Shown here: positions 1-64,000 of the stretch, in pieces
How the letters are laid out: each line of letters opens with the position of its first letter
How positions within the stretch are numbered: position 1 is the stretch's first letter
NCBI GenBank assembly: GCA_902768975.1
Contig: CACXMZ010000002.1
Location: 1-64,000 of the forward strand
DNA length: 64,000 nt
Reading direction: 5' to 3'
Source of the DNA: an uncultured Coriobacteriaceae bacterium
Lineage (GTDB): Bacteria; Actinomycetota; Coriobacteriia; Coriobacteriales; Eggerthellaceae
The notes under the pieces: generated by a model
What the model saw: only the letters and a program-made list of their open reading frames with translations
Database searches by the model: none
What the model was told of the DNA's origin: nothing
Program-made: the position numbers and the translations under genes

Positions 1-81
1 AGCTGTCGCTGCACCGATCCCCTGTGGGTTATTCACCCCTGTGATCAAGACTACTCTGCCTTTTAATCCATAATCGATCAT
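1..81 (-). CDS. Short-chain dehydrogenase/reductase, N-terminal 27 residues only (runs off the window)
   Basis: The visible peptide starts at an ATG at 79-81 and reads MIDYGLKGRVVLITGVNNPQ followed by GIGAATA. This is the first beta strand and the TGxxxGIG nucleotide-binding loop of a classical SDR. A GAGG ribosome-binding site lies about 7 bases upstream of the ATG. The substrate cannot be inferred because the catalytic YxxxK region is outside the window. The gene lies downstream of, and on the same strand as, the rRNA methyltransferase, with a short unexplained spacer between them. Confidence 0.75.
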   Translation of the reverse strand, partial: MIDYGLKGRVVLITGVNNPQGIGAATA

Positions 82-107
82 AGTATTACCTCTGCAAATA
101 TCGATTG

Positions 108-224
108 TCAGCCCAGAAGCGCTTTTATTGTTTGCTCATAATCAGAATCGATTAGCACGACCTGTTCCCCGGCATTCTGAAATCCGTCGACGGTACTTCT
201 ATTGTCTTCTATAAGACCATCCAT
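108..224 (-). CDS. Possible 38-codon ORF or gene remnant between rlmD and the SDR gene
   Basis: An ATG at 222-224 opens a 38-residue frame that ends in TGA at 108-110, 26 bases before the SDR start. The peptide begins MDGLIEDNRSTVDGFQNAG and ends TIKALLG. I do not recognise a family. No convincing ribosome-binding site precedes the ATG, and the frame stays open for some codons upstream, so it may be the tail of a decayed gene rather than a functional small protein. Confidence 0.25.
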   Translation of the reverse strand: MDGLIEDNRSTVDGFQNAGEQVVLIDSDYEQTIKALLG

Positions 225-255
225 TATTGTTCGGCAGTTCCTTTCAATTCGATGC

Positions 256-1554
256 TCAACTCTTCCTCCTTGTCATCAACACCACCGTCTCCACATGGGG
301 CGTGTGGGGGAACATGTCGACGGGCTGGACGGATTCAATTGAGTAACCCGCTTCCATGAGCGTGACTGCGTCGCGCACCTGGGTTTCAGGATTGCAGGAA
401 ATATAGACAATGTTCTTAGGAGCAAGTTTAATGAGCGCCTGCAGGAATTCGGGGCTGGCGCCTGAACGGGGCGGGTCCATGAAAACGACGTCGACGCTTT
501 CTCCCAACAGCGCATAGCCTTCCATGAATTCGCCAGCGTCTTGGGCGACGAAACGCGCGTTTTCGATGCCATTGTGCACAGCATTTTGGCGTGCGTCCGC
601 GATGGCGGCTTCGGTACTATCCACGCCAATAACCTGTGCCCCTGGTGCTGCCGCTGCCGCCACCAATCCAATGGTTCCCGTTCCGCAATAGGCGTCAAGA
701 ATAGTGGGCGACATGTTCTCAGCCGAAGAGCCGGTAAAGGTTTCTCCTGCGAGTTTGATGGCTGTTTCGTAAAGCACCTGGGTTTGGCGGGCGTTCACCT
801 GGAAGAAGGAATTGCTGGAAATGCGGAAGCTGAGACCGCAGAGGGTGTCCAAAATGAAACCAGGACCGTAGAGCACCTGTTCTTCTTCCCCAAAGATAAC
901 ATTGGTTTGGCGCGTATTTATGTTTTGCACAACGGTGGTAACTTCGGGCACCTGGCGTACCAGTTCCTTGCAGAAATTTTTCGAACCCGTAAATTCGCGC
1001 CCGTTGGTCACCAGAGTTACGAGCACTTCCCCGCTTTGCGCACCCACGCGCACCACCACGTGGCGCACGAAGCCAGCGCCTGTGTCTTCGTTGTAGGGGG
1101 CCATGCCATAGCGCGCCATAATCTGACGCACGGCTGCTACCACGCGCCGGCCAACCGGGTGTTCAACAGGGCATTCTTCGCATTCGATTATCTGATGCGT
1201 ACCTGCCGCATACATACCGCAGAGGATGTCTTCGCGGCGCAACGCCAACTTCCCCGCACGCCCCGTATGTGCCATACTGCGCAGGCTGTGCTTCTTTTTG
1301 GCGGGAGCAAAGGGCGATACGATCTTGGTGCGGTAATGCCACGGATCGTCCATGCCCAAAATCGGACGGACCAGGGGGGACGAGCCAGTCGGAGACGGCG
1401 CCTCTGTCCCACTTTGGGCAGCACCACCGCTTTCAATAAGCGGCGCAAACAGTGCCTCAATGGCAGCCTGCTTTTCCGCAAGCTGCTGGTCATAGGGCAC
1501 ACCTATCTGCGAGCACCCACCACACTTCTTAGATATAGAACAAAGCTGATCCAT
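256..1554 (-). CDS. rlmD: 23S rRNA (uracil-5-)-methyltransferase, RlmD/RumA family
   Basis: This 432-residue protein is a TrmA/RumA-class SAM-dependent RNA m5U methyltransferase, expected to modify U1939-type sites of 23S rRNA. The N-terminus carries Cys5, Cys11 and Cys14 (CGGC motif), and a later CEEC segment supplies the remaining ligand of the expected 4Fe-4S cluster. The C-terminal Rossmann methyltransferase fold shows FFQVN, DAYCGTGTIG (SAM binding), MDPPRSG and YISCNPETQ, where the Cys is the catalytic nucleophile. The N-terminal TRAM RNA-binding domain of E. coli RumA is absent, as is common in shorter homologues. The assignment to one particular U site (RlmC, RlmD or RlmCD) is not certain from sequence alone. 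Confidence 0.85.
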   Translation of the reverse strand: MDQLCSISKKCGGCSQIGVPYDQQLAEKQAAIEALFAPLIESGGAAQSGTEAPSPTGSSPLVRPILGMDDPWHYRTKIVSPFAPAKKKHSLRSMAHTGRAGKLALRREDILCGMYAAGTHQIIECEECPVEHPVGRRVVAAVRQIMARYGMAPYNEDTGAGFVRHVVVRVGAQSGEVLVTLVTNGREFTGSKNFCKELVRQVPEVTTVVQNINTRQTNVIFGEEEQVLYGPGFILDTLCGLSFRISSNSFFQVNARQTQVLYETAIKLAGETFTGSSAENMSPTILDAYCGTGTIGLVAAAAAPGAQVIGVDSTEAAIADARQNAVHNGIENARFVAQDAGEFMEGYALLGESVDVVFMDPPRSGASPEFLQALIKLAPKNIVYISCNPETQVRDAVTLMEAGYSIESVQPVDMFPHTPHVETVVLMTRRKS

Positions 1555-1582
1555 GCACGTATTGTCTCACAGGTAGATGAAT

Positions 1583-1648
1583 CGCAGGTGGTCGAAGAGT
1601 CAGCGAGGTTTAATTTCGCAATTCGAGAGACTCGCAGGTGGTCGAAGA
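1583..1648. repeat. Pair of 16-bp direct repeats next to family II hairpin element D
   Basis: The 16-mer CGCAGGTGGTCGAAGA occurs at 1583-1598 and again at 1633-1648, exactly 50 bases apart, each followed by TCAG(C/T)GAG. A near match (CGCAGGTAGTCGAAGT, 62032-62047) also precedes the related hairpin element at 62055-62157, so this 16-mer appears to be the leading edge of the element. The first copy at 1583 may be a partial duplicate of the element's start. Confidence 0.7.
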
Positions 1649-1659
1649 TTCAGTGAGCA

Positions 1660-1754
1660 TTTAATCTGCTGAGCGCAATAAGCCCGACTGGCGAAGGGAG
1701 CGCACTTTGGTGCGTGACCGGAGCACGGAGGGCTTAGGGTGCCAGCAGATTAAA
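1660..1754. repeat. Intergenic hairpin element, family II, copy D
   Basis: Perfect 12-bp arms (TTTAATCTGCTG at 1660-1671, CAGCAGATTAAA at 1743-1754) enclose a GC-rich core. Inside are a second stem (AAGCCC at 1680-1685 with GGGCTT at 1730-1735) and a small hairpin (CGCAC at 1701-1705, loop TTTG, GTGCG). The core contains CCCGACTGGCG and GGAGCACGGAGGG, both shared with copy E at 62055-62157. The two inner stems differ from copy E by compensatory base changes. It lies downstream of the CDF gene and upstream of rlmD, both on the minus strand. Confidence 0.75.
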
Positions 1755-1767
1755 GCGCAACGTCGAC

Positions 1768-1797
1768 AATTCCGTCGTTTGTTAAAACGACGGAATT
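1768..1797 (-). terminator. Hairpin directly after the CDF transporter stop codon
   Basis: A perfect 13-bp stem (AATTCCGTCGTTT at 1768-1780, AAACGACGGAATT at 1785-1797) with a 4-base loop begins 2 bases after the CDF stop codon. There is no U-run after the stem on the minus strand, so it may protect the 3' end or act as a weak terminator rather than a classic intrinsic terminator. Confidence 0.45.
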
Positions 1798-1799
1798 AC

Positions 1800-2891
1800 C
1801 TACGCACCGTCGCCGAGGAATTGTTCTTCAGCGGCTTCAATTTCTTCTTCGGTCAGGTCTTCTTCGTCATCCAGCACTTCAAAAGCGTCGTGCTGAATCT
1901 GCACCTGGCGCAGGCTTTCCGCTTCAATAAACACGCGCGTCGCCTGGGGGAAACGCGTACGAATACGGTCTTCAATACGGTCGACCGCCGAAAGAATTTC
2001 GCCTGCAGACTTGGTGGGCTTGAAGCCGGCGTCGATGGTCACCACCAATTCCGAAGGGCCCATGTACAGCGTAAGAATACGCCCACAGCGCGCCACCGCT
2101 TCGTCGGCTTCAACCATCTGCTGGATTTCTTCCAGCTCGTCGTGATTCATGCCTTCACCAATAAGCAGGCCCTTGGTTTCGCGCAAAAGGATGGTTGCCA
2201 CCGTAGCCAGCAGCAAACCAATAAGGATGGCCGCAATACCGTCAAGGTAAGGATTGTTAAACAAATGCCCAAAAAACAGACCTAGGAAGGCAATAACCAA
2301 GCCAGTTTCTGCCGCCGTGTCTTCCAAGACCACCGTGTAAAGCGAAGGGTCCTTGGCTTCTTTAATAAACTGCATGGGGGGCGTAGCGCCTCGTGCCGCA
2401 TTAAACTGCTTCAACGCCACAAAGAGCGACGTACCTTCAATAATCATAGCAAGCACAAGAACGATGTAGGCCATGGTAGGATCGCCCAGCTTGGTTTCGG
2501 GCCCAACAGCCTTGATCGCCTGGACACCTTCCCAAATGGACACGCCGCCGCCCAAAGCAAAAATAAGGATGGCTACCAGCATGGTCCAAAAATACAGTTC
2601 CTTGCCGCGCCCAAAGGGGTGTTCAGAGTCCGCCGGTTTTTTTGCCTGGTGAATACCCAGCAACACCAGCATGCCATTGCCCGAGTCGACGATGGAGTGA
2701 ATGCCTTCGGAAAACATAGCCGAAGACCCGCTGATGGCCGAAGCAATAAACTTCACAATACCCACGGCAATGTTGGCCAGAATAGCCGCGACAACGGCTA
2801 CGACCGACTCGCCCTTGGGTTCTTCTTCTGCCTGAACTATGTCTTGCGCTGCTCCTGAAACGATGCCCGCCATTTTTTCTTGCTGCTGCAT
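1800..2891 (-). CDS. Cation diffusion facilitator (CDF) family metal transporter
   Basis: This 363-residue membrane protein has the CDF layout: a short charged N-terminus, a transmembrane bundle (about residues 28-225) and a soluble C-terminal domain. The metal-site helix FSEGIHSIVDSGN carries the HxxxD pair, and a second acidic helix pair lies near VLEDTAAETG. The HPFGRGKELYFW loop after TM2 is typical of the family. CDF proteins export divalent cations such as Zn2+, Fe2+ or Mn2+ by proton antiport; the metal here cannot be told. The tail is unusually acidic and ends in a run of Glu residues. An AGGAGCAGG ribosome-binding site precedes the ATG. Confidence 0.9.
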   Translation of the reverse strand: MQQQEKMAGIVSGAAQDIVQAEEEPKGESVVAVVAAILANIAVGIVKFIASAISGSSAMFSEGIHSIVDSGNGMLVLLGIHQAKKPADSEHPFGRGKELYFWTMLVAILIFALGGGVSIWEGVQAIKAVGPETKLGDPTMAYIVLVLAMIIEGTSLFVALKQFNAARGATPPMQFIKEAKDPSLYTVVLEDTAAETGLVIAFLGLFFGHLFNNPYLDGIAAILIGLLLATVATILLRETKGLLIGEGMNHDELEEIQQMVEADEAVARCGRILTLYMGPSELVVTIDAGFKPTKSAGEILSAVDRIEDRIRTRFPQATRVFIEAESLRQVQIQHDAFEVLDDEEDLTEEEIEAAEEQFLGDGA

Positions 2892-3042
2892 ATATGCCTG
2901 CTCCTATACGTAAATCGCGCTCGAGCGCGTGTTTTCACAAGGAAGCATTATACCGCCCAATTTGTGTAGCACATAGCGCCGTTGTCATGTATTATGTGTT
3001 TGACATTTTTCTGTAACACAATATGTAGGGGAAGCACACGTA

Positions 3043-4146
3043 ATGGCAGTCAACTTTTGCATAAACTGCGGCGAAAAGCTGGAAGAGGGCGCGCGCGTCT
3101 GTGCGGCATGCGGGGAGGCCGTCCCCGTACTCGCAGAACCGGCCGACGAAGCTGAAGAACAGGCCGTTGAAGACGCGAATAAAGTCGACGCTAGCGAAGG
3201 CCAAGAGCCCGATATAGATGAACCGAAGGACGCCGAAACGGGCGCAGAAAAAATCGCTGAACCTGAAGAAGACTTCACTTCCTTCGCTGACTTTACTGGC
3301 TTCGACATTATTACGAGCGATCCCGGCGCCGCGCCAGCCGAGCGAATTATTGCCCCACCCGACCGTACCGACGTCATGGCACCCATTGGTGGCATGCGCA
3401 ATGCCCACGAATATCGTGCACCACAGGCCGAAAAAAGCTACATGAGCACCATACTCAAAGTTGCCGCTGGTGTGGCGGCTGCTCTTTTGGTTGTGGCAGC
3501 TATTGGACTCCTTGCTCAGGACGAAACCCGCCAACATATTCAAGAGAAAATTGAGGCTGCTAGTTCAGTCCAAGATGCTTCAGCAAGCGCCGACGCGCAA
3601 GGCCAGACAAGTTCTGATGAAGCGACGGGGAGCGACGGTGGCGAAGAAGCAAGCAGCTCAAGTGCGAAGTCTTCGCTTTCGGTTTCCGATGCAGCAGCCA
3701 ACCTCGACGAAGACACGGTCTTTGCGAACCTGACCGCTGTGTATGACACCCTGCAGTCCTATAACGAGCGCGTATATTCTTGTATACAAACCTACAATGG
3801 CGTATTTGTTTCGCCCGACCGCGGCCAGCGCGAAGCGGCAGCTGGTATCGCGAGCTCGCTCTTGGGCGAAATTGACAATGACATCAAGTCGCTCGATGCC
3901 ATGAACATAGGGCGCGGGTCGAGCTTGTACGACGACTACGAAAATGTGCGTCGCCTGCTCAACGACCAGTACCAGCGACTAGCAGTAATTGTTGAATCCT
4001 ACGAAATCAGCCTGAAGTACGACACGCCCTATCAGCACCAGGACGAAATCCTAGAGCCGCTCACGCGCGACATTGGGCCCACGGGCGAAAACAGCTACCT
4101 CGAAGACTTCGACGCCAACTACTGGAGCAGCCGTCCTACTCGTTAA
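3043..4146 (+). CDS. Zinc-ribbon, single-pass membrane protein of unknown function
   Basis: The 367-residue protein starts with a zinc ribbon of two CxxC knuckles (CINCGEKL and CAACGEAV, residues 6-27). An acidic linker to about residue 130 follows, then one transmembrane helix (about 145-165, VAAGVAAALLVVAAIGLLA). After this comes a Ser/Ala-rich stalk and a C-terminal domain with conserved aromatic residues (about 225-367) presumed to be outside the cell. AGGGGAAG lies upstream of the ATG. The architecture matches the zinc_ribbon_2 membrane proteins common in gut Actinobacteria and Firmicutes. No enzymatic motif is visible. The gene converges on the aminotransferase, with hairpin element A in between. 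Confidence 0.75.
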   Translation: MAVNFCINCGEKLEEGARVCAACGEAVPVLAEPADEAEEQAVEDANKVDASEGQEPDIDEPKDAETGAEKIAEPEEDFTSFADFTGFDIITSDPGAAPAERIIAPPDRTDVMAPIGGMRNAHEYRAPQAEKSYMSTILKVAAGVAAALLVVAAIGLLAQDETRQHIQEKIEAASSVQDASASADAQGQTSSDEATGSDGGEEASSSSAKSSLSVSDAAANLDEDTVFANLTAVYDTLQSYNERVYSCIQTYNGVFVSPDRGQREAAAGIASSLLGEIDNDIKSLDAMNIGRGSSLYDDYENVRRLLNDQYQRLAVIVESYEISLKYDTPYQHQDEILEPLTRDIGPTGENSYLEDFDANYWSSRPTR

Positions 4147-4151
4147 GGCAC

Positions 4152-4323
4152 GCTCGGTAGGCATCAAAGCGATGTCGTGAGTTCAATCTTCGCAATTTTT
4201 GCTGTTGCCAAAAATTGCACGTAACTAAGTTGACGAGCGTCAAGCGAGAGCGCATGAAAGAAAAAGCCCTAAATGGGCTTTTTCTTGAACAGCGGAAGCG
4301 GTCGCGATTGATGCCTACCGAGC
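4152..4323. repeat. Large intergenic hairpin element, family I, copy A
   Basis: Perfect 16-bp outer arms (GCTCGGTAGGCATCAA at 4152-4167, complement at 4308-4323) enclose a 140-base core. Two local hairpins sit inside: GCAATTTTTG (4192-4201) with CAAAAATTGC (4209-4218), and an 11-bp stem 4259-4269/4275-4285. A short palindrome TTGACGAGCGTCAA lies between them. The core between the variable stems is almost identical to copy B (17603-17782), while the outer arms and the second hairpin have different sequences that remain self-complementary. It fills the gap between two convergent genes and ends 2 bases from the aminotransferase stop codon. Confidence 0.85.
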
Positions 4324-4325
4324 CC

Positions 4326-5510
4326 TTATTGGTTGTAGTCGGCCTTGAGGGCAGCGAAGGCGTCGCGTGAATTCGTGATGGTTTCAGGTGCGATGCAGTA
4401 GCCAAGACGCACCCAACCTTCAACCCCAAAGCTGTCCGACGCCACAATAAGCAGCTCGTGCTTTTTGGCCTGTTCTGAAAACGCCTTGGCGTTAGGTTCG
4501 AGCGCACGCATCCACAGGTAAAAAGCACCCTGGGGCTGAATGTATTCGTAGCCCAATTCGTCGAGCATGCCCGTAAGCAATTCGCGATTGCGCTCGTAGG
4601 CAGCTAGGTCGGCTGGTTCGCCTATGCAGCGCGCAATAACCTGCTGGAAAATGGCTGGCGCGCACACAAAACCAAGGGCGCGACCGGCACCCGAAACAGC
4701 AAAGAACACTTCTTCCCAACGGTCGAGCGTATTAGGCACCAAAATGTAGCCCACGCGTTCACCAGGTAAGGAAAGGCTCTTTGACCAGGAATAACACACG
4801 ATGGTATTGGCATAGATAGCAGGTACCCAGGGCACCTCTACCCCGCCATACACCAATTCACGGTAGGGCTCGTCCGAAATAAGGAAGATGGTCGTGCCAT
4901 ATTCTGCTTGCTTGGCATTGAGCAGCGCCGCCAGGCCTTCCAAGGTTTCGCGCGTGTATACCACACCCACCGGGTTGTTAGGGGAATTGATGATGACCGC
5001 CTTCGTGCGCGGCGTAATGGCAGCCTCCATGGCATCCAAGTCAATCTGAAAGTCCGACTCGCGCGCGGGCACAGCAACCAACTTGGCACCATGGGTTTCG
5101 ATCCAAGTGCGGTATTCCGGGAAGAAGGGGGCAACTACAATTACTTCCTCTTCGCCTTCTAGCACGGCCTTGAGTGAAATCGAAAGCGAAGCAGCCGCCC
5201 CGCAAGTCATGTAGATATTGGCGCCCGCGTAATTCGTGCCAAAGCGCTGGTTCAGGTTTTCGGCCACCACGTTACGCACGGCGGGGTCGCCCGCGGACTG
5301 AGTATAGGCATGCACTTGGGCAGCGGGCTGCTGGGCAAGGTCGATCAAAGCCTGGCCCACCGAAGCGGGCGCCGGCACGCTGGGGTTACCAATAGAAAAG
5401 TCGAAGACCTTGTCTGCACCGATTTCAGCCTTCCGCGCCACGCCATAGGCAAACAGTTCGCGAATGACGGACGGTTCCTGGCCCATCTGCAACATCGTTT
5501 CGTTAAACAT
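4326..5510 (-). CDS. Pyridoxal-phosphate aminotransferase, class I/II (aspartate aminotransferase-like)
   Basis: The 394-residue fold-type I aminotransferase shows the PLP-binding features FSIGNPSVPAP, NSPNNPVGVVYTRE, ISDEPYRELVYGG and the Schiff-base lysine in CYSWSKSLSLPGERVGY. The C-terminal RLGYCIAPE segment carries the substrate carboxylate Arg. The ATG at 5508-5510 is preferred over one 6 bases upstream because the GAAAGG ribosome-binding site directly abuts the earlier codon but is correctly spaced from the later one. It resembles the broad aspartate/alanine transaminase group; the amino donor is not determinable. A stand-alone gene, convergent with the zinc-ribbon gene. Confidence 0.88.
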   Translation of the reverse strand: MFNETMLQMGQEPSVIRELFAYGVARKAEIGADKVFDFSIGNPSVPAPASVGQALIDLAQQPAAQVHAYTQSAGDPAVRNVVAENLNQRFGTNYAGANIYMTCGAAASLSISLKAVLEGEEEVIVVAPFFPEYRTWIETHGAKLVAVPARESDFQIDLDAMEAAITPRTKAVIINSPNNPVGVVYTRETLEGLAALLNAKQAEYGTTIFLISDEPYRELVYGGVEVPWVPAIYANTIVCYSWSKSLSLPGERVGYILVPNTLDRWEEVFFAVSGAGRALGFVCAPAIFQQVIARCIGEPADLAAYERNRELLTGMLDELGYEYIQPQGAFYLWMRALEPNAKAFSEQAKKHELLIVASDSFGVEGWVRLGYCIAPETITNSRDAFAALKADYNQ

Positions 5511-5552
5511 ATGCATCCTTTCAACACCCCATATGATACAGGTAGCTGGAAT

Positions 5553-6359
5553 CTAATACTCCCAGGACGTAACGTCGCCGGATTGGTCGAGTGAAACGGG
5601 CTCGCTTAAGTAGGTCGCGTTTTGCTGCGAAAGAATCTTCCACATGTCGGACACGCGAGCGGCCGCTTCACGCAGACGATAGACCAACTTAACGGGATAT
5701 TCTTCGCGGTCGGCAGGAACGCCCGCAACGTCAATGCCAAAGTTGCCGCAATCGTAGAGCGCGCGATACAGATGGTACTCCTGCGAAACCACCACGGCGC
5801 GTTGCACGCTGAACACGTGGTAGAGGCGGTAGGCGCTGTCGTAGGTGCAAATGCCCGCGTGGTCGCAGAAGATGTCTTCGCTAGGCACGCCCTGCGCGAT
5901 GGCGTAGCGGCGCATGTTTTCAACTTCGTTGTAGGTTTCGCGGTCGGACTGGTTGTCGCCGCTCATGATTATCTTGGGCGCCACGCCTGCGAAGTAGAGT
6001 TCGATGCCCTTGTCCAAGCGTTCCTGCAGCATGGGCGAAGGAGTGCCGTCGGGGCGCACCGCTGCACCCAGCACCATAATGCATTCGTAGGTGCCCGAAG
6101 GTCCAAGCCCACTCGGTTCCTGGCCCGCCGAAATGTCTTCCAACGGATAGACTATTTCATTCACCAGTTCATCGACCGTACGCAGATTGCCGCGCTGGCC
6201 CAGCACCATCACCAGATTTGGCACCAGTACCACCAGTAGCGCCAAGAGGATAAAAATGCCAAACACAAAGCGGAAGGGTGCCTTTATCAGCCACCGAAGC
6301 GGGGCCGTAAGAACACTCACAATGCCTTTCACTATTTTGAGCAGAGCTTTTATCACCAC
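5553..6359 (-). CDS. SanA/YdcF/ElyC family (DUF218) membrane-anchored protein
   Basis: The 268-residue protein has an N-terminal transmembrane anchor (about residues 28-52, FVFGIFILLALLVVLVPNLVMVLG). A DUF218 domain follows, with the family motifs MVLGAAVRPDGTPSPMLQERLDKG, KIIMSGDN, ETYNEVENMRRYA and AVVVSQEYHLYRALY. SanA and ElyC in E. coli affect envelope integrity and vancomycin exclusion, and a role in cell-wall precursor handling is suspected for the family; the reaction is unknown. Translation most likely begins at one of two adjacent GTG codons near 6357-6359, preceded by CTAGGG. Downstream lies the aminotransferase on the same strand, 42 bases away. Confidence 0.82.
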   Translation of the reverse strand: MVIKALLKIVKGIVSVLTAPLRWLIKAPFRFVFGIFILLALLVVLVPNLVMVLGQRGNLRTVDELVNEIVYPLEDISAGQEPSGLGPSGTYECIMVLGAAVRPDGTPSPMLQERLDKGIELYFAGVAPKIIMSGDNQSDRETYNEVENMRRYAIAQGVPSEDIFCDHAGICTYDSAYRLYHVFSVQRAVVVSQEYHLYRALYDCGNFGIDVAGVPADREEYPVKLVYRLREAAARVSDMWKILSQQNATYLSEPVSLDQSGDVTSWEY

Positions 6360-6483
6360 CCTAGATTAGCACAGCGAAGTGGAGCAGGTGTTGCGAAGTG
6401 AGGGCAGAACAGGATGGGTACGTGCGCGCAAGCCCCCGCTCCCTTTGCTTTACGAGTTTGCGTGTCGTTTCGCGCTCCACTTT

Positions 6484-6506
6484 TCCCCGAATAACGACCG
6501 TTCGGG
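6484..6506. repeat. Short inverted repeat upstream of the SDR remnant
   Basis: CCCCGAA (6484-6490) and TTCGGGG (6500-6506) form a 7-bp stem with a 9-base loop in the gap between the SanA gene and the SDR remnant. Between 6360 and 6562 I see no coding potential. Looser inverted matches (AGTGGAGC near 6376 with GCTCCACT near 6473) also occur there. Function unknown; it may mark the scar of the deletion that removed the 5' half of the next gene. Confidence 0.35.
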
Positions 6507-6562
6507 GTTCTGTACTAGAAATAACTAATCAGGGTTAGTAAAATGTCTCCACCATATCTTGC

Positions 6563-7060
6563 ATGCCGCGCTTGGCATGCACGCGCAGAAAGGACATTGA
6601 AAAGACCTACATGATGAACGTGTTCTCGGTCATGCTCCTTATGAAGTACGCCGCTCCCACGCTTATTGAAAAGCAGTCGGGTGCCGTAGTGGTTATTGCT
6701 TCGGCAGCTGCCTTCGAGCCCACCCCCAGCAACAGCGCTTACGTTTCTTCGAAGTATGCTGTGGCCGGTCTGACCAAGTGTGTAGCTATGGAACTTGGTC
6801 CGATAGGCGTGCATGTGAACTATGTCTGCCCTGGTCCGGTAGATACGCCCATGATGCTGCGTATCGAAAAGGACTTCTTCGGCGATTCCATGACTCACGA
6901 AGAAGCTCAGGCTATGCTGGCTGGCCAGTATGCCATGGACAAGCGCTATGCGAAGCCCGAAGAAGTGGCCAACGCCGTGTTGTACCTGGCAAGCGAAGTT
7001 TCGGCACACACCGCTGGTATGGGCATGCACGTAGACTCCAAGGTGTCTGCACCTAACTAA
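6563..7060 (+). pseudogene. Short-chain dehydrogenase/reductase remnant lacking its N-terminal half
   Basis: The readable frame matches the C-terminal part of a classical SDR: YMMNVFSVMLLMKYAAPTL (helix E), SGAVVVIASAAA (catalytic Ser strand), SAYVSSKYAVAGLTKCVAME (YxxxK catalytic pair), VNYVCPGPVDTPM and AVLYLASE. The entire nucleotide-binding half, including the TGxxxGIG motif, is missing; about 95 residues are gone compared with a normal 250-residue SDR. Homology starts around 6592, and no in-frame Rossmann motif exists upstream. No good ribosome-binding site precedes the ATG codons at 6563 or 6611. The remaining sequence has no stops or frameshifts, which suggests recent truncation. Confidence 0.75.
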
Positions 7061-7085
7061 GCCCTAGCCGAAAATACTGCATCCA

Positions 7086-7113
7086 AAAACCCCGGCTCTG
7101 CAGCCGGGGTTTT
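7086..7113. terminator. Bidirectional intrinsic terminator between the SDR remnant and leuS
   Basis: A 12-bp stem AAAACCCCGGCT (7086-7097)/AGCCGGGGTTTT (7102-7113) with a 4-base loop is followed by TCTTATTTT on the plus strand. It has an A-rich flank giving U-rich ends on the minus strand. It can terminate both the plus-strand remnant and leuS. Confidence 0.85.
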
Positions 7114-7148
7114 CTTATTTTCACGCATTTTGCGGTTTCTGAGAAAGT

Positions 7149-9707
7149 CTACTTCACTACGATGTTAACCAGGCGACTGGGGATAACGATGGATTTCACC
7201 ACGTCCTTGCCCGCCAGTTCGCCTTCCACGGCAGCCAAGGCTGCAGCGCGAATGTCGTCTTCAGCAGCTTCGGCGGCAACCATAATCTTGCTGCGCACCT
7301 TGCCATTAATTTGCACAGCCAGTTCCACTTCGTCGGCCTTCGCCAGTTCGGGGTCGTAGGTGGGCCAAGGCTGCTTGTGTACACTGCCTTCGTTTTCAAG
7401 TACGTTCTGCCACAGTTCTTCAGCCCAATGCGGAGCGATGGGTGCCAGCAGCTTCACGATGGTTTCGGCTACGTCGCGCGTAAGCGGACCGCCTGTTTCG
7501 CAGTTCATACGATGCTCGGCTTCACGTAAGTGCAAAAAGTCGCTCGTTGCATTCACTAGCTCCATGATGGCGGCCAGCGCCGTATTGAAGTTGTAACGGT
7601 CGAGGTCGGCCGTGACCTTGCCCACCACGCGATGGCGTTCGCGCTTCATGGCCATAGCCTTTTCGTGTGCATTCAGAGCGTCGGCATTAGGATCAAACAG
7701 GGTTTCTTCGCCCGCCTTGCCCACCAAGTCGTGCACCACGCGCCAGGCGCGGTTCAGGAATTTATTCAACGCCGCCAGGCCGTCTTCGTTCCAGAGCTTT
7801 TCCTTTTCGGGGGGACCCAGGAAGAGCATGGCGGCACGCACCACGTCGGCACCGTATTGGTCGATCATGTCTTCAGGCGAAACCACGTTACCCTTGGACT
7901 TAGACATAACTTCGCCGTGGGCGTCGAGCACCATACCCTGGCACAGCAGATTGGTGAAGGGCTCGTCAAAATTCAGCAAGCCCATATCGCGGCAAACCTT
8001 GGTGAAGAAACGGCTGTAGAGCAAGTGCAAAATGGCATGCTCGATGCCGCCAATGTATTGGTCTACCGGCAGCCAAGCATTGGCTGCTTCGGGCGCAAAG
8101 GGTGCCGTGTCATTGCGCGGGTCGGTATAGCGCATGTAATACCAGCTCGAACAGGTGAAGGTGTCCATGGTGTCGGTTTCACGGCGCGCAGGCGCACCGC
8201 ATACTGGGCACGTGCACTGCGCAAAGCTTTCATGGGTTGCCAGCGTTTCGCCCGCCGCCAAGTCGATGTCTTCAGGCAGCAGCACGGGCAGCTGGTCTTC
8301 GGGTACAGGCACCACGCCACAGTGTTCGCAGTGGATGGCGGGAATGGGGTTACCCCAGTAACGCTGGCGAGAAATGAGCCAGTCGCGCAGGCGGAATTCC
8401 ACCTTGCGACGTCCGCGGCCAGCCGCTTCGAGCGCTGCCACAATGGCCGCTTCGCCTTCGCTACCCTTGCCACCGCGCATACCCGTGTACTCACCCGACT
8501 GCACGAGCGTGCCTTCAGCTTCCAAGGCTTCTTCCCAGTCAACGCTGGTGACCTGGCGCTCCTTCACGCCATTGAGCTGCGCGAACAGCGGGTCGTCGTC
8601 AGCCAGGATAATGGGAGGAATGGGCAGGTCGTACTTGCGCGCAAATTCAAAGTCGCGCTGGTCGCCACAGGGCACAGCCATTACGGCGCCGGTGCCATAG
8701 TCAGCCACCACGTAGTCAGCCACCCACACAGGAACCTGTTCACCATTCACGGGGTTGATAACGCAGCGCCCCGTAAACACGCCGTGCTTTTCGCGTTCGC
8801 CCTGGGCACGTTCGACGGCGGAAACTTTCGAGGCGGCTTCCACAAGAGCCTGCACTTCGGCTTCATGACCCGCACCTTCAACGAATTCCATCAAGCCCGG
8901 GTATTCCGGCGCCAACAAAAAGAAGCTACAACCAAAGAGCGTGTCAGCACGCGTGGTAAACACAGTGATGTACTCATCCGTGGCAGCACCATCCAAACCC
9001 ACCACCTCAAACTCAACTTCGGCGCCCTCAGAGCGGCCAATCCAGTTAGCTTGCTGCTGCTTCACGCGTTCGGGCCAACCGTCCAGTTGGTCCAAGTCGT
9101 CCAGCAGTTCCTGGGCGTAGTCGGTAATCTTGAAATACCACTGCGTGAGGTCACGCTTTTCCACTTCGCTGTGGCAACGCCAGCAGGTGCCTTCTTCAAC
9201 CTGTTCGTTGGCGAGCACCGTCTTGCAGTCGGGGCACCAATTCACGGGCGAATTCTTGCGCTCCACCAGGCCGCGTTCCCAGAACTTCAGGAACAGCCAC
9301 TGGCCCCAGCGATAGTATTCAGGGTCGCAGGCAACCACCTTGCGGTCCCAGTCATACGAAAAGCCCATGCGCTGGAAGCTGGCCTGCTGGGTGGCAATAT
9401 TTTCGTAGGTCCACTTGGCAGGATGCGAATTGCGCTTAATGGCCGCATTTTCCGCAGGCAGACCAAAGGCATCCCAGCCCATGGGGTGCAACACGTCGAA
9501 GCCCCGCATGGTTGCATAACGCGCAATAACGTCGCCATAGGTGTAATTCGACACATGCCCCATATGAATGTCGCCCGAAGGGTACGGGAACATTTCAAGC
9601 ACGTACTTGCGCGGGCGGCTGCCGTCGTTGGGCACCTTGTAGGCGCTAGCTTCTTCCCACGCCTTCTGCAGGCGCGGCTCTATTTCATGCGGATCGTATT
9701 GCTTCAT
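7149..9707 (-). CDS. leuS: Leucine-tRNA ligase
   Basis: This 852-residue class Ia synthetase charges tRNA-Leu. The HIGH-type motif is [13 protein letters not shown] near residue 45, and the KMSKS-type motif is [14 protein letters not shown]. The zinc knuckle CPDC...CWRC, the CP1 editing domain with [10 protein letters not shown] and the anticodon-binding domain after about residue 640 are all present. The start is the ATG at 9705-9707 ([18 protein letters not shown]), with GGAGG 8 bases upstream; a longer in-frame extension to 9794 has no family homology. It follows the phosphate transporter gene by 14 bases on the same strand, so the two are probably co-transcribed. Confidence 0.97.
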
Positions 9708-9721
9708 TTTTTCGTCCTCCG

Positions 9722-10777
9722 TTAAAACAGCATCATAAAAACTTTGGCAAAGACATAACCCATCAAACCGCAGCCCGGGAAGGTGTAAATCCATGCCTTA
9801 GCCATGTTTGTGGATGCGCCCCAGTTTACTTTCTTGCGGCCTTTCGCCGTACCCACGCCCATAATGGCCGTGGTGTTAGCATGCGTCGTCGAAATGGGCA
9901 GGCCGGTCATATTCGAAATGCCAATGCAAATAGCAGCCGAAAGCGAAGCCACAAAACCCTGCCATTTGTCCATAGCCACAATATTGAGGCCCACGTTCTT
10001 AATAATATTCTTTCCGCCAACAGCCGTACCAATAAGCATGCACAGCGAACAAGAAATCATAAGCCATAAGGGGAACTCCAGGTCCACGCTTTGGTCGGCG
10101 CCCATGGCAAGAGCAATGGCTAAGAAGCACACACCCATGAACTTCTGACCGTCTTGCATGCCATGCTCAAAGGCAAGGACCCCCGCGGTAATATTCAAAA
10201 GATGAGAAAAAGCTTTTTCTGAAGCGCGTCTTTCAACACCCTTAAACAGATGTCCTGCCAATTTTGAAAGACCCCATCCCAGGAAAAACCCTAGACCTAC
10301 TGCGACGAGCAGGCCCCAAATAACCTTGACCCACTCGTTGAAGTTAATGCCGTCGATACCGCCCTGCAATGCAATAGCAGCTCCCGTAACACCAGCAATA
10401 AGCGCATGGCTCTGGCTGGAAGGAATACCCAAGTACCAGGTCCCGCCACCCCAAATAATAATGGCCACCATGGCTGCGCAAAGCGCAATGAGGGCCGCCT
10501 GGTTGTCGCCAGAAAAATTCACCATCGTAATCATGGTTTTCGCAACTGCCGTTGAAATAAGCGTGGCAAGCGAAACGCCAAAGAAGTTGCACAGCGCTGC
10601 CATAAGGAGCGCTTTACCAGGGGAAATAGACCTAGTAGCCACCGCTGCCGCAATAGCATTAGCCGCGTCGTGGGCGCCGTTCATAAAGAGCGTACCCAGG
10701 GAAAGCACAATAATGGCCGCCAAAGCAGGTTGGGCCATCATCGCGGGTAAAACTGCGCTGAAACTAAAGTCGAGCAA
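9722..10777 (-). CDS. Inorganic phosphate transporter, Pit family
   Basis: The 351-residue multi-pass membrane protein carries both PiT signature repeats: [20 protein letters not shown] near the N-terminus, and [20 protein letters not shown] in the second half. The family takes up phosphate, usually as a metal-phosphate complex, with protons or sodium. A TTG start is used, with AAGGGA correctly spaced upstream. The PhoU-like DUF47 partner often found next to pit is not present here; instead leuS follows 14 bases downstream. Confidence 0.9.
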
Positions 10778-10967
10778 AAGCGTCCCTTGTTCCTATGTCG
10801 AGCCGCGTTCCTGTATGCGGCATACCTTTCAAATGATGCTTTCTTTAAGCTGCAATATTATATCCGACCTTTTCATAGGCGAAAACAGCGGACTAGCATT
10901 AATGACCTGCGAAGTGCTACACTTTTTTTGTTTACAATATAGTGCAGAACACAAAAAAGGGGTAACT

Positions 10968-11873
10968 GTGGCACTTAAAAAAGAATTCACCAAAGAAGAG
11001 GTCGAACAGCTTATTGACTTGCTCAGCGACGACAATAATATTGTCCGCCTGGTTGACCCATTGAGTGAATTTTTGGTAAACAGCGACGGCACGCTTCAAA
11101 TGGGCAATATCTGCCGTTCTGTTTGGGGCCGCCCCCACCGCTGCGAAAACTGTTCTTCCTTGCGCGCCCTGCAAACGCAGGAAGTGCTCTACAAAATGGA
11201 ATTCTGCGACGACCGCATTTATTGGATTATTTCGCGCTATTTAAATGTTGAAGGCCACGACTGCGTACTTGAATTTGTGGTCGACACGACTGACTCCATC
11301 ATTATTGAAGGTGGCAGCGCCGACCAGATCAGCGAAATAATCGAAGGCTACAACAACCAGGTTGTTTTCGATTCGCTCACGGGCGTGTTCAACCGCAACT
11401 ACCTGGACACCATCTTCCTGCCCACCGTGGGCTTCCGCCGCGCAAGCCAGATGCCCATCCACCTGGCTGTAGTTGACCTCGACAACTTCAAGGACGTCAA
11501 CGACACCTATGGTCATGCTGCGGGCGACAAACTCCTCACCGACGTGGGCGGTTTCTGGAAGGCACGTTTCGACAGCCGCAAGAAGAACAAGGAACGCCTC
11601 ACTATTCGCTATGGCGGCGACGAAATGCTGGTTGTGTGCTGCGAAGGTAGCTACGACGACTTCGTCAAGGAAATCGAAGAAGGCTACAACCAGATGCGCA
11701 AGAGCTGCTACATCAACGAAACCACAACCATCCCCTTTACGCTTTCCTATGGCACGGCTTCAACCGAAGAAATGGTGCAGGGAGCCTGGATGTGGGAAGA
11801 CCTTTTCAACAGGGCCGACGAGCGCATGTATGCCATGAAAGAGCAGCATCACGCCGAAGCTGCCAACGCGTAA
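10968..11873 (+). CDS. Diguanylate cyclase-like protein with Cys-rich sensor region (GGDEM active site)
   Basis: The 301-residue soluble protein begins at GTG 10968-10970, with AAAAAAGGGG directly upstream. Residues 1-120 form a sensor-like region holding a Cys-containing stretch, CRSVWGRPHRCENC, that could bind a metal or redox cofactor. The GGDEF domain starts at DSLTGVFNRNYLD (about residue 135), with DLDNFKDVNDTYGHAAGDK and the signature loop RYGGDEMLV. The last residue of the signature is Met instead of Phe; the catalytic Glu and both Gly are kept, so cyclase activity is still plausible. No inhibitory RxxD site is evident. Confidence 0.85.
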   Translation: MALKKEFTKEEVEQLIDLLSDDNNIVRLVDPLSEFLVNSDGTLQMGNICRSVWGRPHRCENCSSLRALQTQEVLYKMEFCDDRIYWIISRYLNVEGHDCVLEFVVDTTDSIIIEGGSADQISEIIEGYNNQVVFDSLTGVFNRNYLDTIFLPTVGFRRASQMPIHLAVVDLDNFKDVNDTYGHAAGDKLLTDVGGFWKARFDSRKKNKERLTIRYGGDEMLVVCCEGSYDDFVKEIEEGYNQMRKSCYINETTTIPFTLSYGTASTEEMVQGAWMWEDLFNRADERMYAMKEQHHAEAANA

Positions 11874-11885
11874 GGCTTGGACTGT

Positions 11886-12578
11886 TTAAAGGCCCCGCAG
11901 GAAGCGTTCCCACCAGTCGCGCGAACCCATGCCCGTTGAAGCAAGCATGTCGAGCATATTGCTTTGCGCTTCAGGGGGCAGGCTTAAAAACTCTTCCTTG
12001 AGTTGCTGCTGAAAGCGTTCAGGGTGCGCCTGCAAGTCCGCCATGGCCTGTTGCATTTCAGCAATGAGGGAAGCGTCGAGCCCACCTTCAGGTGCTCCCG
12101 AGAAAAAGGCGCTCATGTCGGGCATGCCCGGCATACCAAACATGCCAGGCATGGCAGGCTGAGCAGTTATACCGGGTGCGTCGTCGGCACCCGGGCGCGG
12201 CAAGTCGAGCTGGTACAGTTCTTCAAGCAAGCCGTCGAAACCTTCAGGAACCGTACTGCCACCAGAACTTTCTTGGGTAAACACCCCTTCTTGGAAAACA
12301 ATCTTAAGGCGCCACTGTTTGCTCCCAGGGGCAAGCTCGTCCCCATATGTTTCGTCCCAGCCAAACACGCCCAAAGCCGCTAAGGCGTCACGCAGATTTT
12401 CGGCCGTTTTGCGGGGCAGCGTGCGCGTAAAGTCGGTGGTAAGTTGCGTGGCGGGGCCTTTTTCGACGTGCACTTCATAGGAGTCTTCGCCGCTTTGTTC
12501 CATGCGGAACAGTACACGCCCATTCACGCGGTCGTTCAGGCTAAATATCAGTTTTTCAAAAGGCGCTTTTTCGCTCAT
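11886..12578 (-). CDS. Conserved hypothetical protein with Met/Gly/Pro-rich segment
   Basis: The 230-residue protein is soluble and acidic, with no signal peptide. Residues 1-110 look like a compact mixed alpha/beta domain. A low-complexity segment, MPGMFGMPGMPDMSAFF, follows at about 160-180, and then a helical C-terminus. I do not recognise the family. It starts with ATG behind AAGGAA and lies 6 bases downstream of the LCP-family gene on the same strand, so co-transcription with a cell-wall gene is likely; a wall-related role is only inference. Confidence 0.6.
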   Translation of the reverse strand: MSEKAPFEKLIFSLNDRVNGRVLFRMEQSGEDSYEVHVEKGPATQLTTDFTRTLPRKTAENLRDALAALGVFGWDETYGDELAPGSKQWRLKIVFQEGVFTQESSGGSTVPEGFDGLLEELYQLDLPRPGADDAPGITAQPAMPGMFGMPGMPDMSAFFSGAPEGGLDASLIAEMQQAMADLQAHPERFQQQLKEEFLSLPPEAQSNMLDMLASTGMGSRDWWERFLRGL

Positions 12579-12584
12579 GGTTCC

Positions 12585-14156
12585 TTATTCGTCGCTGTTG
12601 TTTGCATAGTCCTTGCCAATAACCACCAAGAAGTCTTCAGACATTATGTATTCCAAATTGTTCTTAACCGCACGGCCTTCGCCCAAAACGGCAACGATGT
12701 CCGCCGCTTCGTCGGCACGGTCAGGGTCTTCATAGACCACCACGGTTTGGTCATAGTTAAACGAGTCAGCGTCGCCAATGTCGGAAACCGTGTAACCCTG
12801 GGCTTCAAGGCGCTGCTGGACCGTAGCCGCCAGGCCGTCCACCCCTGAACCATTACGCACGGCAATGGTGCCCGTCTTCGCGGCCAAGTCCTTGCCCGAC
12901 TGGCCCGAAGTCCCCGCGTTGCCCGCATTAGCAAGCACCGTTCCGGTAAGGAAGTCCACGGAGCTGTCTTCTGTGGGCGGCAAGCCTGCGTCCACGCGCC
13001 GCATCATTTCGCTCCAGTCAGGCTCGATAATGCGTTCGTACCACAGTTCGTCTTCAAAGAAGGATTCGGTGGGCATGCTGCCAGTCCAAATATTGTTTTC
13101 GGTGTCCATACCCTGGAAGGCCTGGGCAAGACCAATAATGTCGTTGACCTGAAGGTCGGTTTGCACGGCACCTGAAAGCGCCCCAACGGTATTGGCGATG
13201 GTGCCAATGTCTGAAGCAAGCAGCTTACTAGCTATAGCTTGAATGACCAAGCGCTGGTTAGCCGCACGATACACGTCGCCGTTACCATAGTCGGAATAGG
13301 CGTTACGCGCGCGGCATAAGATAAGGGCTTCCCACCCGTCCAAGGTCTGTTCACCCGCAGGCAAATAGCCGCCCGCGTCGTCATCCCAGATTTCCATGGG
13401 CACGTTTACTTCAATACCACCAAGTGCATTCACAACGTCCTGGAGGCCGTTCATGTCTATAAGGGCGAAGTGTGAAATGCCCACCCCCGCGATTTCGCTT
13501 ACCGTTGAAACCGCCAACTCGGCACCACCAAAGGTGTATGCCGCATTGAGTTTCTGTGTGCCGTAACCCGGTAATTCAACCTGGGTGTCGCGCTGCAGGG
13601 AAACGAGGGTTACCTGCTTTTTAATGGGGTCTATGCGCGTCAAGATAATGGTGTCGGTGCGGTACACGCCGTCAGTCGAAAGGTCTTCGTTGCGGTCTAT
13701 AGATTCGTCGGTACCCAGAAGCAACATATAGAAAGGTTCCTGGGTCAGGTTTGTTTCCACGAGCACAGCCTCAACCGAAGAGTCAACGCCTTCGCTCAGG
13801 CGGCTATTGAGCCATTGCGTATAAGCAAAGACCCCCGCAGCAGCTATGCCAGCCAGCGCTGCCAGAATAAGCAGTGCAATAAGTATTTTCTTGAAAATGC
13901 CTTCTTTCTTGCGCTTCTTCTGCTGCGAATTGACATAGCGGTTCGCTGCCGCATTGCGTGAATAACGGTCGTCCACGGAGCTCGCTTCGGTAGCTTCAGG
14001 TTCATCGTGAATGGGAGGAGCCTTAACTGCCCCTATAGGCCGAGCCTGGTCAAGTAGGTCGATATAGGTGGGTTCTTCGGCATGACGTGCCGCTTGTTCG
14101 GCTTGCGCGGCAAGGCGTGCAGGCGAGTTAGTAGTACGTTTAGGTTTCTTTGCCAT
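12585..14156 (-). CDS. LytR-CpsA-Psr (LCP) family wall-polymer ligase with LytR_C domain
   Basis: The 523-residue protein has a basic cytoplasmic N-terminus (1-85) and one transmembrane helix (about 90-115). Its extracellular LCP catalytic domain spans about 140-340, with LLGTDESIDR, RTDTIILTRIDPIKKQVTLVS, LQRDTQVELPGYGTQKLNAA and the Arg-rich CRARNAYSDYGNGDVYRAANQ. A C-terminal LytR_C domain follows at about 410-510 (AVRNGSGVDGLAATVQQRLEAQGYTV). LCP enzymes transfer polymers from undecaprenyl carriers to peptidoglycan. The ATG at 14154-14156 lies 6 bases after a perfect TATAAT with no ribosome-binding site, suggesting a leaderless mRNA. It is downstream of murT-gatD on the same strand. Confidence 0.9.
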   Translation of the reverse strand: MAKKPKRTTNSPARLAAQAEQAARHAEEPTYIDLLDQARPIGAVKAPPIHDEPEATEASSVDDRYSRNAAANRYVNSQQKKRKKEGIFKKILIALLILAALAGIAAAGVFAYTQWLNSRLSEGVDSSVEAVLVETNLTQEPFYMLLLGTDESIDRNEDLSTDGVYRTDTIILTRIDPIKKQVTLVSLQRDTQVELPGYGTQKLNAAYTFGGAELAVSTVSEIAGVGISHFALIDMNGLQDVVNALGGIEVNVPMEIWDDDAGGYLPAGEQTLDGWEALILCRARNAYSDYGNGDVYRAANQRLVIQAIASKLLASDIGTIANTVGALSGAVQTDLQVNDIIGLAQAFQGMDTENNIWTGSMPTESFFEDELWYERIIEPDWSEMMRRVDAGLPPTEDSSVDFLTGTVLANAGNAGTSGQSGKDLAAKTGTIAVRNGSGVDGLAATVQQRLEAQGYTVSDIGDADSFNYDQTVVVYEDPDRADEAADIVAVLGEGRAVKNNLEYIMSEDFLVVIGKDYANNSDE

Positions 14157-14162
14157 AGCATA

Positions 14163-14168
14163 ATTATA
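14163..14168 (-). promoter_or_regulatory. -10 box of a probable leaderless promoter for the LCP gene
   Basis: On the minus strand a perfect TATAAT is followed by 6 bases (TATGCT) and then the ATG of the LCP gene, with no Shine-Dalgarno sequence. Transcription would begin at or within one base of the start codon. The same TATAAT-N6-ATG arrangement occurs before ecfT. Confidence 0.65.
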
Positions 14169-14232
14169 CCGTAGCACCCAGGTAGTACACCTTATTACGA
14201 CTAAACATCACAGGGTGGCAATCTTGCTGGAA

Positions 14233-16401
14233 TTAAAGCTTAAGGCGATCGCGCATAAAGTCGTTTGCTGCAATTTCGGCCGCGTCGTCCAAGGGCTCAA
14301 GGTGCACCGCGGCGCCCTTGCGTTCGAGGGCTCGGCTAAGAATCCAGTCCGCTAATTCAGGATTCTTTGCCAAAAGGGGCCCATGAACATAGGTGCCAAG
14401 AATGTTTTTGTACAGGATGCCTTCGGTCGCGTCACCTTCGTTGTTGCCCGTGCCTTTCAAGACGGAGCCAAAGGGTTTGAGTGTTTCACTAAGCACGGTT
14501 ACACCGGCATGGTTTTCAAAGCCAATAACAGGGCGTTTGACCAATTCAGTCTGAACAGCAATTTCGCCCACGATGCGGTCCGTCTTACCTTCAGCGCGGC
14601 CACTTTCAAGGCCAATAATTCCCAGGCCTTCAAGTGCTTCTTCGTCGATATACCAGGTCGTACCCAGAATTTGCAGACCTCCGTCTATGGCAAGCACCAC
14701 GCCAGATTCTTCAACGTAGCGAGCAAAGGCTTCCTTATAGGGAAGCAAGCTTTCGCAGGCAAGACGCTGCTGGCGGTCGAAGCCGTCGCCGAGCACCACG
14801 ATGTCTGTTTGCGAAAAGTCAGGCATGTCGCCGCACAGAACAGAGCTCACCTGCACAGGCATACCGCGCCATTCGCAACGCTTGGCCAACACGACCACGT
14901 TGCCCACGTCGCCACCCTGGTCGAGCAGGTCGGGGTACAAAAGCATAATGCGCACCGGTTCCCCTTCGACTGACGCAGCCGCCGCTTGCCACGCTCCTTG
15001 CGTAGCTTGGCCAGGCTCGCTGCCTTCAAAGGGTTCGGGCGCTTCTGCTTCTTCGGCCATTTTGACGCAGGCTTCGCGCACGGCAGGCAGGCTCGTATAG
15101 TTTGCAATAACGAAGGTTTTGTATTCGTTCGGCAAGGCCGCGACATGGCGCATAAGCTCGTTGGCGTCTTCCACAATGCGCGCGTCCACGCCGGCATACT
15201 TAAGACGCACCTGAAGGTCGTTCGCGCGCATGCCACCCACAAAAACCTGGGTATTTGCACGCCCAGCCAGCGCTTCAAAGTCAACGTCCCATATCCAGCT
15301 TACGTCGTGGCCGTCGCCTTCCATGTCGTTAACGAAAAAGCTTGCGACCACGGGTTCTGTTTCCTGAAGAACAAGCCCCAAGTTCTGGTTAAAGCCCGTT
15401 GGGTTCTTTGCCAGGTTCAAAAGCACGCTGCGCCCATGAATGTCTAAGTGCTCAAGCCGGCCATTGTGCTGGTCGAAGGATTTCATAGTAAGTTGCATGA
15501 CGTTATTTGAAAGCCCAACGGAATAACCCACGGTATAAACCGCGAGCAAGTTATACACCATATACGTACCCGAATAGGGCGCTTCAATGGTGGCAACAAC
15601 TCCGCCAGCAATCGCTTCTTCGTCGGAAGCAGCAATAACGTCAAACTTCAAACCTCCAAGACCTACTTCGCAATTCCGTGCCATAAAGCGCAGATGCGCG
15701 CGGCTAAAGTCGCATGCAGGACAAGAAAAGGCGCCGAGCTGGCTGTAGGTGCGGTAGTCATAATTAAGCATGGTGTCACACTGCTGGCACATTTGCGCGT
15801 CGACCGCTGCACCCTGCAGGGTGTCGAGCCCTTCGCTTACGCCAAAAGGAATGGTGGCATTTGAAATGCTGCGAGCAATTATTTCACAATGGGGGTCATC
15901 GGCGTTGTAAACGAGCGTGGTTTCAGGCGACTGCTTCAAAGCGTCGATAATGCTTTCCTGAATACGGTCGATTTCGCCAACACGGTCAAGCTGGTCGGGG
16001 AACAGGTTAAGCAAGACCACGTAACGGGACTGTAAATAGGGCAAGATCTTTACCAACCACAGTTCGTCGCATTCGAATACGCCCCAGTCGGCAGCGCGCG
16101 ATGCAAGCAAACTCGTTGCCACGCCCGAATTCAGGTTTGCGCCACTACGGTTACAAACAACGCGCTGACCTGCAGCAACAAGACAATCTGCAAGCATATT
16201 GGTAACGGTGGTTTTGCCGTTTGTGCCTACAACGCATATACTGCCGTGTTCCAGCTTGCTTGCGGTGCTGGCAATAATAGAAGGGTCGATATACAGGGCC
16301 AACTTTCCCGGGAAGTTACCCGCTGGCCTTCTAAAAATGTGGCGCAGAGCTGCGCTTGACATGCTGCTTGCTACTTCGGCAACTGATTTTCGGATACCCA
16401 T
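14233..16401 (-). CDS. murT-gatD: MurT-GatD fusion: lipid II isoglutaminyl synthase-like protein with an Asp in place of the GatD nucleophile
   Basis: The 722-residue protein joins two normally separate subunits. Residues 1 to about 460 are MurT: a Mur-ligase P-loop VVGTNGKTTVTNML (about 60), a Cys4 zinc ribbon (CQQC and CPAC, about 204-229) and a DUF1727 C-terminal domain with LAKNPTGFNQNL and DVSWIWDVDFE (about 365). Residues about 480-722 are GatD: YPDLLDQGGDVGN, GFENHAGVT and YVHGPLL with catalytic His673. MurT-GatD amidates the alpha-carboxyl of D-Glu in lipid II using glutamine. In GatD the strand-loop should read AICGGYQ with a Cys nucleophile; here it is AIDGGLQ, with Asp573 (codon 14683-14685). 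Start chosen at ATG 16399-16401, which matches the usual MurT N-terminus. Confidence 0.9.
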   Translation of the reverse strand: MGIRKSVAEVASSMSSAALRHIFRRPAGNFPGKLALYIDPSIIASTASKLEHGSICVVGTNGKTTVTNMLADCLVAAGQRVVCNRSGANLNSGVATSLLASRAADWGVFECDELWLVKILPYLQSRYVVLLNLFPDQLDRVGEIDRIQESIIDALKQSPETTLVYNADDPHCEIIARSISNATIPFGVSEGLDTLQGAAVDAQMCQQCDTMLNYDYRTYSQLGAFSCPACDFSRAHLRFMARNCEVGLGGLKFDVIAASDEEAIAGGVVATIEAPYSGTYMVYNLLAVYTVGYSVGLSNNVMQLTMKSFDQHNGRLEHLDIHGRSVLLNLAKNPTGFNQNLGLVLQETEPVVASFFVNDMEGDGHDVSWIWDVDFEALAGRANTQVFVGGMRANDLQVRLKYAGVDARIVEDANELMRHVAALPNEYKTFVIANYTSLPAVREACVKMAEEAEAPEPFEGSEPGQATQGAWQAAAASVEGEPVRIMLLYPDLLDQGGDVGNVVVLAKRCEWRGMPVQVSSVLCGDMPDFSQTDIVVLGDGFDRQQRLACESLLPYKEAFARYVEESGVVLAIDGGLQILGTTWYIDEEALEGLGIIGLESGRAEGKTDRIVGEIAVQTELVKRPVIGFENHAGVTVLSETLKPFGSVLKGTGNNEGDATEGILYKNILGTYVHGPLLAKNPELADWILSRALERKGAAVHLEPLDDAAEIAANDFMRDRLKL

Positions 16402-16482
16402 TTCTGCAACTTTCACCGTAAACCGTATGGAGGACTGCGCACAGAATATGTGCAGACAGGTACCTCTCTCTGCTCTTTTTAG

Positions 16483-16488
16483 TATAAT
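16483..16488 (+). promoter_or_regulatory. Candidate -10 box for the SPOR protein gene
   Basis: TATAAT at 16483-16488 lies in an A/T-rich stretch 129 bases before the SPOR gene start, in the divergent gap between murT-gatD and the SPOR gene. No clear -35 hexamer is seen, so this is a suggestion only. Confidence 0.4.
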
Positions 16489-16616
16489 AGTCCCACATTG
16501 GCGTGTACGAATAGTAAAAGACGTCAATGAACATATATTGGAGTGTAAGGGCAGCAGAAAACGAAATACACGCTCCGCGCTTGCAGGCGCACCAGCGTGA
16601 AGAAAGCAGGCAAGAT

Positions 16617-17537
16617 ATGACTGAAAACATCCATGATGAAAATCTGAACGAATGGGCTGCAGAGGCAGCTGAAGCGGGGCGCGTGAACCTCAACGACGGC
16701 ACGTCGCCTAAGCGTGAAATCGTCATGCCTCCTGGTGGCGACTCTAAGGCGGCCGTATACAGCTATGGCACGCAGAAAAAGAAGAAGCACACCGGGGCCA
16801 TTGTTGCTGGCGTTATTGCAGCGGCGCTGGCAGCGGGTGGTGCTGGCTTTGCCATTGGTGGCGGCAGTCCCCTCGACCTGCTGCGCGGCGGCGACGCAAA
16901 TAATTCTGCGACGGTAAGTCTTGCTTCGACCGACTCCAGTTCGAGTTCTTCAAGTTCTACGAGCTCCAGCACAACTTCAAGCACGAGCTCGACGAGCAGC
17001 TCAAGCTCTGCTGCTTCTTCGAGCAGTTCTTCTGCAGCAAGCAGTTCGTCTGCCGCAAGCAGTGCCGCAAGCAGCACGGACGCTGCGAGCTCTGCCGCAG
17101 CAGATGCAGGCAGTGCGGGTGGAACGGACAGTGCAAGCCAAGGCACTACCGCTGAAACCCAGCCTGCTGAACAGCCTGCCGCACCTGCACCAGAACCCGC
17201 ACCTGCTCCTGCACCGGAAGTACAGCCTGAATACAGCGACGGCTCTGGTGGTAACACAGGCGGCGGTTTCCACGAAGGCGACCCGTTCTGGGGTGTATGG
17301 GTTGGTGCTTTCAGCAGCAAGGCCAACGCCGAAGCACGCCAGCAGGAAATGCGCAACCTGGGCTACCCCGACCCGCGCATTTACTGGTCGGCTGACTATG
17401 GCAACCTGAATCAGGACGGCTACTGGGTTGTTGCCGCTGGCATCTATGACAGCGAAAGCAACGCGAAATATCACATGGACAAGGCCAAGAGCGCCTATTC
17501 CGACACCTACGTGAAGTATTCAGGCAACCACAAGTAG
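16617..17537 (+). CDS. Single-pass membrane protein with extracellular SPOR domain
   Basis: The 306-residue protein has a cytoplasmic N-terminus of about 55 residues and a transmembrane helix (about 60-85, IVAGVIAAALAAGGAGFAIGG). A long Ser/Thr/Ala-rich and Pro-rich linker follows (about 100-215), then a C-terminal SPOR domain (about 225-306). The two SPOR half-repeats are visible as WVGAFSSKANAEARQQEMRN and YWVVAAGIYDSESNAKYHM. SPOR domains bind denuded septal glycan strands, so a division or wall-remodelling role is likely. The ATG at 16617 is preferred over one at 16527 because AGGCAAG precedes it. It is divergent from murT-gatD. Confidence 0.85.
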   Translation: MTENIHDENLNEWAAEAAEAGRVNLNDGTSPKREIVMPPGGDSKAAVYSYGTQKKKKHTGAIVAGVIAAALAAGGAGFAIGGGSPLDLLRGGDANNSATVSLASTDSSSSSSSSTSSSTTSSTSSTSSSSSAASSSSSSAASSSSAASSAASSTDAASSAAADAGSAGGTDSASQGTTAETQPAEQPAAPAPEPAPAPAPEVQPEYSDGSGGNTGGGFHEGDPFWGVWVGAFSSKANAEARQQEMRNLGYPDPRIYWSADYGNLNQDGYWVVAAGIYDSESNAKYHMDKAKSAYSDTYVKYSGNHK

Positions 17538-17553
17538 GCACACCACTTCCAAT

Positions 17554-17580
17554 AAAGGGCCCCACATGGGGCCCTTTTTG
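17554..17580 (+). terminator. Intrinsic terminator of the SPOR gene
   Basis: A GC-rich stem AAAGGGCCCC/GGGGCCCTTT (17554-17577) with a 4-base loop is followed by a T run, 17 bases after the SPOR stop codon. Confidence 0.85.
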
Positions 17581-17602
17581 GCTTCTTGTTTGAATATTAA
17601 AA

Positions 17603-17782
17603 GGGACTCTCGGGTAGGTATATGCGATGTCGTGAGTTCAATTATCGCAATTTTTGCTGTTGCCAAAAAATGCACTTAACTAAGTTGACGAGCGTCAAGC
17701 GAGAGCGCATGAGTGAAAACAATCCAGTGAATTGTTTTCACGAACAGCGGAAGCGGTCGCGATATACCTACCCGAGAGTCCC
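17603..17782. repeat. Large intergenic hairpin element, family I, copy B
   Basis: Perfect 21-bp outer arms (17603-17623 and 17762-17782) enclose a core nearly identical to copy A: GCGATGTCGTGAGTTCAAT, TCGCAATTTTTGCTGTTGCC, CTAAGTTGACGAGCGTCAAG, CGAGAGCGCATGA and GAACAGCGGAAGCGGTCGCG are all shared. The second inner hairpin is GTGAAAACAAT/ATTGTTTTCAC (17713-17741), unlike the one in copy A but equally well paired. The element sits between the terminators of two convergent genes, so the whole 17538-17844 gap is accounted for by two terminators and this element. Confidence 0.85.
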
Positions 17783-17790
17783 CTTTCTTA

Positions 17791-17822
17791 AAACAAAACA
17801 AGAGCCCCATATGGGGCCCTTG
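17791..17822 (-). terminator. Intrinsic terminator of ackA
   Basis: On the minus strand AAGGGCCCCAT/ATGGGGCTCTT forms a strong stem followed by GTTTTGTTTT, 22 bases after the ackA stop codon. Confidence 0.75.
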
Positions 17823-17844
17823 AAATGTATCTGTGCTTGAAACT

Positions 17845-19047
17845 TTAGAGCGCAGAAACGATAGCTGCAGCGTCGTTGGCGATGCAAGCTTCTTCGTCGG
17901 CGGCCACGAGGCAAATCTTTACCGGGCTGTCGTCGGTAGAGATGATGGTGTTCTGGCCGCGGACCTGGTTCTTTTCCTTGTCCAGCTTCATGCCCAAGTG
18001 CTCCAGACCACCGAAGATCTTTTCGCGAGCCGTGATGCTGTTTTCGCCCACGCCAGCGGTCATAACAACCACGTCGGTGTGCGGCAGGATGGCAAAATAG
18101 GAACCGATGGCCTTCTGTACACGATAGATGTACATGTCGAGGGCCAACTGAGCGTCTTCGTTGCCAGCAGCGGCTGCTTCTTCCACGTCGCGCATGTCGG
18201 AGCTGACGCCCGAAACGCCCAGGAAACCGCTCTTCTTGTTCAGCGTATTGTCGACTTCAGCCGCACTGATGCCTTCCTTATTCATAAGGAACGGAATGAT
18301 GGCAGGGTCGATGTCGCCCGAACGGGTGCCCATCATCAGGCCCTCGAGCGGAGTGAGACCCATAGTGGTGTCGACCGACTTGCCGCCGTCAACCGCCGTG
18401 ATGGAACCACCGTTGCCCAAGTGGCAGGTGATAATGCCGAGCTCTTCAATGGGGCGGCCAACCAGCTTGGCAGCTGTGCGAGCAGCATAACCGTGGCTTG
18501 TGCCATGGAAGCCATAGCGACGGATGGAATACTTCTTGTAGTAGTCCATAGGAATGGGATACATGTAGGCCTTTGCGGGCATGCTTGCATGGAAGGCGGT
18601 GTCGAACACAGCAACCTGCGGCATGTTCGGGTACAGTTCGCGCGTCTTGTAAATGCAAGCCAGTCCCGGAGGATTGTGCAGCGGAGCCAGGTCGTTGCAA
18701 GACTCAATCTTGGCCAGCACGTCGTCGTCGATAAGCACCGAGCTGTTGAAGTATTCGCCGCCGTGCACCACGCGGTTGCCAATGGCGCCAATTTCGTCGA
18801 GGCTTTCCACCGGAGAAGCTGGGTCAGTGTCGAGTACTTCGAGCAGCTTAGCCAGGCAGTCGGCTACCGTAGCGTTAGGCATTTCGTAGGTCTTCTTTTC
18901 GAAGTCCGGTGCGAAGCTAATGTTCATGAAGCCGTCTTCCAGGCCGACCTTTTCGGCCAGGCACTTCATGGACGATTCGCCCGTTTCGGTTTCGATAAGC
19001 TGGCTTTTCAGGCTGGAGCTACCAGCGTTCACCACAAGAACAAGCAT
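17845..19047 (-). CDS. ackA: Acetate kinase
   Basis: The 400-residue enzyme interconverts acetate plus ATP and acetyl phosphate plus ADP, giving substrate-level ATP in fermentation. Family motifs are clear: VLVVNAGSSSLKSQLIE at the N-terminus, NRVVHGGE, FDTAFHASMP, YGFHGTSHGY, CHLGNGGSITAVDGGKS with TMGLTPLEGLMMGTRSGDID, and the C-terminal TAGVGENS. Length matches the family. Phosphotransacetylase (pta), the usual neighbour, is absent from this window; instead htpG lies 16 bases upstream on the same strand. Confidence 0.97.
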   Translation of the reverse strand: MLVLVVNAGSSSLKSQLIETETGESSMKCLAEKVGLEDGFMNISFAPDFEKKTYEMPNATVADCLAKLLEVLDTDPASPVESLDEIGAIGNRVVHGGEYFNSSVLIDDDVLAKIESCNDLAPLHNPPGLACIYKTRELYPNMPQVAVFDTAFHASMPAKAYMYPIPMDYYKKYSIRRYGFHGTSHGYAARTAAKLVGRPIEELGIITCHLGNGGSITAVDGGKSVDTTMGLTPLEGLMMGTRSGDIDPAIIPFLMNKEGISAAEVDNTLNKKSGFLGVSGVSSDMRDVEEAAAAGNEDAQLALDMYIYRVQKAIGSYFAILPHTDVVVMTAGVGENSITAREKIFGGLEHLGMKLDKEKNQVRGQNTIISTDDSPVKICLVAADEEACIANDAAAIVSAL

Positions 19048-19063
19048 TGGAATCCCTTTCCCC

Positions 19064-21031
19064 CTATTTCATTAACTCACAAATTGCTTGGCTGAAAGCG
19101 ACCGGATCTTCCACGGGCAAACCTTCAACCAGTAATGCTTGATTGTAAAGAATATTCGTGTAACTGACTAGCTTATCGTGATTATTTTTATGAGCCTTCC
19201 GCAATATTTCAAAAATAGGATGCTGCGCATTGAGCTCCAACACGCGTTCCGACTTAATGCCTTGCGCGTCGGGCATCTGCGACATAATCTTTTCCATTTC
19301 CAAACTCACAGGGCCCTTCGCAGTTAAGGCGGCGGGCGCGTCGGTCAGGCGCGTGGACACGGCCACCTTTACCACCCTGTCGCCCAGGGCTTCCTTCATG
19401 GCGGCAAAGAGGTCGGCATTGGCTTCGGTAGCTGCTTCGGCCGCTTCCTTGTCGGCTTCCGTTTCCAGGCCCAGGTCGCCGCCCGCCACATTGAGCAGCT
19501 GCTTTTCCTGGTACTGCATCATGGTTTGCAGGCAGAATTCGTCCACGTCCTGGGTGCACAGCAGCACGTCGTAGCCCTTGCCCACCACGCTCGTGACCAT
19601 GGGCATCTTGGCCAGGCGTTCGGCGTCTTCGCCCGCAGCATAGTAAATGGCTTCCTGCCCGTCGGCCGCCGCTTCCAGGTACTCGTCGAGGGTAATCATC
19701 TTTTCCTGCTTGGCGGAATAGAACAGCAGCAGCGGAGCAAGTTCGGCAGCATAGGCACCGTAGCTTGTGTAGATACCAAACTTAATGCCGCGACCAAAGT
19801 TTTCGAAGAAAGCTTCGTAGGCTTCGCGGTCGTTTTTGCACATGCTGGTCAGTTCGCTCGTGATCTTGCTTTCGACCTTCTTGGCAATGGCGCGCAGCTG
19901 GTTGTTCTGCTGCAAGGTTTCGCGCGAAATATTCAGCGTAAGATCCTGGCTGTCCACCACACCACGCACGAAGCTGTAATGGTCGGGCAGAAGGTCTTCG
20001 CATTTGTCCATGATAAGCACGTTGCTGCTGTACAGCTCCAGGCCCTTCTTGTAGTCCTTGCTGTACAGGTCGAAAGGCGGGCGCGACGGAATAAACATGA
20101 GCACGTCGTAGCTGATGGCGCCTTCCGCGTGAACGGAAATGGTGCGCGCTGGGTCGGCGAAGTCGTGGAACTGGCTCTTGTAGAATTCGTCGTATTCTTC
20201 CTGCTTCACGTCTTGCTTGCGGCGCTTCCAAATAGGCACCATGGAATTGATGGTCTCGGTTTCGAAGTAGGTTTCCCATTGGGGGTCAGCGTCTTCTTCG
20301 GCGCCTTCCACTTCGACCTTGCGCTGGTGCATGCATTCCATTTGCACGGGGTAGCGCACGTAGTTGCTGTAGCGGCGAATGAGTTCCTTCAAGCCCGGTT
20401 CAGTTAAGTAGACGTCGTAGTTTTCTTCGTCGGTGTTGTCTTTGATAGTAAGGATGACGTCGGTACCGTGACCTTCCTTTTGGGCTTCCGCAATGGTGTA
20501 GCCCTCCACGCCGTCGCTTTCCCAAACATGGGCCACGTCTTCACCGTAGGCCTTCGTGACCACGCGCACCTTCTTGGCAACCATGAAGGCGGAATAAAAG
20601 CCCACACCAAACTGGCCAATAATGTCCACGGTGGAAGGAGCCGGCTTTTTCTTGGAGCCCCCCTTGCCCTTGCCGCCCTTTTCCTTGGCCGCTTCGGCCG
20701 CTTCTTCGGCAGCCACCATTTGGGCTTCCTTGAACTCCAGGCTGTCGGAATGGGCAATAACGCCTAGGTTCTTTTCCAGCTCTTCAGCCGTCATGCCAAT
20801 ACCCGAGTCAGAAACGGTTACCGTACGCGCGTCTTCATCAAAGGAAACGCGAATGACCAGGTCGTCCTTCTTCAGCTTGATGGACTTGTCGGTGAGGCTT
20901 TTGAAGTAGAGCTTGTCTTCCGCGTCGGACGCGTTCGAAATGAGTTCGCGCAAAAAGATTTCCCGATTGGTGTAGATCGAATTGATCATTAAGTCGAGAA
21001 GTTTTTTGCTTTCAGTCTTAAACTTGCGCAT
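19064..21031 (-). CDS. htpG: Molecular chaperone HtpG (Hsp90 family)
   Basis: The 655-residue ATP-dependent chaperone contains the GHKL nucleotide-binding motifs ELISNASDAEDKL, DSGIGM, GVIAHSD and GQFGVGFYSAFMVA, then the middle domain with the catalytic Arg loop NISRETLQQN, then the dimerisation domain. A lysine/glycine-rich insertion of about 20 residues (KEKGGKGKGGSKKK) interrupts the N-domain lid between GVIAHSDSLEF and DIIGQFG, which is larger than in E. coli HtpG. Start codon ATG with GGAAGAACC upstream. Probably co-transcribed with ackA. Confidence 0.96.
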   Translation of the reverse strand: MRKFKTESKKLLDLMINSIYTNREIFLRELISNASDAEDKLYFKSLTDKSIKLKKDDLVIRVSFDEDARTVTVSDSGIGMTAEELEKNLGVIAHSDSLEFKEAQMVAAEEAAEAAKEKGGKGKGGSKKKPAPSTVDIIGQFGVGFYSAFMVAKKVRVVTKAYGEDVAHVWESDGVEGYTIAEAQKEGHGTDVILTIKDNTDEENYDVYLTEPGLKELIRRYSNYVRYPVQMECMHQRKVEVEGAEEDADPQWETYFETETINSMVPIWKRRKQDVKQEEYDEFYKSQFHDFADPARTISVHAEGAISYDVLMFIPSRPPFDLYSKDYKKGLELYSSNVLIMDKCEDLLPDHYSFVRGVVDSQDLTLNISRETLQQNNQLRAIAKKVESKITSELTSMCKNDREAYEAFFENFGRGIKFGIYTSYGAYAAELAPLLLFYSAKQEKMITLDEYLEAAADGQEAIYYAAGEDAERLAKMPMVTSVVGKGYDVLLCTQDVDEFCLQTMMQYQEKQLLNVAGGDLGLETEADKEAAEAATEANADLFAAMKEALGDRVVKVAVSTRLTDAPAALTAKGPVSLEMEKIMSQMPDAQGIKSERVLELNAQHPIFEILRKAHKNNHDKLVSYTNILYNQALLVEGLPVEDPVAFSQAICELMK

Positions 21032-21158
21032 GGTTCTTCCTTCTTTCGTAAAAAATGAACAGGACGAATCCTGTTCACATCCAAGTGGTTCACTTTGTAT
21101 TATAGCTTGCAGCCTTTGATATACTCAAACACCCTGCAGCTGTCATGGAAAGGTTATT

Positions 21159-22088
21159 TTGCCCACACAACGCAACAGGCATGCACGCTCTACTCGTCTG
21201 CCGCGGTCGCAACGGCTTTCAACCCGCATGGGCGGGCCGCGCGTACAAAACGCACACTGGTCGACGAACGAACACCTGCCGCGCATGGTGGCCATTGCCC
21301 TCGTGTGCATCTTGGCCTTTTTGGTGGCGGGTTTTGCCTTCCGTGCCTGCACTCAAGAAGAAGTAGAAGAACCGCTCACGCCGCAGCCTTTCTACAACCA
21401 CGCGCTGTTTATTCGCAACGGGCAGTTCTACGAATACATAGACGGCGACCTAATTGTTAATAAAACAGGCGTGGACGTTTCCGACCATCAGGAATGGATA
21501 GACTGGGAGGCGGTGCGTGCAAGCGGCGTCAAGTTCGCCTATATTCGCATTGGTTACCGCGGAAGCACCGAAGGTGAACTCTATGCCGATACCTACTACG
21601 AATACAATTTGCAAGCCACCAAGGACGCGGGGGTCGAACGGGGTGTTTACTTCTTTTCGCAGGCCATAACGGTGGAAGAAGCGCGCGAAGAAGCCGAATT
21701 TGTGCTCCAGCTTCTTAATAAGACGGAGCTTGAATACCCTGTCGCCTTTGACTCGGAAATGGCAGCCGAAGGTATTCAGAGCCGTGTGGCGGGCTTAACG
21801 CAAGAAGAGTCGTCTGCGGTTGCCCAAGCCTTTTGCGAAACCATTCAGGCGGGCGGTTACGACGTTATCCTGTACGGCAATGGCCACGACCTTGGGCGCT
21901 ATAGCAGCGACTTACTCGAACGCTACCCCGTTTGGTATGCCGAATATGGCGCCTTGCCTGCGTATACCCAGAAATATGTCTTGTGGCAATATGCCAGCCA
22001 GGGGCAGATTAATGGCATTGGCTCGCCTGTCGACCTCAACCTGGACTTAGGCCCTGCGCTTGAAGCGCGGGAATCGAGCACTAGTTAG
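21159..22088 (+). CDS. Membrane-anchored glycoside hydrolase family 25 muramidase
   Basis: The 309-residue protein has a basic N-terminus, one transmembrane helix (about residues 43-62, MVAIALVCILAFLVAGFAF) and an extracellular GH25 domain (about 100-300). Catalytic-site motifs are GVDVSDHQEWIDW, FAYIRIGYRG, the acidic DxE in PVAFDSEMAA and LWQYASQGQINGIGSPVDLN. GH25 enzymes cut the beta-1,4 MurNAc-GlcNAc bond of peptidoglycan. The start is taken as the TTG at 21159 because GGAAAGG lies 5 bases upstream; internal ATGs at 21228 and 21285 lack ribosome-binding sites but would still retain the membrane helix. Confidence 0.87.
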   Translation: MPTQRNRHARSTRLPRSQRLSTRMGGPRVQNAHWSTNEHLPRMVAIALVCILAFLVAGFAFRACTQEEVEEPLTPQPFYNHALFIRNGQFYEYIDGDLIVNKTGVDVSDHQEWIDWEAVRASGVKFAYIRIGYRGSTEGELYADTYYEYNLQATKDAGVERGVYFFSQAITVEEAREEAEFVLQLLNKTELEYPVAFDSEMAAEGIQSRVAGLTQEESSAVAQAFCETIQAGGYDVILYGNGHDLGRYSSDLLERYPVWYAEYGALPAYTQKYVLWQYASQGQINGIGSPVDLNLDLGPALEARESSTS

Positions 22089-22145
22089 TATGCCGGCAGC
22101 CTAAGGCGCAGCATCGGCAGTTTCACCGTTCGTAGAACAGCAAGA

Positions 22146-23420
22146 CTAATACCCGCGGCGATAGGTCATGCCTTCCTGGACGGAACTAATAATAACGCCC
22201 ACACCAAAGGTTGCGGCGTGAATCATCTGGCCGCCACCGTAGTAAATGCCAGTGTGCTGGCGCTGCTTGCCGCTTTCTTCGTGGATAACGCAAACGTCGC
22301 CTGGCTGCGGGTCCCACACTTCGTAGCCCCAGCCAATGAGCGAGCCGGTCCACGCAGGCGCATACGAACCTGCCTGGCCGTAGCAATAGCTCACAAAACC
22401 AGAGCAGTCGAAGCCACCCGAAGCGGGCGACTTACCACCCCATACGTAGTCCCAGCCAAGATACTGCAGGGCAACATTTACCACGCGCGAACCGAAGTCG
22501 ACATTGTAGTCAACAACGGGTTCATAGTATTCGGGTTCAGGTTCGGGTTCGGGCTCTGGTTCCCAAACTGGTTCGGGCTCGGGTTCTGGTTCCGGCTCTG
22601 GTGCTGGTTCTGGTTCAGGCTCGGGAGCGGCAGGTGTGCTTTCCTGGGCAGGTGCCGCTTGCTCTTCCTGGGGAGCGGCCGCGTCGTTTATCTGGACAGC
22701 AGACTGGGAAGCAGCTTCCCATTCAGCGGTTGCCGCGGCACCTTCTTCGGCAAGCTGAGCAAGCGTTGCCTGGTCGGTAATGGTTGCCTGTGCCGCATTT
22801 CTTTCGGCTACCAGCACAGCAGCTTCTTCAGACAGGCTTTCGTACACCGCTTCCATTTCAGCCACGGTTGCCATGGCTTCGTCGTGGACGGTCTTCGCTT
22901 CGGCCGCTTCCTTGGTGGCCGTTTGTTTTTGCACTTCATAGGTGGCCTTGGCGTTTGCCATAGCCTGGCGCGACTCCTTCGAGCGCTTGACCAAGGCAGC
23001 GTCGCTCGCGTTCATGGTGTTGAGCATTTCCCAATTATTGGCAAACTCTTCAAAGGACGAAGCACCCAACAACACATCGAGGAAGGAACCCGTGCCCGCA
23101 CGGTACATGTCGTGTGCACGCATGGAAAGCTGTTCCTGGTATTCGGCAATACGTGCGGACTCACCCGCAATACGCTGGCGCGCGTCTTCCATTAAGTCCT
23201 GGGCTTCTTCCTGAGCCTGGACCGCCTTGTGGTAATTATTAGACGCGCGATCGAGCGCTTCTTGCTTTTCGATAAGCGTTGCATAGGCAGCGTCCGCTTC
23301 GGCCTGCTTTTCGCTGGCAGGGTCGGCAAAAGCCACGCTTGGTTTGAGCAGGGTTGCAGCGCCACATGCTAATGTGCCGCCAAAAAATAAGCGCCTGCTG
23401 ATTGCGTTTTTCTGCTCCAT
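22146..23420 (-). CDS. Secreted coiled-coil NlpC/P60 peptidoglycan hydrolase
   Basis: The 424-residue protein begins with a signal peptide containing a twin-arginine-like motif, SRRLFFGG, and ending AFA-DP. Residues about 30-235 are a long alpha-helical coiled coil. A Pro-Glu repeat linker (about 255-310) leads to the C-terminal NlpC/P60 domain, with catalytic Cys in FDCSGFVSYCYGQ, His in HTGIYYGGGQMIHA and a third polar residue downstream. The architecture resembles RipA/PcsB-type cell-separation endopeptidases that cut stem peptides. The start at 23418-23420 has AAGGGAA upstream; an ATG 27 bases earlier would dilute the signal peptide and lacks a ribosome site. Confidence 0.9.
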   Translation of the reverse strand: MEQKNAISRRLFFGGTLACGAATLLKPSVAFADPASEKQAEADAAYATLIEKQEALDRASNNYHKAVQAQEEAQDLMEDARQRIAGESARIAEYQEQLSMRAHDMYRAGTGSFLDVLLGASSFEEFANNWEMLNTMNASDAALVKRSKESRQAMANAKATYEVQKQTATKEAAEAKTVHDEAMATVAEMEAVYESLSEEAAVLVAERNAAQATITDQATLAQLAEEGAAATAEWEAASQSAVQINDAAAPQEEQAAPAQESTPAAPEPEPEPAPEPEPEPEPEPVWEPEPEPEPEPEYYEPVVDYNVDFGSRVVNVALQYLGWDYVWGGKSPASGGFDCSGFVSYCYGQAGSYAPAWTGSLIGWGYEVWDPQPGDVCVIHEESGKQRQHTGIYYGGGQMIHAATFGVGVIISSVQEGMTYRRGY

Positions 23421-23556
23421 CTTTAGAATTCCCTTCTTGACGAGCATGTAGTGTGTTTAATCAGGCAAGGCAATATGGTAGCACTATGTCATGCGTAGCG
23501 CAAAAGATTTGCAGCGTTTGTGCAGGTCTGGCCTATTGTCTATTGACTTAGTAGGT

Positions 23557-25038
23557 TTAGCCAAAGAAGGTCTTGAGTGTTTTTTCGTCGCTTGGTTTAG
23601 TCGCGAGCGAAACAAGCACCATGAGCACAAGGGCCACCGTAATGCCGATAGTTATCTGGTGTAGGCCGAACAGCTTAAAGCCCAGCGCCATGCTTGTGCA
23701 GTAAGCCGCCACGCCACCAATCATGGACCACAATGCACCTGCGCGGGTCGCGCGCTTCCAGAACAAGGCACCCAAAAGCACCCACACAAAGGCCGTTTCC
23801 AGGCCACCAAAGGCAAACATATTAATCTTCCAAATAACGCTCGGCGGCACGATGGACAGAGCGAAGACCGCCACGCCAACCGCAAGCGTAATAATAAGGC
23901 TCGAACGCTCAATGATGGCATCGGCAATGTGTTTGCCCTGCTTTTCGCTATGGTGAAGCCACAGGTCTTTCACGACGGCCGAAGACGATGCAATAAGCAA
24001 CGAAGAAACCGTTGAGATGGACGCCGCGATGGGCCCCACAATGGCAATGCCCGCGAGCCACGGTGGCAAGGTGGCCACGATAGTTTGCGGAATGATGTTG
24101 TCCACGCTGCCGCCATAGGCGTCAAGCGGTTCAGTAAGCACGCCAGCGGAAAGGACGCCCAGGCTCGTAACGCCAATCATCATGGCGCCCAGAATAACCG
24201 TGCCCCACACCATGGCCGAATGAAGCGACTTCGTGTCCTTGTAGCCCAAGGTGCGCACCACACTTTGCGGCAAAGCGAAGGTGAATACACCCACCAGTAA
24301 CCACTGCGTAAAGTACAAACCCAGGGGCATGTTACCGCCCGAAAGCGGCTCCATCATTTCAGGGTGGTTCGTGGCAATAGTGTCCATGACCTGGGCATAA
24401 CCGCCACCGGCCGAAAGGATGCCGCCCGCCAGCACCACGATGCCCACGAGCATGACCACGCCGCACAATGCGTCGGTTACGGCCACGCCGCGGAAACCGC
24501 CAATGCTGGTAAACAGGATGACCGCAATACCAAACAGGCACAAACCCAGCGTGTAGGAATAACCCGTTACATATTCAAAGAGCTTGGCGCCACCCACAAA
24601 CTGGGCAATCATGGTAGTAGCGAAGAAGGTAACCATAATGAGCGCCGCCGCAACTGCCAGCGCGTCGGACTGGTAGCGCTGGCGAATAACGTCGATAACC
24701 GTGACGGCACCCAACTTGCGTGAAACGAGCGCCATCTTCTTACCCAAGATGCCATAGAGCAAAAACAGGGTGGTTACCTGCACCGTTGCCATATACACCC
24801 AGCCCCAGCCAATGCTCCAAGCCTGCCCCGGGCCGCCCACAAAACTGCTTACGCTGCCGTAGGTGGCGATGGTCGTCATGGCAAGGACGAAGCCGCCAAG
24901 GCCACGGTTGCCAATAAAGTATTCGTTCACAAAGCCAGCTTCAGCCGCTGCGCGCGAACGCCTGCGTGCCAGCACGGCCATAACGAGTGCGAACAGAAGG
25001 AAAACTACAACGGGGACGATGCCTGCCAGACTATTCAT
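23557..25038 (-). CDS. panF: Sodium:solute symporter, probable sodium/pantothenate symporter PanF
   Basis: The 493-residue SSS-family transporter has about 13 predicted transmembrane helices. It contains the sodium-solute symporter segments ATYGSVSSFVGGPGQAW, GGFRGVAVTDALCGVVMLVG and ISTVSSLLIASSSAVVKDLW. It is read as PanF because the gene directly upstream encodes a YhdT-like protein, the same yhdT-panF pair found in E. coli. The ATG at 25036-25038 lies inside the end of yhdT (8-base overlap) with GGGGGTGG upstream, indicating translational coupling. Confidence 0.88.
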   Translation of the reverse strand: MNSLAGIVPVVVFLLFALVMAVLARRRSRAAAEAGFVNEYFIGNRGLGGFVLAMTTIATYGSVSSFVGGPGQAWSIGWGWVYMATVQVTTLFLLYGILGKKMALVSRKLGAVTVIDVIRQRYQSDALAVAAALIMVTFFATTMIAQFVGGAKLFEYVTGYSYTLGLCLFGIAVILFTSIGGFRGVAVTDALCGVVMLVGIVVLAGGILSAGGGYAQVMDTIATNHPEMMEPLSGGNMPLGLYFTQWLLVGVFTFALPQSVVRTLGYKDTKSLHSAMVWGTVILGAMMIGVTSLGVLSAGVLTEPLDAYGGSVDNIIPQTIVATLPPWLAGIAIVGPIAASISTVSSLLIASSSAVVKDLWLHHSEKQGKHIADAIIERSSLIITLAVGVAVFALSIVPPSVIWKINMFAFGGLETAFVWVLLGALFWKRATRAGALWSMIGGVAAYCTSMALGFKLFGLHQITIGITVALVLMVLVSLATKPSDEKTLKTFFG

Positions 25039-25345
25039 GGGCCACCCCCGCTTCTGCAGAGGTTTGCAAGTCTGCGGCGGCTTCATCTTCGTCTAAATCG
25101 AAGTCCACAAATACGCGACGCTCCAGGAACACGCACACGCCAATGGCAAACAGCCAAGTTCCCAAGGTGCCGCCTATTACCCACAAGGGCGTATGAAACA
25201 AAGTTATGTCGAGGCCCGCAAGGCCAAAGCCCAGCACGACCCACGCGGCAATAGTTGCAAACAAGGCAACGACGGTTGCTTTTGCTTCGCGATCTGCCTG
25301 AGCGAGCTTTTCCTGGTAGGACTTAAGTTTTCCGTTCGATAACAT
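25031..25345 (-). CDS. yhdT: YhdT family (DUF997) small membrane protein
   Basis: The 104-residue protein has two transmembrane helices (about 28-48 and 57-77) separated by a short loop and an acidic C-terminal tail. The arrangement KEATVVALF, then ITLFHTPLW, then GTWLFAIGVCVFLERRVF is typical of DUF997/YhdT. It overlaps panF by 8 bases. A helper role for PanF is suspected from conserved linkage but not established. Confidence 0.82.
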   Translation of the reverse strand: MLSNGKLKSYQEKLAQADREAKATVVALFATIAAWVVLGFGLAGLDITLFHTPLWVIGGTLGTWLFAIGVCVFLERRVFVDFDLDEDEAAADLQTSAEAGVAHE

Positions 25346-25421
25346 TCCTGCTCCAAATCGGGTGTTTTCCCAACCCGTCTATTGTATCTAAGTACAGCAT
25401 AGTAATATATGACATTGCATT

Positions 25422-26543
25422 ATGGATATGACTCAAACAAATATGCCATATCAGCAGGACCCCCAAGGGGGCCAAACTGGTCAAGCGTTCCGGCAAGCAC
25501 CGCAAACGGTTTCTCCAGTCTATACTGCCCCCGTCAAGCAGCCGAGTGGCTGGGGTAAACTGTGGGCTGCCTTCGGCCTCTTAATTGCCACCCAGTTCGT
25601 CCAGATTGTTTTCGTTTTCTTGGGAATGCTGAGCAACACCGACGAAGGCCTGCTCACCGTTGCCGAAATCGGCTCGGGCGTTGCGGGACTTTTGTTTGTC
25701 CTGGCCTTGGGCGGCAAAAAGCTTGCTACTCCTTCGCTGGAAGGCATGAGTGAAACCTGGCAGATCATAAAATGGATCTTTATTACCGACCTTGTTATCG
25801 TCGTTATTGAAATAGTTGGGCTTGCCTACGAGGGGACCTTTGAGTTAGCCAACCTGTGGCCCCTGCGCGTGCTGACCCTTCTTCTTTTGTGTGCTGGCGT
25901 TGGCCTCTTTGAAGAAACCACCTTCCGTGGTCTGTGTTTTGAAGGGCTTTTGGCCCGCATGGGCACGAACAAGAAGGGTGTTTTCTGGGCCGTTATAATT
26001 TCATCCTTTATTTTTGGCCTGATGCACGTGAACTTCGTGGATACCAATTGGGCCGAACCCACGCAAGCCATACAGGCCTGCTTAAAGGTTGTTCAGTCGG
26101 GTGTCTTTGGCTTTGCTGCCGCTGTTGCGGTTCTTAAGACGGGTAATCTGTGGCCAGTCATTATCTTGCATGGTGCAAACGACTTCATGCTTATGTTGGT
26201 AACGAACGGACTCATGAACAACCCCGTGAATACCGCCTATGTAAGCGAAGGAAGCGAAGGGCTTGCAGTTATAGCCCTCTACCTAACGCTCATTTTTGCT
26301 TATTCACCTTCGGTTGTTGCGGCTGTGCGAGTGCTTAAGGAACACCCCATGCCCGACCGCGGGCAATTCTACAAGGCGAACACCTACCAGCCCGCACCAG
26401 TCTATATGGCTCCCCAGCAGGCCTACCCCGCACCCCAGCAGAGTTACGCGCCGGCACAGCAGGTCTTTGTTGCACCCCAGGATAGTTCCACACAAGCGCC
26501 TGAGCAGGGTAACCCCGCAGCCCAACAAGCGCCTGAACAGTAG
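25422..26543 (+). CDS. CPBP family intramembrane metalloprotease (CAAX prenyl protease-like)
   Basis: The 373-residue membrane protein contains the CPBP/Abi active-site motifs: EETTFRGLCFEGLLA (the EExxxR motif), FIFGLMHVNF (the FxxxH motif) and a third conserved HGANDFMLML. Around eight transmembrane helices are expected between residues 45 and 305. The C-terminal 60 residues are a low-complexity Pro/Gln/Ala tail (APQQAYPAPQQSYAPAQQ). CPBP proteases in bacteria act in bacteriocin self-immunity or surface-protein processing; the substrate here is unknown. Confidence 0.87.
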   Translation: MDMTQTNMPYQQDPQGGQTGQAFRQAPQTVSPVYTAPVKQPSGWGKLWAAFGLLIATQFVQIVFVFLGMLSNTDEGLLTVAEIGSGVAGLLFVLALGGKKLATPSLEGMSETWQIIKWIFITDLVIVVIEIVGLAYEGTFELANLWPLRVLTLLLLCAGVGLFEETTFRGLCFEGLLARMGTNKKGVFWAVIISSFIFGLMHVNFVDTNWAEPTQAIQACLKVVQSGVFGFAAAVAVLKTGNLWPVIILHGANDFMLMLVTNGLMNNPVNTAYVSEGSEGLAVIALYLTLIFAYSPSVVAAVRVLKEHPMPDRGQFYKANTYQPAPVYMAPQQAYPAPQQSYAPAQQVFVAPQDSSTQAPEQGNPAAQQAPEQ

Positions 26544-26594
26544 CTGTGCTACCATAGGCTTAGTCGTTAACTTGCTATAACAGATGGGTTCAGT

Positions 26595-26780
26595 ATGCAG
26601 CGCACTCTATTAGTAAAGCAGCTTTTCACCGCACTTGTCGTTGCGGCACTTACCTGCGTGCTTTCTTCGTGCGTAAAAGCAACCAGCACCGATGAAGATA
26701 TCCTCAACGATGCTGGCACGGCTTCTAATGCGGCGATTGTTCTAGACCCCGACGAAGCTGCTAGTAGCAAACTTTCTTAG
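26595..26780 (+). CDS. Small predicted lipoprotein
   Basis: The 61-residue peptide starts MQRTLLVKQLFTALVVAALT and has a lipobox LSSC with Cys at residue 26, leaving a mature chain of about 36 mostly polar residues. It follows the CPBP protease gene by 51 bases on the same strand. The ribosome-binding site is weak. Function unknown. Confidence 0.5.
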   Translation: MQRTLLVKQLFTALVVAALTCVLSSCVKATSTDEDILNDAGTASNAAIVLDPDEAASSKLS

Positions 26781-26881
26781 ACTTAGGTCTACCCGCTTCC
26801 AATGCTTACCTCGCAAGCCTCTCGGCTGGTTTCGCGGTGTGTATGCACCTGCTACCAGCGCGGCGCACAGCTAACTTCACG

Positions 26882-27796
26882 CTAGAAACTCAAACGCGTA
26901 AAGCTTGTTCCGAGCTCATCAAGACGGTCTTTCACGTATTCGTCCACACGGTCTTCAACGTCGTCGATCTGGTCCTGCACGCCCGCAAGCTTTTCTTTCA
27001 CGGGCTTCATGCGCTCCTTCACTTCACCCTTTTCGGCAAAGTTGAAAAAGCCCTTGGACTTCTTTTCGGCCTTCAGTTCATCGAGCTCGGCTTCGATTGT
27101 GGCCGCCTGGGCTTCAAGTTCTGCCAGCAGGGCAACGTCTGTTTCGTTGGCGCCCAAGTATTCCTGGCGAATCTGCTCGCGGTAGAAGTCAAGCTTTTCT
27201 TTCCATGACCCGTCCTGACCGGGAATCTTCAGGTCGGAACTGCTCAAGGGGAAGGAAACGCGCTTCCATTCGCCTTCCTTCTGCTCGTAGCAATCCAGGT
27301 CGCGAACGCATTCTTCGATTTCGAGGCAGTTGTTATAGATAATCGTGTTCTGCACGTACTTTTCTGGTTCAGCTTTTGCCGCATTGTCGAGTGCCACCAA
27401 ACATTCCTTGGCCTGGAGCGCCATGTTGTCCAGCTGTAGCTTCGAAGGGTGTTCAAACTTTTTGTAGCGGTCGACCAGCATTTGCCAACTTTGCGCAATG
27501 TAGTTGTTTACACCGCGAGCATCCATGGTTTCGAGATTAACCTGCTCTTCAATCTTGGGTTCGCCCCCCGATGCGAGAGCTTCGGCAATGGCCGTAATGG
27601 CGGCAACCGCCACGCCGCCAATGGCCTCGACCGCAGACTGCGGGCTCTGGCCCCCGGTACCCACTTCGATTTTCGCGGGCGAAGAGGAAAGTTTCTTAGC
27701 TTCTTCGGGCGTGTATTTAGTGCCACAACCCTGGCATACAAACATGCCGTCTTCTTTGACGAATTCAGTCTTGCCGCAAAGTTCACATACTGGCAT
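26882..27796 (-). CDS. Zinc-ribbon coiled-coil protein of unknown function
   Basis: The 304-residue protein starts with a TFIIB-type zinc ribbon, CELCGKTEF...CQGCGTKY (residues 3-27). No convincing membrane span follows; a short hydrophobic patch (AIGGVAVAAITAIAEALASGG, about 57-77) might be a helical hairpin. The C-terminal half contains heptad-rich helices (LAELEAQAATIEAELDELKAEK). The start at 27794-27796 is chosen because AAGGGGCGG lies just upstream. Similar proteins are found in gut Firmicutes and Actinobacteria, but their role is unknown. Confidence 0.65.
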   Translation of the reverse strand: MPVCELCGKTEFVKEDGMFVCQGCGTKYTPEEAKKLSSSPAKIEVGTGGQSPQSAVEAIGGVAVAAITAIAEALASGGEPKIEEQVNLETMDARGVNNYIAQSWQMLVDRYKKFEHPSKLQLDNMALQAKECLVALDNAAKAEPEKYVQNTIIYNNCLEIEECVRDLDCYEQKEGEWKRVSFPLSSSDLKIPGQDGSWKEKLDFYREQIRQEYLGANETDVALLAELEAQAATIEAELDELKAEKKSKGFFNFAEKGEVKERMKPVKEKLAGVQDQIDDVEDRVDEYVKDRLDELGTSFTRLSF

Positions 27797-27913
27797 AGCC
27801 GCCCCTTTCACGAACTTGGAAACGAAGCAAACTCAGGCATATAAGATGTTGTCTTCTTTGTGCCACCAGTGCTCCGCCCCAATGAGACACCATATTAAAC
27901 AGATGACCTTATT

Positions 27914-28936
27914 TTAATATCCAAATTCACGGCTGACCACATGGGTAAGTGGCTCGCCGTGGCTCCAGGCATGGGTGTTTTCGACCACGATATCGAACAT
28001 GCGGTTGAAGGTTTCCTGCAGGAAGAACTGGCCTGCCACATGTGGCGTAATGAGCACGCGTTCGTTGTGCCATAGTTCGTCGTCTTCGGGCAGGGGCTCG
28101 GCCTCGAACACGTCCAGGCCTAAGCCGCCCAAGTGACCGTCCGCCAGCACGCGCTTGGCTGCTTCTTGGTCGAGCACATTGCCGCGACCCACGTTTACAA
28201 AGTAGGCACCCGGCTTCATAAGGCGCAGACGTTCTTCGTTCATAAGATGGAAGGTGGCTTTTCCGCCAGGCAAGGACGCCGCCACGATGTCGGCGCGCGG
28301 CAAAACGCTGTCCAATTCGTCAAGCGAAACCACTTCGTCGCAGTAGTCGGGCTTATTGCTGGCATCGCGACGCACGCCAATCACATAAGCACCCAGGGCC
28401 TTCACTTTGCGCGCATAGTCGCCACCAATGTCGCCGAGGCCGAGGGCAAGCACCGTGGAACCTTCGATGGCAATGTGCCAGGGGTTCTGCTGCCAAACCC
28501 GCTGCTCTTGCTTGCGTACATATTCAGGAATATGGCGCACCAGCGCAAGCGTAAGGGCCAGCATGTGTTCCGAACAAGTAAGGCCATAGGCGCCCGAAGC
28601 GTTGGTGAGTACCACGTTTTCAGGAAGCACGCCCAGGAAGGAATCGGCGCCCGCCCAAGAAAGTTGGAGCCATTCAAGGCTGTCTGCCGCCGGCAACAAA
28701 CTTGGCGTGACGGCACCCAAAATAACGTGCTGCCCCGCGAGGTCTTCTGCACTTACGTCGCGCATGAGTTCAAGGCTAATATTGCTGCCCGCCTTCAGGT
28801 CTTCTGGCATAGGCATCTTGGTTGGCATGAAGGTGATGTTGCAGTCGTACTGGCCGCCTTCCACCGCCGCTTCAATGCGTGCGCGCTGTTCTTCATTTAC
28901 CGGAATAACAACAAGAATGTTTTTCTGATCTGCCAT
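27914..28936 (-). CDS. D-2-hydroxyacid dehydrogenase family protein
   Basis: The 340-residue NAD(P)-dependent enzyme has the D-isomer 2-hydroxyacid dehydrogenase fold. It shows the nucleotide-binding LALGLGDIGGDYARKVKALG, the catalytic Arg in AASLPGGKATFHL, Glu in LGLDVFEAEPLPEDDELW and His in VLITPHVAG. It reduces 2-keto acids or oxidises D-2-hydroxy acids; the exact substrate is unknown. The start at 28934-28936 is preceded by AAAAAAGGGGGGAG. An upstream extension to 29023 has no family similarity. Confidence 0.9.
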   Translation of the reverse strand: MADQKNILVVIPVNEEQRARIEAAVEGGQYDCNITFMPTKMPMPEDLKAGSNISLELMRDVSAEDLAGQHVILGAVTPSLLPAADSLEWLQLSWAGADSFLGVLPENVVLTNASGAYGLTCSEHMLALTLALVRHIPEYVRKQEQRVWQQNPWHIAIEGSTVLALGLGDIGGDYARKVKALGAYVIGVRRDASNKPDYCDEVVSLDELDSVLPRADIVAASLPGGKATFHLMNEERLRLMKPGAYFVNVGRGNVLDQEAAKRVLADGHLGGLGLDVFEAEPLPEDDELWHNERVLITPHVAGQFFLQETFNRMFDIVVENTHAWSHGEPLTHVVSREFGY

Positions 28937-28986
28937 AGCTCCCCCCTTTTTTCGTGCGCCACTACGTTGCGTCCCTATTATGCACG

Positions 28987-29019
28987 AAGACCCGAGGATG
29001 CGCTCCCCGGGCCTTCGAT
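28987..29019 (-). terminator. Imperfect hairpin between the Asn/Ser-rich protein and the hydroxyacid dehydrogenase
   Basis: CGAAG...CCCGAGG pairs imperfectly with CCCCGGGCCTTCG, giving a GC-rich hairpin in the gap between the two minus-strand genes. It has no U-run, so termination strength is doubtful. Confidence 0.35.
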
Positions 29020-29053
29020 TCATGTTGATAAGCCAAACGTACTATTAAATGTA

Positions 29054-29542
29054 CTATTTCTTGAAAAGCAAGCTTGCGATGCCCAGGGCGTCGTCCAGAC
29101 CAAAGCCGTCGGAAAGGTCGATGGGGCTCTTGCTGGAGAAGATGCCGCCCGAAAGAGCTGCGCCCGCGAGGTTACCCAGGATGCTGGTTGCCAGGTTGCT
29201 CTGAGGCTTGGGCTGGGCTGCGCTGAACAGGCCGCCGCTTTGCTGGCCGCCACCAAGCAGGCTACCAAGCAGGCTGGAAGACAGGCTGTGAACGCTGTTG
29301 TTGTTCTGGCCGAGCAGCTGGCTAGCCAAGCTACCGATGCTGCTGGTGTTTACGCTCTGACCGCCGGCAAGCTGTGCAAGAGCGGTAACAACCTGGCTCG
29401 CTTCTTCCTTGGAAACGTTGTTGTTATTGGTGATGTTGCCAATGGTTGAATAAGGGTGGTCAACCATGTTGGACAGCAAGCTGGGGTTCTGGGTTACACT
29501 GCTGAGCACTTGCTGCAAAATCGCGTCGGTCATACCTGCCAT
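29054..29542 (-). CDS. Low-complexity Asn/Ser/Leu-rich protein of unknown function
   Basis: The 162-residue protein has an AAGGAGAG ribosome-binding site and a clean frame. It contains Asn runs (ITNNNNVSKEE), Ser/Leu-rich segments (SLSSSLLGSLLGGGQQSGG) and a small amphipathic C-terminus ending ALGIASLLFKK. There is no signal peptide. The composition resembles DUF937-type or self-assembling proteins, but I cannot assign a family. Confidence 0.6.
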   Translation of the reverse strand: MAGMTDAILQQVLSSVTQNPSLLSNMVDHPYSTIGNITNNNNVSKEEASQVVTALAQLAGGQSVNTSSIGSLASQLLGQNNNSVHSLSSSLLGSLLGGGQQSGGLFSAAQPKPQSNLATSILGNLAGAALSGGIFSSKSPIDLSDGFGLDDALGIASLLFKK

Positions 29543-29667
29543 GTTCTCTCCTTAGAACGAAAGGGCTTCGAACCCTTCAATCACAACACGCATATTGTAA
29601 GGCAGAATTGCCCTTCCATGGCCCACAAATGCACAAATAAAAAATGCGTTGCCATGTTGTTGTTTTT

Positions 29668-29723
29668 GGAACAGGGGACGGGGTTTTGTTCCAAACTTGA
29701 ACAGGGGTCAGTCCCCCGTTCAA
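29668..29723. repeat. Short palindromic repeat units, left of the toxin-antitoxin module
   Basis: Two adjacent units, 29668-29692 and 29697-29723, each start with GGAACAGGGGAC or TTGAACAGGGGTC and end with their own reverse complement (TTGTTCC, GTTCAA). The rest of the 29543-29856 gap shows no coding potential. Inverted copies lie at 30804-30858 on the other side of the PIN/antitoxin pair. They resemble REP-like units. Confidence 0.7.
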
Positions 29724-29856
29724 ATTACGCCCCTGTTCACGTTATTGCTCCTTGAAGTTGTGATTACGCCACAAGCTTTTCTGTTCCCATATGCACCTCA
29801 CAAAGTGGTCAATTATTTTGTCCACATGTTATAGATGTGGTCAATTTTTTTGTCCA

Positions 29857-30336
29857 CTATGCAAAGTCGAGGAATGCGAGGGCATCTTTGGGCGTAGCGG
29901 TTGCTACAGGGCTATGCGCAATAAGTTCCTGGTCGTTCGTAACCAGCAGCCGTGGCTTTGCGCGCATTGCTGCGGCAACGAGCAAATTGTCTTCATAGTC
30001 GTCATGGGTACCCTGCATTTTTATTGCGAGCCAGGCATCAGATGCGTCCGAAGCAACAACGGTGGCAATATGGCTTATTTGTTCGGTGCATGCCCACGCC
30101 ATACGTTTCGCAATTTTCGATGCCTGCTCCAAGGAAGCACTGCCGTCCGCCTGGCAATGCAGCTTGCTACTTTGCCAGAAGATGTACCAAAAGTCCTTAA
30201 GAGAATGGGACGCTACAAGGAGCGGATAGTCGTTCTTGAGCGCTGCATCAATGAGGGCAAAAGCGTCTGCGTGCCCCGGGCGGTCGGCAAGATGGTAGTC
30301 AAGCAAGACGTTGGTATCTAACAACAAAGCATTCAT
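29857..30336 (-). CDS. PIN-domain toxin (VapC-like)
   Basis: The 159-residue protein has PIN-domain acidic residues: Asp7 in LLLDTNVLLDY, a second acidic position in the middle helix and HDDYEDNLLVAAA near residue 112. The C-terminal LLVTNDQELI matches the usual last strand and Asp. PIN toxins are Mg2+-dependent ribonucleases. The start ATG overlaps the antitoxin stop codon by 4 bases (30333-30336). It is the downstream gene of the pair, consistent with antitoxin-first operons. Confidence 0.85.
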   Translation of the reverse strand: MNALLLDTNVLLDYHLADRPGHADAFALIDAALKNDYPLLVASHSLKDFWYIFWQSSKLHCQADGSASLEQASKIAKRMAWACTEQISHIATVVASDASDAWLAIKMQGTHDDYEDNLLVAAAMRAKPRLLVTNDQELIAHSPVATATPKDALAFLDFA

Positions 30337-30698
30337 ACGGGCATACCCCGTTCGGCCGCTTTATCCACGTAGGCTTGGTAGAGTAATTCTTCATCTGTTA
30401 AGCCAAGGGGCGCAGGCGTTTCCTTTATACCCATTTCTTTCAGCATATCTTTATACATCTTCGGCGCAGCAGCATGCCACTTAAGGCGATCCTCTTGTTC
30501 AGAACTTGTTTCTGCTGTTTGTCCATCAAGCAGGCTGGCTAACTTGCGGAGTGCTTTTTTGTTGCGCCTATTGCGAGCAGCATAAGCCCATACCGCCTGG
30601 ACCACCTGCGAAGGAGTGTAGTCAATAGAAGCAAAGGCTTCGTCGCCTGCTTGTTTGTCGTCTTCTTCCAAACGCACATTGAATTGAGTCGTAGACAT
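30333..30698 (-). CDS. Antitoxin of the PIN toxin pair (RelB/DinJ-like ribbon-helix-helix N-terminus)
   Basis: The 121-residue protein begins MSTTQFNVRLEEDDKQAGDE, a ribbon-helix-helix DNA-binding pattern followed by FASIDYTPSQVVQAVWAYA, as in RelB/DinJ. The C-terminal half (about 60-121) is charged and would wrap the toxin. GAAAGGGGTGG precedes the ATG. Two ATACGTAT palindromes lie in the promoter region and are likely autoregulatory operators. Confidence 0.78.
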   Translation of the reverse strand: MSTTQFNVRLEEDDKQAGDEAFASIDYTPSQVVQAVWAYAARNRRNKKALRKLASLLDGQTAETSSEQEDRLKWHAAAPKMYKDMLKEMGIKETPAPLGLTDEELLYQAYVDKAAERGMPV

Positions 30699-30712
30699 TA
30701 TCCACCCCTTTC

Positions 30713-30751
30713 ATACGTATAGTATTCTACCAGATAATTTGCTATACGTAT
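30713..30751 (-). promoter_or_regulatory. Paired palindromic operators upstream of the antitoxin
   Basis: ATACGTAT occurs at 30713-30720 and again at 30744-30751. The centres are 31 bases apart, about three helical turns, so both sites face the same side of DNA. The spacer holds an A/T-rich -10-like sequence (TAGAATACT on the minus strand). This fits binding of dimeric ribbon-helix-helix antitoxins. Confidence 0.65.
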
Positions 30752-30803
30752 AGCTACAAATGGAACAGAGAGCACTGTTTTCGTGCGCCTAACGAGCATG
30801 AAT

Positions 30804-30858
30804 TTGAACAAAAACCTGTCCCCTGTTCCAAGTGGAACAAAAACCCGTCCCCTGTTCC
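30804..30858. repeat. Short palindromic repeat units, right of the toxin-antitoxin module
   Basis: Units 30804-30831 and 30834-30858 read GAACAAAAACC(T/C)GTCCCCTGTTCC and are inverted relative to the copies at 29668-29723. Each unit can fold back because its ends (GGAAC or TTGAAC, and GTTCC) are complementary. Together the copies bracket the toxin-antitoxin pair. Confidence 0.7.
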
Positions 30859-30951
30859 AAATTTGTGTACCTTTCGACCAATACGCACCACCGGCGCGGC
30901 TGAGTCTTATACTGCTTAAGTAAGCGAATTCCATCGCGAAAGGCAATTCTT

Positions 30952-32376
30952 ATGGGCGGATTTTTCGGGGCAGCTTCCAAGCGCGACGTGGTCATGGACG
31001 TCTTCTTTGGCGTAGACTACCATTCCCACCTGGGCACACGACGTGCAGGTCTTACCTTCACGAGTGGCACCGGCGGCTTCAAAAAGGAAATCCACTCCAT
31101 CGAAAACACCCCCTTCCGCACGCGTTTTGAAGAAGACCTTGAGCGCTTTGAAGGCACGAGCGGCATCGGCTGCATTTCCGACACGGACCCCCAGCCTCTG
31201 CTCATCAAGAGCCACCTGGGCGCATTTGCCATAACCACGGTGGGCGCCATCAACAACGCCAAGGAACTCGCCGACGAATACCTGGCCGACAAATCCACCC
31301 AGTTCATGGCGCTTTCTTCGGGTGCAATCAATTCCACCGAACTGGTTGCCGCCCTCATCAATGAGAAGAAAAGCTTTGTCGAAGGCATCCAGTATGCCCA
31401 GGAAAAAGTGGACGGTTCACTCACGCTGCTCATCATGCCTGAAGACGGCCAGATTATTGCCGCGCGCGACAAGCAGGGCCGACTCCCCGTGCTTATTGGC
31501 AAGGACGAAGACGGCTATTGCATTTCCTTCGAAAGCTTTGCCTACCATAAGCTGGGCTACGACGACCATTACGAACTGGGCCCAGGCGAAATCGTGCGCA
31601 TCACACCCGAAGGCCTGGAAACACTCCAGTCCGCCAGCGGCAACATGAAGATCTGCGCCTTCCTGTGGGTGTACTATGGCTACCCCAATTCCAATTACGA
31701 AGGCGTGAACGTGGAAGTTATGCGCTACAAGAACGGCGCCATCATGGCACGCGATGAACAGCACCGTGGCATCCTGCCTGAACTGGACTATGTGGCGGGC
31801 GTGCCCGACTCTGGCATCCCCCACGCCATTGGTTATGCCACCGAAAGCATGGTGCCATTCGCGCGCCCCTTCATTAAGTACACGCCTACCTGGCCCCGTT
31901 CGTTCATGCCGGGCAACCAGGACGTGCGCCGCCGCGTGGCAACCATGAAACAAATTCCTGTACCTGAACTCATTAAAGACAAGCGCCTTCTGTTTGTGGA
32001 CGACAGCATCGTGCGCGGCACCCAGCTGCAAAACACGGTGAACTTCCTCTACGAGTCAGGCGCACGCGAAGTGCACATGCGCAGCGCCTGCCCGCCCATT
32101 ATGTTTGGCTGCAAGTACCTTTCGTTCAGTCGCAATAAGGACGACATGGACCTCATTGCACGCCGCACCGTGCAGCAGATTGAAGGCGACGAAGGCCATA
32201 ATCACCTGGACGAATACGCAGACCCCACGACGGAACGCGGGGCCTGCATGTTAAAAACTATCTGCGAAGAACTGGGCTTCGATTCACTTGCCTACCAAAC
32301 GCTTCCTGGCATGCTGGAAGCCATCGGTATCGACCCAGCTACTATCTGCACCTATTGCTGGAACGGCAAAGAGTAG
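30952..32376 (+). CDS. PurF-like amidophosphoribosyltransferase homologue without the N-terminal catalytic Cys
   Basis: The 474-residue protein has an N-terminal Ntn-amidotransferase domain (1-240) and a C-terminal PRTase domain. The PRPP-binding motif LLFVDDSIVRGTQLQNT (about 345) and VAGVPDSGIPHAIGYA are intact, as are C-terminal Cys residues (ACMLKTICEELG, CTYCW) compatible with a 4Fe-4S cluster. Standard PurF begins with Cys after Met removal; here the sequence is MGGFFGAASKRDVV, so Gly replaces the nucleophile. AAAGG lies upstream of this ATG and no upstream Cys start exists. It may use free ammonia, or act on another substrate. The gene stands alone, not in a pur operon. Confidence 0.85.
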   Translation: MGGFFGAASKRDVVMDVFFGVDYHSHLGTRRAGLTFTSGTGGFKKEIHSIENTPFRTRFEEDLERFEGTSGIGCISDTDPQPLLIKSHLGAFAITTVGAINNAKELADEYLADKSTQFMALSSGAINSTELVAALINEKKSFVEGIQYAQEKVDGSLTLLIMPEDGQIIAARDKQGRLPVLIGKDEDGYCISFESFAYHKLGYDDHYELGPGEIVRITPEGLETLQSASGNMKICAFLWVYYGYPNSNYEGVNVEVMRYKNGAIMARDEQHRGILPELDYVAGVPDSGIPHAIGYATESMVPFARPFIKYTPTWPRSFMPGNQDVRRRVATMKQIPVPELIKDKRLLFVDDSIVRGTQLQNTVNFLYESGAREVHMRSACPPIMFGCKYLSFSRNKDDMDLIARRTVQQIEGDEGHNHLDEYADPTTERGACMLKTICEELGFDSLAYQTLPGMLEAIGIDPATICTYCWNGKE

Positions 32377-32402
32377 CAGGCCTTTTCAAGCTTGATTCAA
32401 GC

Positions 32403-32978
32403 TTACGCAGCCGCAGCCATGGAAGGTACGGCAACGGTGCCGCCTTCTGTTGGCGCATCGAGCTTCGACCAGTCGGTCGGCACGCTTTCTTTGCCTTCAA
32501 CGTACTCTTCCATGCCAAACTGATAGGCCGTGTCTGCCGCCAACTTTTGGGTAAGCAGGGTGTCCTGGCCAGCATAGTACACGCCGTTTTCGTACTGGGC
32601 AAAATAGGTGCTGAAGTCTTCAGCGTTGGCGATCTTCGTACCGTCGGCGAAGGTGAAGGACTGGATGAAGCCATAGTCGTTGATTTCGTAACCCTTCAAG
32701 TCGCCTGCCGTAACGGCCGCGTCGAAGAGGTCCGCAATAACGGCGCCGTCTTCAAAACCATAGCTCTTGTTCAGCATGACCACAGGCGCGCCCGTTTCGT
32801 CCACATTAACAATCTGCAGGCTTACCGTCCCTGCCGATGCCGCTGCCGCGCTTGTAGCAGCCGCGTCTGCGGAAGCGCTTGAAGCAGCAGAGCTTGCCGC
32901 ACCGCCACCCGCACAACCCGCGAGCACCACACTGAGTGCCGTTGCCAATAGAAATGTCAGTACTGTTTTCTTGTTCAT
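32403..32978 (-). CDS. Riboswitch-controlled lipoprotein with DUF4430-like domain
   Basis: The 191-residue protein has a lipoprotein signal (MNKKTVLTFLLATALSVVLA, lipobox LAGC) and an Ala/Ser-rich linker. A domain of about 125 residues follows (VSLQIVNVDETGAPVVMLNK...DLFDAAVTAGDL...TYFAQYENGVYYAGQD) that resembles DUF4430, a fold related to the transcobalamin/intrinsic factor beta domain. The ATG at 32976-32978 has GGAAAGG upstream, directly after the cobalamin riboswitch P1 stem. It is the last gene of the ECF transporter cluster, so a surface cobalamin-capture role is plausible but unproven. Confidence 0.7.
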   Translation of the reverse strand: MNKKTVLTFLLATALSVVLAGCAGGGAASSAASSASADAAATSAAAASAGTVSLQIVNVDETGAPVVMLNKSYGFEDGAVIADLFDAAVTAGDLKGYEINDYGFIQSFTFADGTKIANAEDFSTYFAQYENGVYYAGQDTLLTQKLAADTAYQFGMEEYVEGKESVPTDWSKLDAPTEGGTVAVPSMAAAA

Positions 32979-32995
32979 AAGAACCACCTTTCCAG

Positions 32996-33134
32996 GGTCA
33001 GTTCGCAAACGAGTGTTCCGACTTCGGCGCCACGTTTGGATGTGGAGCGCACCTTACGGTTACTGGTATAGCGCAGGATTTTCACCCGCATTTCCTCATG
33101 TTGTTCGCACGGCCCTATTGCCGCTCGAACTGAC
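32996..33134 (-). promoter_or_regulatory. Cobalamin riboswitch
   Basis: On the minus strand the leader reads GCGGGTGAAAATCCTGCGC (33071-33089), then CCAGTAACCGT, then the B12-box-type GCCGAAGTCGGAACACTCG (33010-33028), in canonical order. A perfect 10-bp P1 stem closes it: GGTCAGTTCG (33125-33134) with CGAACTGACC (32996-33005). The lipoprotein ribosome-binding site GGAAAGG follows P1 within two bases, so translational control is likely. A TATAAT box overlaps the stop codon of the upstream S-component gene and may drive this transcript separately. Confidence 0.88.
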
Positions 33135-33142
33135 CATCGAAA

Positions 33143-33148
33143 TCATTA
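33143..33148 (-). promoter_or_regulatory. -10 box ahead of the cobalamin riboswitch
   Basis: A perfect TATAAT on the minus strand overlaps the TAA of the S-component gene and lies 9 bases before the first base of riboswitch P1. The spacing suits transcription starting at the aptamer edge. No strong -35 is apparent. Confidence 0.55.
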
Positions 33149-33901
33149 TACGAGAATAGGTGTATAAGGAGCGAGACCGTATTTGCGTTTGACGCGGGCA
33201 ATCATGGCAAGGAGCGGGTTGCACACCAAAAGCAGCGTGAGGAAGGTGGCCACCCCCTGCATGACATTAGCAGGAATGCTTGCCGTATAGATGGCAATGA
33301 CCGCTTCAGGCGTGATGCGCGAAATCATGAAGAAGAGCGTGCTCGTGTCGAGCACAGGCCCCACCACCACAACCATGAACACGAAGGCGGCGCAGCACAG
33401 ACCAAGGAGCTGCTTTTTGGAAAGGTTTTCACGCGGGGCGACGCCGCGGTCGGCAAGGATCCCCGCCGCAAAGCCAATAAGCCCATAGGCAAGCATTTGC
33501 CACGGTGTCCAGGAACCCTGCGTAAAGAAGAAGTTGCTTACAAACATAGAAAGCGAGCCTACCAAAAAGCCCCCGCGCGCACCAAGGGCAATGCCCGCAA
33601 TGGCAATAACAGCCGCCATAGGTTTAAAGCCCGGCAGCCAATAAAAGGCAATGCGCGAAACGGCGGCCAGCGCGCACATAACAGCAAGCAGCGTTATTTC
33701 GCGTGCCCCCGGGCGCTTGCTTTCGAAGGAAACGAAAAAGGGCACCATGGCATAGATGACAATGAGCATGCTGGGCAGGTAATAACTACCCGGCCCTATG
33801 GCTTCATTAAGCACGAGGGTAAGCGGCGTCAGCAAAAGCACCACCAGTACCGAAAGGATGGTCTGCCTCCGCGCCTGTGGGCTTTCCTTTAGTTCCTGCA
33901 T
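33146..33901 (-). CDS. ECF transporter substrate-binding (S) membrane subunit, probably cobalamin-related
   Basis: The 251-residue integral membrane protein has about six to seven transmembrane helices, with the ECF-type S-component loop IALGARGGFLVGSLSMFVSNFFFTQGSWTPWQM. S components bind the vitamin and dock to EcfT-EcfA. Specificity is inferred as cobalamin only from the riboswitch on the adjoining downstream gene. The ATG at 33899-33901 sits inside the end of ecfA (13-base overlap) with GGAAG upstream; a longer upstream extension is Arg/His-rich and not credible. Confidence 0.8.
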   Translation of the reverse strand: MQELKESPQARRQTILSVLVVLLLTPLTLVLNEAIGPGSYYLPSMLIVIYAMVPFFVSFESKRPGAREITLLAVMCALAAVSRIAFYWLPGFKPMAAVIAIAGIALGARGGFLVGSLSMFVSNFFFTQGSWTPWQMLAYGLIGFAAGILADRGVAPRENLSKKQLLGLCCAAFVFMVVVVGPVLDTSTLFFMISRITPEAVIAIYTASIPANVMQGVATFLTLLLVCNPLLAMIARVKRKYGLAPYTPILV

Positions 33902-35544
33902 AGGGCTTCCATGTCTTCTTCGATGACGGCACCTTCGGCGATGCCACGGCACATGCGGTTGGCCGCAGTGGTGTAATAGCGCGCCTGAGCGAAAAACTCT
34001 TTGGCGGGGGCTTCGGCTGCCACTTCACCATTAAAGAGTAAGGCCACGGTTTCGGCATAACGCGCGCAGAATTCCAAGTCGTGCGAGGCAAGTATGATGG
34101 TCGTGCCTTGGGCTTTCAGCTGGTCGAAAAGCTGGGCAAGTTGGCGCTTGTAAGCCGCGTCGATACCTTTCGTTGGTTCGTCGAGCAACAAAACGCGGGG
34201 CTTTCGCAATAAAACTTTGGCAAGCGCTGCACGCTGGGCTTCACCCCCCGAAAGGTCGAGCGGGTGCATGTTCAACAAATAACCGAGGTCGCAAAGATCA
34301 ACCACGTCCTGAATGCTGGACGACATTTCTTCAAGTTCTTCACGCACGGTAGTTTTTACAAACAGGGCACTTGGGTCCTGGGGAAGCAAGGCAAGGTTGC
34401 CATGGAAGAGTTCGTCCTTGGGCCAGCTCGAAAGCTTTTTGCCGAAGAGCTTCACGGAACCGCGCTGCGGTTTAAGGGCGGCGCACAGCAGGGCAAGCAG
34501 GGTGGACTTTCCAACCCCGTTACCCCCCACGAAGGCATAGCTTTGGCCTGCGGGAACGGTAAAGCTTGCGCCCGAAAGCACGTCGGGTAAGTCGCGTTCA
34601 TAGCGGAACCACAGGTCGCACACTTCAAAGGCGGCCGGCGTTTTGCCTTCTTGAGTGGTGCGGCCTGGCTCTTCCGCGGCCGCTGCAGGGGAAGCACTCA
34701 CCGCGTTGCCCCTGCGGCTTTGAAGCCAGCTGCGTCCTTCCCGCACCGAAAGCGGCATACGGGCCCCACCCTGGGGGTCTTCCGCTTGGTAAAACACGCG
34801 CGCGGGCGTAGGAAGTGCAAAGCCAAGTTCGTGGCCTTGAGCAAAGATTTTAAGGGCTACGTCTTGCGGCTTTCCCGCTGCAAGCACGCGCCCGGCATCG
34901 AGCGCCACCGCCATGTCTGCATCCGCATAGACGTCTTCCAGGCGATGCTCTGAAAGAATGACTGTCGTCCCAAACTCTTTATTAATGGTGCGGACCGTAT
35001 TCAAAAACTCGGCAGCCGAAAGGGGGTCAAGTTGGCTCGTCGGTTCGTCGAGCACCAAAACACTTGGTTGCAAAACCAAGGCAGATGCCAGGGCAAGCAA
35101 CTGTTTTTGACCACCCGAAAGCTCTGCCACCTTGCTGTTGAACCACGACTGCATACCAAAGTAACTCGCCACTTCAGCCACGCGCATGCGCATGGTTTGC
35201 TGGTCTATCCCCAGGTTTTCCAAACCAAACGCAAGTTCATGCCACACCTTGTCGGTAACTATTTGGGCGTCGGGGTCTTGCATGACAAAGGCAATATCTG
35301 CCGCCTGCGTACGGGCATCCACTTCTTCTAGCGGCTGGCCGCCATAGCGTACCTGGCCCGTGCGCTGCCCGTGCGGCGTGAGCACAGACTTGAAGTGCCG
35401 CAAAAGCGTGGTTTTCCCGCAGCCCGTTTTCCCAAAGAGCACTACAAAACTACCCTGGGGAATTTCCAAGGAAACTTCCTGCAAGGCGGGCTGGGCAGCA
35501 CCCGCATAGGTAAAGCTTAAATCTTGGACAGTGATATGTGCCAT
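33889..35544 (-). CDS. Fused double ATPase of an ECF transporter (EcfA1-EcfA2 type)
   Basis: The 551-residue protein carries two ABC ATPase domains. The first (about 1-235) has Walker A GKTGCGKTTL, signature LSGGQKQLLALA and Walker B VLVLDEPTSQLD. The second (about 300-530) has Walker A GGNGVGKSTLL, signature LSGGEAQRAALAKVL and Walker B VLLLDEPTKGID. The linker between them is Ala/Glu-rich. The pair powers vitamin import with EcfT and the S subunit. The gene overlaps ecfT by 28 bases and the S-component gene by 13 bases, so the three are translationally coupled. Confidence 0.92.
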   Translation of the reverse strand: MAHITVQDLSFTYAGAAQPALQEVSLEIPQGSFVVLFGKTGCGKTTLLRHFKSVLTPHGQRTGQVRYGGQPLEEVDARTQAADIAFVMQDPDAQIVTDKVWHELAFGLENLGIDQQTMRMRVAEVASYFGMQSWFNSKVAELSGGQKQLLALASALVLQPSVLVLDEPTSQLDPLSAAEFLNTVRTINKEFGTTVILSEHRLEDVYADADMAVALDAGRVLAAGKPQDVALKIFAQGHELGFALPTPARVFYQAEDPQGGARMPLSVREGRSWLQSRRGNAVSASPAAAAEEPGRTTQEGKTPAAFEVCDLWFRYERDLPDVLSGASFTVPAGQSYAFVGGNGVGKSTLLALLCAALKPQRGSVKLFGKKLSSWPKDELFHGNLALLPQDPSALFVKTTVREELEEMSSSIQDVVDLCDLGYLLNMHPLDLSGGEAQRAALAKVLLRKPRVLLLDEPTKGIDAAYKRQLAQLFDQLKAQGTTIILASHDLEFCARYAETVALLFNGEVAAEAPAKEFFAQARYYTTAANRMCRGIAEGAVIEEDMEALCRN

Positions 35545-36404
35545 CGCACACGCTCCGTGTAATTTAGGACCGCTGGCAGCGCGAGGAATGCGGCAAAGCA
35601 GGCCACGCCCGCAACATTGCCACCAGAAAGCGGCGGCAAAACAAGCTCGGGAATGTATTCCACAGAAGCCGCACCATTCGCCAAGCCAGCCACAGCGCCA
35701 AGAAACAAAAGTGCCGCCACAAGGCCCAGGGCAGCATCGCGCCAGGTAAAACTATAGCGCGCGTAACTCGTTCTGCCAGACAGGCCATAACCACGGCTTT
35801 GCATGGAATCGGCCGTCTGCTGCGAAGCTTCCAAAGCCCAGGCTGCCAGTTTCGAAAGCAAGGTCGACCCCGCCGCGGCACGCTCCTTCAGGCTTCCCGT
35901 TTCCCCCGACATGCCTATGCAGGCGCGGGCCTGGGTAAAGGCCTTCAACTTCGTTTGAAAATTGGGCACCAGGCGCAAGACCATGGTGACCACGAGCGAA
36001 GCAGCGGGAGCAATATGGCGAAACAGGTACGAGATTCTGTCGGTGCTGCACAGTTCGTTAAAGCTGGCAAACCAGAAAAACATGGACGCCACCATAACGC
36101 CGATCGCAATGCCGTAATACAGCGCTTCAAGGGTGTAGGGGCGCCCGCCAAAATAGGTAAAGAGCACCGTCGAACCAAGCGTATTAACAAGCGGGTTGCC
36201 AAAGACCACCAGAACAAGCAGGGGCAACATCCATGCAAAACGGGCAAGCGAACGTGCGCCCTGAAGGGACGTGTAGCAAGCAATAGAAAGAAGCAGCGTG
36301 GCGGCCAAGTAAAGCGGGTGCCGCACCACCATGGTGAGCACGATAGCCCCCAGCAAAAGGAAAAACGTAAGCGCAGGATGATATGTCGAAAGCGCGTTTC
36401 GCAT
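35517..36404 (-). CDS. ecfT: ECF transporter transmembrane subunit EcfT
   Basis: The 295-residue CbiQ/EcfT-family protein has about six transmembrane helices. Its cytoplasmic coupling helices contain the Ala-Arg-Gly-type motifs, FTQARACIGM (an ARG-like motif) and QSRGYGLSGRTSY (the second coupling motif). It links the ATPases to the S subunit. The ATG at 36402-36404 lies 6 bases after a perfect TATAAT with no ribosome-binding site, suggesting a leaderless transcript for the operon. Confidence 0.87.
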   Translation of the reverse strand: MRNALSTYHPALTFFLLLGAIVLTMVVRHPLYLAATLLLSIACYTSLQGARSLARFAWMLPLLVLVVFGNPLVNTLGSTVLFTYFGGRPYTLEALYYGIAIGVMVASMFFWFASFNELCSTDRISYLFRHIAPAASLVVTMVLRLVPNFQTKLKAFTQARACIGMSGETGSLKERAAAGSTLLSKLAAWALEASQQTADSMQSRGYGLSGRTSYARYSFTWRDAALGLVAALLFLGAVAGLANGAASVEYIPELVLPPLSGGNVAGVACFAAFLALPAVLNYTERVRWHISLSKI

Positions 36405-36410
36405 ACGACT

Positions 36411-36416
36411 ATTATA
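36411..36416 (-). promoter_or_regulatory. -10 box of a probable leaderless promoter for ecfT
   Basis: TATAAT on the minus strand is followed by AGTCGT and then the ATG of ecfT. TTGGCG about 15 bases further upstream may act as a -35. The arrangement matches the one before the LCP gene. Confidence 0.65.
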
Positions 36417-36451
36417 TGCCACGCGCGAAAGCGCCAAGAAGGATGGAAAAA

Positions 36452-36506
36452 GAGGGGGACGGCACCCCTGCCCCACCAAATAGTTTGGTGAAGGGCGCCG
36501 TCCCTG
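36452..36506. repeat. REP-like palindrome between metY and ecfT
   Basis: GGGGGACGGCACCCCTG and GGGCGCCGTCCC form imperfect arms around CACCAAATAGTTTGGTG, itself a hairpin. The GGGGACGG core resembles that of the units at 29668, 30834 and 53371. It lies downstream of metY in the direction of neither neighbouring start codon and could attenuate readthrough. Confidence 0.55.
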
Positions 36507-36538
36507 AATTAGCTTTGAATCAGCAAACCGCCAATCAC

Positions 36539-37819
36539 TTAGATGGCCGCAAGTGCCTGTTCAATGTCGGCAATAATGTCTTCCGCTGCTTCAATGCCGC
36601 AGCTAAAACGTACCAGGTCGGGCGATACGCCCGCTGCCTGCAGTTCGTCGTCGTTCATCTGGCGATGCGTTGCCGAAGCAGGGTGCAAACAACAGGTGCG
36701 CGCGTCGGCCACGTGGGTGGCAATGTTGGCCATCTTCAGATTGCTCATGAAAGCCTCTGCTGCTGCACGGCCGCCTTCCACGCCAAAGCTCACCACACCA
36801 CAGCCGCCATTCGGCAGGTACTTCTGGGCAAGTTCGTAGTATTCGTCGCCCGGCAGGCCGCTGAAGCGCACCCAGGTAATTTTCGGATGCTGCTGCAAGT
36901 ATTCAGCCACCGCCTGACCGTTGGCGCAATGCTGCTTCATGCGCAGGTGCAGGCTTTCCAGGCCAAGGTTAAGCAGGAAGGCGTTCTGCGGCGAAGGGAT
37001 GGAACCCAGGTCGCGCATGAGGTGGGCGGTCGCCTTCGTAATAAAGGCGCCTTCCAAGCCAAAGGCTTCGGTGTACACCACGCCGTGGTAGGTTTCGTCG
37101 GGCGTGGTTAAGCCCGGGTACTTTTCGGCATAGGCATTCCAGTCGAAAGTGCCCGAATCCACAATGGCGCCACCAACCGCGCTGGCATGGCCGTCCATGT
37201 ACTTGGTTGTTGAATGCGTGACAATATGAGCGCCCCATTCAAAGGGACGGCAGTTCACGGGCGTCGCAAAGGTGTTGTCGATAATGAAAGGTACGCCATG
37301 CTTGTTGGCAGCCTCCGCGAACTTTTCAATGTCGAGCACCGTGAGTGCGGGGTTGGCAATGGTTTCCCCGAAAACGGCACGCGTGTTGGGCTTAAAGGCC
37401 GCTTCCAATTCTTCGGCACTGCAATTGGAAGGCACGAAGGTAGATTCTACGCCCATCTTGCGCATGGTATGAGCAATAAGGTTATAGGTGCCGCCATAGA
37501 TTTCAGAACTCGACACAATGTGGCTGCCTGCTTCGCAAATATTGAACAAGGCGAAGAAGTTAGCCGCCTGGCCGCTGCTTGTGAGCATGGCTGCCGTGCC
37601 GCCTTCGAGCTCGCAAATCTTTTTCGCAACGGCGTCGTTCGTGGGGTTGGCAAGGCGCGTGTAAAAATAGCCAGCTTCTGCCAGGTCGAACAAGCGGCCC
37701 ATATGTTCACTCGTGGCGTAACGCCAGGTAGTGTTCTGGTAAATAGGAACTTGGCGCGGGTCTGCGTCGCCTGGTTTCCATCCACCTTGTACGCAGGTGG
37801 TTCCAACTTGTTGGCTCAT
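36539..37819 (-). CDS. metY: O-acetylhomoserine aminocarboxypropyltransferase/cysteine synthase
   Basis: The 426-residue PLP enzyme of the Cys/Met metabolism family makes homocysteine from O-acetylhomoserine and sulfide. Key motifs: YTRLANPTNDAVAKKICELEGG, SSGQAANFFALFNICEAG, FIIDNTFATPVNCRPFEWGAHIV and the Schiff-base lysine in THSTTKYMDGH. The C-terminus contains HVADARTCCLHPASATHRQM, typical of MetY over MetB. GAAAGGAAAG precedes the ATG. Stand-alone, upstream of the ECF genes on the same strand. Confidence 0.95.
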   Translation of the reverse strand: MSQQVGTTCVQGGWKPGDADPRQVPIYQNTTWRYATSEHMGRLFDLAEAGYFYTRLANPTNDAVAKKICELEGGTAAMLTSSGQAANFFALFNICEAGSHIVSSSEIYGGTYNLIAHTMRKMGVESTFVPSNCSAEELEAAFKPNTRAVFGETIANPALTVLDIEKFAEAANKHGVPFIIDNTFATPVNCRPFEWGAHIVTHSTTKYMDGHASAVGGAIVDSGTFDWNAYAEKYPGLTTPDETYHGVVYTEAFGLEGAFITKATAHLMRDLGSIPSPQNAFLLNLGLESLHLRMKQHCANGQAVAEYLQQHPKITWVRFSGLPGDEYYELAQKYLPNGGCGVVSFGVEGGRAAAEAFMSNLKMANIATHVADARTCCLHPASATHRQMNDDELQAAGVSPDLVRFSCGIEAAEDIIADIEQALAAI

Positions 37820-37917
37820 AATCTTTCCTTTCAGTAAAAAGCAATTAGAGCATTATAGCTATAAACATACGCGCTGCACCTAATTCCTAGTTTTTTACTA
37901 GGTAATTTGGCAAACGA

Positions 37918-39432
37918 CTACAATTGCTGCACAAGGGGTATATCAAAGGGCAGCACATCCAGCACGTCCTTTTGCACGTCGATGCCGTCATAGACTTCCA
38001 CGAGTTCCAAGCCTTCCGCACCCAAGCGGAACACGCAACGCTCGGTTACATAGAGCACTTCCTGCCCATTGTCGTGGGCGTTCTGTGCCGAAAAACTGAT
38101 GGCTGCCACCTGGTCGACCAGCTTGGGAATCTTCCCTTCCGTCTTGATGCTGGTAACGCCATAGTGGTCTTCAATTTCTAGGCCGCCTGCGGTGAAGCTG
38201 AAGCAGAACACCACCTTGCGCGTGGTTTGCGTAATGTTGGCAAAGCCGCCGATGCCCGCCAGCTTGCCGGGGCTAAAGTGGGCATTCACGTTGCCCGCTT
38301 TGTCCACTTCCAAGGCGCCCAGGAAGCAAATGTCCAAGCCGCCGCCATCGTAGAAGTCGAACATCTGGGCCGTCGAACAAATGCTGTGTGCCCCCACGGC
38401 CGAACCAAAGGCAGCACCCGTCGTGGGCATGCCGCCAAAGGCGCCGTCTTCCACCGTCATGGTCACGCGGCTCAGCAAGCCCTTCTTGGCAGCTTCAATA
38501 CTTACGCCTTCAGGAATACCAATACCGATGTTTACCACCATACCAGGCTCCAGCTCTTCCACGGCGCGCTTGGCCACGCGTGTGCGCACCGGGCTCACCT
38601 TCGTAGGCTTGTTCGTCAGCACGTATTCGGTGATTTCTTCGGCCGTCATAAAGCGGTCGCCGCAGAAGGACGGGTTATAGTCGTCCACGCCCAAAACCGG
38701 GGTCTGTTCAGGGCAAAGGACAATGTAGTCCACCAGCGCCATGGGCACGATGCTTTCCCAAGGACGGCGCTTTTCTACGATGCGTTCCACCTGCACAATC
38801 ACTATGCCACCGTTGCGCTTGGTAGCCTGCGCCAGCGAAAGGGCGTCCACCACGCAGCTTTCTTTTTCCATGGTAATGTTGCCGAAGCGGTCGCAACTGC
38901 TGGCCTTGAGCAGGGCCACGTCGAACTTGGGCACGCGGTATTTCAGGTAGCGCTGCCCGTCGATTTCAATGTCTTCCACCCAGTCTTCCGTGGCCAAGTC
39001 GTTAAGCTTGCTGCCACCAATGCGCGGGTCCACAAACAAGTTCAAGCCACTCTTGGTAATGTAGTAGTCGCTGCCGCGCGCCGCTTCGCGCATCATGTGC
39101 GAAAGCGCACCCAAGGGGAAATTGTAGCCCGCAACTTTGTTTTCAAGCACTGCCTTTTCCGACCCGGGCATGGTGGGAAAATGACTAATCATAAGCCTGC
39201 TCGTGCCGCCATTAGTCACAATGCGTTCGCAGCCCGAATTTTCTTCCCAATTACCAAAACCCGAAGAGCAATACATGGTTAAGTCGTGCGGGCTGCCGGT
39301 TTGCTCGTAGCGGTCCGCCAGCGCCGTCAGAAGTTCCAGGGGATTGGCCAGCGCCAGGAAGGCATTCACGCCAATAAAGGAGCCGTCCTTAATATGGCCA
39401 ACAGCTTCTTCAGCGGTTACAAACTCAGGCAT
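37918..39432 (-). CDS. CoA-transferase, propionate/acetate CoA-transferase-like
   Basis: The 504-residue protein contains both CoA-transferase halves in one chain. The active-site glutamate is in MTVEDGAFGGMP (about residue 320), preceded by VVNIGIGIPEGVS; the N-terminal half has LYCSSGFG-type glycine-rich segments and GNITMEKESCVVDA. Such enzymes move CoA between short-chain acyl groups and are common in anaerobic amino-acid or lactate fermenters. The acyl specificity is not evident. GGGGGCGCCC precedes the ATG. It lies upstream of metY on the same strand with a 98-base gap. Confidence 0.85.
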   Translation of the reverse strand: MPEFVTAEEAVGHIKDGSFIGVNAFLALANPLELLTALADRYEQTGSPHDLTMYCSSGFGNWEENSGCERIVTNGGTSRLMISHFPTMPGSEKAVLENKVAGYNFPLGALSHMMREAARGSDYYITKSGLNLFVDPRIGGSKLNDLATEDWVEDIEIDGQRYLKYRVPKFDVALLKASSCDRFGNITMEKESCVVDALSLAQATKRNGGIVIVQVERIVEKRRPWESIVPMALVDYIVLCPEQTPVLGVDDYNPSFCGDRFMTAEEITEYVLTNKPTKVSPVRTRVAKRAVEELEPGMVVNIGIGIPEGVSIEAAKKGLLSRVTMTVEDGAFGGMPTTGAAFGSAVGAHSICSTAQMFDFYDGGGLDICFLGALEVDKAGNVNAHFSPGKLAGIGGFANITQTTRKVVFCFSFTAGGLEIEDHYGVTSIKTEGKIPKLVDQVAAISFSAQNAHDNGQEVLYVTERCVFRLGAEGLELVEVYDGIDVQKDVLDVLPFDIPLVQQL

Positions 39433-39520
39433 GGGCGCCCCCTTTGCGTCGTCCTAAAGCTTCGTGTCTATTGTACGCGCTCTGCAGGAATTATCGAGCG
39501 AGAGCGCCCCAGACTCTTTC

Positions 39521-40072
39521 TTATTCGGTAATGACAAAGTTGACAGGCAGGTCGTGCGGCTCGAGCGCGGGAAGCTTGTCGCACAGTTGCGCCCTGCGGC
39601 AAAGGCCCACTGAAGTACCCGTAAAGCCTTTCAGAAACGTGTCGTAGAAACCGCCGCCATAACCCATGCGAAAGCCTTGCGCGTCGAAGCTAAGACCAGG
39701 CACCAAGCAAAGCGCATGTTCAAACGCGTTTGGATTAATTTCGGTCGTGGGATCTGCGGCGGGTTCTTCCACGCCAAGACTGCTCTTTACCAAGCCATCG
39801 AAAGATTCAATCTGATACCATTTCATGCTGCGCGTTCCTGGCACACAGCGCGGCAGGGCCACGGTCTTACCCGCTTCCCAAGCAGCACGGATAATGTCGC
39901 GCGTTTCAATTTCAGCACCGAAGCTGAGGTAGGCCAGAAGCAGGTCGCAGGCTACAAATTCGGGAAGGGCCACAAGCTGCGCAGTAATAGCTTTGTCTAT
40001 TTGCGCGCGTTGTTGCTCGGGGATTGCTGCACGCTGGTCTTTAAAGTGCTTGCGCCATGCTTGCTTGTCCAT
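39521..40072 (-). CDS. 5-formyltetrahydrofolate cyclo-ligase
   Basis: The 183-residue enzyme converts 5-formyl-THF to 5,10-methenyl-THF with ATP. Signature RMGYGGGFYDTFL and the upstream CLVPGLSFDAQGFR are present, as is the N-terminal KHFKDQRAAI basic segment. The ATG at 40070-40072 has AAAGGGGGCAGGGG upstream; a longer frame to 40144 is rich in Trp/Gln and not supported. Stand-alone. Confidence 0.92.
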   Translation of the reverse strand: MDKQAWRKHFKDQRAAIPEQQRAQIDKAITAQLVALPEFVACDLLLAYLSFGAEIETRDIIRAAWEAGKTVALPRCVPGTRSMKWYQIESFDGLVKSSLGVEEPAADPTTEINPNAFEHALCLVPGLSFDAQGFRMGYGGGFYDTFLKGFTGTSVGLCRRAQLCDKLPALEPHDLPVNFVITE

Positions 40073-40170
40073 ACCCCTGCCCCCTTTACGCTGCCACCAT
40101 CTTTGCACCAGACCTTGCTCCACGCCGCCGTTCCAGCACCACAACGCGACACAAGGGCTGCTACCGATAA

Positions 40171-42084
40171 TTATGACTTATTGATGCGTTCCTCTATCAC
40201 GTCCAAAGCGGCAATGATATTGCGACGCGAAAGGCTGCCCACCACGCGGCCGTCCTGCGTAACGGGCATCTTCTTGATGCGCTTTTCGGAAAGCAGCTTA
40301 AAGGCATCTTCGGCTTCGGCGCTTGCTTCAATCGACTCAACGCGTTTGGTAGCAATGCGCATCACATCCAGGTCGAGCAAGTCGCCCAAGCGCTCAAGGA
40401 AGTCTTCGCTTTCCACAAAGCGGAAATAGTTGAAACTGTCGATATAGGCGCCGTCAGTCTTGGCCAGGTATTTCAAAATATCGCCGTCGGAAATAAAGCC
40501 ACACAGCTTGCCTGCCGCGTCCACAATGGGAAGGCCACTTGTTTCCGTGTCGCGCAGAAGCGCAATGGCTTCGCGCACTGTAGCACTTGCCCCCAGCACC
40601 GGCGCATGCGGGTTCATAACGTCAGCCACCAGCCATGGGCGGTCCATGCCAGGCGTCCCCGAAAGGTCGAGCACGCCTTCGCTGACAGCACCCGCGGCAC
40701 CCTGAGCCTTATGGTCGTGCACAAAGGCAAAAATAGCGGCCGTCACACCCAGCAAAATAACGCACATGCCCACAAAGGCCAGGTGAGTCCCCGTATACGT
40801 AACTTCCACCGCGCTCGCGCCAGCAGGTGCAAACAGCGGGGCGAGACCTGTGAGGCTCACGATAAAGGCTGTGCCAAAGGCAACCCCCACCTGCATGAAG
40901 GTCGAATACACCGCATTGCCATGCTGGAGCACGCTGTTGTCAAGCGAATTCATGCCCCAGGTGTCCATGGGGGTAATAAGGAACTGGATGCCAATGGAAA
41001 GCACGGTATACACCGCGGCCACCACAATGATGTTGGTGTCCACACCGAAAAACACAACAGCAATCGACATGAGCGCCATGGTGGCCGAACCACCCAGCAC
41101 GAGACCACGCACGCCATAGCGGTCGAACAGGCGGCCCGCAAGCAAACTACAACCCGCACCGAACACGGCACCGGGCAACATGCTCAGGCCCGTAACGGTT
41201 GCACTCTGACCAAGCACGTTCTGAATGTAGATAGGCAGCACAACACCCGACCCAATAAGGGCCGCTTCAAGGAAGGCCACAATTAGAACCGTCACGCGGA
41301 AGTTGCGCGTTGCCAAAGTTTGAACGCGCAGCACAGGCGTTTCCATATGGAGCTGGCGGTAGGTAAACACGCCCAGCACCACCACGCCCAGCACAATAAG
41401 GACCGCTGGAATGGCAATGTTTTCGCTGCTCGTGGAAACCGAAATGCCATAAAGGAGGCTTACCATGCCAAGGGCCATAAGCGCCACCGAAGGCAGGTCG
41501 AAGGGCACTTCTTCGAAGCCTTCGAAGTTTTCGAGCGCCCTGTAGGCAAACAGCACGAGGGCAGCAGAAAGCACGGCCACAATAACGAAAAGGAAGCGCC
41601 AGCCCACGCTGTCTACCAGCACGCCCGAAAGGCTGGGACCAACGGCGGGCGCGAAACTAATAATGAGGCTGACAATACCCATGCCTGCACCGCGGTGTTC
41701 GCGCGGGAAAATAAGCAACACGAGCGTAAACACCATGGGCATTACCACGCCCGTGGCACTCGCCTGCAACATGCGCCCCAAAAGCAGCACGGGGAAATTC
41801 GGCGCCACGGCTGCCACCACACTGGCTACCGTAAAGAGCGCAATACCACCCACAAAAAGTTTGCGTGTAGAAAAACGCCCGAGCAAATAAGCGTTCAAGG
41901 GAATGACCACTGCTTCTACCAGGGCGTAGCCGCTGGTAAGCCACTGCACCGTGGTGGCGTTTACGTTGAGGTCCGCCATGATGGCAGGCAGCGCGGGCGA
42001 AAGCAGCGTCTGGTTAAGCACCACCAGAAGCGCGCCTGCCATAAGCACGACGACCATCATTTTTTGTTGACTCGTAAGCCCCAT
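40171..42084 (-). CDS. MFS transporter (DHA2/EmrB-like) fused to a C-terminal tandem CBS domain
   Basis: The 637-residue protein has a 14-helix DHA2 drug-exporter core (1 to about 470), with NQTLLSPALPAIMADL, WLTSGYALVEAVVIPL and RMLQASATGVVMP. Two CBS domains follow (about 490-635): DVMNPHAPVLGASATVREAI and MRIATKRVESIEASAEAEDA, each with its second half (GLPIVDAAGKLCGFISDGDI and KMPVTQDGRVVGSLSRRNI). CBS pairs bind adenine nucleotides. A nucleotide-gated exporter is therefore likely. It is transcribed toward the folate ligase gene. Confidence 0.9.
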   Translation of the reverse strand: MGLTSQQKMMVVVLMAGALLVVLNQTLLSPALPAIMADLNVNATTVQWLTSGYALVEAVVIPLNAYLLGRFSTRKLFVGGIALFTVASVVAAVAPNFPVLLLGRMLQASATGVVMPMVFTLVLLIFPREHRGAGMGIVSLIISFAPAVGPSLSGVLVDSVGWRFLFVIVAVLSAALVLFAYRALENFEGFEEVPFDLPSVALMALGMVSLLYGISVSTSSENIAIPAVLIVLGVVVLGVFTYRQLHMETPVLRVQTLATRNFRVTVLIVAFLEAALIGSGVVLPIYIQNVLGQSATVTGLSMLPGAVFGAGCSLLAGRLFDRYGVRGLVLGGSATMALMSIAVVFFGVDTNIIVVAAVYTVLSIGIQFLITPMDTWGMNSLDNSVLQHGNAVYSTFMQVGVAFGTAFIVSLTGLAPLFAPAGASAVEVTYTGTHLAFVGMCVILLGVTAAIFAFVHDHKAQGAAGAVSEGVLDLSGTPGMDRPWLVADVMNPHAPVLGASATVREAIALLRDTETSGLPIVDAAGKLCGFISDGDILKYLAKTDGAYIDSFNYFRFVESEDFLERLGDLLDLDVMRIATKRVESIEASAEAEDAFKLLSEKRIKKMPVTQDGRVVGSLSRRNIIAALDVIEERINKS

Positions 42085-42203
42085 TGTTTTCTTTTCATAA
42101 AACAGGCGCCTTCACGTGGCGCCGCTGTTACAAAATGTCTGACACATTATACAGGTGTGCCCCATATTCAAGTACAATAACAACAAGATTCTAAGGGGTC
42201 CAC

Positions 42204-43343
42204 ATGGCAAAACATGCGTACCAAAGCTACGGAAGCAAAGCGAAGCCCAAGCGCCGCGCGCTGCGCATACTGGGGCGCATCTTGGGCACATTACTTGCCT
42301 TAGGCTTACTTGCCTTTGTAGGCCTGGCTGCCTTCCTTACCGTCACCGAATACCAACCACGTCCCACAGAAAAGCTGGAAGCAAGCGGCAGCGCCACACG
42401 TATGCTGGCCCCCGAAGAAGAATTCACCATTATGTCGTGGAATATTGGCTACGGCGCCTTAAGCGACCACACCGACTTTTTCATGGACGGCGGCAAGAGC
42501 GTACTAACGGCCACGCCCGAGCGCATCGAACAAAATATGAACGACTTCAAAGCGGAAATAAGTCGCGTCAACCCCGAAATTGCGCTCTTGCAGGAAGTGG
42601 ACCGCGACAGTACGCGCAGCAACCATATGGACCAGGCCAAGGAATTCCAACGCGCCTTTCCACACATGATGTCCTACTACGCTACCAACTACCGCACGGC
42701 TTTCGTACCCATGGGCATTCCGCCCTACGGCAAGGTGGAAAGCGGTGCCCAAACCCTCAGCTCCTTCCCCGTGAAAGACGCCACGCGCGTTGCCCTCCCT
42801 TCTTCCTATACCTGGCCTCTGAGCGCCGTGCAGCTTAAGCGTTGCGAACTTGTCACGCGCATTCCCGTGGAAGGAAGCGCTCACGAACTTGTGCTCATCA
42901 ACGAACACCCCGACGCCTATACCGACGAAGAAGGTCGTGCGTCACAGATGGACGCCATACGGAAAACGCTCGAAGAAGAAGCGGCCAAGGGTAACTGGGT
43001 TATCGCGGGCGGCGACTGGAACCACCGCTTTTCGAGCGCCGAAAACGAAAAGTTTCCGCTTTTGCCAGAGCGCACCTGGGAGCCAGGCATGATTGACGTA
43101 AGCACCTTTGGCGAAGGCTGGCAGTTTGTGATGGATGCTTCGGCGGGCACCACGCGCCTGCTCACCTACCCGGTTGTCGACGAAAACGGACAGGACTTGG
43201 GCAATCCTATACAGTGCTACCTCATTGACGGTTTTATTCTTTCAAAAAACGTAAAGTTGGTTTCAGCCGAAACGCTCGATCTGAAATTTAAAGCCAGCGA
43301 CCATAACCCTGTTGTTATAAAAGTGTTGCTTGAAAAAGACTAG
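42204..43343 (+). CDS. Membrane-anchored endonuclease/exonuclease/phosphatase (EEP) family protein
   Basis: The 379-residue protein has a basic N-terminus and one transmembrane helix (about 25-47). The EEP fold follows: MSWNIGYGALSDH (metal-binding Asn), IALLQEVDRDS (catalytic Glu), HEPD-like loop ELVLINEHPD, IAGGDWNHRFS (Asp/Asn) and KASDHNPVVIKV (terminal DH). The same fold includes phospholipase C-like sphingomyelinases, phosphatases and nucleases; an extracellular phosphodiesterase is plausible. AAGGGG precedes the ATG. Confidence 0.87.
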   Translation: MAKHAYQSYGSKAKPKRRALRILGRILGTLLALGLLAFVGLAAFLTVTEYQPRPTEKLEASGSATRMLAPEEEFTIMSWNIGYGALSDHTDFFMDGGKSVLTATPERIEQNMNDFKAEISRVNPEIALLQEVDRDSTRSNHMDQAKEFQRAFPHMMSYYATNYRTAFVPMGIPPYGKVESGAQTLSSFPVKDATRVALPSSYTWPLSAVQLKRCELVTRIPVEGSAHELVLINEHPDAYTDEEGRASQMDAIRKTLEEEAAKGNWVIAGGDWNHRFSSAENEKFPLLPERTWEPGMIDVSTFGEGWQFVMDASAGTTRLLTYPVVDENGQDLGNPIQCYLIDGFILSKNVKLVSAETLDLKFKASDHNPVVIKVLLEKD

Positions 43344-43403
43344 ACAGCAGCAGGGAATGCCCGATAATTAAAGACTGAAAGGCATGCCGAAAGGGCTTCA
43401 ACC

Positions 43404-45359
43404 ATGATATGTCCGCATTGCGGAAATGAAACAAGTGACGGAAGTATACAGTGCGAGCACTGCGGTGCGGCCGTTTCACGTGGCGTAAACTGGGGCGTTC
43501 GCAAATCGAGCAACACCTACCAGCCACAATATTCGTCCGACACCGAAAAGCTCACGAGCTTCGTAGCCGCAAGTCCCACCCTGCATAAAAGCAAGCCGAA
43601 GGCTCTTAAAATAGTGGCTGGTCTTGCAGCCATAGCCCTTGTTCTGGGCGTAGGCTGGATGGGTTTTTCGGCAGCGCAAAGTGCAAGCAGCTCCAGCGTG
43701 GAATCTTCGGTTGTTACCGAACAGCGCACCGAAGCACGCCTCCACGACGTAAAGCTTGCCGTCCAAGCACCTGAGCTTGACGAAAAAGGCACGCTCATTG
43801 CCCTTCAGCTTACTGGTGCCGACGCGGGCAACAATGCCGTAGACGAAACCGTATTCATCAAGCCCGACGGAACGGGCCTGCGCCTTCCTGCGGGCAACTA
43901 CGGCGTACGCCCCTTAGCTTCGCCCATCACAGCGCAGGGCGGCCTCTTCCTTTATAACGGCAACAACAAATGGTTTTCTGTCGACGCCGAACTTGAAGAA
44001 GGTTCCGTCGTTGACGCCAGCGAAGACGTTAAACTCGTATTCGATCCGGCCGACCCGAGCGACATTTCAAACGAAGCCATCGACGCAGCCAGGCAGTACG
44101 CCATTGAAGGCGGAATGGCAGAAGCTGAAGTAGACAAGCTCCTTGAAGCGGTCCGGGCTTCCATGGAAGAAGCAAAGGCGGGCGACGCTTTTTCGAACGT
44201 GCAAAGCTACCGCGGCATTACTTTTGCGGGCGACGTGCGCACGAACACGGGCTTCGTACCCATCCAGGGTGTGCCCGACGTGCAGCCTATTATCACGCGT
44301 ACGGACTCCTTCCTGTTTACGGGCAACAATCTGTACTACGTTGACAATGCCCTTTCTGGTGACTACGGCCAGGTGGCCCTGCACAGCCGCAACATGTCTA
44401 CCGGCCAGGAAAGCATCCTTGCCACCGACGTGGCCAAGCAGTCCTTCCCCTGCTATACGAACGGGCAGATTATCTACACCGCCAACGAATGGGGCCAGGC
44501 CATTAAGCGCATAGACCTCGCTTCAGGCGAAACCATTTCCATGAGCGACATCCTCGGCTGGGACTATACCAAGCTCATTGGGGTTAAAGACGGCATGGTT
44601 GTTGCCGCTACAGGCGACGGCACTCTGCCGCAGGTTTGTATTGCACCACTGGGCGAAGGTGAAGCAAGGTATCTGAGCCTTGGTGAAGCATACGGCAATG
44701 TTGTTGGCATGTTTGACGACCGCATTCTGGTAAATGTTTCTGACTGGAGTTCAAGCCGCCTGGCAGCCTACGACCTGGAAGGCACCCTGCTGTGGGAACA
44801 CGACATTGCAGACGGAACCCAGCTGGGCAAGCAATGGGTTTACCACGACAATGTTTTAGCAGCGGTCAGCAGTGGTGGCAGCGCGGTGGTGCGCGTGGAC
44901 ATGAACACGGGCGAGTCGCAGGTTTACGACAGCAATGTGGCCTACCTGTTTGAAGTTATGTATGTCACCGATGGCCACATCTATTTCGCAGGCAGCAATA
45001 GCTATGCCAACTACGACAACAATGGCACGGCCCTCGCGAGCTACACCACCTACGACATAGACACGTCGACGGGATCCATTGCCGAACTTGGCTCGTATGA
45101 AGCACCCCAGGACGAAGACCTTGCTCAGCAGCAGCAAAACATGTACTGGAACGACAGCTATAACAACACCTGGGGCAACACCGACTACGACACCACGACC
45201 GAAGGCGGCACCGGAACCGAAACCGGCACTGAAGGCGAAACCACGAACAATAACGGCGCGGGCTACGGCCTTGACCCAAGTTATGGGGACTGGGACGCGA
45301 ATGGGGCCTACGTTGGTGGTGGGCGTGGTGGCTACGACGCCAACGGCAATCCCGTCTAA
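43404..45359 (+). CDS. Zinc-ribbon membrane protein with large extracellular repeat domain
   Basis: The 651-residue protein has a zinc ribbon (CPHCGNE...CEHCGAAV, residues 3-23) and a transmembrane helix (about 70-92, IVAGLAAIALVLGVGWMGFSA). A long extracellular region (about 300-560) with repeated beta-strand patterns (NNLYYVDNA, NGQIIYTANEW, DGHIYFAGSNS) suggests a DUF5050-like propeller. The C-terminal 80 residues are rich in Thr, Gly and Asn. Function unknown. It follows the EEP gene by 60 bases with AAAGGG upstream, so both may be expressed together. Confidence 0.75.
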   Translation: MICPHCGNETSDGSIQCEHCGAAVSRGVNWGVRKSSNTYQPQYSSDTEKLTSFVAASPTLHKSKPKALKIVAGLAAIALVLGVGWMGFSAAQSASSSSVESSVVTEQRTEARLHDVKLAVQAPELDEKGTLIALQLTGADAGNNAVDETVFIKPDGTGLRLPAGNYGVRPLASPITAQGGLFLYNGNNKWFSVDAELEEGSVVDASEDVKLVFDPADPSDISNEAIDAARQYAIEGGMAEAEVDKLLEAVRASMEEAKAGDAFSNVQSYRGITFAGDVRTNTGFVPIQGVPDVQPIITRTDSFLFTGNNLYYVDNALSGDYGQVALHSRNMSTGQESILATDVAKQSFPCYTNGQIIYTANEWGQAIKRIDLASGETISMSDILGWDYTKLIGVKDGMVVAATGDGTLPQVCIAPLGEGEARYLSLGEAYGNVVGMFDDRILVNVSDWSSSRLAAYDLEGTLLWEHDIADGTQLGKQWVYHDNVLAAVSSGGSAVVRVDMNTGESQVYDSNVAYLFEVMYVTDGHIYFAGSNSYANYDNNGTALASYTTYDIDTSTGSIAELGSYEAPQDEDLAQQQQNMYWNDSYNNTWGNTDYDTTTEGGTGTETGTEGETTNNNGAGYGLDPSYGDWDANGAYVGGGRGGYDANGNPV

Positions 45360-45371
45360 AACTCCTAGGAA

Positions 45372-45619
45372 AGGCCTTCGGTAGAGGGTCTCATGCTACC
45401 GTTCTCGCTGTTCGTATGCGCTCGGCTTCGCCGAGCTGCATGCTCCCTCTCGGTCGCCTAGTTTGTACTAAACAAGCCAGAGGGCTTGTTTACTCACTGG
45501 ATGCCTTTCACTCATGCGCTTCACTACGCAAAACTTAGCTTTTAAAGTGCGAATAATGCTCGCATTATTCGCAAAGCTTGACGTTTTGAGTTAGCTTGAG
45601 ACCCTCTACCGCAAGGCCT
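45372..45619. repeat. Large intergenic hairpin element, divergent family I-like copy C
   Basis: Outer arms 45372-45393 and 45597-45619 are complementary over about 22 bases, with one inserted base. Inside are three strong hairpins: CTCGGCTTCGCCGAG (45421-45435), TAAACAAGCC/GGCTTGTTTA (45469-45492) and GCGAATAATGC/GCATTATTCGC (45549-45572). On the reverse strand relative to copies A and B, the segments CGTTCTCGCTGTTCG and CATGCTCCCTCTCGG resemble CGCTTCCGCTGTTC and CATGCGCTCTCGC of family I. It occupies the gap between two convergent genes. Confidence 0.7.
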
Positions 45620-45633
45620 CGAACGACAGGTTT

Positions 45634-45993
45634 TTAGATACTCTTGGTGGCGATGATGCTGATGCCGGTTTCGGCGGCGTCTTCAATAAGCACCTGTCCT
45701 GCTTGAACAGGCGCCTGCAGGCGAAGGGCGCGAATTTCTTCCATCACGTCGAAGATACGATTCTTCGGAATAGGTTCGGCCGTTTTCACGCTGAGGGGTT
45801 CGAGGGCCCCCGCCACCATAACGACAGCACTAATATTGCGCCGCGGGTCGACCGCTTCCTGCTTGGCATAGTCCAGGCCGCGATTGCAGCCATGGCCAGT
45901 GACCTTTTCAACTTCGTGGGCGTCGTTGAGCTGCACTTCAAGCACGCAGCCAATGGGGCAACTCACACAGGTGAATGACGTCTGTTCTGCCAT
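45634..45993 (-). CDS. DUF1667 domain protein, partner of the FAD oxidoreductase fusion
   Basis: The 119-residue protein contains CVSCPIGC near the N-terminus and a further Cys in VTGHGCNRGLDYA, a likely iron-sulfur or metal site. DUF1667 genes are regularly found next to glycerol-3-phosphate dehydrogenase-like and NADH-dependent oxidoreductase genes in anaerobes. The start lies 1 base after the upstream fusion gene's stop codon with GGGGGGC upstream, so the two are tightly coupled. Confidence 0.88.
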   Translation of the reverse strand: MAEQTSFTCVSCPIGCVLEVQLNDAHEVEKVTGHGCNRGLDYAKQEAVDPRRNISAVVMVAGALEPLSVKTAEPIPKNRIFDVMEEIRALRLQAPVQAGQVLIEDAAETGISIIATKSI

Positions 45994-45994
45994 C

Positions 45995-48826
45995 TTATTG
46001 CCCCCCTTCTACGCGAACGCGCACTTCAGCAAAGCCCGTACACGCCGAAGCTTCGAGCTTGATCTGTTCCATTTCAGCAGGCACCGCAATGCGTGCCTTC
46101 TTGCGTTTAATAAGTTCCACTTCGCCCGCTTCCGTTATGCCCTCAAGGAAGAAGGTGGGGCTTTCAAGCGGCGTGCGCACGCGGAAGAAGAAGGTGAGTT
46201 CGCGGCCTTCACTTATGCTTGCACATGAAAGGCGCTGTGGCACCACATAGGAAATGCCGTCGCCCGCATTCACGGGAATGCTTGGCGTTGCTTGCTGGAG
46301 GCCCGCCGCTTCAGCAGCGTGGGCCACATAGGCTGCAGCCGAAGCACCCGCCCGGTCGCCTTCCGCGGAAGCAAAGTCAACCACGTCATGGATGTGCAGG
46401 GCGTTACCACAGGCGAAGATGCCCGGAACGCTCGTCGCAAGCGTGTCGTCAACCACGGCACCGCCGGTTGAACGCGCCAGTTCAACACCAGCCGTCTTGG
46501 CTACTTCGTTTTCTGGCAGCAGACCAATGGAAAGCAGGAGTGTGTCGCATTCGATGCGCTCTTCTGTTCCGGGAATAGGAGCACGCGTGCCCACTTCAGC
46601 GTCGGCAATCCAGACCGCTTCAAGGCGGCCTTCGCCTTCCAAGCGCGTGACCGTTTTTGAAAGCATGAGCGGAATGCCGAAGTCGTCCAGGCACTGCACC
46701 ACATTGCGGCGCAGGCCAGCCGGCCAAGGGCTCGTGCCCAAAACGCACACTACTTCGGCCCCTTGCAAAGTAAGGCGGCGCGCCATGATAAGGCCCACGT
46801 CGCCCGTACCCTGGATAACAATGCGCTTGCCGGGCAAGCAACCTTGCAGGTTCATAAAGTTCTGGGCACTGCCGGCCGAAAACACACCCGCCGGGCGCGT
46901 ACCTGCCGCATTCAAGGTGCCCACACCACGTTCGCGCGAACCGGTGGAAAGCACCACGGCCTTCGCCTGGATACGATGCTGGCCTTGCTCATTAATGGCA
47001 ACAACGGTGTGAGCTCCCCCGTTTTCGGCACTGCCTGCACCGAGGGACATCACGCTCGTATTTGGCAGAATTTCCACCCGTGGGTCGAGAGCCGCCAACT
47101 CGCGCTGGGCATATTCGGGACCCGTGAGTTCTTCTTTGAAGCGATGCAGCCCAAAGCCACTGTGAACGCACTGCTTCAAAATGCCACCCTGGCGCACTTC
47201 GCGGTCCACCAAAAGAACGCGCTCCACGCCCGCCTTCGCCGCTGCATTGGCTGCCGCAATACCGGCGGCACCACCACCAACCACGACCACGTCGTACGAC
47301 CTTTGGGCCTCGGCCGCTGAATGAACGTCCTGGCCTTCACGGCCCAAAGCGGCAGCCTGCGTGCCACCAAGGAGTTCCTGGTAGTCTTCACGTGCTTCCA
47401 CCACCAGGGGGGAATGCGCGCGACGGCGGTCCACCTGCGTGGGTTCCACACCCATTTCGCGCACGTATATTTTCATGAGTTCGGGCGAGCAGAAACCGCC
47501 ATGGCAGCGCCCCATCATGGCACCCGTGCGCCACTTCAGAGCGTCGAGCGAAAGGCAGGGCAAGGGCCCATGAAGGGCGTCCAAAATATCTGCTTCAGAA
47601 ACGCTACAGCAACGGCACACCAAGTGCCCTTCGGCAGGGTCTTCCGCCACTGCTGCTTCACGGGCCGCTTCGCCCAAAAGGGCAAAGAGCGGCTTCACCT
47701 GCTTGCGCGGGTTAAAGTTCGCGTTCGGCGCCACAGCCAGGAAGGCGCCAATCTGAGCACCGAGGTCTTCAGCCACGGCAGGCGCGCTCGTTAAACCGGG
47801 CGACTCAAAGCAGGCAATGTTGAAAAAACCAGGAGCGTCTTCGGGTTCGCCAATAACGAAGTCGCCCACATCGCCCGTAGAACGCAGGCCGGCAAAATTC
47901 GTGATAATGCCACGCTTGTCCAAACCCGGCCAGGTCTTCTTCGCGGCTTCAAGGATTTCGGCAAGGCCTTCGGCTTCAGTAGCAAGGCTTATCTTGGAGT
48001 CCTGTTCGCGCGCATTGGGGCCCACGAGCAAATTGCCATGGACCGTAGGCGAAACAAGCACACCCTTGCCCGCTGCCGTAGGCGCCTGGAACATGGTACG
48101 GGTGAATAAGGGGCCGTAGTTGGTGTCGTAGAGGCAATAGTCGCCCCGGCGCGGCGTATTATGCAGCTTGCGTTCGGACACCATGTTGTTTAATTCGTCG
48201 GAAAAAATACCCGCGGCATTAACCACCACACGCGCCTGCAAGTTGGTACCGTCTTCCAGCAGCAATTCGTAGCCGCCGTTGCTTTGTTTCGCCACGGTAT
48301 GAACCGCACAATTGAAAGCAAATTCCACGCCGTTGCGGGCAGCATTTTCACCCGCACGCAAGGCAACATGGTAGGGATCGCAGATAGCACCCGTGGGGGC
48401 ATAGAGCGCACCCAGGGCTTCGGGCGAAACATTGGGTTCCATTTCGAGCAATTCGTCGCGCGTCACTTCGCGCACGCCTTCGATGCCATTTTCGGCACCG
48501 CGCGCCACGAGGGCACGTACGGTTTCGAGTTCTTCTTCCGAATAGGCCACCACCAAGGAACCGTTATTAATAACGGGAAAGCCCAGTTCTTCGCCCCACT
48601 GCGGGAATAGCTGCGAACCACGCTTGTTGTAACGCGCCTTAGCAGAGCCTGGCTTGGGGTCGAAGCCCGCATGAACGATACCCGAATTAGCGCGCGTTGC
48701 TCCGCAACAAATATCGTTGCCTGCTTCCACGACCAACACCTGGGCTTCCCAGCGTGCAAGTTCGCGCGCCACACAGCAGCCAGCTACGCCAGCTCCTACT
48801 ACTATCACGTCCCACTGTGACTGCAT
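45995..48826 (-). CDS. Fused FAD oxidoreductase: GlpA-like dehydrogenase, BFD [2Fe-2S] and pyridine nucleotide-disulfide oxidoreductase domains
   Basis: The 943-residue chain starts with a DAO-family dehydrogenase domain (1 to about 370; [39 protein letters not shown]). A BFD-like [2Fe-2S] domain follows (about 405-465; [19 protein letters not shown]), then a second FAD/NAD domain (about 515-943; [62 protein letters not shown]). In many anaerobes the two oxidoreductases are separate genes followed by a DUF1667 gene. Likely role: electron transfer from glycerol-3-phosphate or a similar hydroxy-acid to NAD or another acceptor. Start at 48824-48826 (TAGGTAGG upstream). Confidence 0.9.
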
Positions 48827-48837
48827 ACGCCTACCTA

Positions 48838-49998
48838 TCACACCGTTTGAATTCGTTTATGCCAAATAGCCTTGTCGGCATACAGAGCGCGGTCGGCCGC
48901 TTCAAAGGCAGACTTGATGCTCTTGTCGTCTTTCGGAATATGCGTGTAGCCCGCACTGACCGTGAGCGGGTAAGACAAGTTCCTCGCCTCTGCCCGCGCG
49001 GCAATATGGGCACGCACTTCGTCGATAAAGGCCTGGGGTGACCCTTGGTTTTCGTTTTCTTCATTAAAGGGTATGACAACCGCAAATTCGTCGCCGCCAT
49101 AGCGTGCCGCAATGGCCTGCCTGTTCGCACAAACAATGCGCAGGGCTTCGGCCACGTCGCACAGGGCGCGGTCGCCTTCGTAATGGCCATAGCGGTCGTT
49201 CACTTGCTTGAAACGATTAATGTCGAATAGGAAGAGGTCCATTTCGGTATTGCCAAAATGCGATTCGATGTAGGCGTCGATACGGCGCCTGTTGTTGAGC
49301 CCCGTGAGCGCGTCGTTGTGAATACGCCGGCTCTGATACGAAAAGAAGGACAGATGGATAGCCATGTACACACCGATTGCCATAACGGGTGTCTTGGGCA
49401 CCATGACCTCAATAGCTACAGCAATAATAGGCGGAACCAAGAAGAGACTGAGCCAGATATAGTTCGCGCGTTCCACCGATCCTTTAGCACGAACATAACG
49501 CAGGGCAGACATGATGGAAACAACCACCAAATAAATGGCGCCTGCCAAAAACATGGGAATGTACCAGTCGCCCTGCTTAAAACCGCCGCCGTCTTCCAAT
49601 TCAAAGGCCCAGCCGTTAAACGCGGAGCCAGAAGCAAGAATAATCATGAAAATGATGGGTATCGAGGACACGACGACTTGAGCATTGTTTACGTCGAGCG
49701 CCGGCGAAAGACGAAGCAGAGCGTAGCGATACCAAAGGAAGGAAACCAGGCCGAGCGACACAATATTGGTGTAAACCACAATCATATTGGGGTAGAAACT
49801 TAAGTAGACTTCCCCGCTATAAACCGCGCCGAGCACAATGTCGGAAAGCAGGTACACCACAAAAGCGCCGACCAGAAGCTTAAAGCGGAAGGTTTCTTCT
49901 TCACTACCAAAGTCTTGCGTAATATAAAAATAAATAGACAAAGCAAAGGCCAAAATGGCCACGTCGATAAGGCAGTATAGAAGGGCATATTGAACCAT
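48838..49998 (-). CDS. Membrane diguanylate cyclase with multi-pass sensor
   Basis: The protein, 386 residues from the ATG at 49996-49998 (a TTG 36 bases further upstream is also possible), has about six to seven transmembrane helices (7-210). A full GGDEF domain follows (about 225-385) with [38 protein letters not shown] and the signature [13 protein letters not shown]. It should make cyclic di-GMP. TACAAT is found just upstream of the TTG. No EAL or HD-GYP domain is in the window, and the second cyclase-like gene at 10968 has a Met in the last signature position. Confidence 0.9.
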
Positions 49999-50085
49999 TC
50001 GCGTACGCTTTTTACGTCTTCCAACAGGGCGCAATATTGTACCACAGAATTACGCCCTCACCTGGAAAAAGAGCTCCCAGCGGAA

Positions 50086-53000
50086 CTAATGAATGGTAGC
50101 ATGTATTTCCTGCAAGCTACGGATAGGTGAAGCCTGGCCGCCATGCTTTTGCATTTCCAAAATACCAAGGGCTGCAGCCTTGCCTGCTGCCACGGTGGTC
50201 ATGTATGGAATGGCTGCCTTGATGGCGGTATGTCGCAGCAAGCTACCGTCGTTGGCCGACTTGGTCGTAGTCGAAGGCGTGTTTACCACGAGGTCCACTT
50301 CCCCGTTCATCATCAGGTCGATAAGATTCGGGCGGCCTTCAGAACTCTTAAGCGTGAGCGTAGCAGGAACACCTGCTTCCACCAGGAAGTCGCGTGTGCC
50401 CTTGGTCGCCACGATTTCAAAGCCCGCTTCCACGAAGAGCTTACCCATTTCCACCAGGTCGCGTTTGTCCATGTCAGAAACCGAAATGATGACGGTGCCC
50501 GAAAGAGGCAGGGAAATCTGTGTGGCTTCCTGGCTCTTGAAGAAGGCTTCGCCGAAGGTGTCGGCCAGGCCAAGTACTTCGCCCGTGGAACGCATTTCAG
50601 GCCCAAGCACCGGGTCCACTTCAGGGAACATATTGAAGGGGAAGACGGCTTCCTTCACACCATAGTGCGAATAGCTGACTTCCTTCAGGCCCGCCACGGG
50701 GCTCGTGCGGCCCGTAAGCGGCAGGGCTATAACGTCGGTAGCAATTTGGACCATGTTAATGCCGCACACCTTAGAAACGAGCGGTACCGTACGGCTCGCA
50801 CGCGGGTTGGCTTCAAGCACGTAGACTGTGTCGCCTTCAATGGCATATTGAATGTTCATGAGGCCGCGCACATGCATGGCTTCAGCAATGAGGCGCGTGT
50901 ATTCCTTGATGGTTTTCAGATGGTCGTCCGAAATAGTGAACGAAGGCAGAATGGCCGCACTGTCGCCCGAATGCACGCCCGCCAGTTCCACGTGTTCCAT
51001 AACGGCAGGCACGTAGGCTAGGGTGCCGTCACAAATAGCGTCGGCTTCGCATTCAAGCGCATGGTTCAAGAAGCGGTCGATAAGAATGGGGCGGTCGGGC
51101 GTAACGCCTACGGCTGCCGCCATGTAGGCGCGCAGGTTTTCGTCGTCGTAGACCACTTCCATACCGCGGCCGCCAAGCACGTAGCTCGGGCGCACCATAA
51201 CGGGGTAGCCAATACGGTGGGCAATTTCGAGCGCTTCGCCCACGTCTACCGCCATGCCTGCTTCAGGCATGGGAATGTTCAGGCGATCCATGATTTCACG
51301 GAAACGGTCGCGGTCTTCCGCGAGGTCGATAATTTCAGGGCTTGTACCCAAAATGGTTACACCCGCTTCTTCCAGTTCGCTTGCCAAATTCAAGGGCGTC
51401 TGGCCGCCGAACTGGGCAATAACGCCCAGAGGCTGTTCCTTTTCATAGATGGAAAGCACGTCTTCGGCCGTGAGGGGCTCGAAGTAGAGCTTGTCCGACG
51501 TGTCGTAGTCGGTCGAAACGGTTTCTGGGTTGCAGTTCACGATAATGGTTTCGAAGCCAAGCTTTTTCAGGCTCTTGGCAGCATGCACGCAGCAATAGTC
51601 GAACTCAATACCCTGACCAATGCGGTTGGGGCCGCCACCCAAGATCATGACCTTCTTGCCGCTGCTCACCGGTGAAGCGTCGGGTGCATTGTAGGTTGAA
51701 TAATAGTAGGCGGAATCTTCGGTGCTGGATACGTGCACGCCTTCCCAGCCTTCCACGATGCCCAGTTCCGCGCGGCGTGCACGAATCTTCGTTTCGGGGA
51801 TTTCAAGCAGCTGGGACAGGTACTTGTCGGCAAAGCCATTTTTCTTAGCGCTCGTCAGCATTTCGTCGGGCAGCATTTGCGTAGGATGTTCACCCGCCCA
51901 TGCCAACATGGCTTCTTCTTCTTCCACCAATTCTTTCATCTGCTCGATGAAGTCGCGCTTGATCTTGGTGCGCTGGTAGAGGTCTTCTACCGTGGCACCA
52001 GCGCGCAAGGCTTCATACATGATGAATTGGCGCTCACTCGTAGGTGTTGCAAGCAGTTCCATGAGTTCGTCGAGGCTCTTACCATTAAAGTCCTTAGCAA
52101 AGCCCAGGCCATAGCGCCCTTTTTCAAGCGAACGAATGGCCTTCTGGAAGGCTTCTTTGTAGGTCTTACCAATGGACATGACTTCGCCCACGGCGCGCAT
52201 TTGCGTACCGAGTTTGTCTTCCACGCCCTTGAACTTTTCGAAAGCCCAGCGCGCAAACTTAATAACTACGTAGTCGCCGCTTGCCACGTACTTGTCTAGG
52301 GTGCCATGCTTGCCACAAGGGATTTCGTCGAGCGTAAGGCCCGAAGCCAACATGGCGGAAACGAGCGCGATGGGGAAACCCGTGGCCTTGGAAGCCAAGG
52401 CGGAAGAACGGCTCGTGCGCGGATTAATTTCAATAATGATGTCACGGTCGGTTTCAGGGTCGTGGGCCCACTGCACATTCGTGCCGCCAATAACCTTAAC
52501 CGCATCCACAATGGCATGGGACTTCTTTTCGAGGCGGTCGATGACGTCTTGCGCAATGGTTTGCATGGGTGCTGCACAGAAAGAGTCGCCCGTATGCACG
52601 CCCATAGGGTCGATGTTTTCAATGGTGCAGACGGTAATCATCTGCCCCTTGGCGTCGCGCACCACTTCGAATTCGAGTTCTTCCCACCCGAGGATACTTT
52701 CTTCCACGAGCACTTCGCTTACCGGCGAAGCAGCCAAACCACGTGCTACTACCGTGCGCAATTCTTCGACGTTATACACCAGGCCGCCGCCCGTGCCGCC
52801 CATGGTGTAAGCAGGGCGCAGCACACAGGGATAACCCAGCTCGTCGGCGATTTCAACCGCTTCTTCCACGGTGTGCGCCACGCGGCTGCGCGCCATTTCA
52901 ATGCCCAGTTCTTCCATAGTCTGCTTAAAGATGTCGCGGTCTTCACCACGTTCGATGGCGTCAATGGGCGTACCAATAACTTCCACGCCATACTTTTCCA

Positions 53001-53322
53001 AAACTCCTGCTTCAGCAAGCGCACTGGAAAGGTTCAAGCCGCTCTGGCCACCCAGGTTGGGCAGCAGGGCGTCGGGGCGTTCCTTTTCGATGATTTGAGT
53101 CAGGCGCTCCACGTTCAGCGGCTCGATGTATACCGCGTCGGCCGTTTCGGGGTCGGTCATGATGGTGGCAGGGTTGCTGTTTGCCAGCACAATTTCATAA
53201 CCGAGGGCTCGCAGGGCCTTACACGCCTGCGTTCCACTGTAGTCAAATTCGCATGCTTGGCCAATGATAATAGGGCCAGAACCGATGATGAGGACTTTCT
53301 TGATGTCTTCGCGTTTGGGCAT
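50086..53322 (-). CDS. carB: Carbamoyl-phosphate synthase large subunit
   Basis: The 1078-residue enzyme makes carbamoyl phosphate from bicarbonate, ammonia and two ATP. The N-terminal half begins [23 protein letters not shown] and carries ATP-grasp motifs ([30 protein letters not shown]). The second half repeats them ([35 protein letters not shown]). The C-terminal allosteric MGS domain follows (about 935-1078). carA is not next to it in this window. GAAGGG precedes the ATG. Confidence 0.97.
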   Translation of the reverse strand: [1078 protein letters not shown]

Positions 53323-53370
53323 TGCGCGCTACCCTTCTCTTCTACTTTCAACTCTTCTAATTATATGGGT

Positions 53371-53473
53371 GTCTCATTTGGGGACGGAGTAAAAATGAGA
53401 CATTCTTTTTTCAACATACTTCTATCTTCACATTAAGCTTTGTCTCGTTTTTATAACCTCCCCTTTTGAGACA
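53371..53473. repeat. Pair of palindromic GTCTC...GAGAC repeats upstream of carB
   Basis: Units at 53371-53401 and 53442-53473 each begin GTCTC and end GAGAC. The first contains TTTGGGGACGGAGT, the second an inverted CCTCCCC. They resemble the repeat units at 29668 and 30834 in their GGGGAC(GG) core. They occupy the gap between the DUF1508 gene terminator and the carB start. Confidence 0.65.
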
Positions 53474-53491
53474 CTACGTAGGATAAGCAGC

Positions 53492-53517
53492 AAAAAAATG
53501 CCCCGATAAACGGGGCA
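53492..53517 (-). terminator. Intrinsic terminator of the DUF1508 gene
   Basis: The minus strand reads TGCCCCGTTTATCGGGGCA followed by a run of seven T, 5 bases after the DUF1508 stop codon. The opposite strand also has a T run (ATTTTTT), so it may work in both directions. Confidence 0.85.
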
Positions 53518-53522
53518 ATTTT

Positions 53523-53891
53523 TTACAGTGTATTTTCAATAGGACCTTCGGAATTCTTACGGACCGAAGCAATGCCATTCAAACAGCTCTTCTTGGCTTT
53601 ATAGCCTTCGCCCGTGGCAATAACCTGGCCATTGGCCGCCTTCAGACGGAAACGGAATTCGCCCTTGCGGTCCGTGTAGACTTCAAACTTTGGATTGTGT
53701 TCGTGGGCAAAGCCAGAAACCGTTTGGTCTTCAATAGCCGCAATAGGGGCGTTCTTCTTAATACTGTTGATGCCATTCTTTGCGCTTGCAAGTGAAGCAT
53801 ACACCTGCGAAGAAACAATAACTTCGCCGTTGCCAGCTTTAAGGTCAAACTTAACGCCTTTCTTGGCTGCCTTAATTACGAACTTACCCAT
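53523..53891 (-). CDS. DUF1508 (YegP-like) protein, two tandem repeats
   Basis: The 122-residue protein consists of two DUF1508 repeats: KFVIKAAKKGVKFDLKAGNG with VIVSSQVYASLASAKNGINS, and KFEVYTDRKGEFRFRLKAAN with VIATGEGYKAKKSCLNGIAS. YegP-type proteins are small beta-rich cytoplasmic proteins of unclear function. AAGGAG upstream of the ATG. Confidence 0.92.
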   Translation of the reverse strand: MGKFVIKAAKKGVKFDLKAGNGEVIVSSQVYASLASAKNGINSIKKNAPIAAIEDQTVSGFAHEHNPKFEVYTDRKGEFRFRLKAANGQVIATGEGYKAKKSCLNGIASVRKNSEGPIENTL

Positions 53892-53964
53892 ATTTAATCT
53901 CCTTCATAGGGGACTGAAAAAACGCAGGGATTATCATACCTTAAAACCCTGGTTATTCCTTTTT

Positions 53965-54762
53965 TTATTCAAAAGAAAGCGTCATCGGCATAAAGCCTTT
54001 GAGCGTAATCGTGTAGGTGTCGCCCGCTTCGGCAGCGTCGGCCGCCATGAACGAACCCGAAAGAACCACGTCGCCCGCTCGCAGGAAGTCGCCATATTCG
54101 AGCAGCTTATTGGCAAGCCACACCACCGAATTAATGGGCGAGCCCATTACTTCAGCACCAGTAGCCTGGCCAATTACTTCACCGTTCTTTTCCAAGATCA
54201 TGGGAATGACAGCAGGGTCCACTTCTTCGAGCGTTTTGCTCGAACACCCCAACATGAAGCGGCCAGTTCCCGCATTGTCGCAAATGGTGTCGCGCACCGT
54301 AACATTCCAATTCGTAAAGCGCGTGTCGCATACTTCAAAGCAAGGAACGACCTGGCTGGTAGCAGCCACCACGTCTTCAGCTGTTATGGGGCCGGCGTTA
54401 AGGTTGGCGCCCATAATAAAGGCAAGTTCACCTTCAACGATAGGCCAGTTCATTTCCGCACGAACGATGCTGCCACCTTCAGAAACTTGCGTTTCTTCAA
54501 GCAGGTAGCCATAGTCGGGCGAATTGCACTCGAGCATTTTCATCATGCCTTCGCTCGTAATGCCAATCTTGCGCCCTACCACCTGCGCACCGTCTTTAAG
54601 ACGCAGTTCCAAACCTTTTTGCTGGATGGCATAGGCGTCCGCCATGGTAATGACAGGATATTCTTTAGAAAGAAGGGGAATGGGCGTATTGGTGCGCTGA
54701 GCTTCATAAAGCTCTTCGGCAATACGTGCTTGCATTTCTTCGCTTAAACCATAGACAGCCAT
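53965..54762 (-). CDS. 2-keto-4-pentenoate hydratase family protein (MhpD-like)
   Basis: The 265-residue protein matches the fumarylacetoacetase-like hydratase/decarboxylase family: GRKIGITSEGMMKMLECNSPDYGYLL, EGELAFIMG (metal-binding Glu), EVCDTRF and the C-terminal GDVVLSGSFMAA. Family members add water to or decarboxylate 2-keto-enoic acids in aromatic degradation. Two nearby starts (54762 and 54768) are possible; the later ATG has better spacing from AGAG. The pathway is unclear because no other aromatic-degradation genes are nearby. Confidence 0.85.
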   Translation of the reverse strand: MAVYGLSEEMQARIAEELYEAQRTNTPIPLLSKEYPVITMADAYAIQQKGLELRLKDGAQVVGRKIGITSEGMMKMLECNSPDYGYLLEETQVSEGGSIVRAEMNWPIVEGELAFIMGANLNAGPITAEDVVAATSQVVPCFEVCDTRFTNWNVTVRDTICDNAGTGRFMLGCSSKTLEEVDPAVIPMILEKNGEVIGQATGAEVMGSPINSVVWLANKLLEYGDFLRAGDVVLSGSFMAADAAEAGDTYTITLKGFMPMTLSFE

Positions 54763-54788
54763 GTGCATCAACTCTAATACGTAGCGAC

Positions 54789-55496
54789 TTATGACTTCTT
54801 TTTAAAGCCAAAAAGACCTTTTTTCTTCTTTTCGGGGGCAGCGTGCAAAGGGCCACCTTCAGAAGCTTGGGCTGCTTCTTCCTCTGGGGCTTCCTGGCTT
54901 GAAGCTTCCTGCGAAGCAGCCTCCTGTTCAGAAGCGCTGTCTGAAACCGAAGCGCCCGTAGCGCCTTCAGCTGGCGCAGCTTCCGCACCTTCGCCTGCCT
55001 GCAGGTCTGCACCTTCGGCAGCCGAAACTTCGGTGGCCGGAGCTGCGGTTTCGCCTTCAATCTGCTGCTTTAACGCGGCCGCTTCGGCGGCGCGTTGCTG
55101 TTCTTCCTGTGCCAAACGGGTTTCTATAGCCCCTTCAGCACCCCATGCGGGGGGAACCAGGTCGTCGGCCGAAAAACCAGCCGCTACGCGCATGTTAATG
55201 CATTCAGCCAGCGTTTCTTCCAGAAGTTTGCTGCTGCGCTCCTTGGTTTCCTGTTCGAGACGAGCGATATTTTCCAAGTAGAGCTTCGCAGCATTTTCTG
55301 CCGCGACGAAATAATTGTTTGCATCGAGCGAAGCCTGGGCGAGCGAACCAATTTCTTTCGCACTGAGTTTGCGGTTTTCAATTTCCGCCTTCAGCACTTC
55401 GTTTTCGCGCGCCAGAACTTCGTTTTCTTCTGAAATCTGCACCATGAGTTCCAGAAGTTCGCGTCTGTTAAGCTTTTTTAGACTCTTTGCATCCAT
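54789..55496 (-). CDS. Coiled-coil protein with acidic Ala/Glu-rich tail
   Basis: The 235-residue protein has a DNA-repair-like N-terminal region KSLKKLNRRELLELMVQISE followed by a predicted coiled coil (about 20-115). A long low-complexity Ala/Glu/Ser tail then ends in the basic KKKKGLFGFKKKS. The N-terminal pattern LKKLNRRELLE is seen in small Firmicutes/Actinobacteria coiled-coil proteins of unknown function. It follows yerC on the same strand. Confidence 0.6.
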   Translation of the reverse strand: MDAKSLKKLNRRELLELMVQISEENEVLARENEVLKAEIENRKLSAKEIGSLAQASLDANNYFVAAENAAKLYLENIARLEQETKERSSKLLEETLAECINMRVAAGFSADDLVPPAWGAEGAIETRLAQEEQQRAAEAAALKQQIEGETAAPATEVSAAEGADLQAGEGAEAAPAEGATGASVSDSASEQEAASQEASSQEAPEEEAAQASEGGPLHAAPEKKKKGLFGFKKKS

Positions 55497-55565
55497 AGTA
55501 GTCGCGGTTTACGCCGTCTTTCCTTTCATTTCATCCCAGATATTATACACACTAGAAAGACGGGC

Positions 55566-55865
55566 CTACGCCTGGTTGGCATCTTGCGACAGTATCTCCA
55601 GGGCTTTACGGTAACCACCCGCACCATAGTTGAGCGCCTTCGAAACGCGGGCGATGGTGGTTGCCGAAGCACCCGTTGCTTCTTCGATGGCCACATAGGG
55701 TTTACCTGCGTCGAGCATGCGTGCCACCGCAAGGCGCTGGGACGTTTCGCGGATTTCGCGAATGGTGAACAGGTCTTCAAGCAAGCTAAAAGCGGTGTCG
55801 TTGTCTTGCACGCCCGAAAGCACGCTCAAGAGGTCTTCAACTTCTGCAGTCCGTAAATTGCTCAT
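55566..55865 (-). CDS. yerC: YerC/YecD family TrpR-related transcriptional regulator
   Basis: The 99-residue protein matches the TrpR/YerC fold: LLSVLSGVQDNDTAFSLLEDLFTIREIRETSQRL (helical dimer core), then the helix-turn-helix YVAIEEATGASATTIARVSKALNYG. Its ATG follows the cimA TAG immediately (TAGATG), so the two are co-translated. It may regulate this operon or nucleotide/amino acid genes; the effector is unknown. Confidence 0.88.
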   Translation of the reverse strand: MSNLRTAEVEDLLSVLSGVQDNDTAFSLLEDLFTIREIRETSQRLAVARMLDAGKPYVAIEEATGASATTIARVSKALNYGAGGYRKALEILSQDANQA

Positions 55866-57452
55866 CTAGATCCCCATTCTATGTAGGCCGTATTCTATAG
55901 CGTCGACCAGGGCGTTCCACGACGCTTCAATAATGTTTTCGCTCACGCCTACGGTTCCCCAGCTCTGTTCGCCGTTCGACGTGGTAATAACAACGCGGGT
56001 TATAGCATTCGTACCCACGTTTTCGTCCAAAATGCGCACCTTAAAGTCCACCAGTTCCATGCCTGCTATCTGCGGGTACGACTCTTCAATGGCCATGCGC
56101 AGCGCGGTGTCGAGGGCGCCCACGGGGCCCGCACCTTCGCCGGTTGCCACCGTACGTGTTTCGCCCACAATAATCTTGATGGTAGCTTCACTCGCAGCAT
56201 CCTTCGCCCAACAACCTGTGTCTTCGCGGTCGTCCACAATGACGCGGAAGCTTTCGAGCATGAAATGCGGGCGCAGCTTGCCCATATGGCGCAAGATAAG
56301 CAAGTAAAGCGAACCGTCGGCCACTTCGTAGGCATAGCCTTCGGCTTCGCGTTTCTTAATGTCGTCCAGAATGCGCTGGGTAAGCGCTTCGTCATTTTCA
56401 ATATTGAGCCCCATGATTTGGGCTTTGCGCACAAGCGACGCCTTGCCAGACAGTTCGCTTACCACCCAGGTTGCGCTGTTGCCCACCGTGGCAGGGTCAA
56501 CGTGTTCGTAAGCCCCTTCAAGACGTGACTGAGCGCTTGCATGGAGGCCGCCCTTATGCGCAAAGGCGGCGCTGCCCGTATAAGGTGTGCGCGCCGGAAG
56601 CGTAATATTGCAGCTTTCGGCCACAAAGTTTGCCACGCTTGCCAACTGGGAAAGGTCGTCCACGCACTGGTAACCCATCTTCAGCTGAAGGTTGGCAATA
56701 ACCGTAAGCATGTCGGCATTGCCCACGCGTTCACCATAGCCATTCACTGTGCATTGGACTTGCGTTGCCCCTGCCCCCACGGCGTCGAGCGTGTTGGCTA
56801 CCGCACAGCCCGAGTCGTTATGGCAGTGAATGCCCAGTTTCACTTCGGGAAGGGCCTTATGGACCGCAGCGGTAACGGCACCCACGCGTGCGGGAAGCTG
56901 GCCGCCATTCGTTTCACAAAGGCATACGCACGAAGCGCCCGCATTGGCCGCGGTCTGCACCACTTCCAGGGCATAGTCGGCATTTTCGTCGTAGCCGTCG
57001 AAGAAATGTTCGGCATCGAAGATAACTTCGCGCCCCTGAGCCACGCAATAGGCAACCGAGTCAGCCACCATGCGCAGGTTTTCTTCGAGGCTCGTGCGCA
57101 GTGCGGCCTGCACTTGCGAAGCGCTTGCCTTGCCCACAAGCGTAACAACGGGTGCGCCACTTTCGATGAGGGCGGCAAGGCCTGGGTCGGCCTGGGCAAG
57201 CGTGCCCTTATGGCGGGTTGAACCAAAAGCGGCAATGCGTGCGTGCCTTAAGTTCAGCTGCCCTACCCGCTTAAAGAACTCGATGTCCTTGGGGTTAGAG
57301 GTGGGGTAGCCCCCTTCAATAATGTCTATTCCGAAGCGGTCGAGCCGTTCAACAATACGCAGCTTGTCCTCAAGCGAAAGGGCAATGCCAAGGCCCTGCT
57401 CGCCGTCGCGCAAGGTGGTGTCGTAGGTTTCTATGTGCTGAACCTGGGGCAT
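55866..57452 (-). CDS. cimA: (R)-citramalate synthase
   Basis: The 528-residue LeuA-family enzyme condenses pyruvate and acetyl-CoA to citramalate, the threonine-independent route to isoleucine. The catalytic domain has YDTTLRDGEQGLG, EGGYPTSNP and IHCHNDSGCAVANTLDAV. The C-terminal LeuA dimer/regulatory domain starts near residue 400. The length (528) and the motif EGGYPTSNPKD mark CimA rather than LeuA or homocitrate synthase. It follows ilvE by 29 bases. Confidence 0.93.
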   Translation of the reverse strand: MPQVQHIETYDTTLRDGEQGLGIALSLEDKLRIVERLDRFGIDIIEGGYPTSNPKDIEFFKRVGQLNLRHARIAAFGSTRHKGTLAQADPGLAALIESGAPVVTLVGKASASQVQAALRTSLEENLRMVADSVAYCVAQGREVIFDAEHFFDGYDENADYALEVVQTAANAGASCVCLCETNGGQLPARVGAVTAAVHKALPEVKLGIHCHNDSGCAVANTLDAVGAGATQVQCTVNGYGERVGNADMLTVIANLQLKMGYQCVDDLSQLASVANFVAESCNITLPARTPYTGSAAFAHKGGLHASAQSRLEGAYEHVDPATVGNSATWVVSELSGKASLVRKAQIMGLNIENDEALTQRILDDIKKREAEGYAYEVADGSLYLLILRHMGKLRPHFMLESFRVIVDDREDTGCWAKDAASEATIKIIVGETRTVATGEGAGPVGALDTALRMAIEESYPQIAGMELVDFKVRILDENVGTNAITRVVITTSNGEQSWGTVGVSENIIEASWNALVDAIEYGLHRMGI

Positions 57453-57481
57453 AGTGTCCCAAACTCCGGAGCTAGCAGTTG

Positions 57482-58402
57482 CTATGCAACTGGGTACAGC
57501 CAGTCGGCATATTCAGCGTGGTCGCCAGCCGCCATTTCGAAGAAGCGCTCTTGGATGGCTTTCGTAATGGGACCGCGGCCACCGATTTCGCGTTCGTCGA
57601 TGCTGGCCACAGGCGTCACTTCAGCAGCCGTGCCCGTGAAGAACACTTCGTCGGCCATGTAGAGGTCTGAACGCGTGATGCTTTCTTCCACCACGGGAAT
57701 GTCTAGGTCGACCGCGAGCTGAATAATGGAGTCGCGCGTAATGCCCGGCAGGATGCCGTTTGCAAGAGTCGGCGTGGAAATGATGCCGTCGCGCACCATG
57801 AAGATGTTTTCGCCCGTGCCTTCACACACAAAGCCTGCTTCGTTGAGCATGATGGCTTCCGCGTAACCGTGGGCCTTTGCTTCCAGCTTGGCCAGAATGG
57901 AATTCATATAGCTAGCCGTGGCCTTCATGGCAGGCGGGATGGCATTGTTGGAACGTTGGCGCCAAGAACTGGTGCCCACGCTAATGCCTTGTTCGAGAGC
58001 TTCTTCGCCCAGATAGGCACCCCAGGGCCAGACTGCAATCGCGACGTCGACCGGAGCGTCGGTGGGGTCTACGCCCATGGTGCCATAACCACGATAGATA
58101 ATGGGGCGAACATAGCATTCTTCAAGCTTGTTTGCCTTGATGGTGTCAACAATGCCCTTAATAAGGTCTTCGGCAGAATATTCGCAAGGGATCTGGGCAA
58201 TCTTGCAGCCGTTAAGGAGACGTTCCACATGGTCTACCAGACGGAAGACGGCGCTTCCATCTTTACCCTTGTAGCAACGGATGCCTTCAAAGACACCTGA
58301 ACCGTAATGAAGGGAGTGAGACAGGACATGCGTCGTTGCATCTGCCCAAGGAATGAGCTCCCCATTCTTCCAAATAAATTCACCTTCTGTGAGAGCGGCC
58401 AT
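57482..58402 (-). CDS. ilvE: Branched-chain amino acid aminotransferase
   Basis: The 306-residue fold-type IV PLP enzyme transaminates valine, leucine and isoleucine. It has HSLHYGSGVFEGIRCY, RPIIYRGYGTMG, the Schiff-base lysine in AMKATASYMNS, ENIFMVRDG, TGTAAEVTPVASID and GILPGITRDSII. The ATG at 58400-58402 has AAAGGAG upstream. First gene of the ilvE-cimA-yerC group, consistent with branched-chain amino acid synthesis. Confidence 0.95.
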   Translation of the reverse strand: MAALTEGEFIWKNGELIPWADATTHVLSHSLHYGSGVFEGIRCYKGKDGSAVFRLVDHVERLLNGCKIAQIPCEYSAEDLIKGIVDTIKANKLEECYVRPIIYRGYGTMGVDPTDAPVDVAIAVWPWGAYLGEEALEQGISVGTSSWRQRSNNAIPPAMKATASYMNSILAKLEAKAHGYAEAIMLNEAGFVCEGTGENIFMVRDGIISTPTLANGILPGITRDSIIQLAVDLDIPVVEESITRSDLYMADEVFFTGTAAEVTPVASIDEREIGGRGPITKAIQERFFEMAAGDHAEYADWLYPVA

Positions 58403-58424
58403 GTGGGTGCTCCTTTCCTTTTTT

Positions 58425-58447
58425 AGACAATAGAGGCTGCTCGCGGC
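58425..58447 (-). promoter_or_regulatory. Stem-loop in the ilvE leader
   Basis: On the minus strand GGCTGC and GCAGCC form a short stem with loop CGCGA, in the ilvE leader about 25-50 bases before the start. No leader peptide with runs of Ile, Val or Leu codons is seen, so attenuation is not supported. The structure might protect or expose the ribosome site. Confidence 0.35.
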
Positions 58448-58590
58448 AGCCCGTTTTCGTGTCCCGCTATTGTACTCCAAGCAACTAAAGTGTGGCAGTT
58501 TTTCCCTTTAAGCGGTCAAAAGTGTGCAGACTCCGTGAAATGGACCTTTTCGCCACCCTGACAAAAAACGCCACTTTCGACCAGGCGTGA

Positions 58591-58762
58591 GACATATTTG
58601 AGACCTTTTTGCCGAGGTTTTGTTGAGATTTCTGAGGACATATTTGAGACATTTTGGCGACCTTTTTGTGTAGCAATGTGAGGTGTTCTGGAGCGTAAAG
58701 TATGGCCTGGGTTCGGGCAAGAGAAGCACATTACACCGTAGAACACGTCTCGCCCGAACCCA
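58591..58762. repeat. Direct and inverted repeats in the 448-base gap before the surface adhesin
   Basis: GACATATTTGAGAC occurs at 58591-58604 and 58637-58650. Further on, TGGGTTCGGGC (58708-58718) and GCCCGAACCCA (58752-58762) form a perfect 11-bp inverted repeat with a 33-base loop. The rest of 58403-58850 is noncoding on the evidence visible. The region probably holds the promoter and leader of the adhesin gene, though no clear -10/-35 pair stands out. Confidence 0.6.
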
Positions 58763-58850
58763 CAAAATGGAGCCTTCCCCTCAAGGCGGCCCTGGGGGCG
58801 TACGTGTAGGCGCCCCTTGGGCAATTCGTTCATTAAACGAGGAGGAATAT

Positions 58851-61800
58851 ATGCTGAATACGCTCAAGAAACACCTTGCTTCCATACGTTGGGGCTATGT
58901 TCTGTGCACCTTTGGCTTCGCCTTACTGGCGGGGCTATTAGGCGCCGCGCCAGAAATGGCACGAGCGGCCGTCCCGGTTAACTACGGTAACCCGTTTCAA
59001 AATGGCGACTTTCAACCCAGCCCTAACTGGGGTGGCACCAGCAGCGAACCAGGTTATATTCTGCGCGGCGTTGAATTTCGCCTCGATGGCGTGGACCGCG
59101 TGGGGGTTACCAACCATGTTGGCCCCTTCGACTACCCCATTGACCTCGTTCGCAAGGGCCGCGATCAGCTTCATTCCTGGGGTTCCACTGGCTATGGCGA
59201 CTGGGGTTTAAGCGACTTCCGCTTGAAAAACCTTCGCATGACAAACAATTCGCGCGACATCCAATTTAGTGGCATCACCACCGACATAGGCCACTGCGTC
59301 CAGACGAATTTCGACACCACAGTCGACATAGCACGCAACGCCAAGATAAAGCTGTATGAAAACCAGTCCGGTTGGAGTGCCGACGGTTCCACCTACCATG
59401 GGGTCTTTTATCTTATGACTGAAAATACTATCGACCTTCACCTCGACGACGTGTATGGGCCCGACCAAAGCGTGGTGCTCAATCAGCTGTTTTATGCCGA
59501 CTGGGTGGTATATGGCAAGGGCAAGCTTATTAAAGACTCTGCCAATACGGGCATCAGCGAAGGCAACAGCCTCTATAGCCTTGAAGGGGCGGTCTATGGC
59601 ATTTATTCCGACGCAGACCTTTCAAACAAGGTAGGCGAATTTACCACCGACGCAAGTGGCGCTTCGGAAGAGGTCGAGCTTGTGCCTGGCACCTATTACG
59701 TAAAAGAATTGAGCCGCCCGGCAGGCTATGCCCTTTCAAGCGAAGTGAAGGAACTGGTAATCGAAGGGGGCAAAACGACGCAGGTGGCTTTTTCAGACGA
59801 ACCTTGCTACAACGAAGTGGGCCTTGTGGTAGCAAAGATTGACGCAAATACGGGCAAAGGTACACCCCAGGGAAGTGCATCGCTCAAAGACGCCCAATTC
59901 AAAGTGTCGTATTACGCGGGCCTCTACAACGAACAAAACCTCCCCGCTTCGCCCACACGAAGCTGGGTCGTGAAAACGGATGCCAAGGGGGAAGCCAAGC
60001 TGAGCAAAGCGCACAAGGTAAGTGGTGACGACTTCTATCAAAACGGAAGCACCATAGTTTTTCCCCTTGGCACCATTGCTATTGAAGAAATCAAAGCGCC
60101 TACTGGCTATCTTCTTAACACACAGCGCTTTGTGCAAACCATAAGCGACGAAAGCACGGGGGATGCCGCCCTGAATATATACCTACCCCCTTCTATTGCG
60201 AATAATGTTATTCGTGGCGATGTGGCTGTGTATAAGGAAGACCCACAGTTTGCCAACGAAGCTTCAGGTGACGGCAGTTTGGCGGGAGCCATTTTCGAAG
60301 TAGTAAACAACTCGGCCAACCCCGTGCTGAGCCCCGAAGGCCTTGAAGTTCCCAAGGGTGGTGTAGTCTGCAGCATAACAACCGACGAAAAAGGTTTCGC
60401 AAAAACTGGTGGACGCGCACTCCCCTATGGCGACTACTTCCTCCGCGAAGCACAGGCGCCCGAAGGTTATGTTCTGAACAAGAGTTGGAAGTATTCCTTT
60501 TCAATTCGCGAAGAAGGCGAAGTACATACCGCAACACAAAAATGCGTGAATGAACCCATGCGCGGGCGCATTGTCGTTGGAAAAATAGACCGCGAAAATA
60601 AGAGCTATACCGCCCAGGGGAAAGCAACACTTGAAGGTGCTAGCTTTGAAATTACGAATGCGTCGAAGCAAAGCATTTGTGTCGAAGGTGAAGTATATGA
60701 ACCGGGCGCCGTGGTGTGCACCATTACGACTGAAGTGGTTGAAGGCCGTGCGCTTGCCAGTACGCCCGAACGAAGCCTTCCCTATGGCACCTATGTCGTG
60801 CGCGAAGTCGCCCCTTCGAAGGGCTACTTGCTCGACGAAGTTTCGCAGGCATGGCAACAAACGGTGGAAATCCGCAGCGACGGGGCCTTATGCGACCTCA
60901 CGGACGTGGAAGACGCGGTGGCCAACAATGTGATCCGCGCTGACTTTGTCTTCAATAAAGTTGCCGTTCCTTCAATGGAGCGCCTGGCTGGTGTCGCTTT
61001 CAAGATTACGTCTGCCACCACGGGGGAAAGCCACATCATCGTAAGCGACCCCAACGGCGAAGCGGGCACGAAGCTTGTCCCCCACAGCCAGAAGACCAAC
61101 CTGAACGACGAAGCCCTTAATGAAGACGGCAGCATAAGCGAAGAAAAGCTCGACTATGAGGCGGGAGTCTGGTTTGACGGGTCGGAAGAAAAAGCCAGTT
61201 TGAGCGACGAACGGGGTGCCCTTCCCTACGACACATACATTGTTACGGAACTTCCCGTTGAAGCAAATAAGGGCATGAAGCTAGTTGAGTTTACCGTGAA
61301 CGTGTACCGCGAGGGAATGATTAATGGTGGAACGGTTGACGACGAGGGGCCCGAGCCAGAGCCGGAACCTGAGCCTGAACCAGAACCCGAGCCGGAGCCT
61401 GAACCCGAACCTGAACCTGAACCTGAGCCTGAGCCAGAACCGGAACCCGAACCCACGCAGCCTTCCATTGGAACTACGGCCACCGACAAAGCCACTGGTT
61501 CACACTTCACACTGCCGAGCAAAGAAACGGTTTTGGTAGACAAGGTCGAATACGAAAACTTTACGGTGGGCAAAACCTACACCATGCACGGGCGCGCCAT
61601 GAATGCGGCTTCCGGGGAAGAGCTTGGCATTGAAGCTACGAAAAGCTTTATTGCAGAAGAAAGTTCAGGCAGTGTAGAACTTGAATTCCCAGCCGATACA
61701 AGCGCGCTGGCGGGCACTTCGATTGTCTTTTTTGAAGACGCCTACGAAGGTGAAAATATCAAAGACAAGCCAGAACCAATTGCGAGCCACCGGGACTTGA

Positions 61801-62030
61801 AGTATGAAGGGCAAACCGTCCACGTAGTTAAAGAAGGTGAGCCCATCCCTGCGCCAGAAAAGGAAGAAAAGATATCGACGGTTAAGAAGGCTATTACCAA
61901 AACGGGTGACTACCTTTATGCGCACCCCTTCATAACCATGGCGGTTGTTTCAGGCACCGTAAGCTTGATTAGCTTGCGCATGCGCACTGCACGCCGCCGC
62001 CAAACCCGCCTCCGCTCTCGAAGTCTTTAG
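58851..62030 (+). CDS. Sortase-anchored surface protein with SpaA/Cna_B-type and VaFE domains
   Basis: The 1059-residue protein has a signal peptide ([20 protein letters not shown]...AGLLG...ARA-AVP). Several pilin-like SpaA/Cna_B repeats follow ([13 protein letters not shown]...[23 protein letters not shown]...[21 protein letters not shown]...[22 protein letters not shown]...[11 protein letters not shown]). Next come a Pro-Glu repeat linker (about 835-870) and a VaFE repeat ([14 protein letters not shown]). The C-terminus has [13 protein letters not shown] with a hydrophobic helix and Arg-rich tail. GAGGAGGAATAT upstream of the ATG is a strong ribosome site. The protein is likely a wall-anchored adhesin or pilin with isopeptide bonds. 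Confidence 0.88.
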
Positions 62031-62031
62031 C

Positions 62032-62157
62032 CGCAGGTAGTCGAAGTGTCAGTATAGAAAGAATCTGGCGCATGCAATAGGCCCGACTGGCGCAATGAGC
62101 GTACTTGGTACGCGCAGTGGAGCACGGAGGGCCTAGTGCGGCGCCAGATTCTTTCTA
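62032..62157. repeat. Intergenic hairpin element, family II, copy E
   Basis: Starts with CGCAGGTAGTCGAAGT one base after the adhesin stop codon. Perfect 17-bp outer arms (TAGAAAGAATCTGGCGC at 62055-62071, complement at 62141-62157) enclose a core with CCCGACTGGCG and GGAGCACGGAGGG, shared with copy D. Inner stems TAGGCCC/GGGCCTA and CGTAC/GTACG differ from those of copy D by paired substitutions. The right arm overlaps the glnN stop codon at 62155-62157. Confidence 0.8.
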
Positions 62158-64000
62158 GGCGTAAAAGAGGATGTCGTTGTACGTAGGCACTGGCCAATAC
62201 TTATGGTCGACAATGCGTTCGAGCGTGTCGATTTCTGCGCGCACTTCTTCCATGGCGGGTACCACTTCTTTGGCGTAGCAGTTGGCCTTCTTTTGGCTGT
62301 CCTTGATCTTGAGTGCCTTGGCGTGCAGGTCGTTGAGCTTACGATGTGCCAGGTCGACCTTATGCAGGCCCGTAAGCAAGCGGTCGAGCACTACTTCTTG
62401 GTCGGCCAGGTTGGCCTTGGGGCATGCTTCGCGCACCGTAGTAATGCCCTTAGCAATCTTGGTGGCATAGGCATTGATGGCCGGGATAAACATGCGGCGC
62501 ACCATGCGCTCCATCACATTGCTTTCGATGTTGATAGTCTTGTTGTACTTGTCCAACTTTACTTCGTAGCGGCTGCGCAGTTCCACTTCAGAAAGTACGC
62601 CCATTTCTTCGAAAAGCGCAATGGCCTTGGGCGCCACGAGCGCCGGCAGGGCTTCAGCCGTATTGGTATGGTTGGCCAAGCCACGCTTCTTTGCTTCCTT
62701 TACCCAAGCTGCGTCGTAGCCATTACCGTTAAAGATAATGCGTTGGTGCTTGGTAAGCGACTTCTTGATGTAAGCAAGAGCCGCCTCTTCAAACTTGGCG
62801 CCCTTCAGGCCCTTCATGGCGTCGGCAAAGTCCTTGCATTCCTTGGCCATGGCGGTGTTCAGGACCGTGTTGCAGTCTGAAAGGTTCACTTGCGCGCCTG
62901 GCATGCGGAACTCAAATTTGTTACCCGTGAAGGCGAAGGGACTCGTACGGTTACGGTCCGAATTGTCGATGAGGAAGCTCGGCAGTACGTCCACACCTAA
63001 GTCGGTGCGCACTTCGGCAGCCTTCTTGTAAGGCTTGTCGTTGATAATGGAATCAACGATGGCACCCAGTTCGTCGCCGAGGAACACGCTCACGATGGCC
63101 GGGGGCGCTTCGTTGCCGCCCAGGCGGTGGTCGTTTCCTGCCGAAGCCACGCTCATGCGCAGAAGTTCTTGGTAGTCGTCCACGGCTGCAATAACACAGG
63201 TCATAAAGACGAGGAAGCGCAGGTTTTGCATGGGCGTGTCGCCCGGTTCAAGCAAATTGTGCTCGCTCGTCGAAATGGACCAGTTGTTGTGCTTGCCCGA
63301 CCCGTTAATGCCACGGAAGGGCTTTTCGTGTTGCAGGCACACCAGGCCATGATGGCTGGCAAGCAGGCGCATCTTTTCCATGACAAGCAGGTTTTCGTCT
63401 ATGGCGCGGTTGGCTTCCGTGTAAACGCAAGCAAGCTCGTGTTGGCAGGGCGCCACTTCATTGTGCTTGGTTTTTGCTGCAATGCCCAATGCCCACAGTT
63501 CGTCGTCGAGCTCCTTCATGAATTCGTTAACGGTGGGGCGAATGGCTCCAAAGTAATGCTCTTCCAATTCTTGGCCCTTGCAGGGGTCGGCACCGAAGAG
63601 GGTGCGGCCGCACAGCATGAGGTCTTGGCGCAGGGCATAGTCCTTTTCGCTAATGAGGAAGTATTCTTGTTCGCCGCCCACATTGGTGTGCACGCGATGG
63701 CCACTTTCACCAAAGAAAGCCAACACGCGGTTAGCTTCTTCAGAAAGCACGCCCATGCTGCGCAAAAGCGGCGTCTTCTTGTCCAGGGCTTCAGTGGTAT
63801 AGCTGGCAAAGGCCGTGGGTACGCACAGCACTTCGTCCTTGATGAAGGCATAGCTGGTAGGGTCCCAGGCGGTGTAGCCGCGCGCTTCGAAGGTGGCGCG
63901 CAGGCCGCCGTTAGGGAAACTTGACGCGTCGGATTCGCTTTGGATTAGTTCCTTGCCCGAAAACTTCACGATGGCCGTGTCGTCGCTAACGGGGTCCAGG
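62155..64000 (-). CDS. glnN: Type III glutamine synthetase, 3' 614 codons (5' end outside the window)
   Basis: The visible 614 residues match the GlnN/GSIII family (normally about 700 aa), which assimilates ammonia into glutamine with ATP. Diagnostic segments are [18 protein letters not shown] at the window edge, [67 protein letters not shown] and [19 protein letters not shown]. About 90 N-terminal residues are missing, and the frame remains open to base 64000. GSIII is typical of Bacteroidetes, cyanobacteria and some gut anaerobes. It converges on the adhesin gene with hairpin element E between. Confidence 0.95.

Follow-up and report, generated by a model that had tools for sequence, protein, structure and literature searches.

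The window, i.e., the whole stretch of 64,000 nt that was analyzed, contains a hairpin element (family I) of which two copies had been described in the initial annotation. Both were confirmed in the sequence at their positions and, as claimed, between convergent genes: copy A between the genes for a zinc-ribbon protein and a class I-II aminotransferase (4326-5516, minus strand), whose stop codon adjoins the end of the right arm, and copy B between those for an SPOR protein and an acetate kinase. Copy A (plus strand) comprises a left outer arm (P1, 4152-4167), which forms a perfect 16-bp inverted repeat with the right outer arm (4308-4323), and a conserved core (4168-4307) with 87% identity to that of copy B. 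Inside the core lie the inner hairpins H1 (4192-4218, GCAATTTTTG..CAAAAATTGC), identified as an RNAalifold helix, and H2 (4258-4286), a perfect 12-bp inverted repeat (4258-4269/4275-4286). In copy B (plus strand), the left (17599-17623) and right (17762-17786) outer arms form a 25-bp inverted repeat with one mismatch and the conserved core spans 17624-17763; H1 was placed at 17647-17673 by alignment of the copies, and H2 (17713-17741, arms 17713-17726/17728-17741) carries the family loop TCCAGTGAA. Covariance-model matches were obtained for both (copy A, 4160-4317, 170 bits; copy B, 175.7 bits), and the folding z-scores against dinucleotide shuffles are -8.4 for copy A and -6.8 for copy B.

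Besides these, the window holds a third copy of a divergent subfamily on the minus strand (45379-45611; covariance-model match 45604-45384, 82 bits, E 1.3e-20), whose arms read CGGTAGAGGGTCTCATGCTA and TAGCTTGAGACCCTCTACCG on the plus strand. A second repeat (GTAAACAAGCC..GGCTTGTTTAGTAC..GGCGACCGAGAGGGAGCATGCAGCTC..GAGCGCAT) is nested in its H2, as it is at the loci L019, L021, L024, L148, and L138. An isolated 15-bp inverted repeat with a 25-base loop (TGGGTTCGGGCAAGA/TCTCGCCCGAACCCA, 58708-58762) is present without a family I core. The sole Rfam match in the window is an AdoCbl-II cobalamin riboswitch (33006-33111, minus strand); with gathering and relaxed thresholds, applied to the whole window and to copy A, no match was found for family I.

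The core of copy B served as query against the genome that contains the window (G000, 1.9 Mb, ~96% complete), which resulted in 43 matching pieces. A covariance-model search, as proposed in the initial annotation, was then carried out with a model built from 34 aligned copies and yielded 38 matches in G000 as well as 15 and 16 in G032 and G034, which represent two further species of this uncultured Eggerthellaceae genus. The family I core is 140 bp in length with about 38 copies in G000; it is near-constant across the copies, while the outer stem differs at almost every site yet is perfectly paired. A class-wide scan of 298 genomes revealed only G000, G032, and a weak match in G046, and diverged relatives of family I are carried by G129 and G031. 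Publicly available named records with the motif are mostly deer-gut Eggerthellaceae MAGs. Family I is a genus-restricted, dispersed, non-coding hairpin element, REP/MITE-like in scale. Four matches of the core pattern in viral contigs were rejected as chance hits in coding sequence. Two contigs of G000, C7 and C2 (L010, L016), both end inside one probable family I copy with matching arms and are probably adjacent in the genome.

Two further repeat families were observed. Family II has the core AACTAGGGCACTCTTCACCACATCCC..GGCCTAGTAATTAGAC, which is flanked by stems of variable sequence, and often adjoins family I (L122, L180, L107, L012, L113, and others). Family III, found in the same genomes, has a conserved outer part GTCGAAGCGTCAGCGA, a conserved inner part GCCCCGCCTTTGCGCCGAAGTGTACTTGGGTAC.., and between them a variable paired stem of ~13-15 bp; its loci include L201, L183, L118, L149, L160, and L198, with the outer unit in tandem at L160.

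The element is ordered as P1 outer arms, P2 basal stem (GCGA/TCGC), H1, P3, GAGCGCATGAG, H2, and CGAACAGCG, where P2 is short and already belongs to the core. GAGCGCATGAG is nearly invariant between copies and the H2 loop is TCCAGTGAA in most of them. Across the 34 aligned copies, two-sided changes occur at 46 of 55 pairs, including six of the seven pairs of H1, and 92.6% of the cells are paired, compared to 70% when shuffled and 38-44% when slid. In H1, H2, and P3 the two-sided changes far exceed both the shuffled and the slid controls. The wobble mismatches are biased as well: in P2, H1, and H2, 15 G.U face three A.C; in the arms of all copies, which are partly non-independent, there are 51 G.U vs. 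21 A.C (two-sided binomial p 0.0005), and in the arms of G000 only, 24 vs. 9 (p 0.014). The folding strand indicated by this bias is the one given in the initial annotation. Since the stems inside the core covary strongly and the wobble mismatches are strand-biased, the core folds, as RNA or as single-stranded DNA, which are alike under the wobble test. H1 and H2 are located within the core and hence cannot be copies of a flank, which shows that the fold of the core is under genuine constraint.

The initial annotation had proposed a structured RNA with covariation of whole stems. With respect to the core, this proposal is borne out by the two-sided changes in H1, H2, and P3 and the excess of G.U over A.C; the reading of the outer-arm changes as covariation selected pair by pair is not supported. 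The arms are 10-30 bp long (median 21), mostly perfect or near-perfect, and private to their site in nearly every full copy. Their pairing is not due to chance, because the observed paired-arm score (median 17.4) exceeds the scores obtained by combining the left flank of one copy with the right flank of another (median 5, 99th percentile 9.2; controls for the genome-wide comparisons were drawn from the window and fetched loci). Sequence conservation of the arms between copies, named in the initial annotation as evidence against a structured RNA, was looked for, and apart from a faint trend no relationship was seen among the arms of different sites: copies whose cores are 97.8% identical have arms that match at 6-11 of 20 positions (shuffled null 7.6). 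At orthologous sites, where the adjoining genes are ~75-95% identical, the arms are either near-identical (19-22 of 22 positions) or wholly different (almost always 9-14 of 22; a single arm reaches 17). As the arms are unrelated between like cores and bimodal at orthologous sites, they neither move with the core nor drift, but are swapped as a block.

Selection for a structured RNA, which would keep all stems paired, outer arms included, while their sequence drifted, is supported by the covariation of H1, H2, and P3, the G.U excess on the core strand, and the still well-paired arms of old, divergent copies. Arms that are identical or block-replaced at orthologous sites and random between 97.8%-identical cores argue against it, as do the missing Rfam match, the lack of a promoter-like site, and the gain and loss of copies between close relatives. 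The core orientation is furthermore opposite at eight of the 17 orthologous pairs compared, which does not fit a gene that encodes one fixed RNA. Taken together, this explanation is regarded as unlikely.

In two of the inverted pairs, C1:108337/G034:C28 and C7:29079/G034:C36, the surviving arm is conserved at 19 of 22 positions, so that the core was flipped within its stem. Gene conversion between cores probably happens, too: the copy at C7:99325 has the same arms as its ortholog at all 22 positions, yet its core scores 0.928 against a paralog and 0.862 against the ortholog. This site, together with H2 types that vary between orthologs, would also be in line with elements that are old and fixed, with gene conversion homogenizing the cores while the arms diverge by site. 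The arms of vertical orthologs evolve very slowly, however, so a divergence to randomness would exceed the time available to the genus, and many copies are missing from one or both relatives. This scenario is accordingly held to be quite improbable.

MITEs are small, non-autonomous, and bounded by terminal inverted repeats. Dispersed non-coding copies with such ends would be accounted for if family I were an ordinary MITE whose ends are recognized by a transposase, and at C4:152154 a possible 12-bp direct repeat was seen. As the initial annotation had already argued, it is the terminal repeats that vary here, differing between sites, and by eye no consistent target duplication of fixed length was seen around the listed copies. 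A search of G000 (~96% complete), limited to the genes of four types of carrier enzyme (Y1 transposases, reverse transcriptases, IS110, and TnpB), revealed none. An ordinary MITE is considered very improbable, as the arm comparison already largely refutes it. The reverse transcriptase domain PF00078 is absent from G000, G032, and G034. RAYT-sized genes exist in relatives, and a RAYT link was rejected since the fetched transposase loci are without core copies. In G032, contig C25 (L097, L206) carries a Y1 transposase beside a TnpB gene, i.e., an IS605-type element, which is absent from G000. The consensus GGGGYTNGG was tried as a degenerate terminal repeat and discarded, the arm-to-arm similarity being barely above that of shuffled arms. 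The 5' arms are rich in G (204 vs. 106 C) and T (197 vs. 156 A); the place behind stop codons and the known asymmetry of stems account better for the G-rich 5' arm than this repeat does.

With a codon-usage gene caller, 58 sites were classified, of which 20 lie between convergent genes, 38 between tandem genes and none between divergent genes, whereas seven of the 39 adjacent gene pairs in the window are divergent. At tandem sites, the two orientations occur 28 and 10 times, many of the sites being orthologs of each other. The stop codon of the adjoining gene is often located at or within an arm. By eye, H2 of copy A, an A-rich/GC/T-rich variant found in its subfamily as AAGAAAAAGCCC-loop-GGGCTTTTTCTT, resembles a bidirectional intrinsic terminator, although it was not flagged by a simple terminator scan; copy B is flanked on each side by a separate terminator hairpin. 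Judged from its placement, family I is likely a candidate 3'-end hairpin that is tolerated or mildly useful, and H2 of the copy A subfamily may perhaps be a candidate two-way transcription terminator.

This placement behind genes, and arms that are G-rich on the 5' and C-rich on the 3' side, could also be explained if the core had entered the loop of a palindrome that was already there, e.g., a terminator between convergent genes. The comparison of about 20 occupied and unoccupied sites with a definable arm bears on this question, and in none of them were both arms found in the unoccupied relative. Exactly one arm was present at three unoccupied sites (each p 0.002), most other sites being too diverged to judge. 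These three exceed chance, since about 40 arm tests were made and the three are at the floor of the test and at the expected position. At the queA site, the right arm of G000 is present in the empty G032 (score 16, p 0.002) and the left arm is absent; the new left arm meets the gene at CGATG, which is common to both flanks. At C5:355564, the right arm alone is found in G034 beside a truncated core end. The left arm of G034:C58:11340 is native in G000, where the counterpart reads TAAAGGGTTTCGCTGTTCGGCAGAACAGCGAAATTAATTAG; in the occupied site, TAAAGGGTTTCG is kept on the left and its reverse complement is found on the right, rejoined at TTAATTA. The relatives at C4:152154 and C5:355564 may have lost an older element by deletion and would then not represent true empty sites. 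At the site of copy A, G034 (L167) has an unrelated long palindrome containing GGGTTTTTGTTCC, and G032 has no palindrome.

A pre-existing palindrome is supported by the G000 counterpart of G034:C58:11340, which has a native terminator-like hairpin with TTTCG/CGAAA in common with the arms. Against it, the arm palindrome is present in none of the tested empty sites, stems of at least 13 bp outside of family I elements number only two in 64 kb, and copy B already has its own terminator hairpin on each side. Insertion into existing hairpins is thus, like the scenario of old fixed elements, quite improbable. The one-arm sites likewise speak against selected covariation of the outer arms.

A DNA template switch, in which a flank is copied as its reverse complement across the folded core, is cautiously favored as the process that makes P1 and re-arms or flips the element. 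P1 would not be inherited with the core but made at the site: DNA synthesis would switch template at the folded core and copy one flank backwards, so that its reverse complement would come to lie on the other side of the core and be rejoined at short homology. P2, the base of the core's own hairpin, would prime the flank copy, P2-primed switching being the presumed agent, and later rounds may repair or replace the stem or flip the core in place. Template switching, by which a segment is copied in reverse during DNA replication, is reported to generate perfect stems in one event, multi-base compensation, stem extension, and loop inversion, with an excess of G-C over C-G and of U-A over A-U in stems (PMC8794818). 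Of these, one-step stems, multi-base compensation, loop inversion, and the G/T excess of the 5' arms match what is seen in family I. Its mark, one native stem half opposite its reverse complement that is missing in the relative without the element, is found at the three one-arm sites, and loop inversion with the stem kept in the C1:108337 and C7:29079 pairs. The observations agree more closely with template switching than with selection acting gradually, with an ordinary MITE, or with terminators that were present before the core inserted into them. Selection on the fold is also indicated, both by the G.U bias and by the arms of old, divergent copies, which are still well paired. The variable stem of family III, which lies inside conserved sequence, is unexplained by simple flank copying and would need stem swapping within the element.

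In a related but rather doubtful reading, family I represents a class of mobile DNA in which insertion itself copies the target flank in inverted form, giving each copy private terminal inverted repeats, with only the folding core needed for re-arming. If the stem is indeed made during insertion, a mobile element would thereby gain its ends in a new way. When whole stems change and pairing is kept, this is usually considered the strongest sign of a functional RNA. The multi-copy natural series described here suggests that a single step of a replication mechanism, template switching, can lead to the same pattern, a point of relevance to RNA discovery based on covariation. Furthermore, dozens of parallel events are available in this bacterial system, so that the creation and replacement of stems and the inversion of loops can be followed at known sites.

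Among known systems, group II introns and retrons need a reverse transcriptase, which is found in none of the three genomes, and elements with an IS110 bridge RNA or a TnpB omega RNA differ in that the IS110 and TnpB genes are absent from G000. MITEs differ by having constant ends, whereas the terminal repeats of family I differ at almost every site; no fixed target duplication was seen by eye. Intrinsic terminators share the place behind genes, and H2 of copy A resembles a two-way terminator, but family I has a 140-bp conserved core, its arms are mostly without a T-run, and copy B is already flanked by terminators. REPs are accompanied by RAYT (Y1) transposases, whereas the family I host G000 is without a Y1 transposase. 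A literature search for the same phenomenon returned only the study of template-switch hairpins (PMC8794818) and REPINs. The template-switch hairpins are alike in the perfect stem from one event, multi-base compensation, loop inversion, and asymmetric G-C and U-A pairs; they are described for single microRNA and rRNA stems, whereas in family I template switching would act repeatedly around one dispersed core, with a 140-bp loop. REP/REPIN-like palindromes are the nearest known kind, being short, non-coding, extragenic, dispersed, hairpin-forming, and present in many copies (PMC3116915). They are clearly different nonetheless: a REPIN has conserved inverted ends and a variable spacer (PMC3116915), whereas family I has a conserved middle and variable inverted ends.
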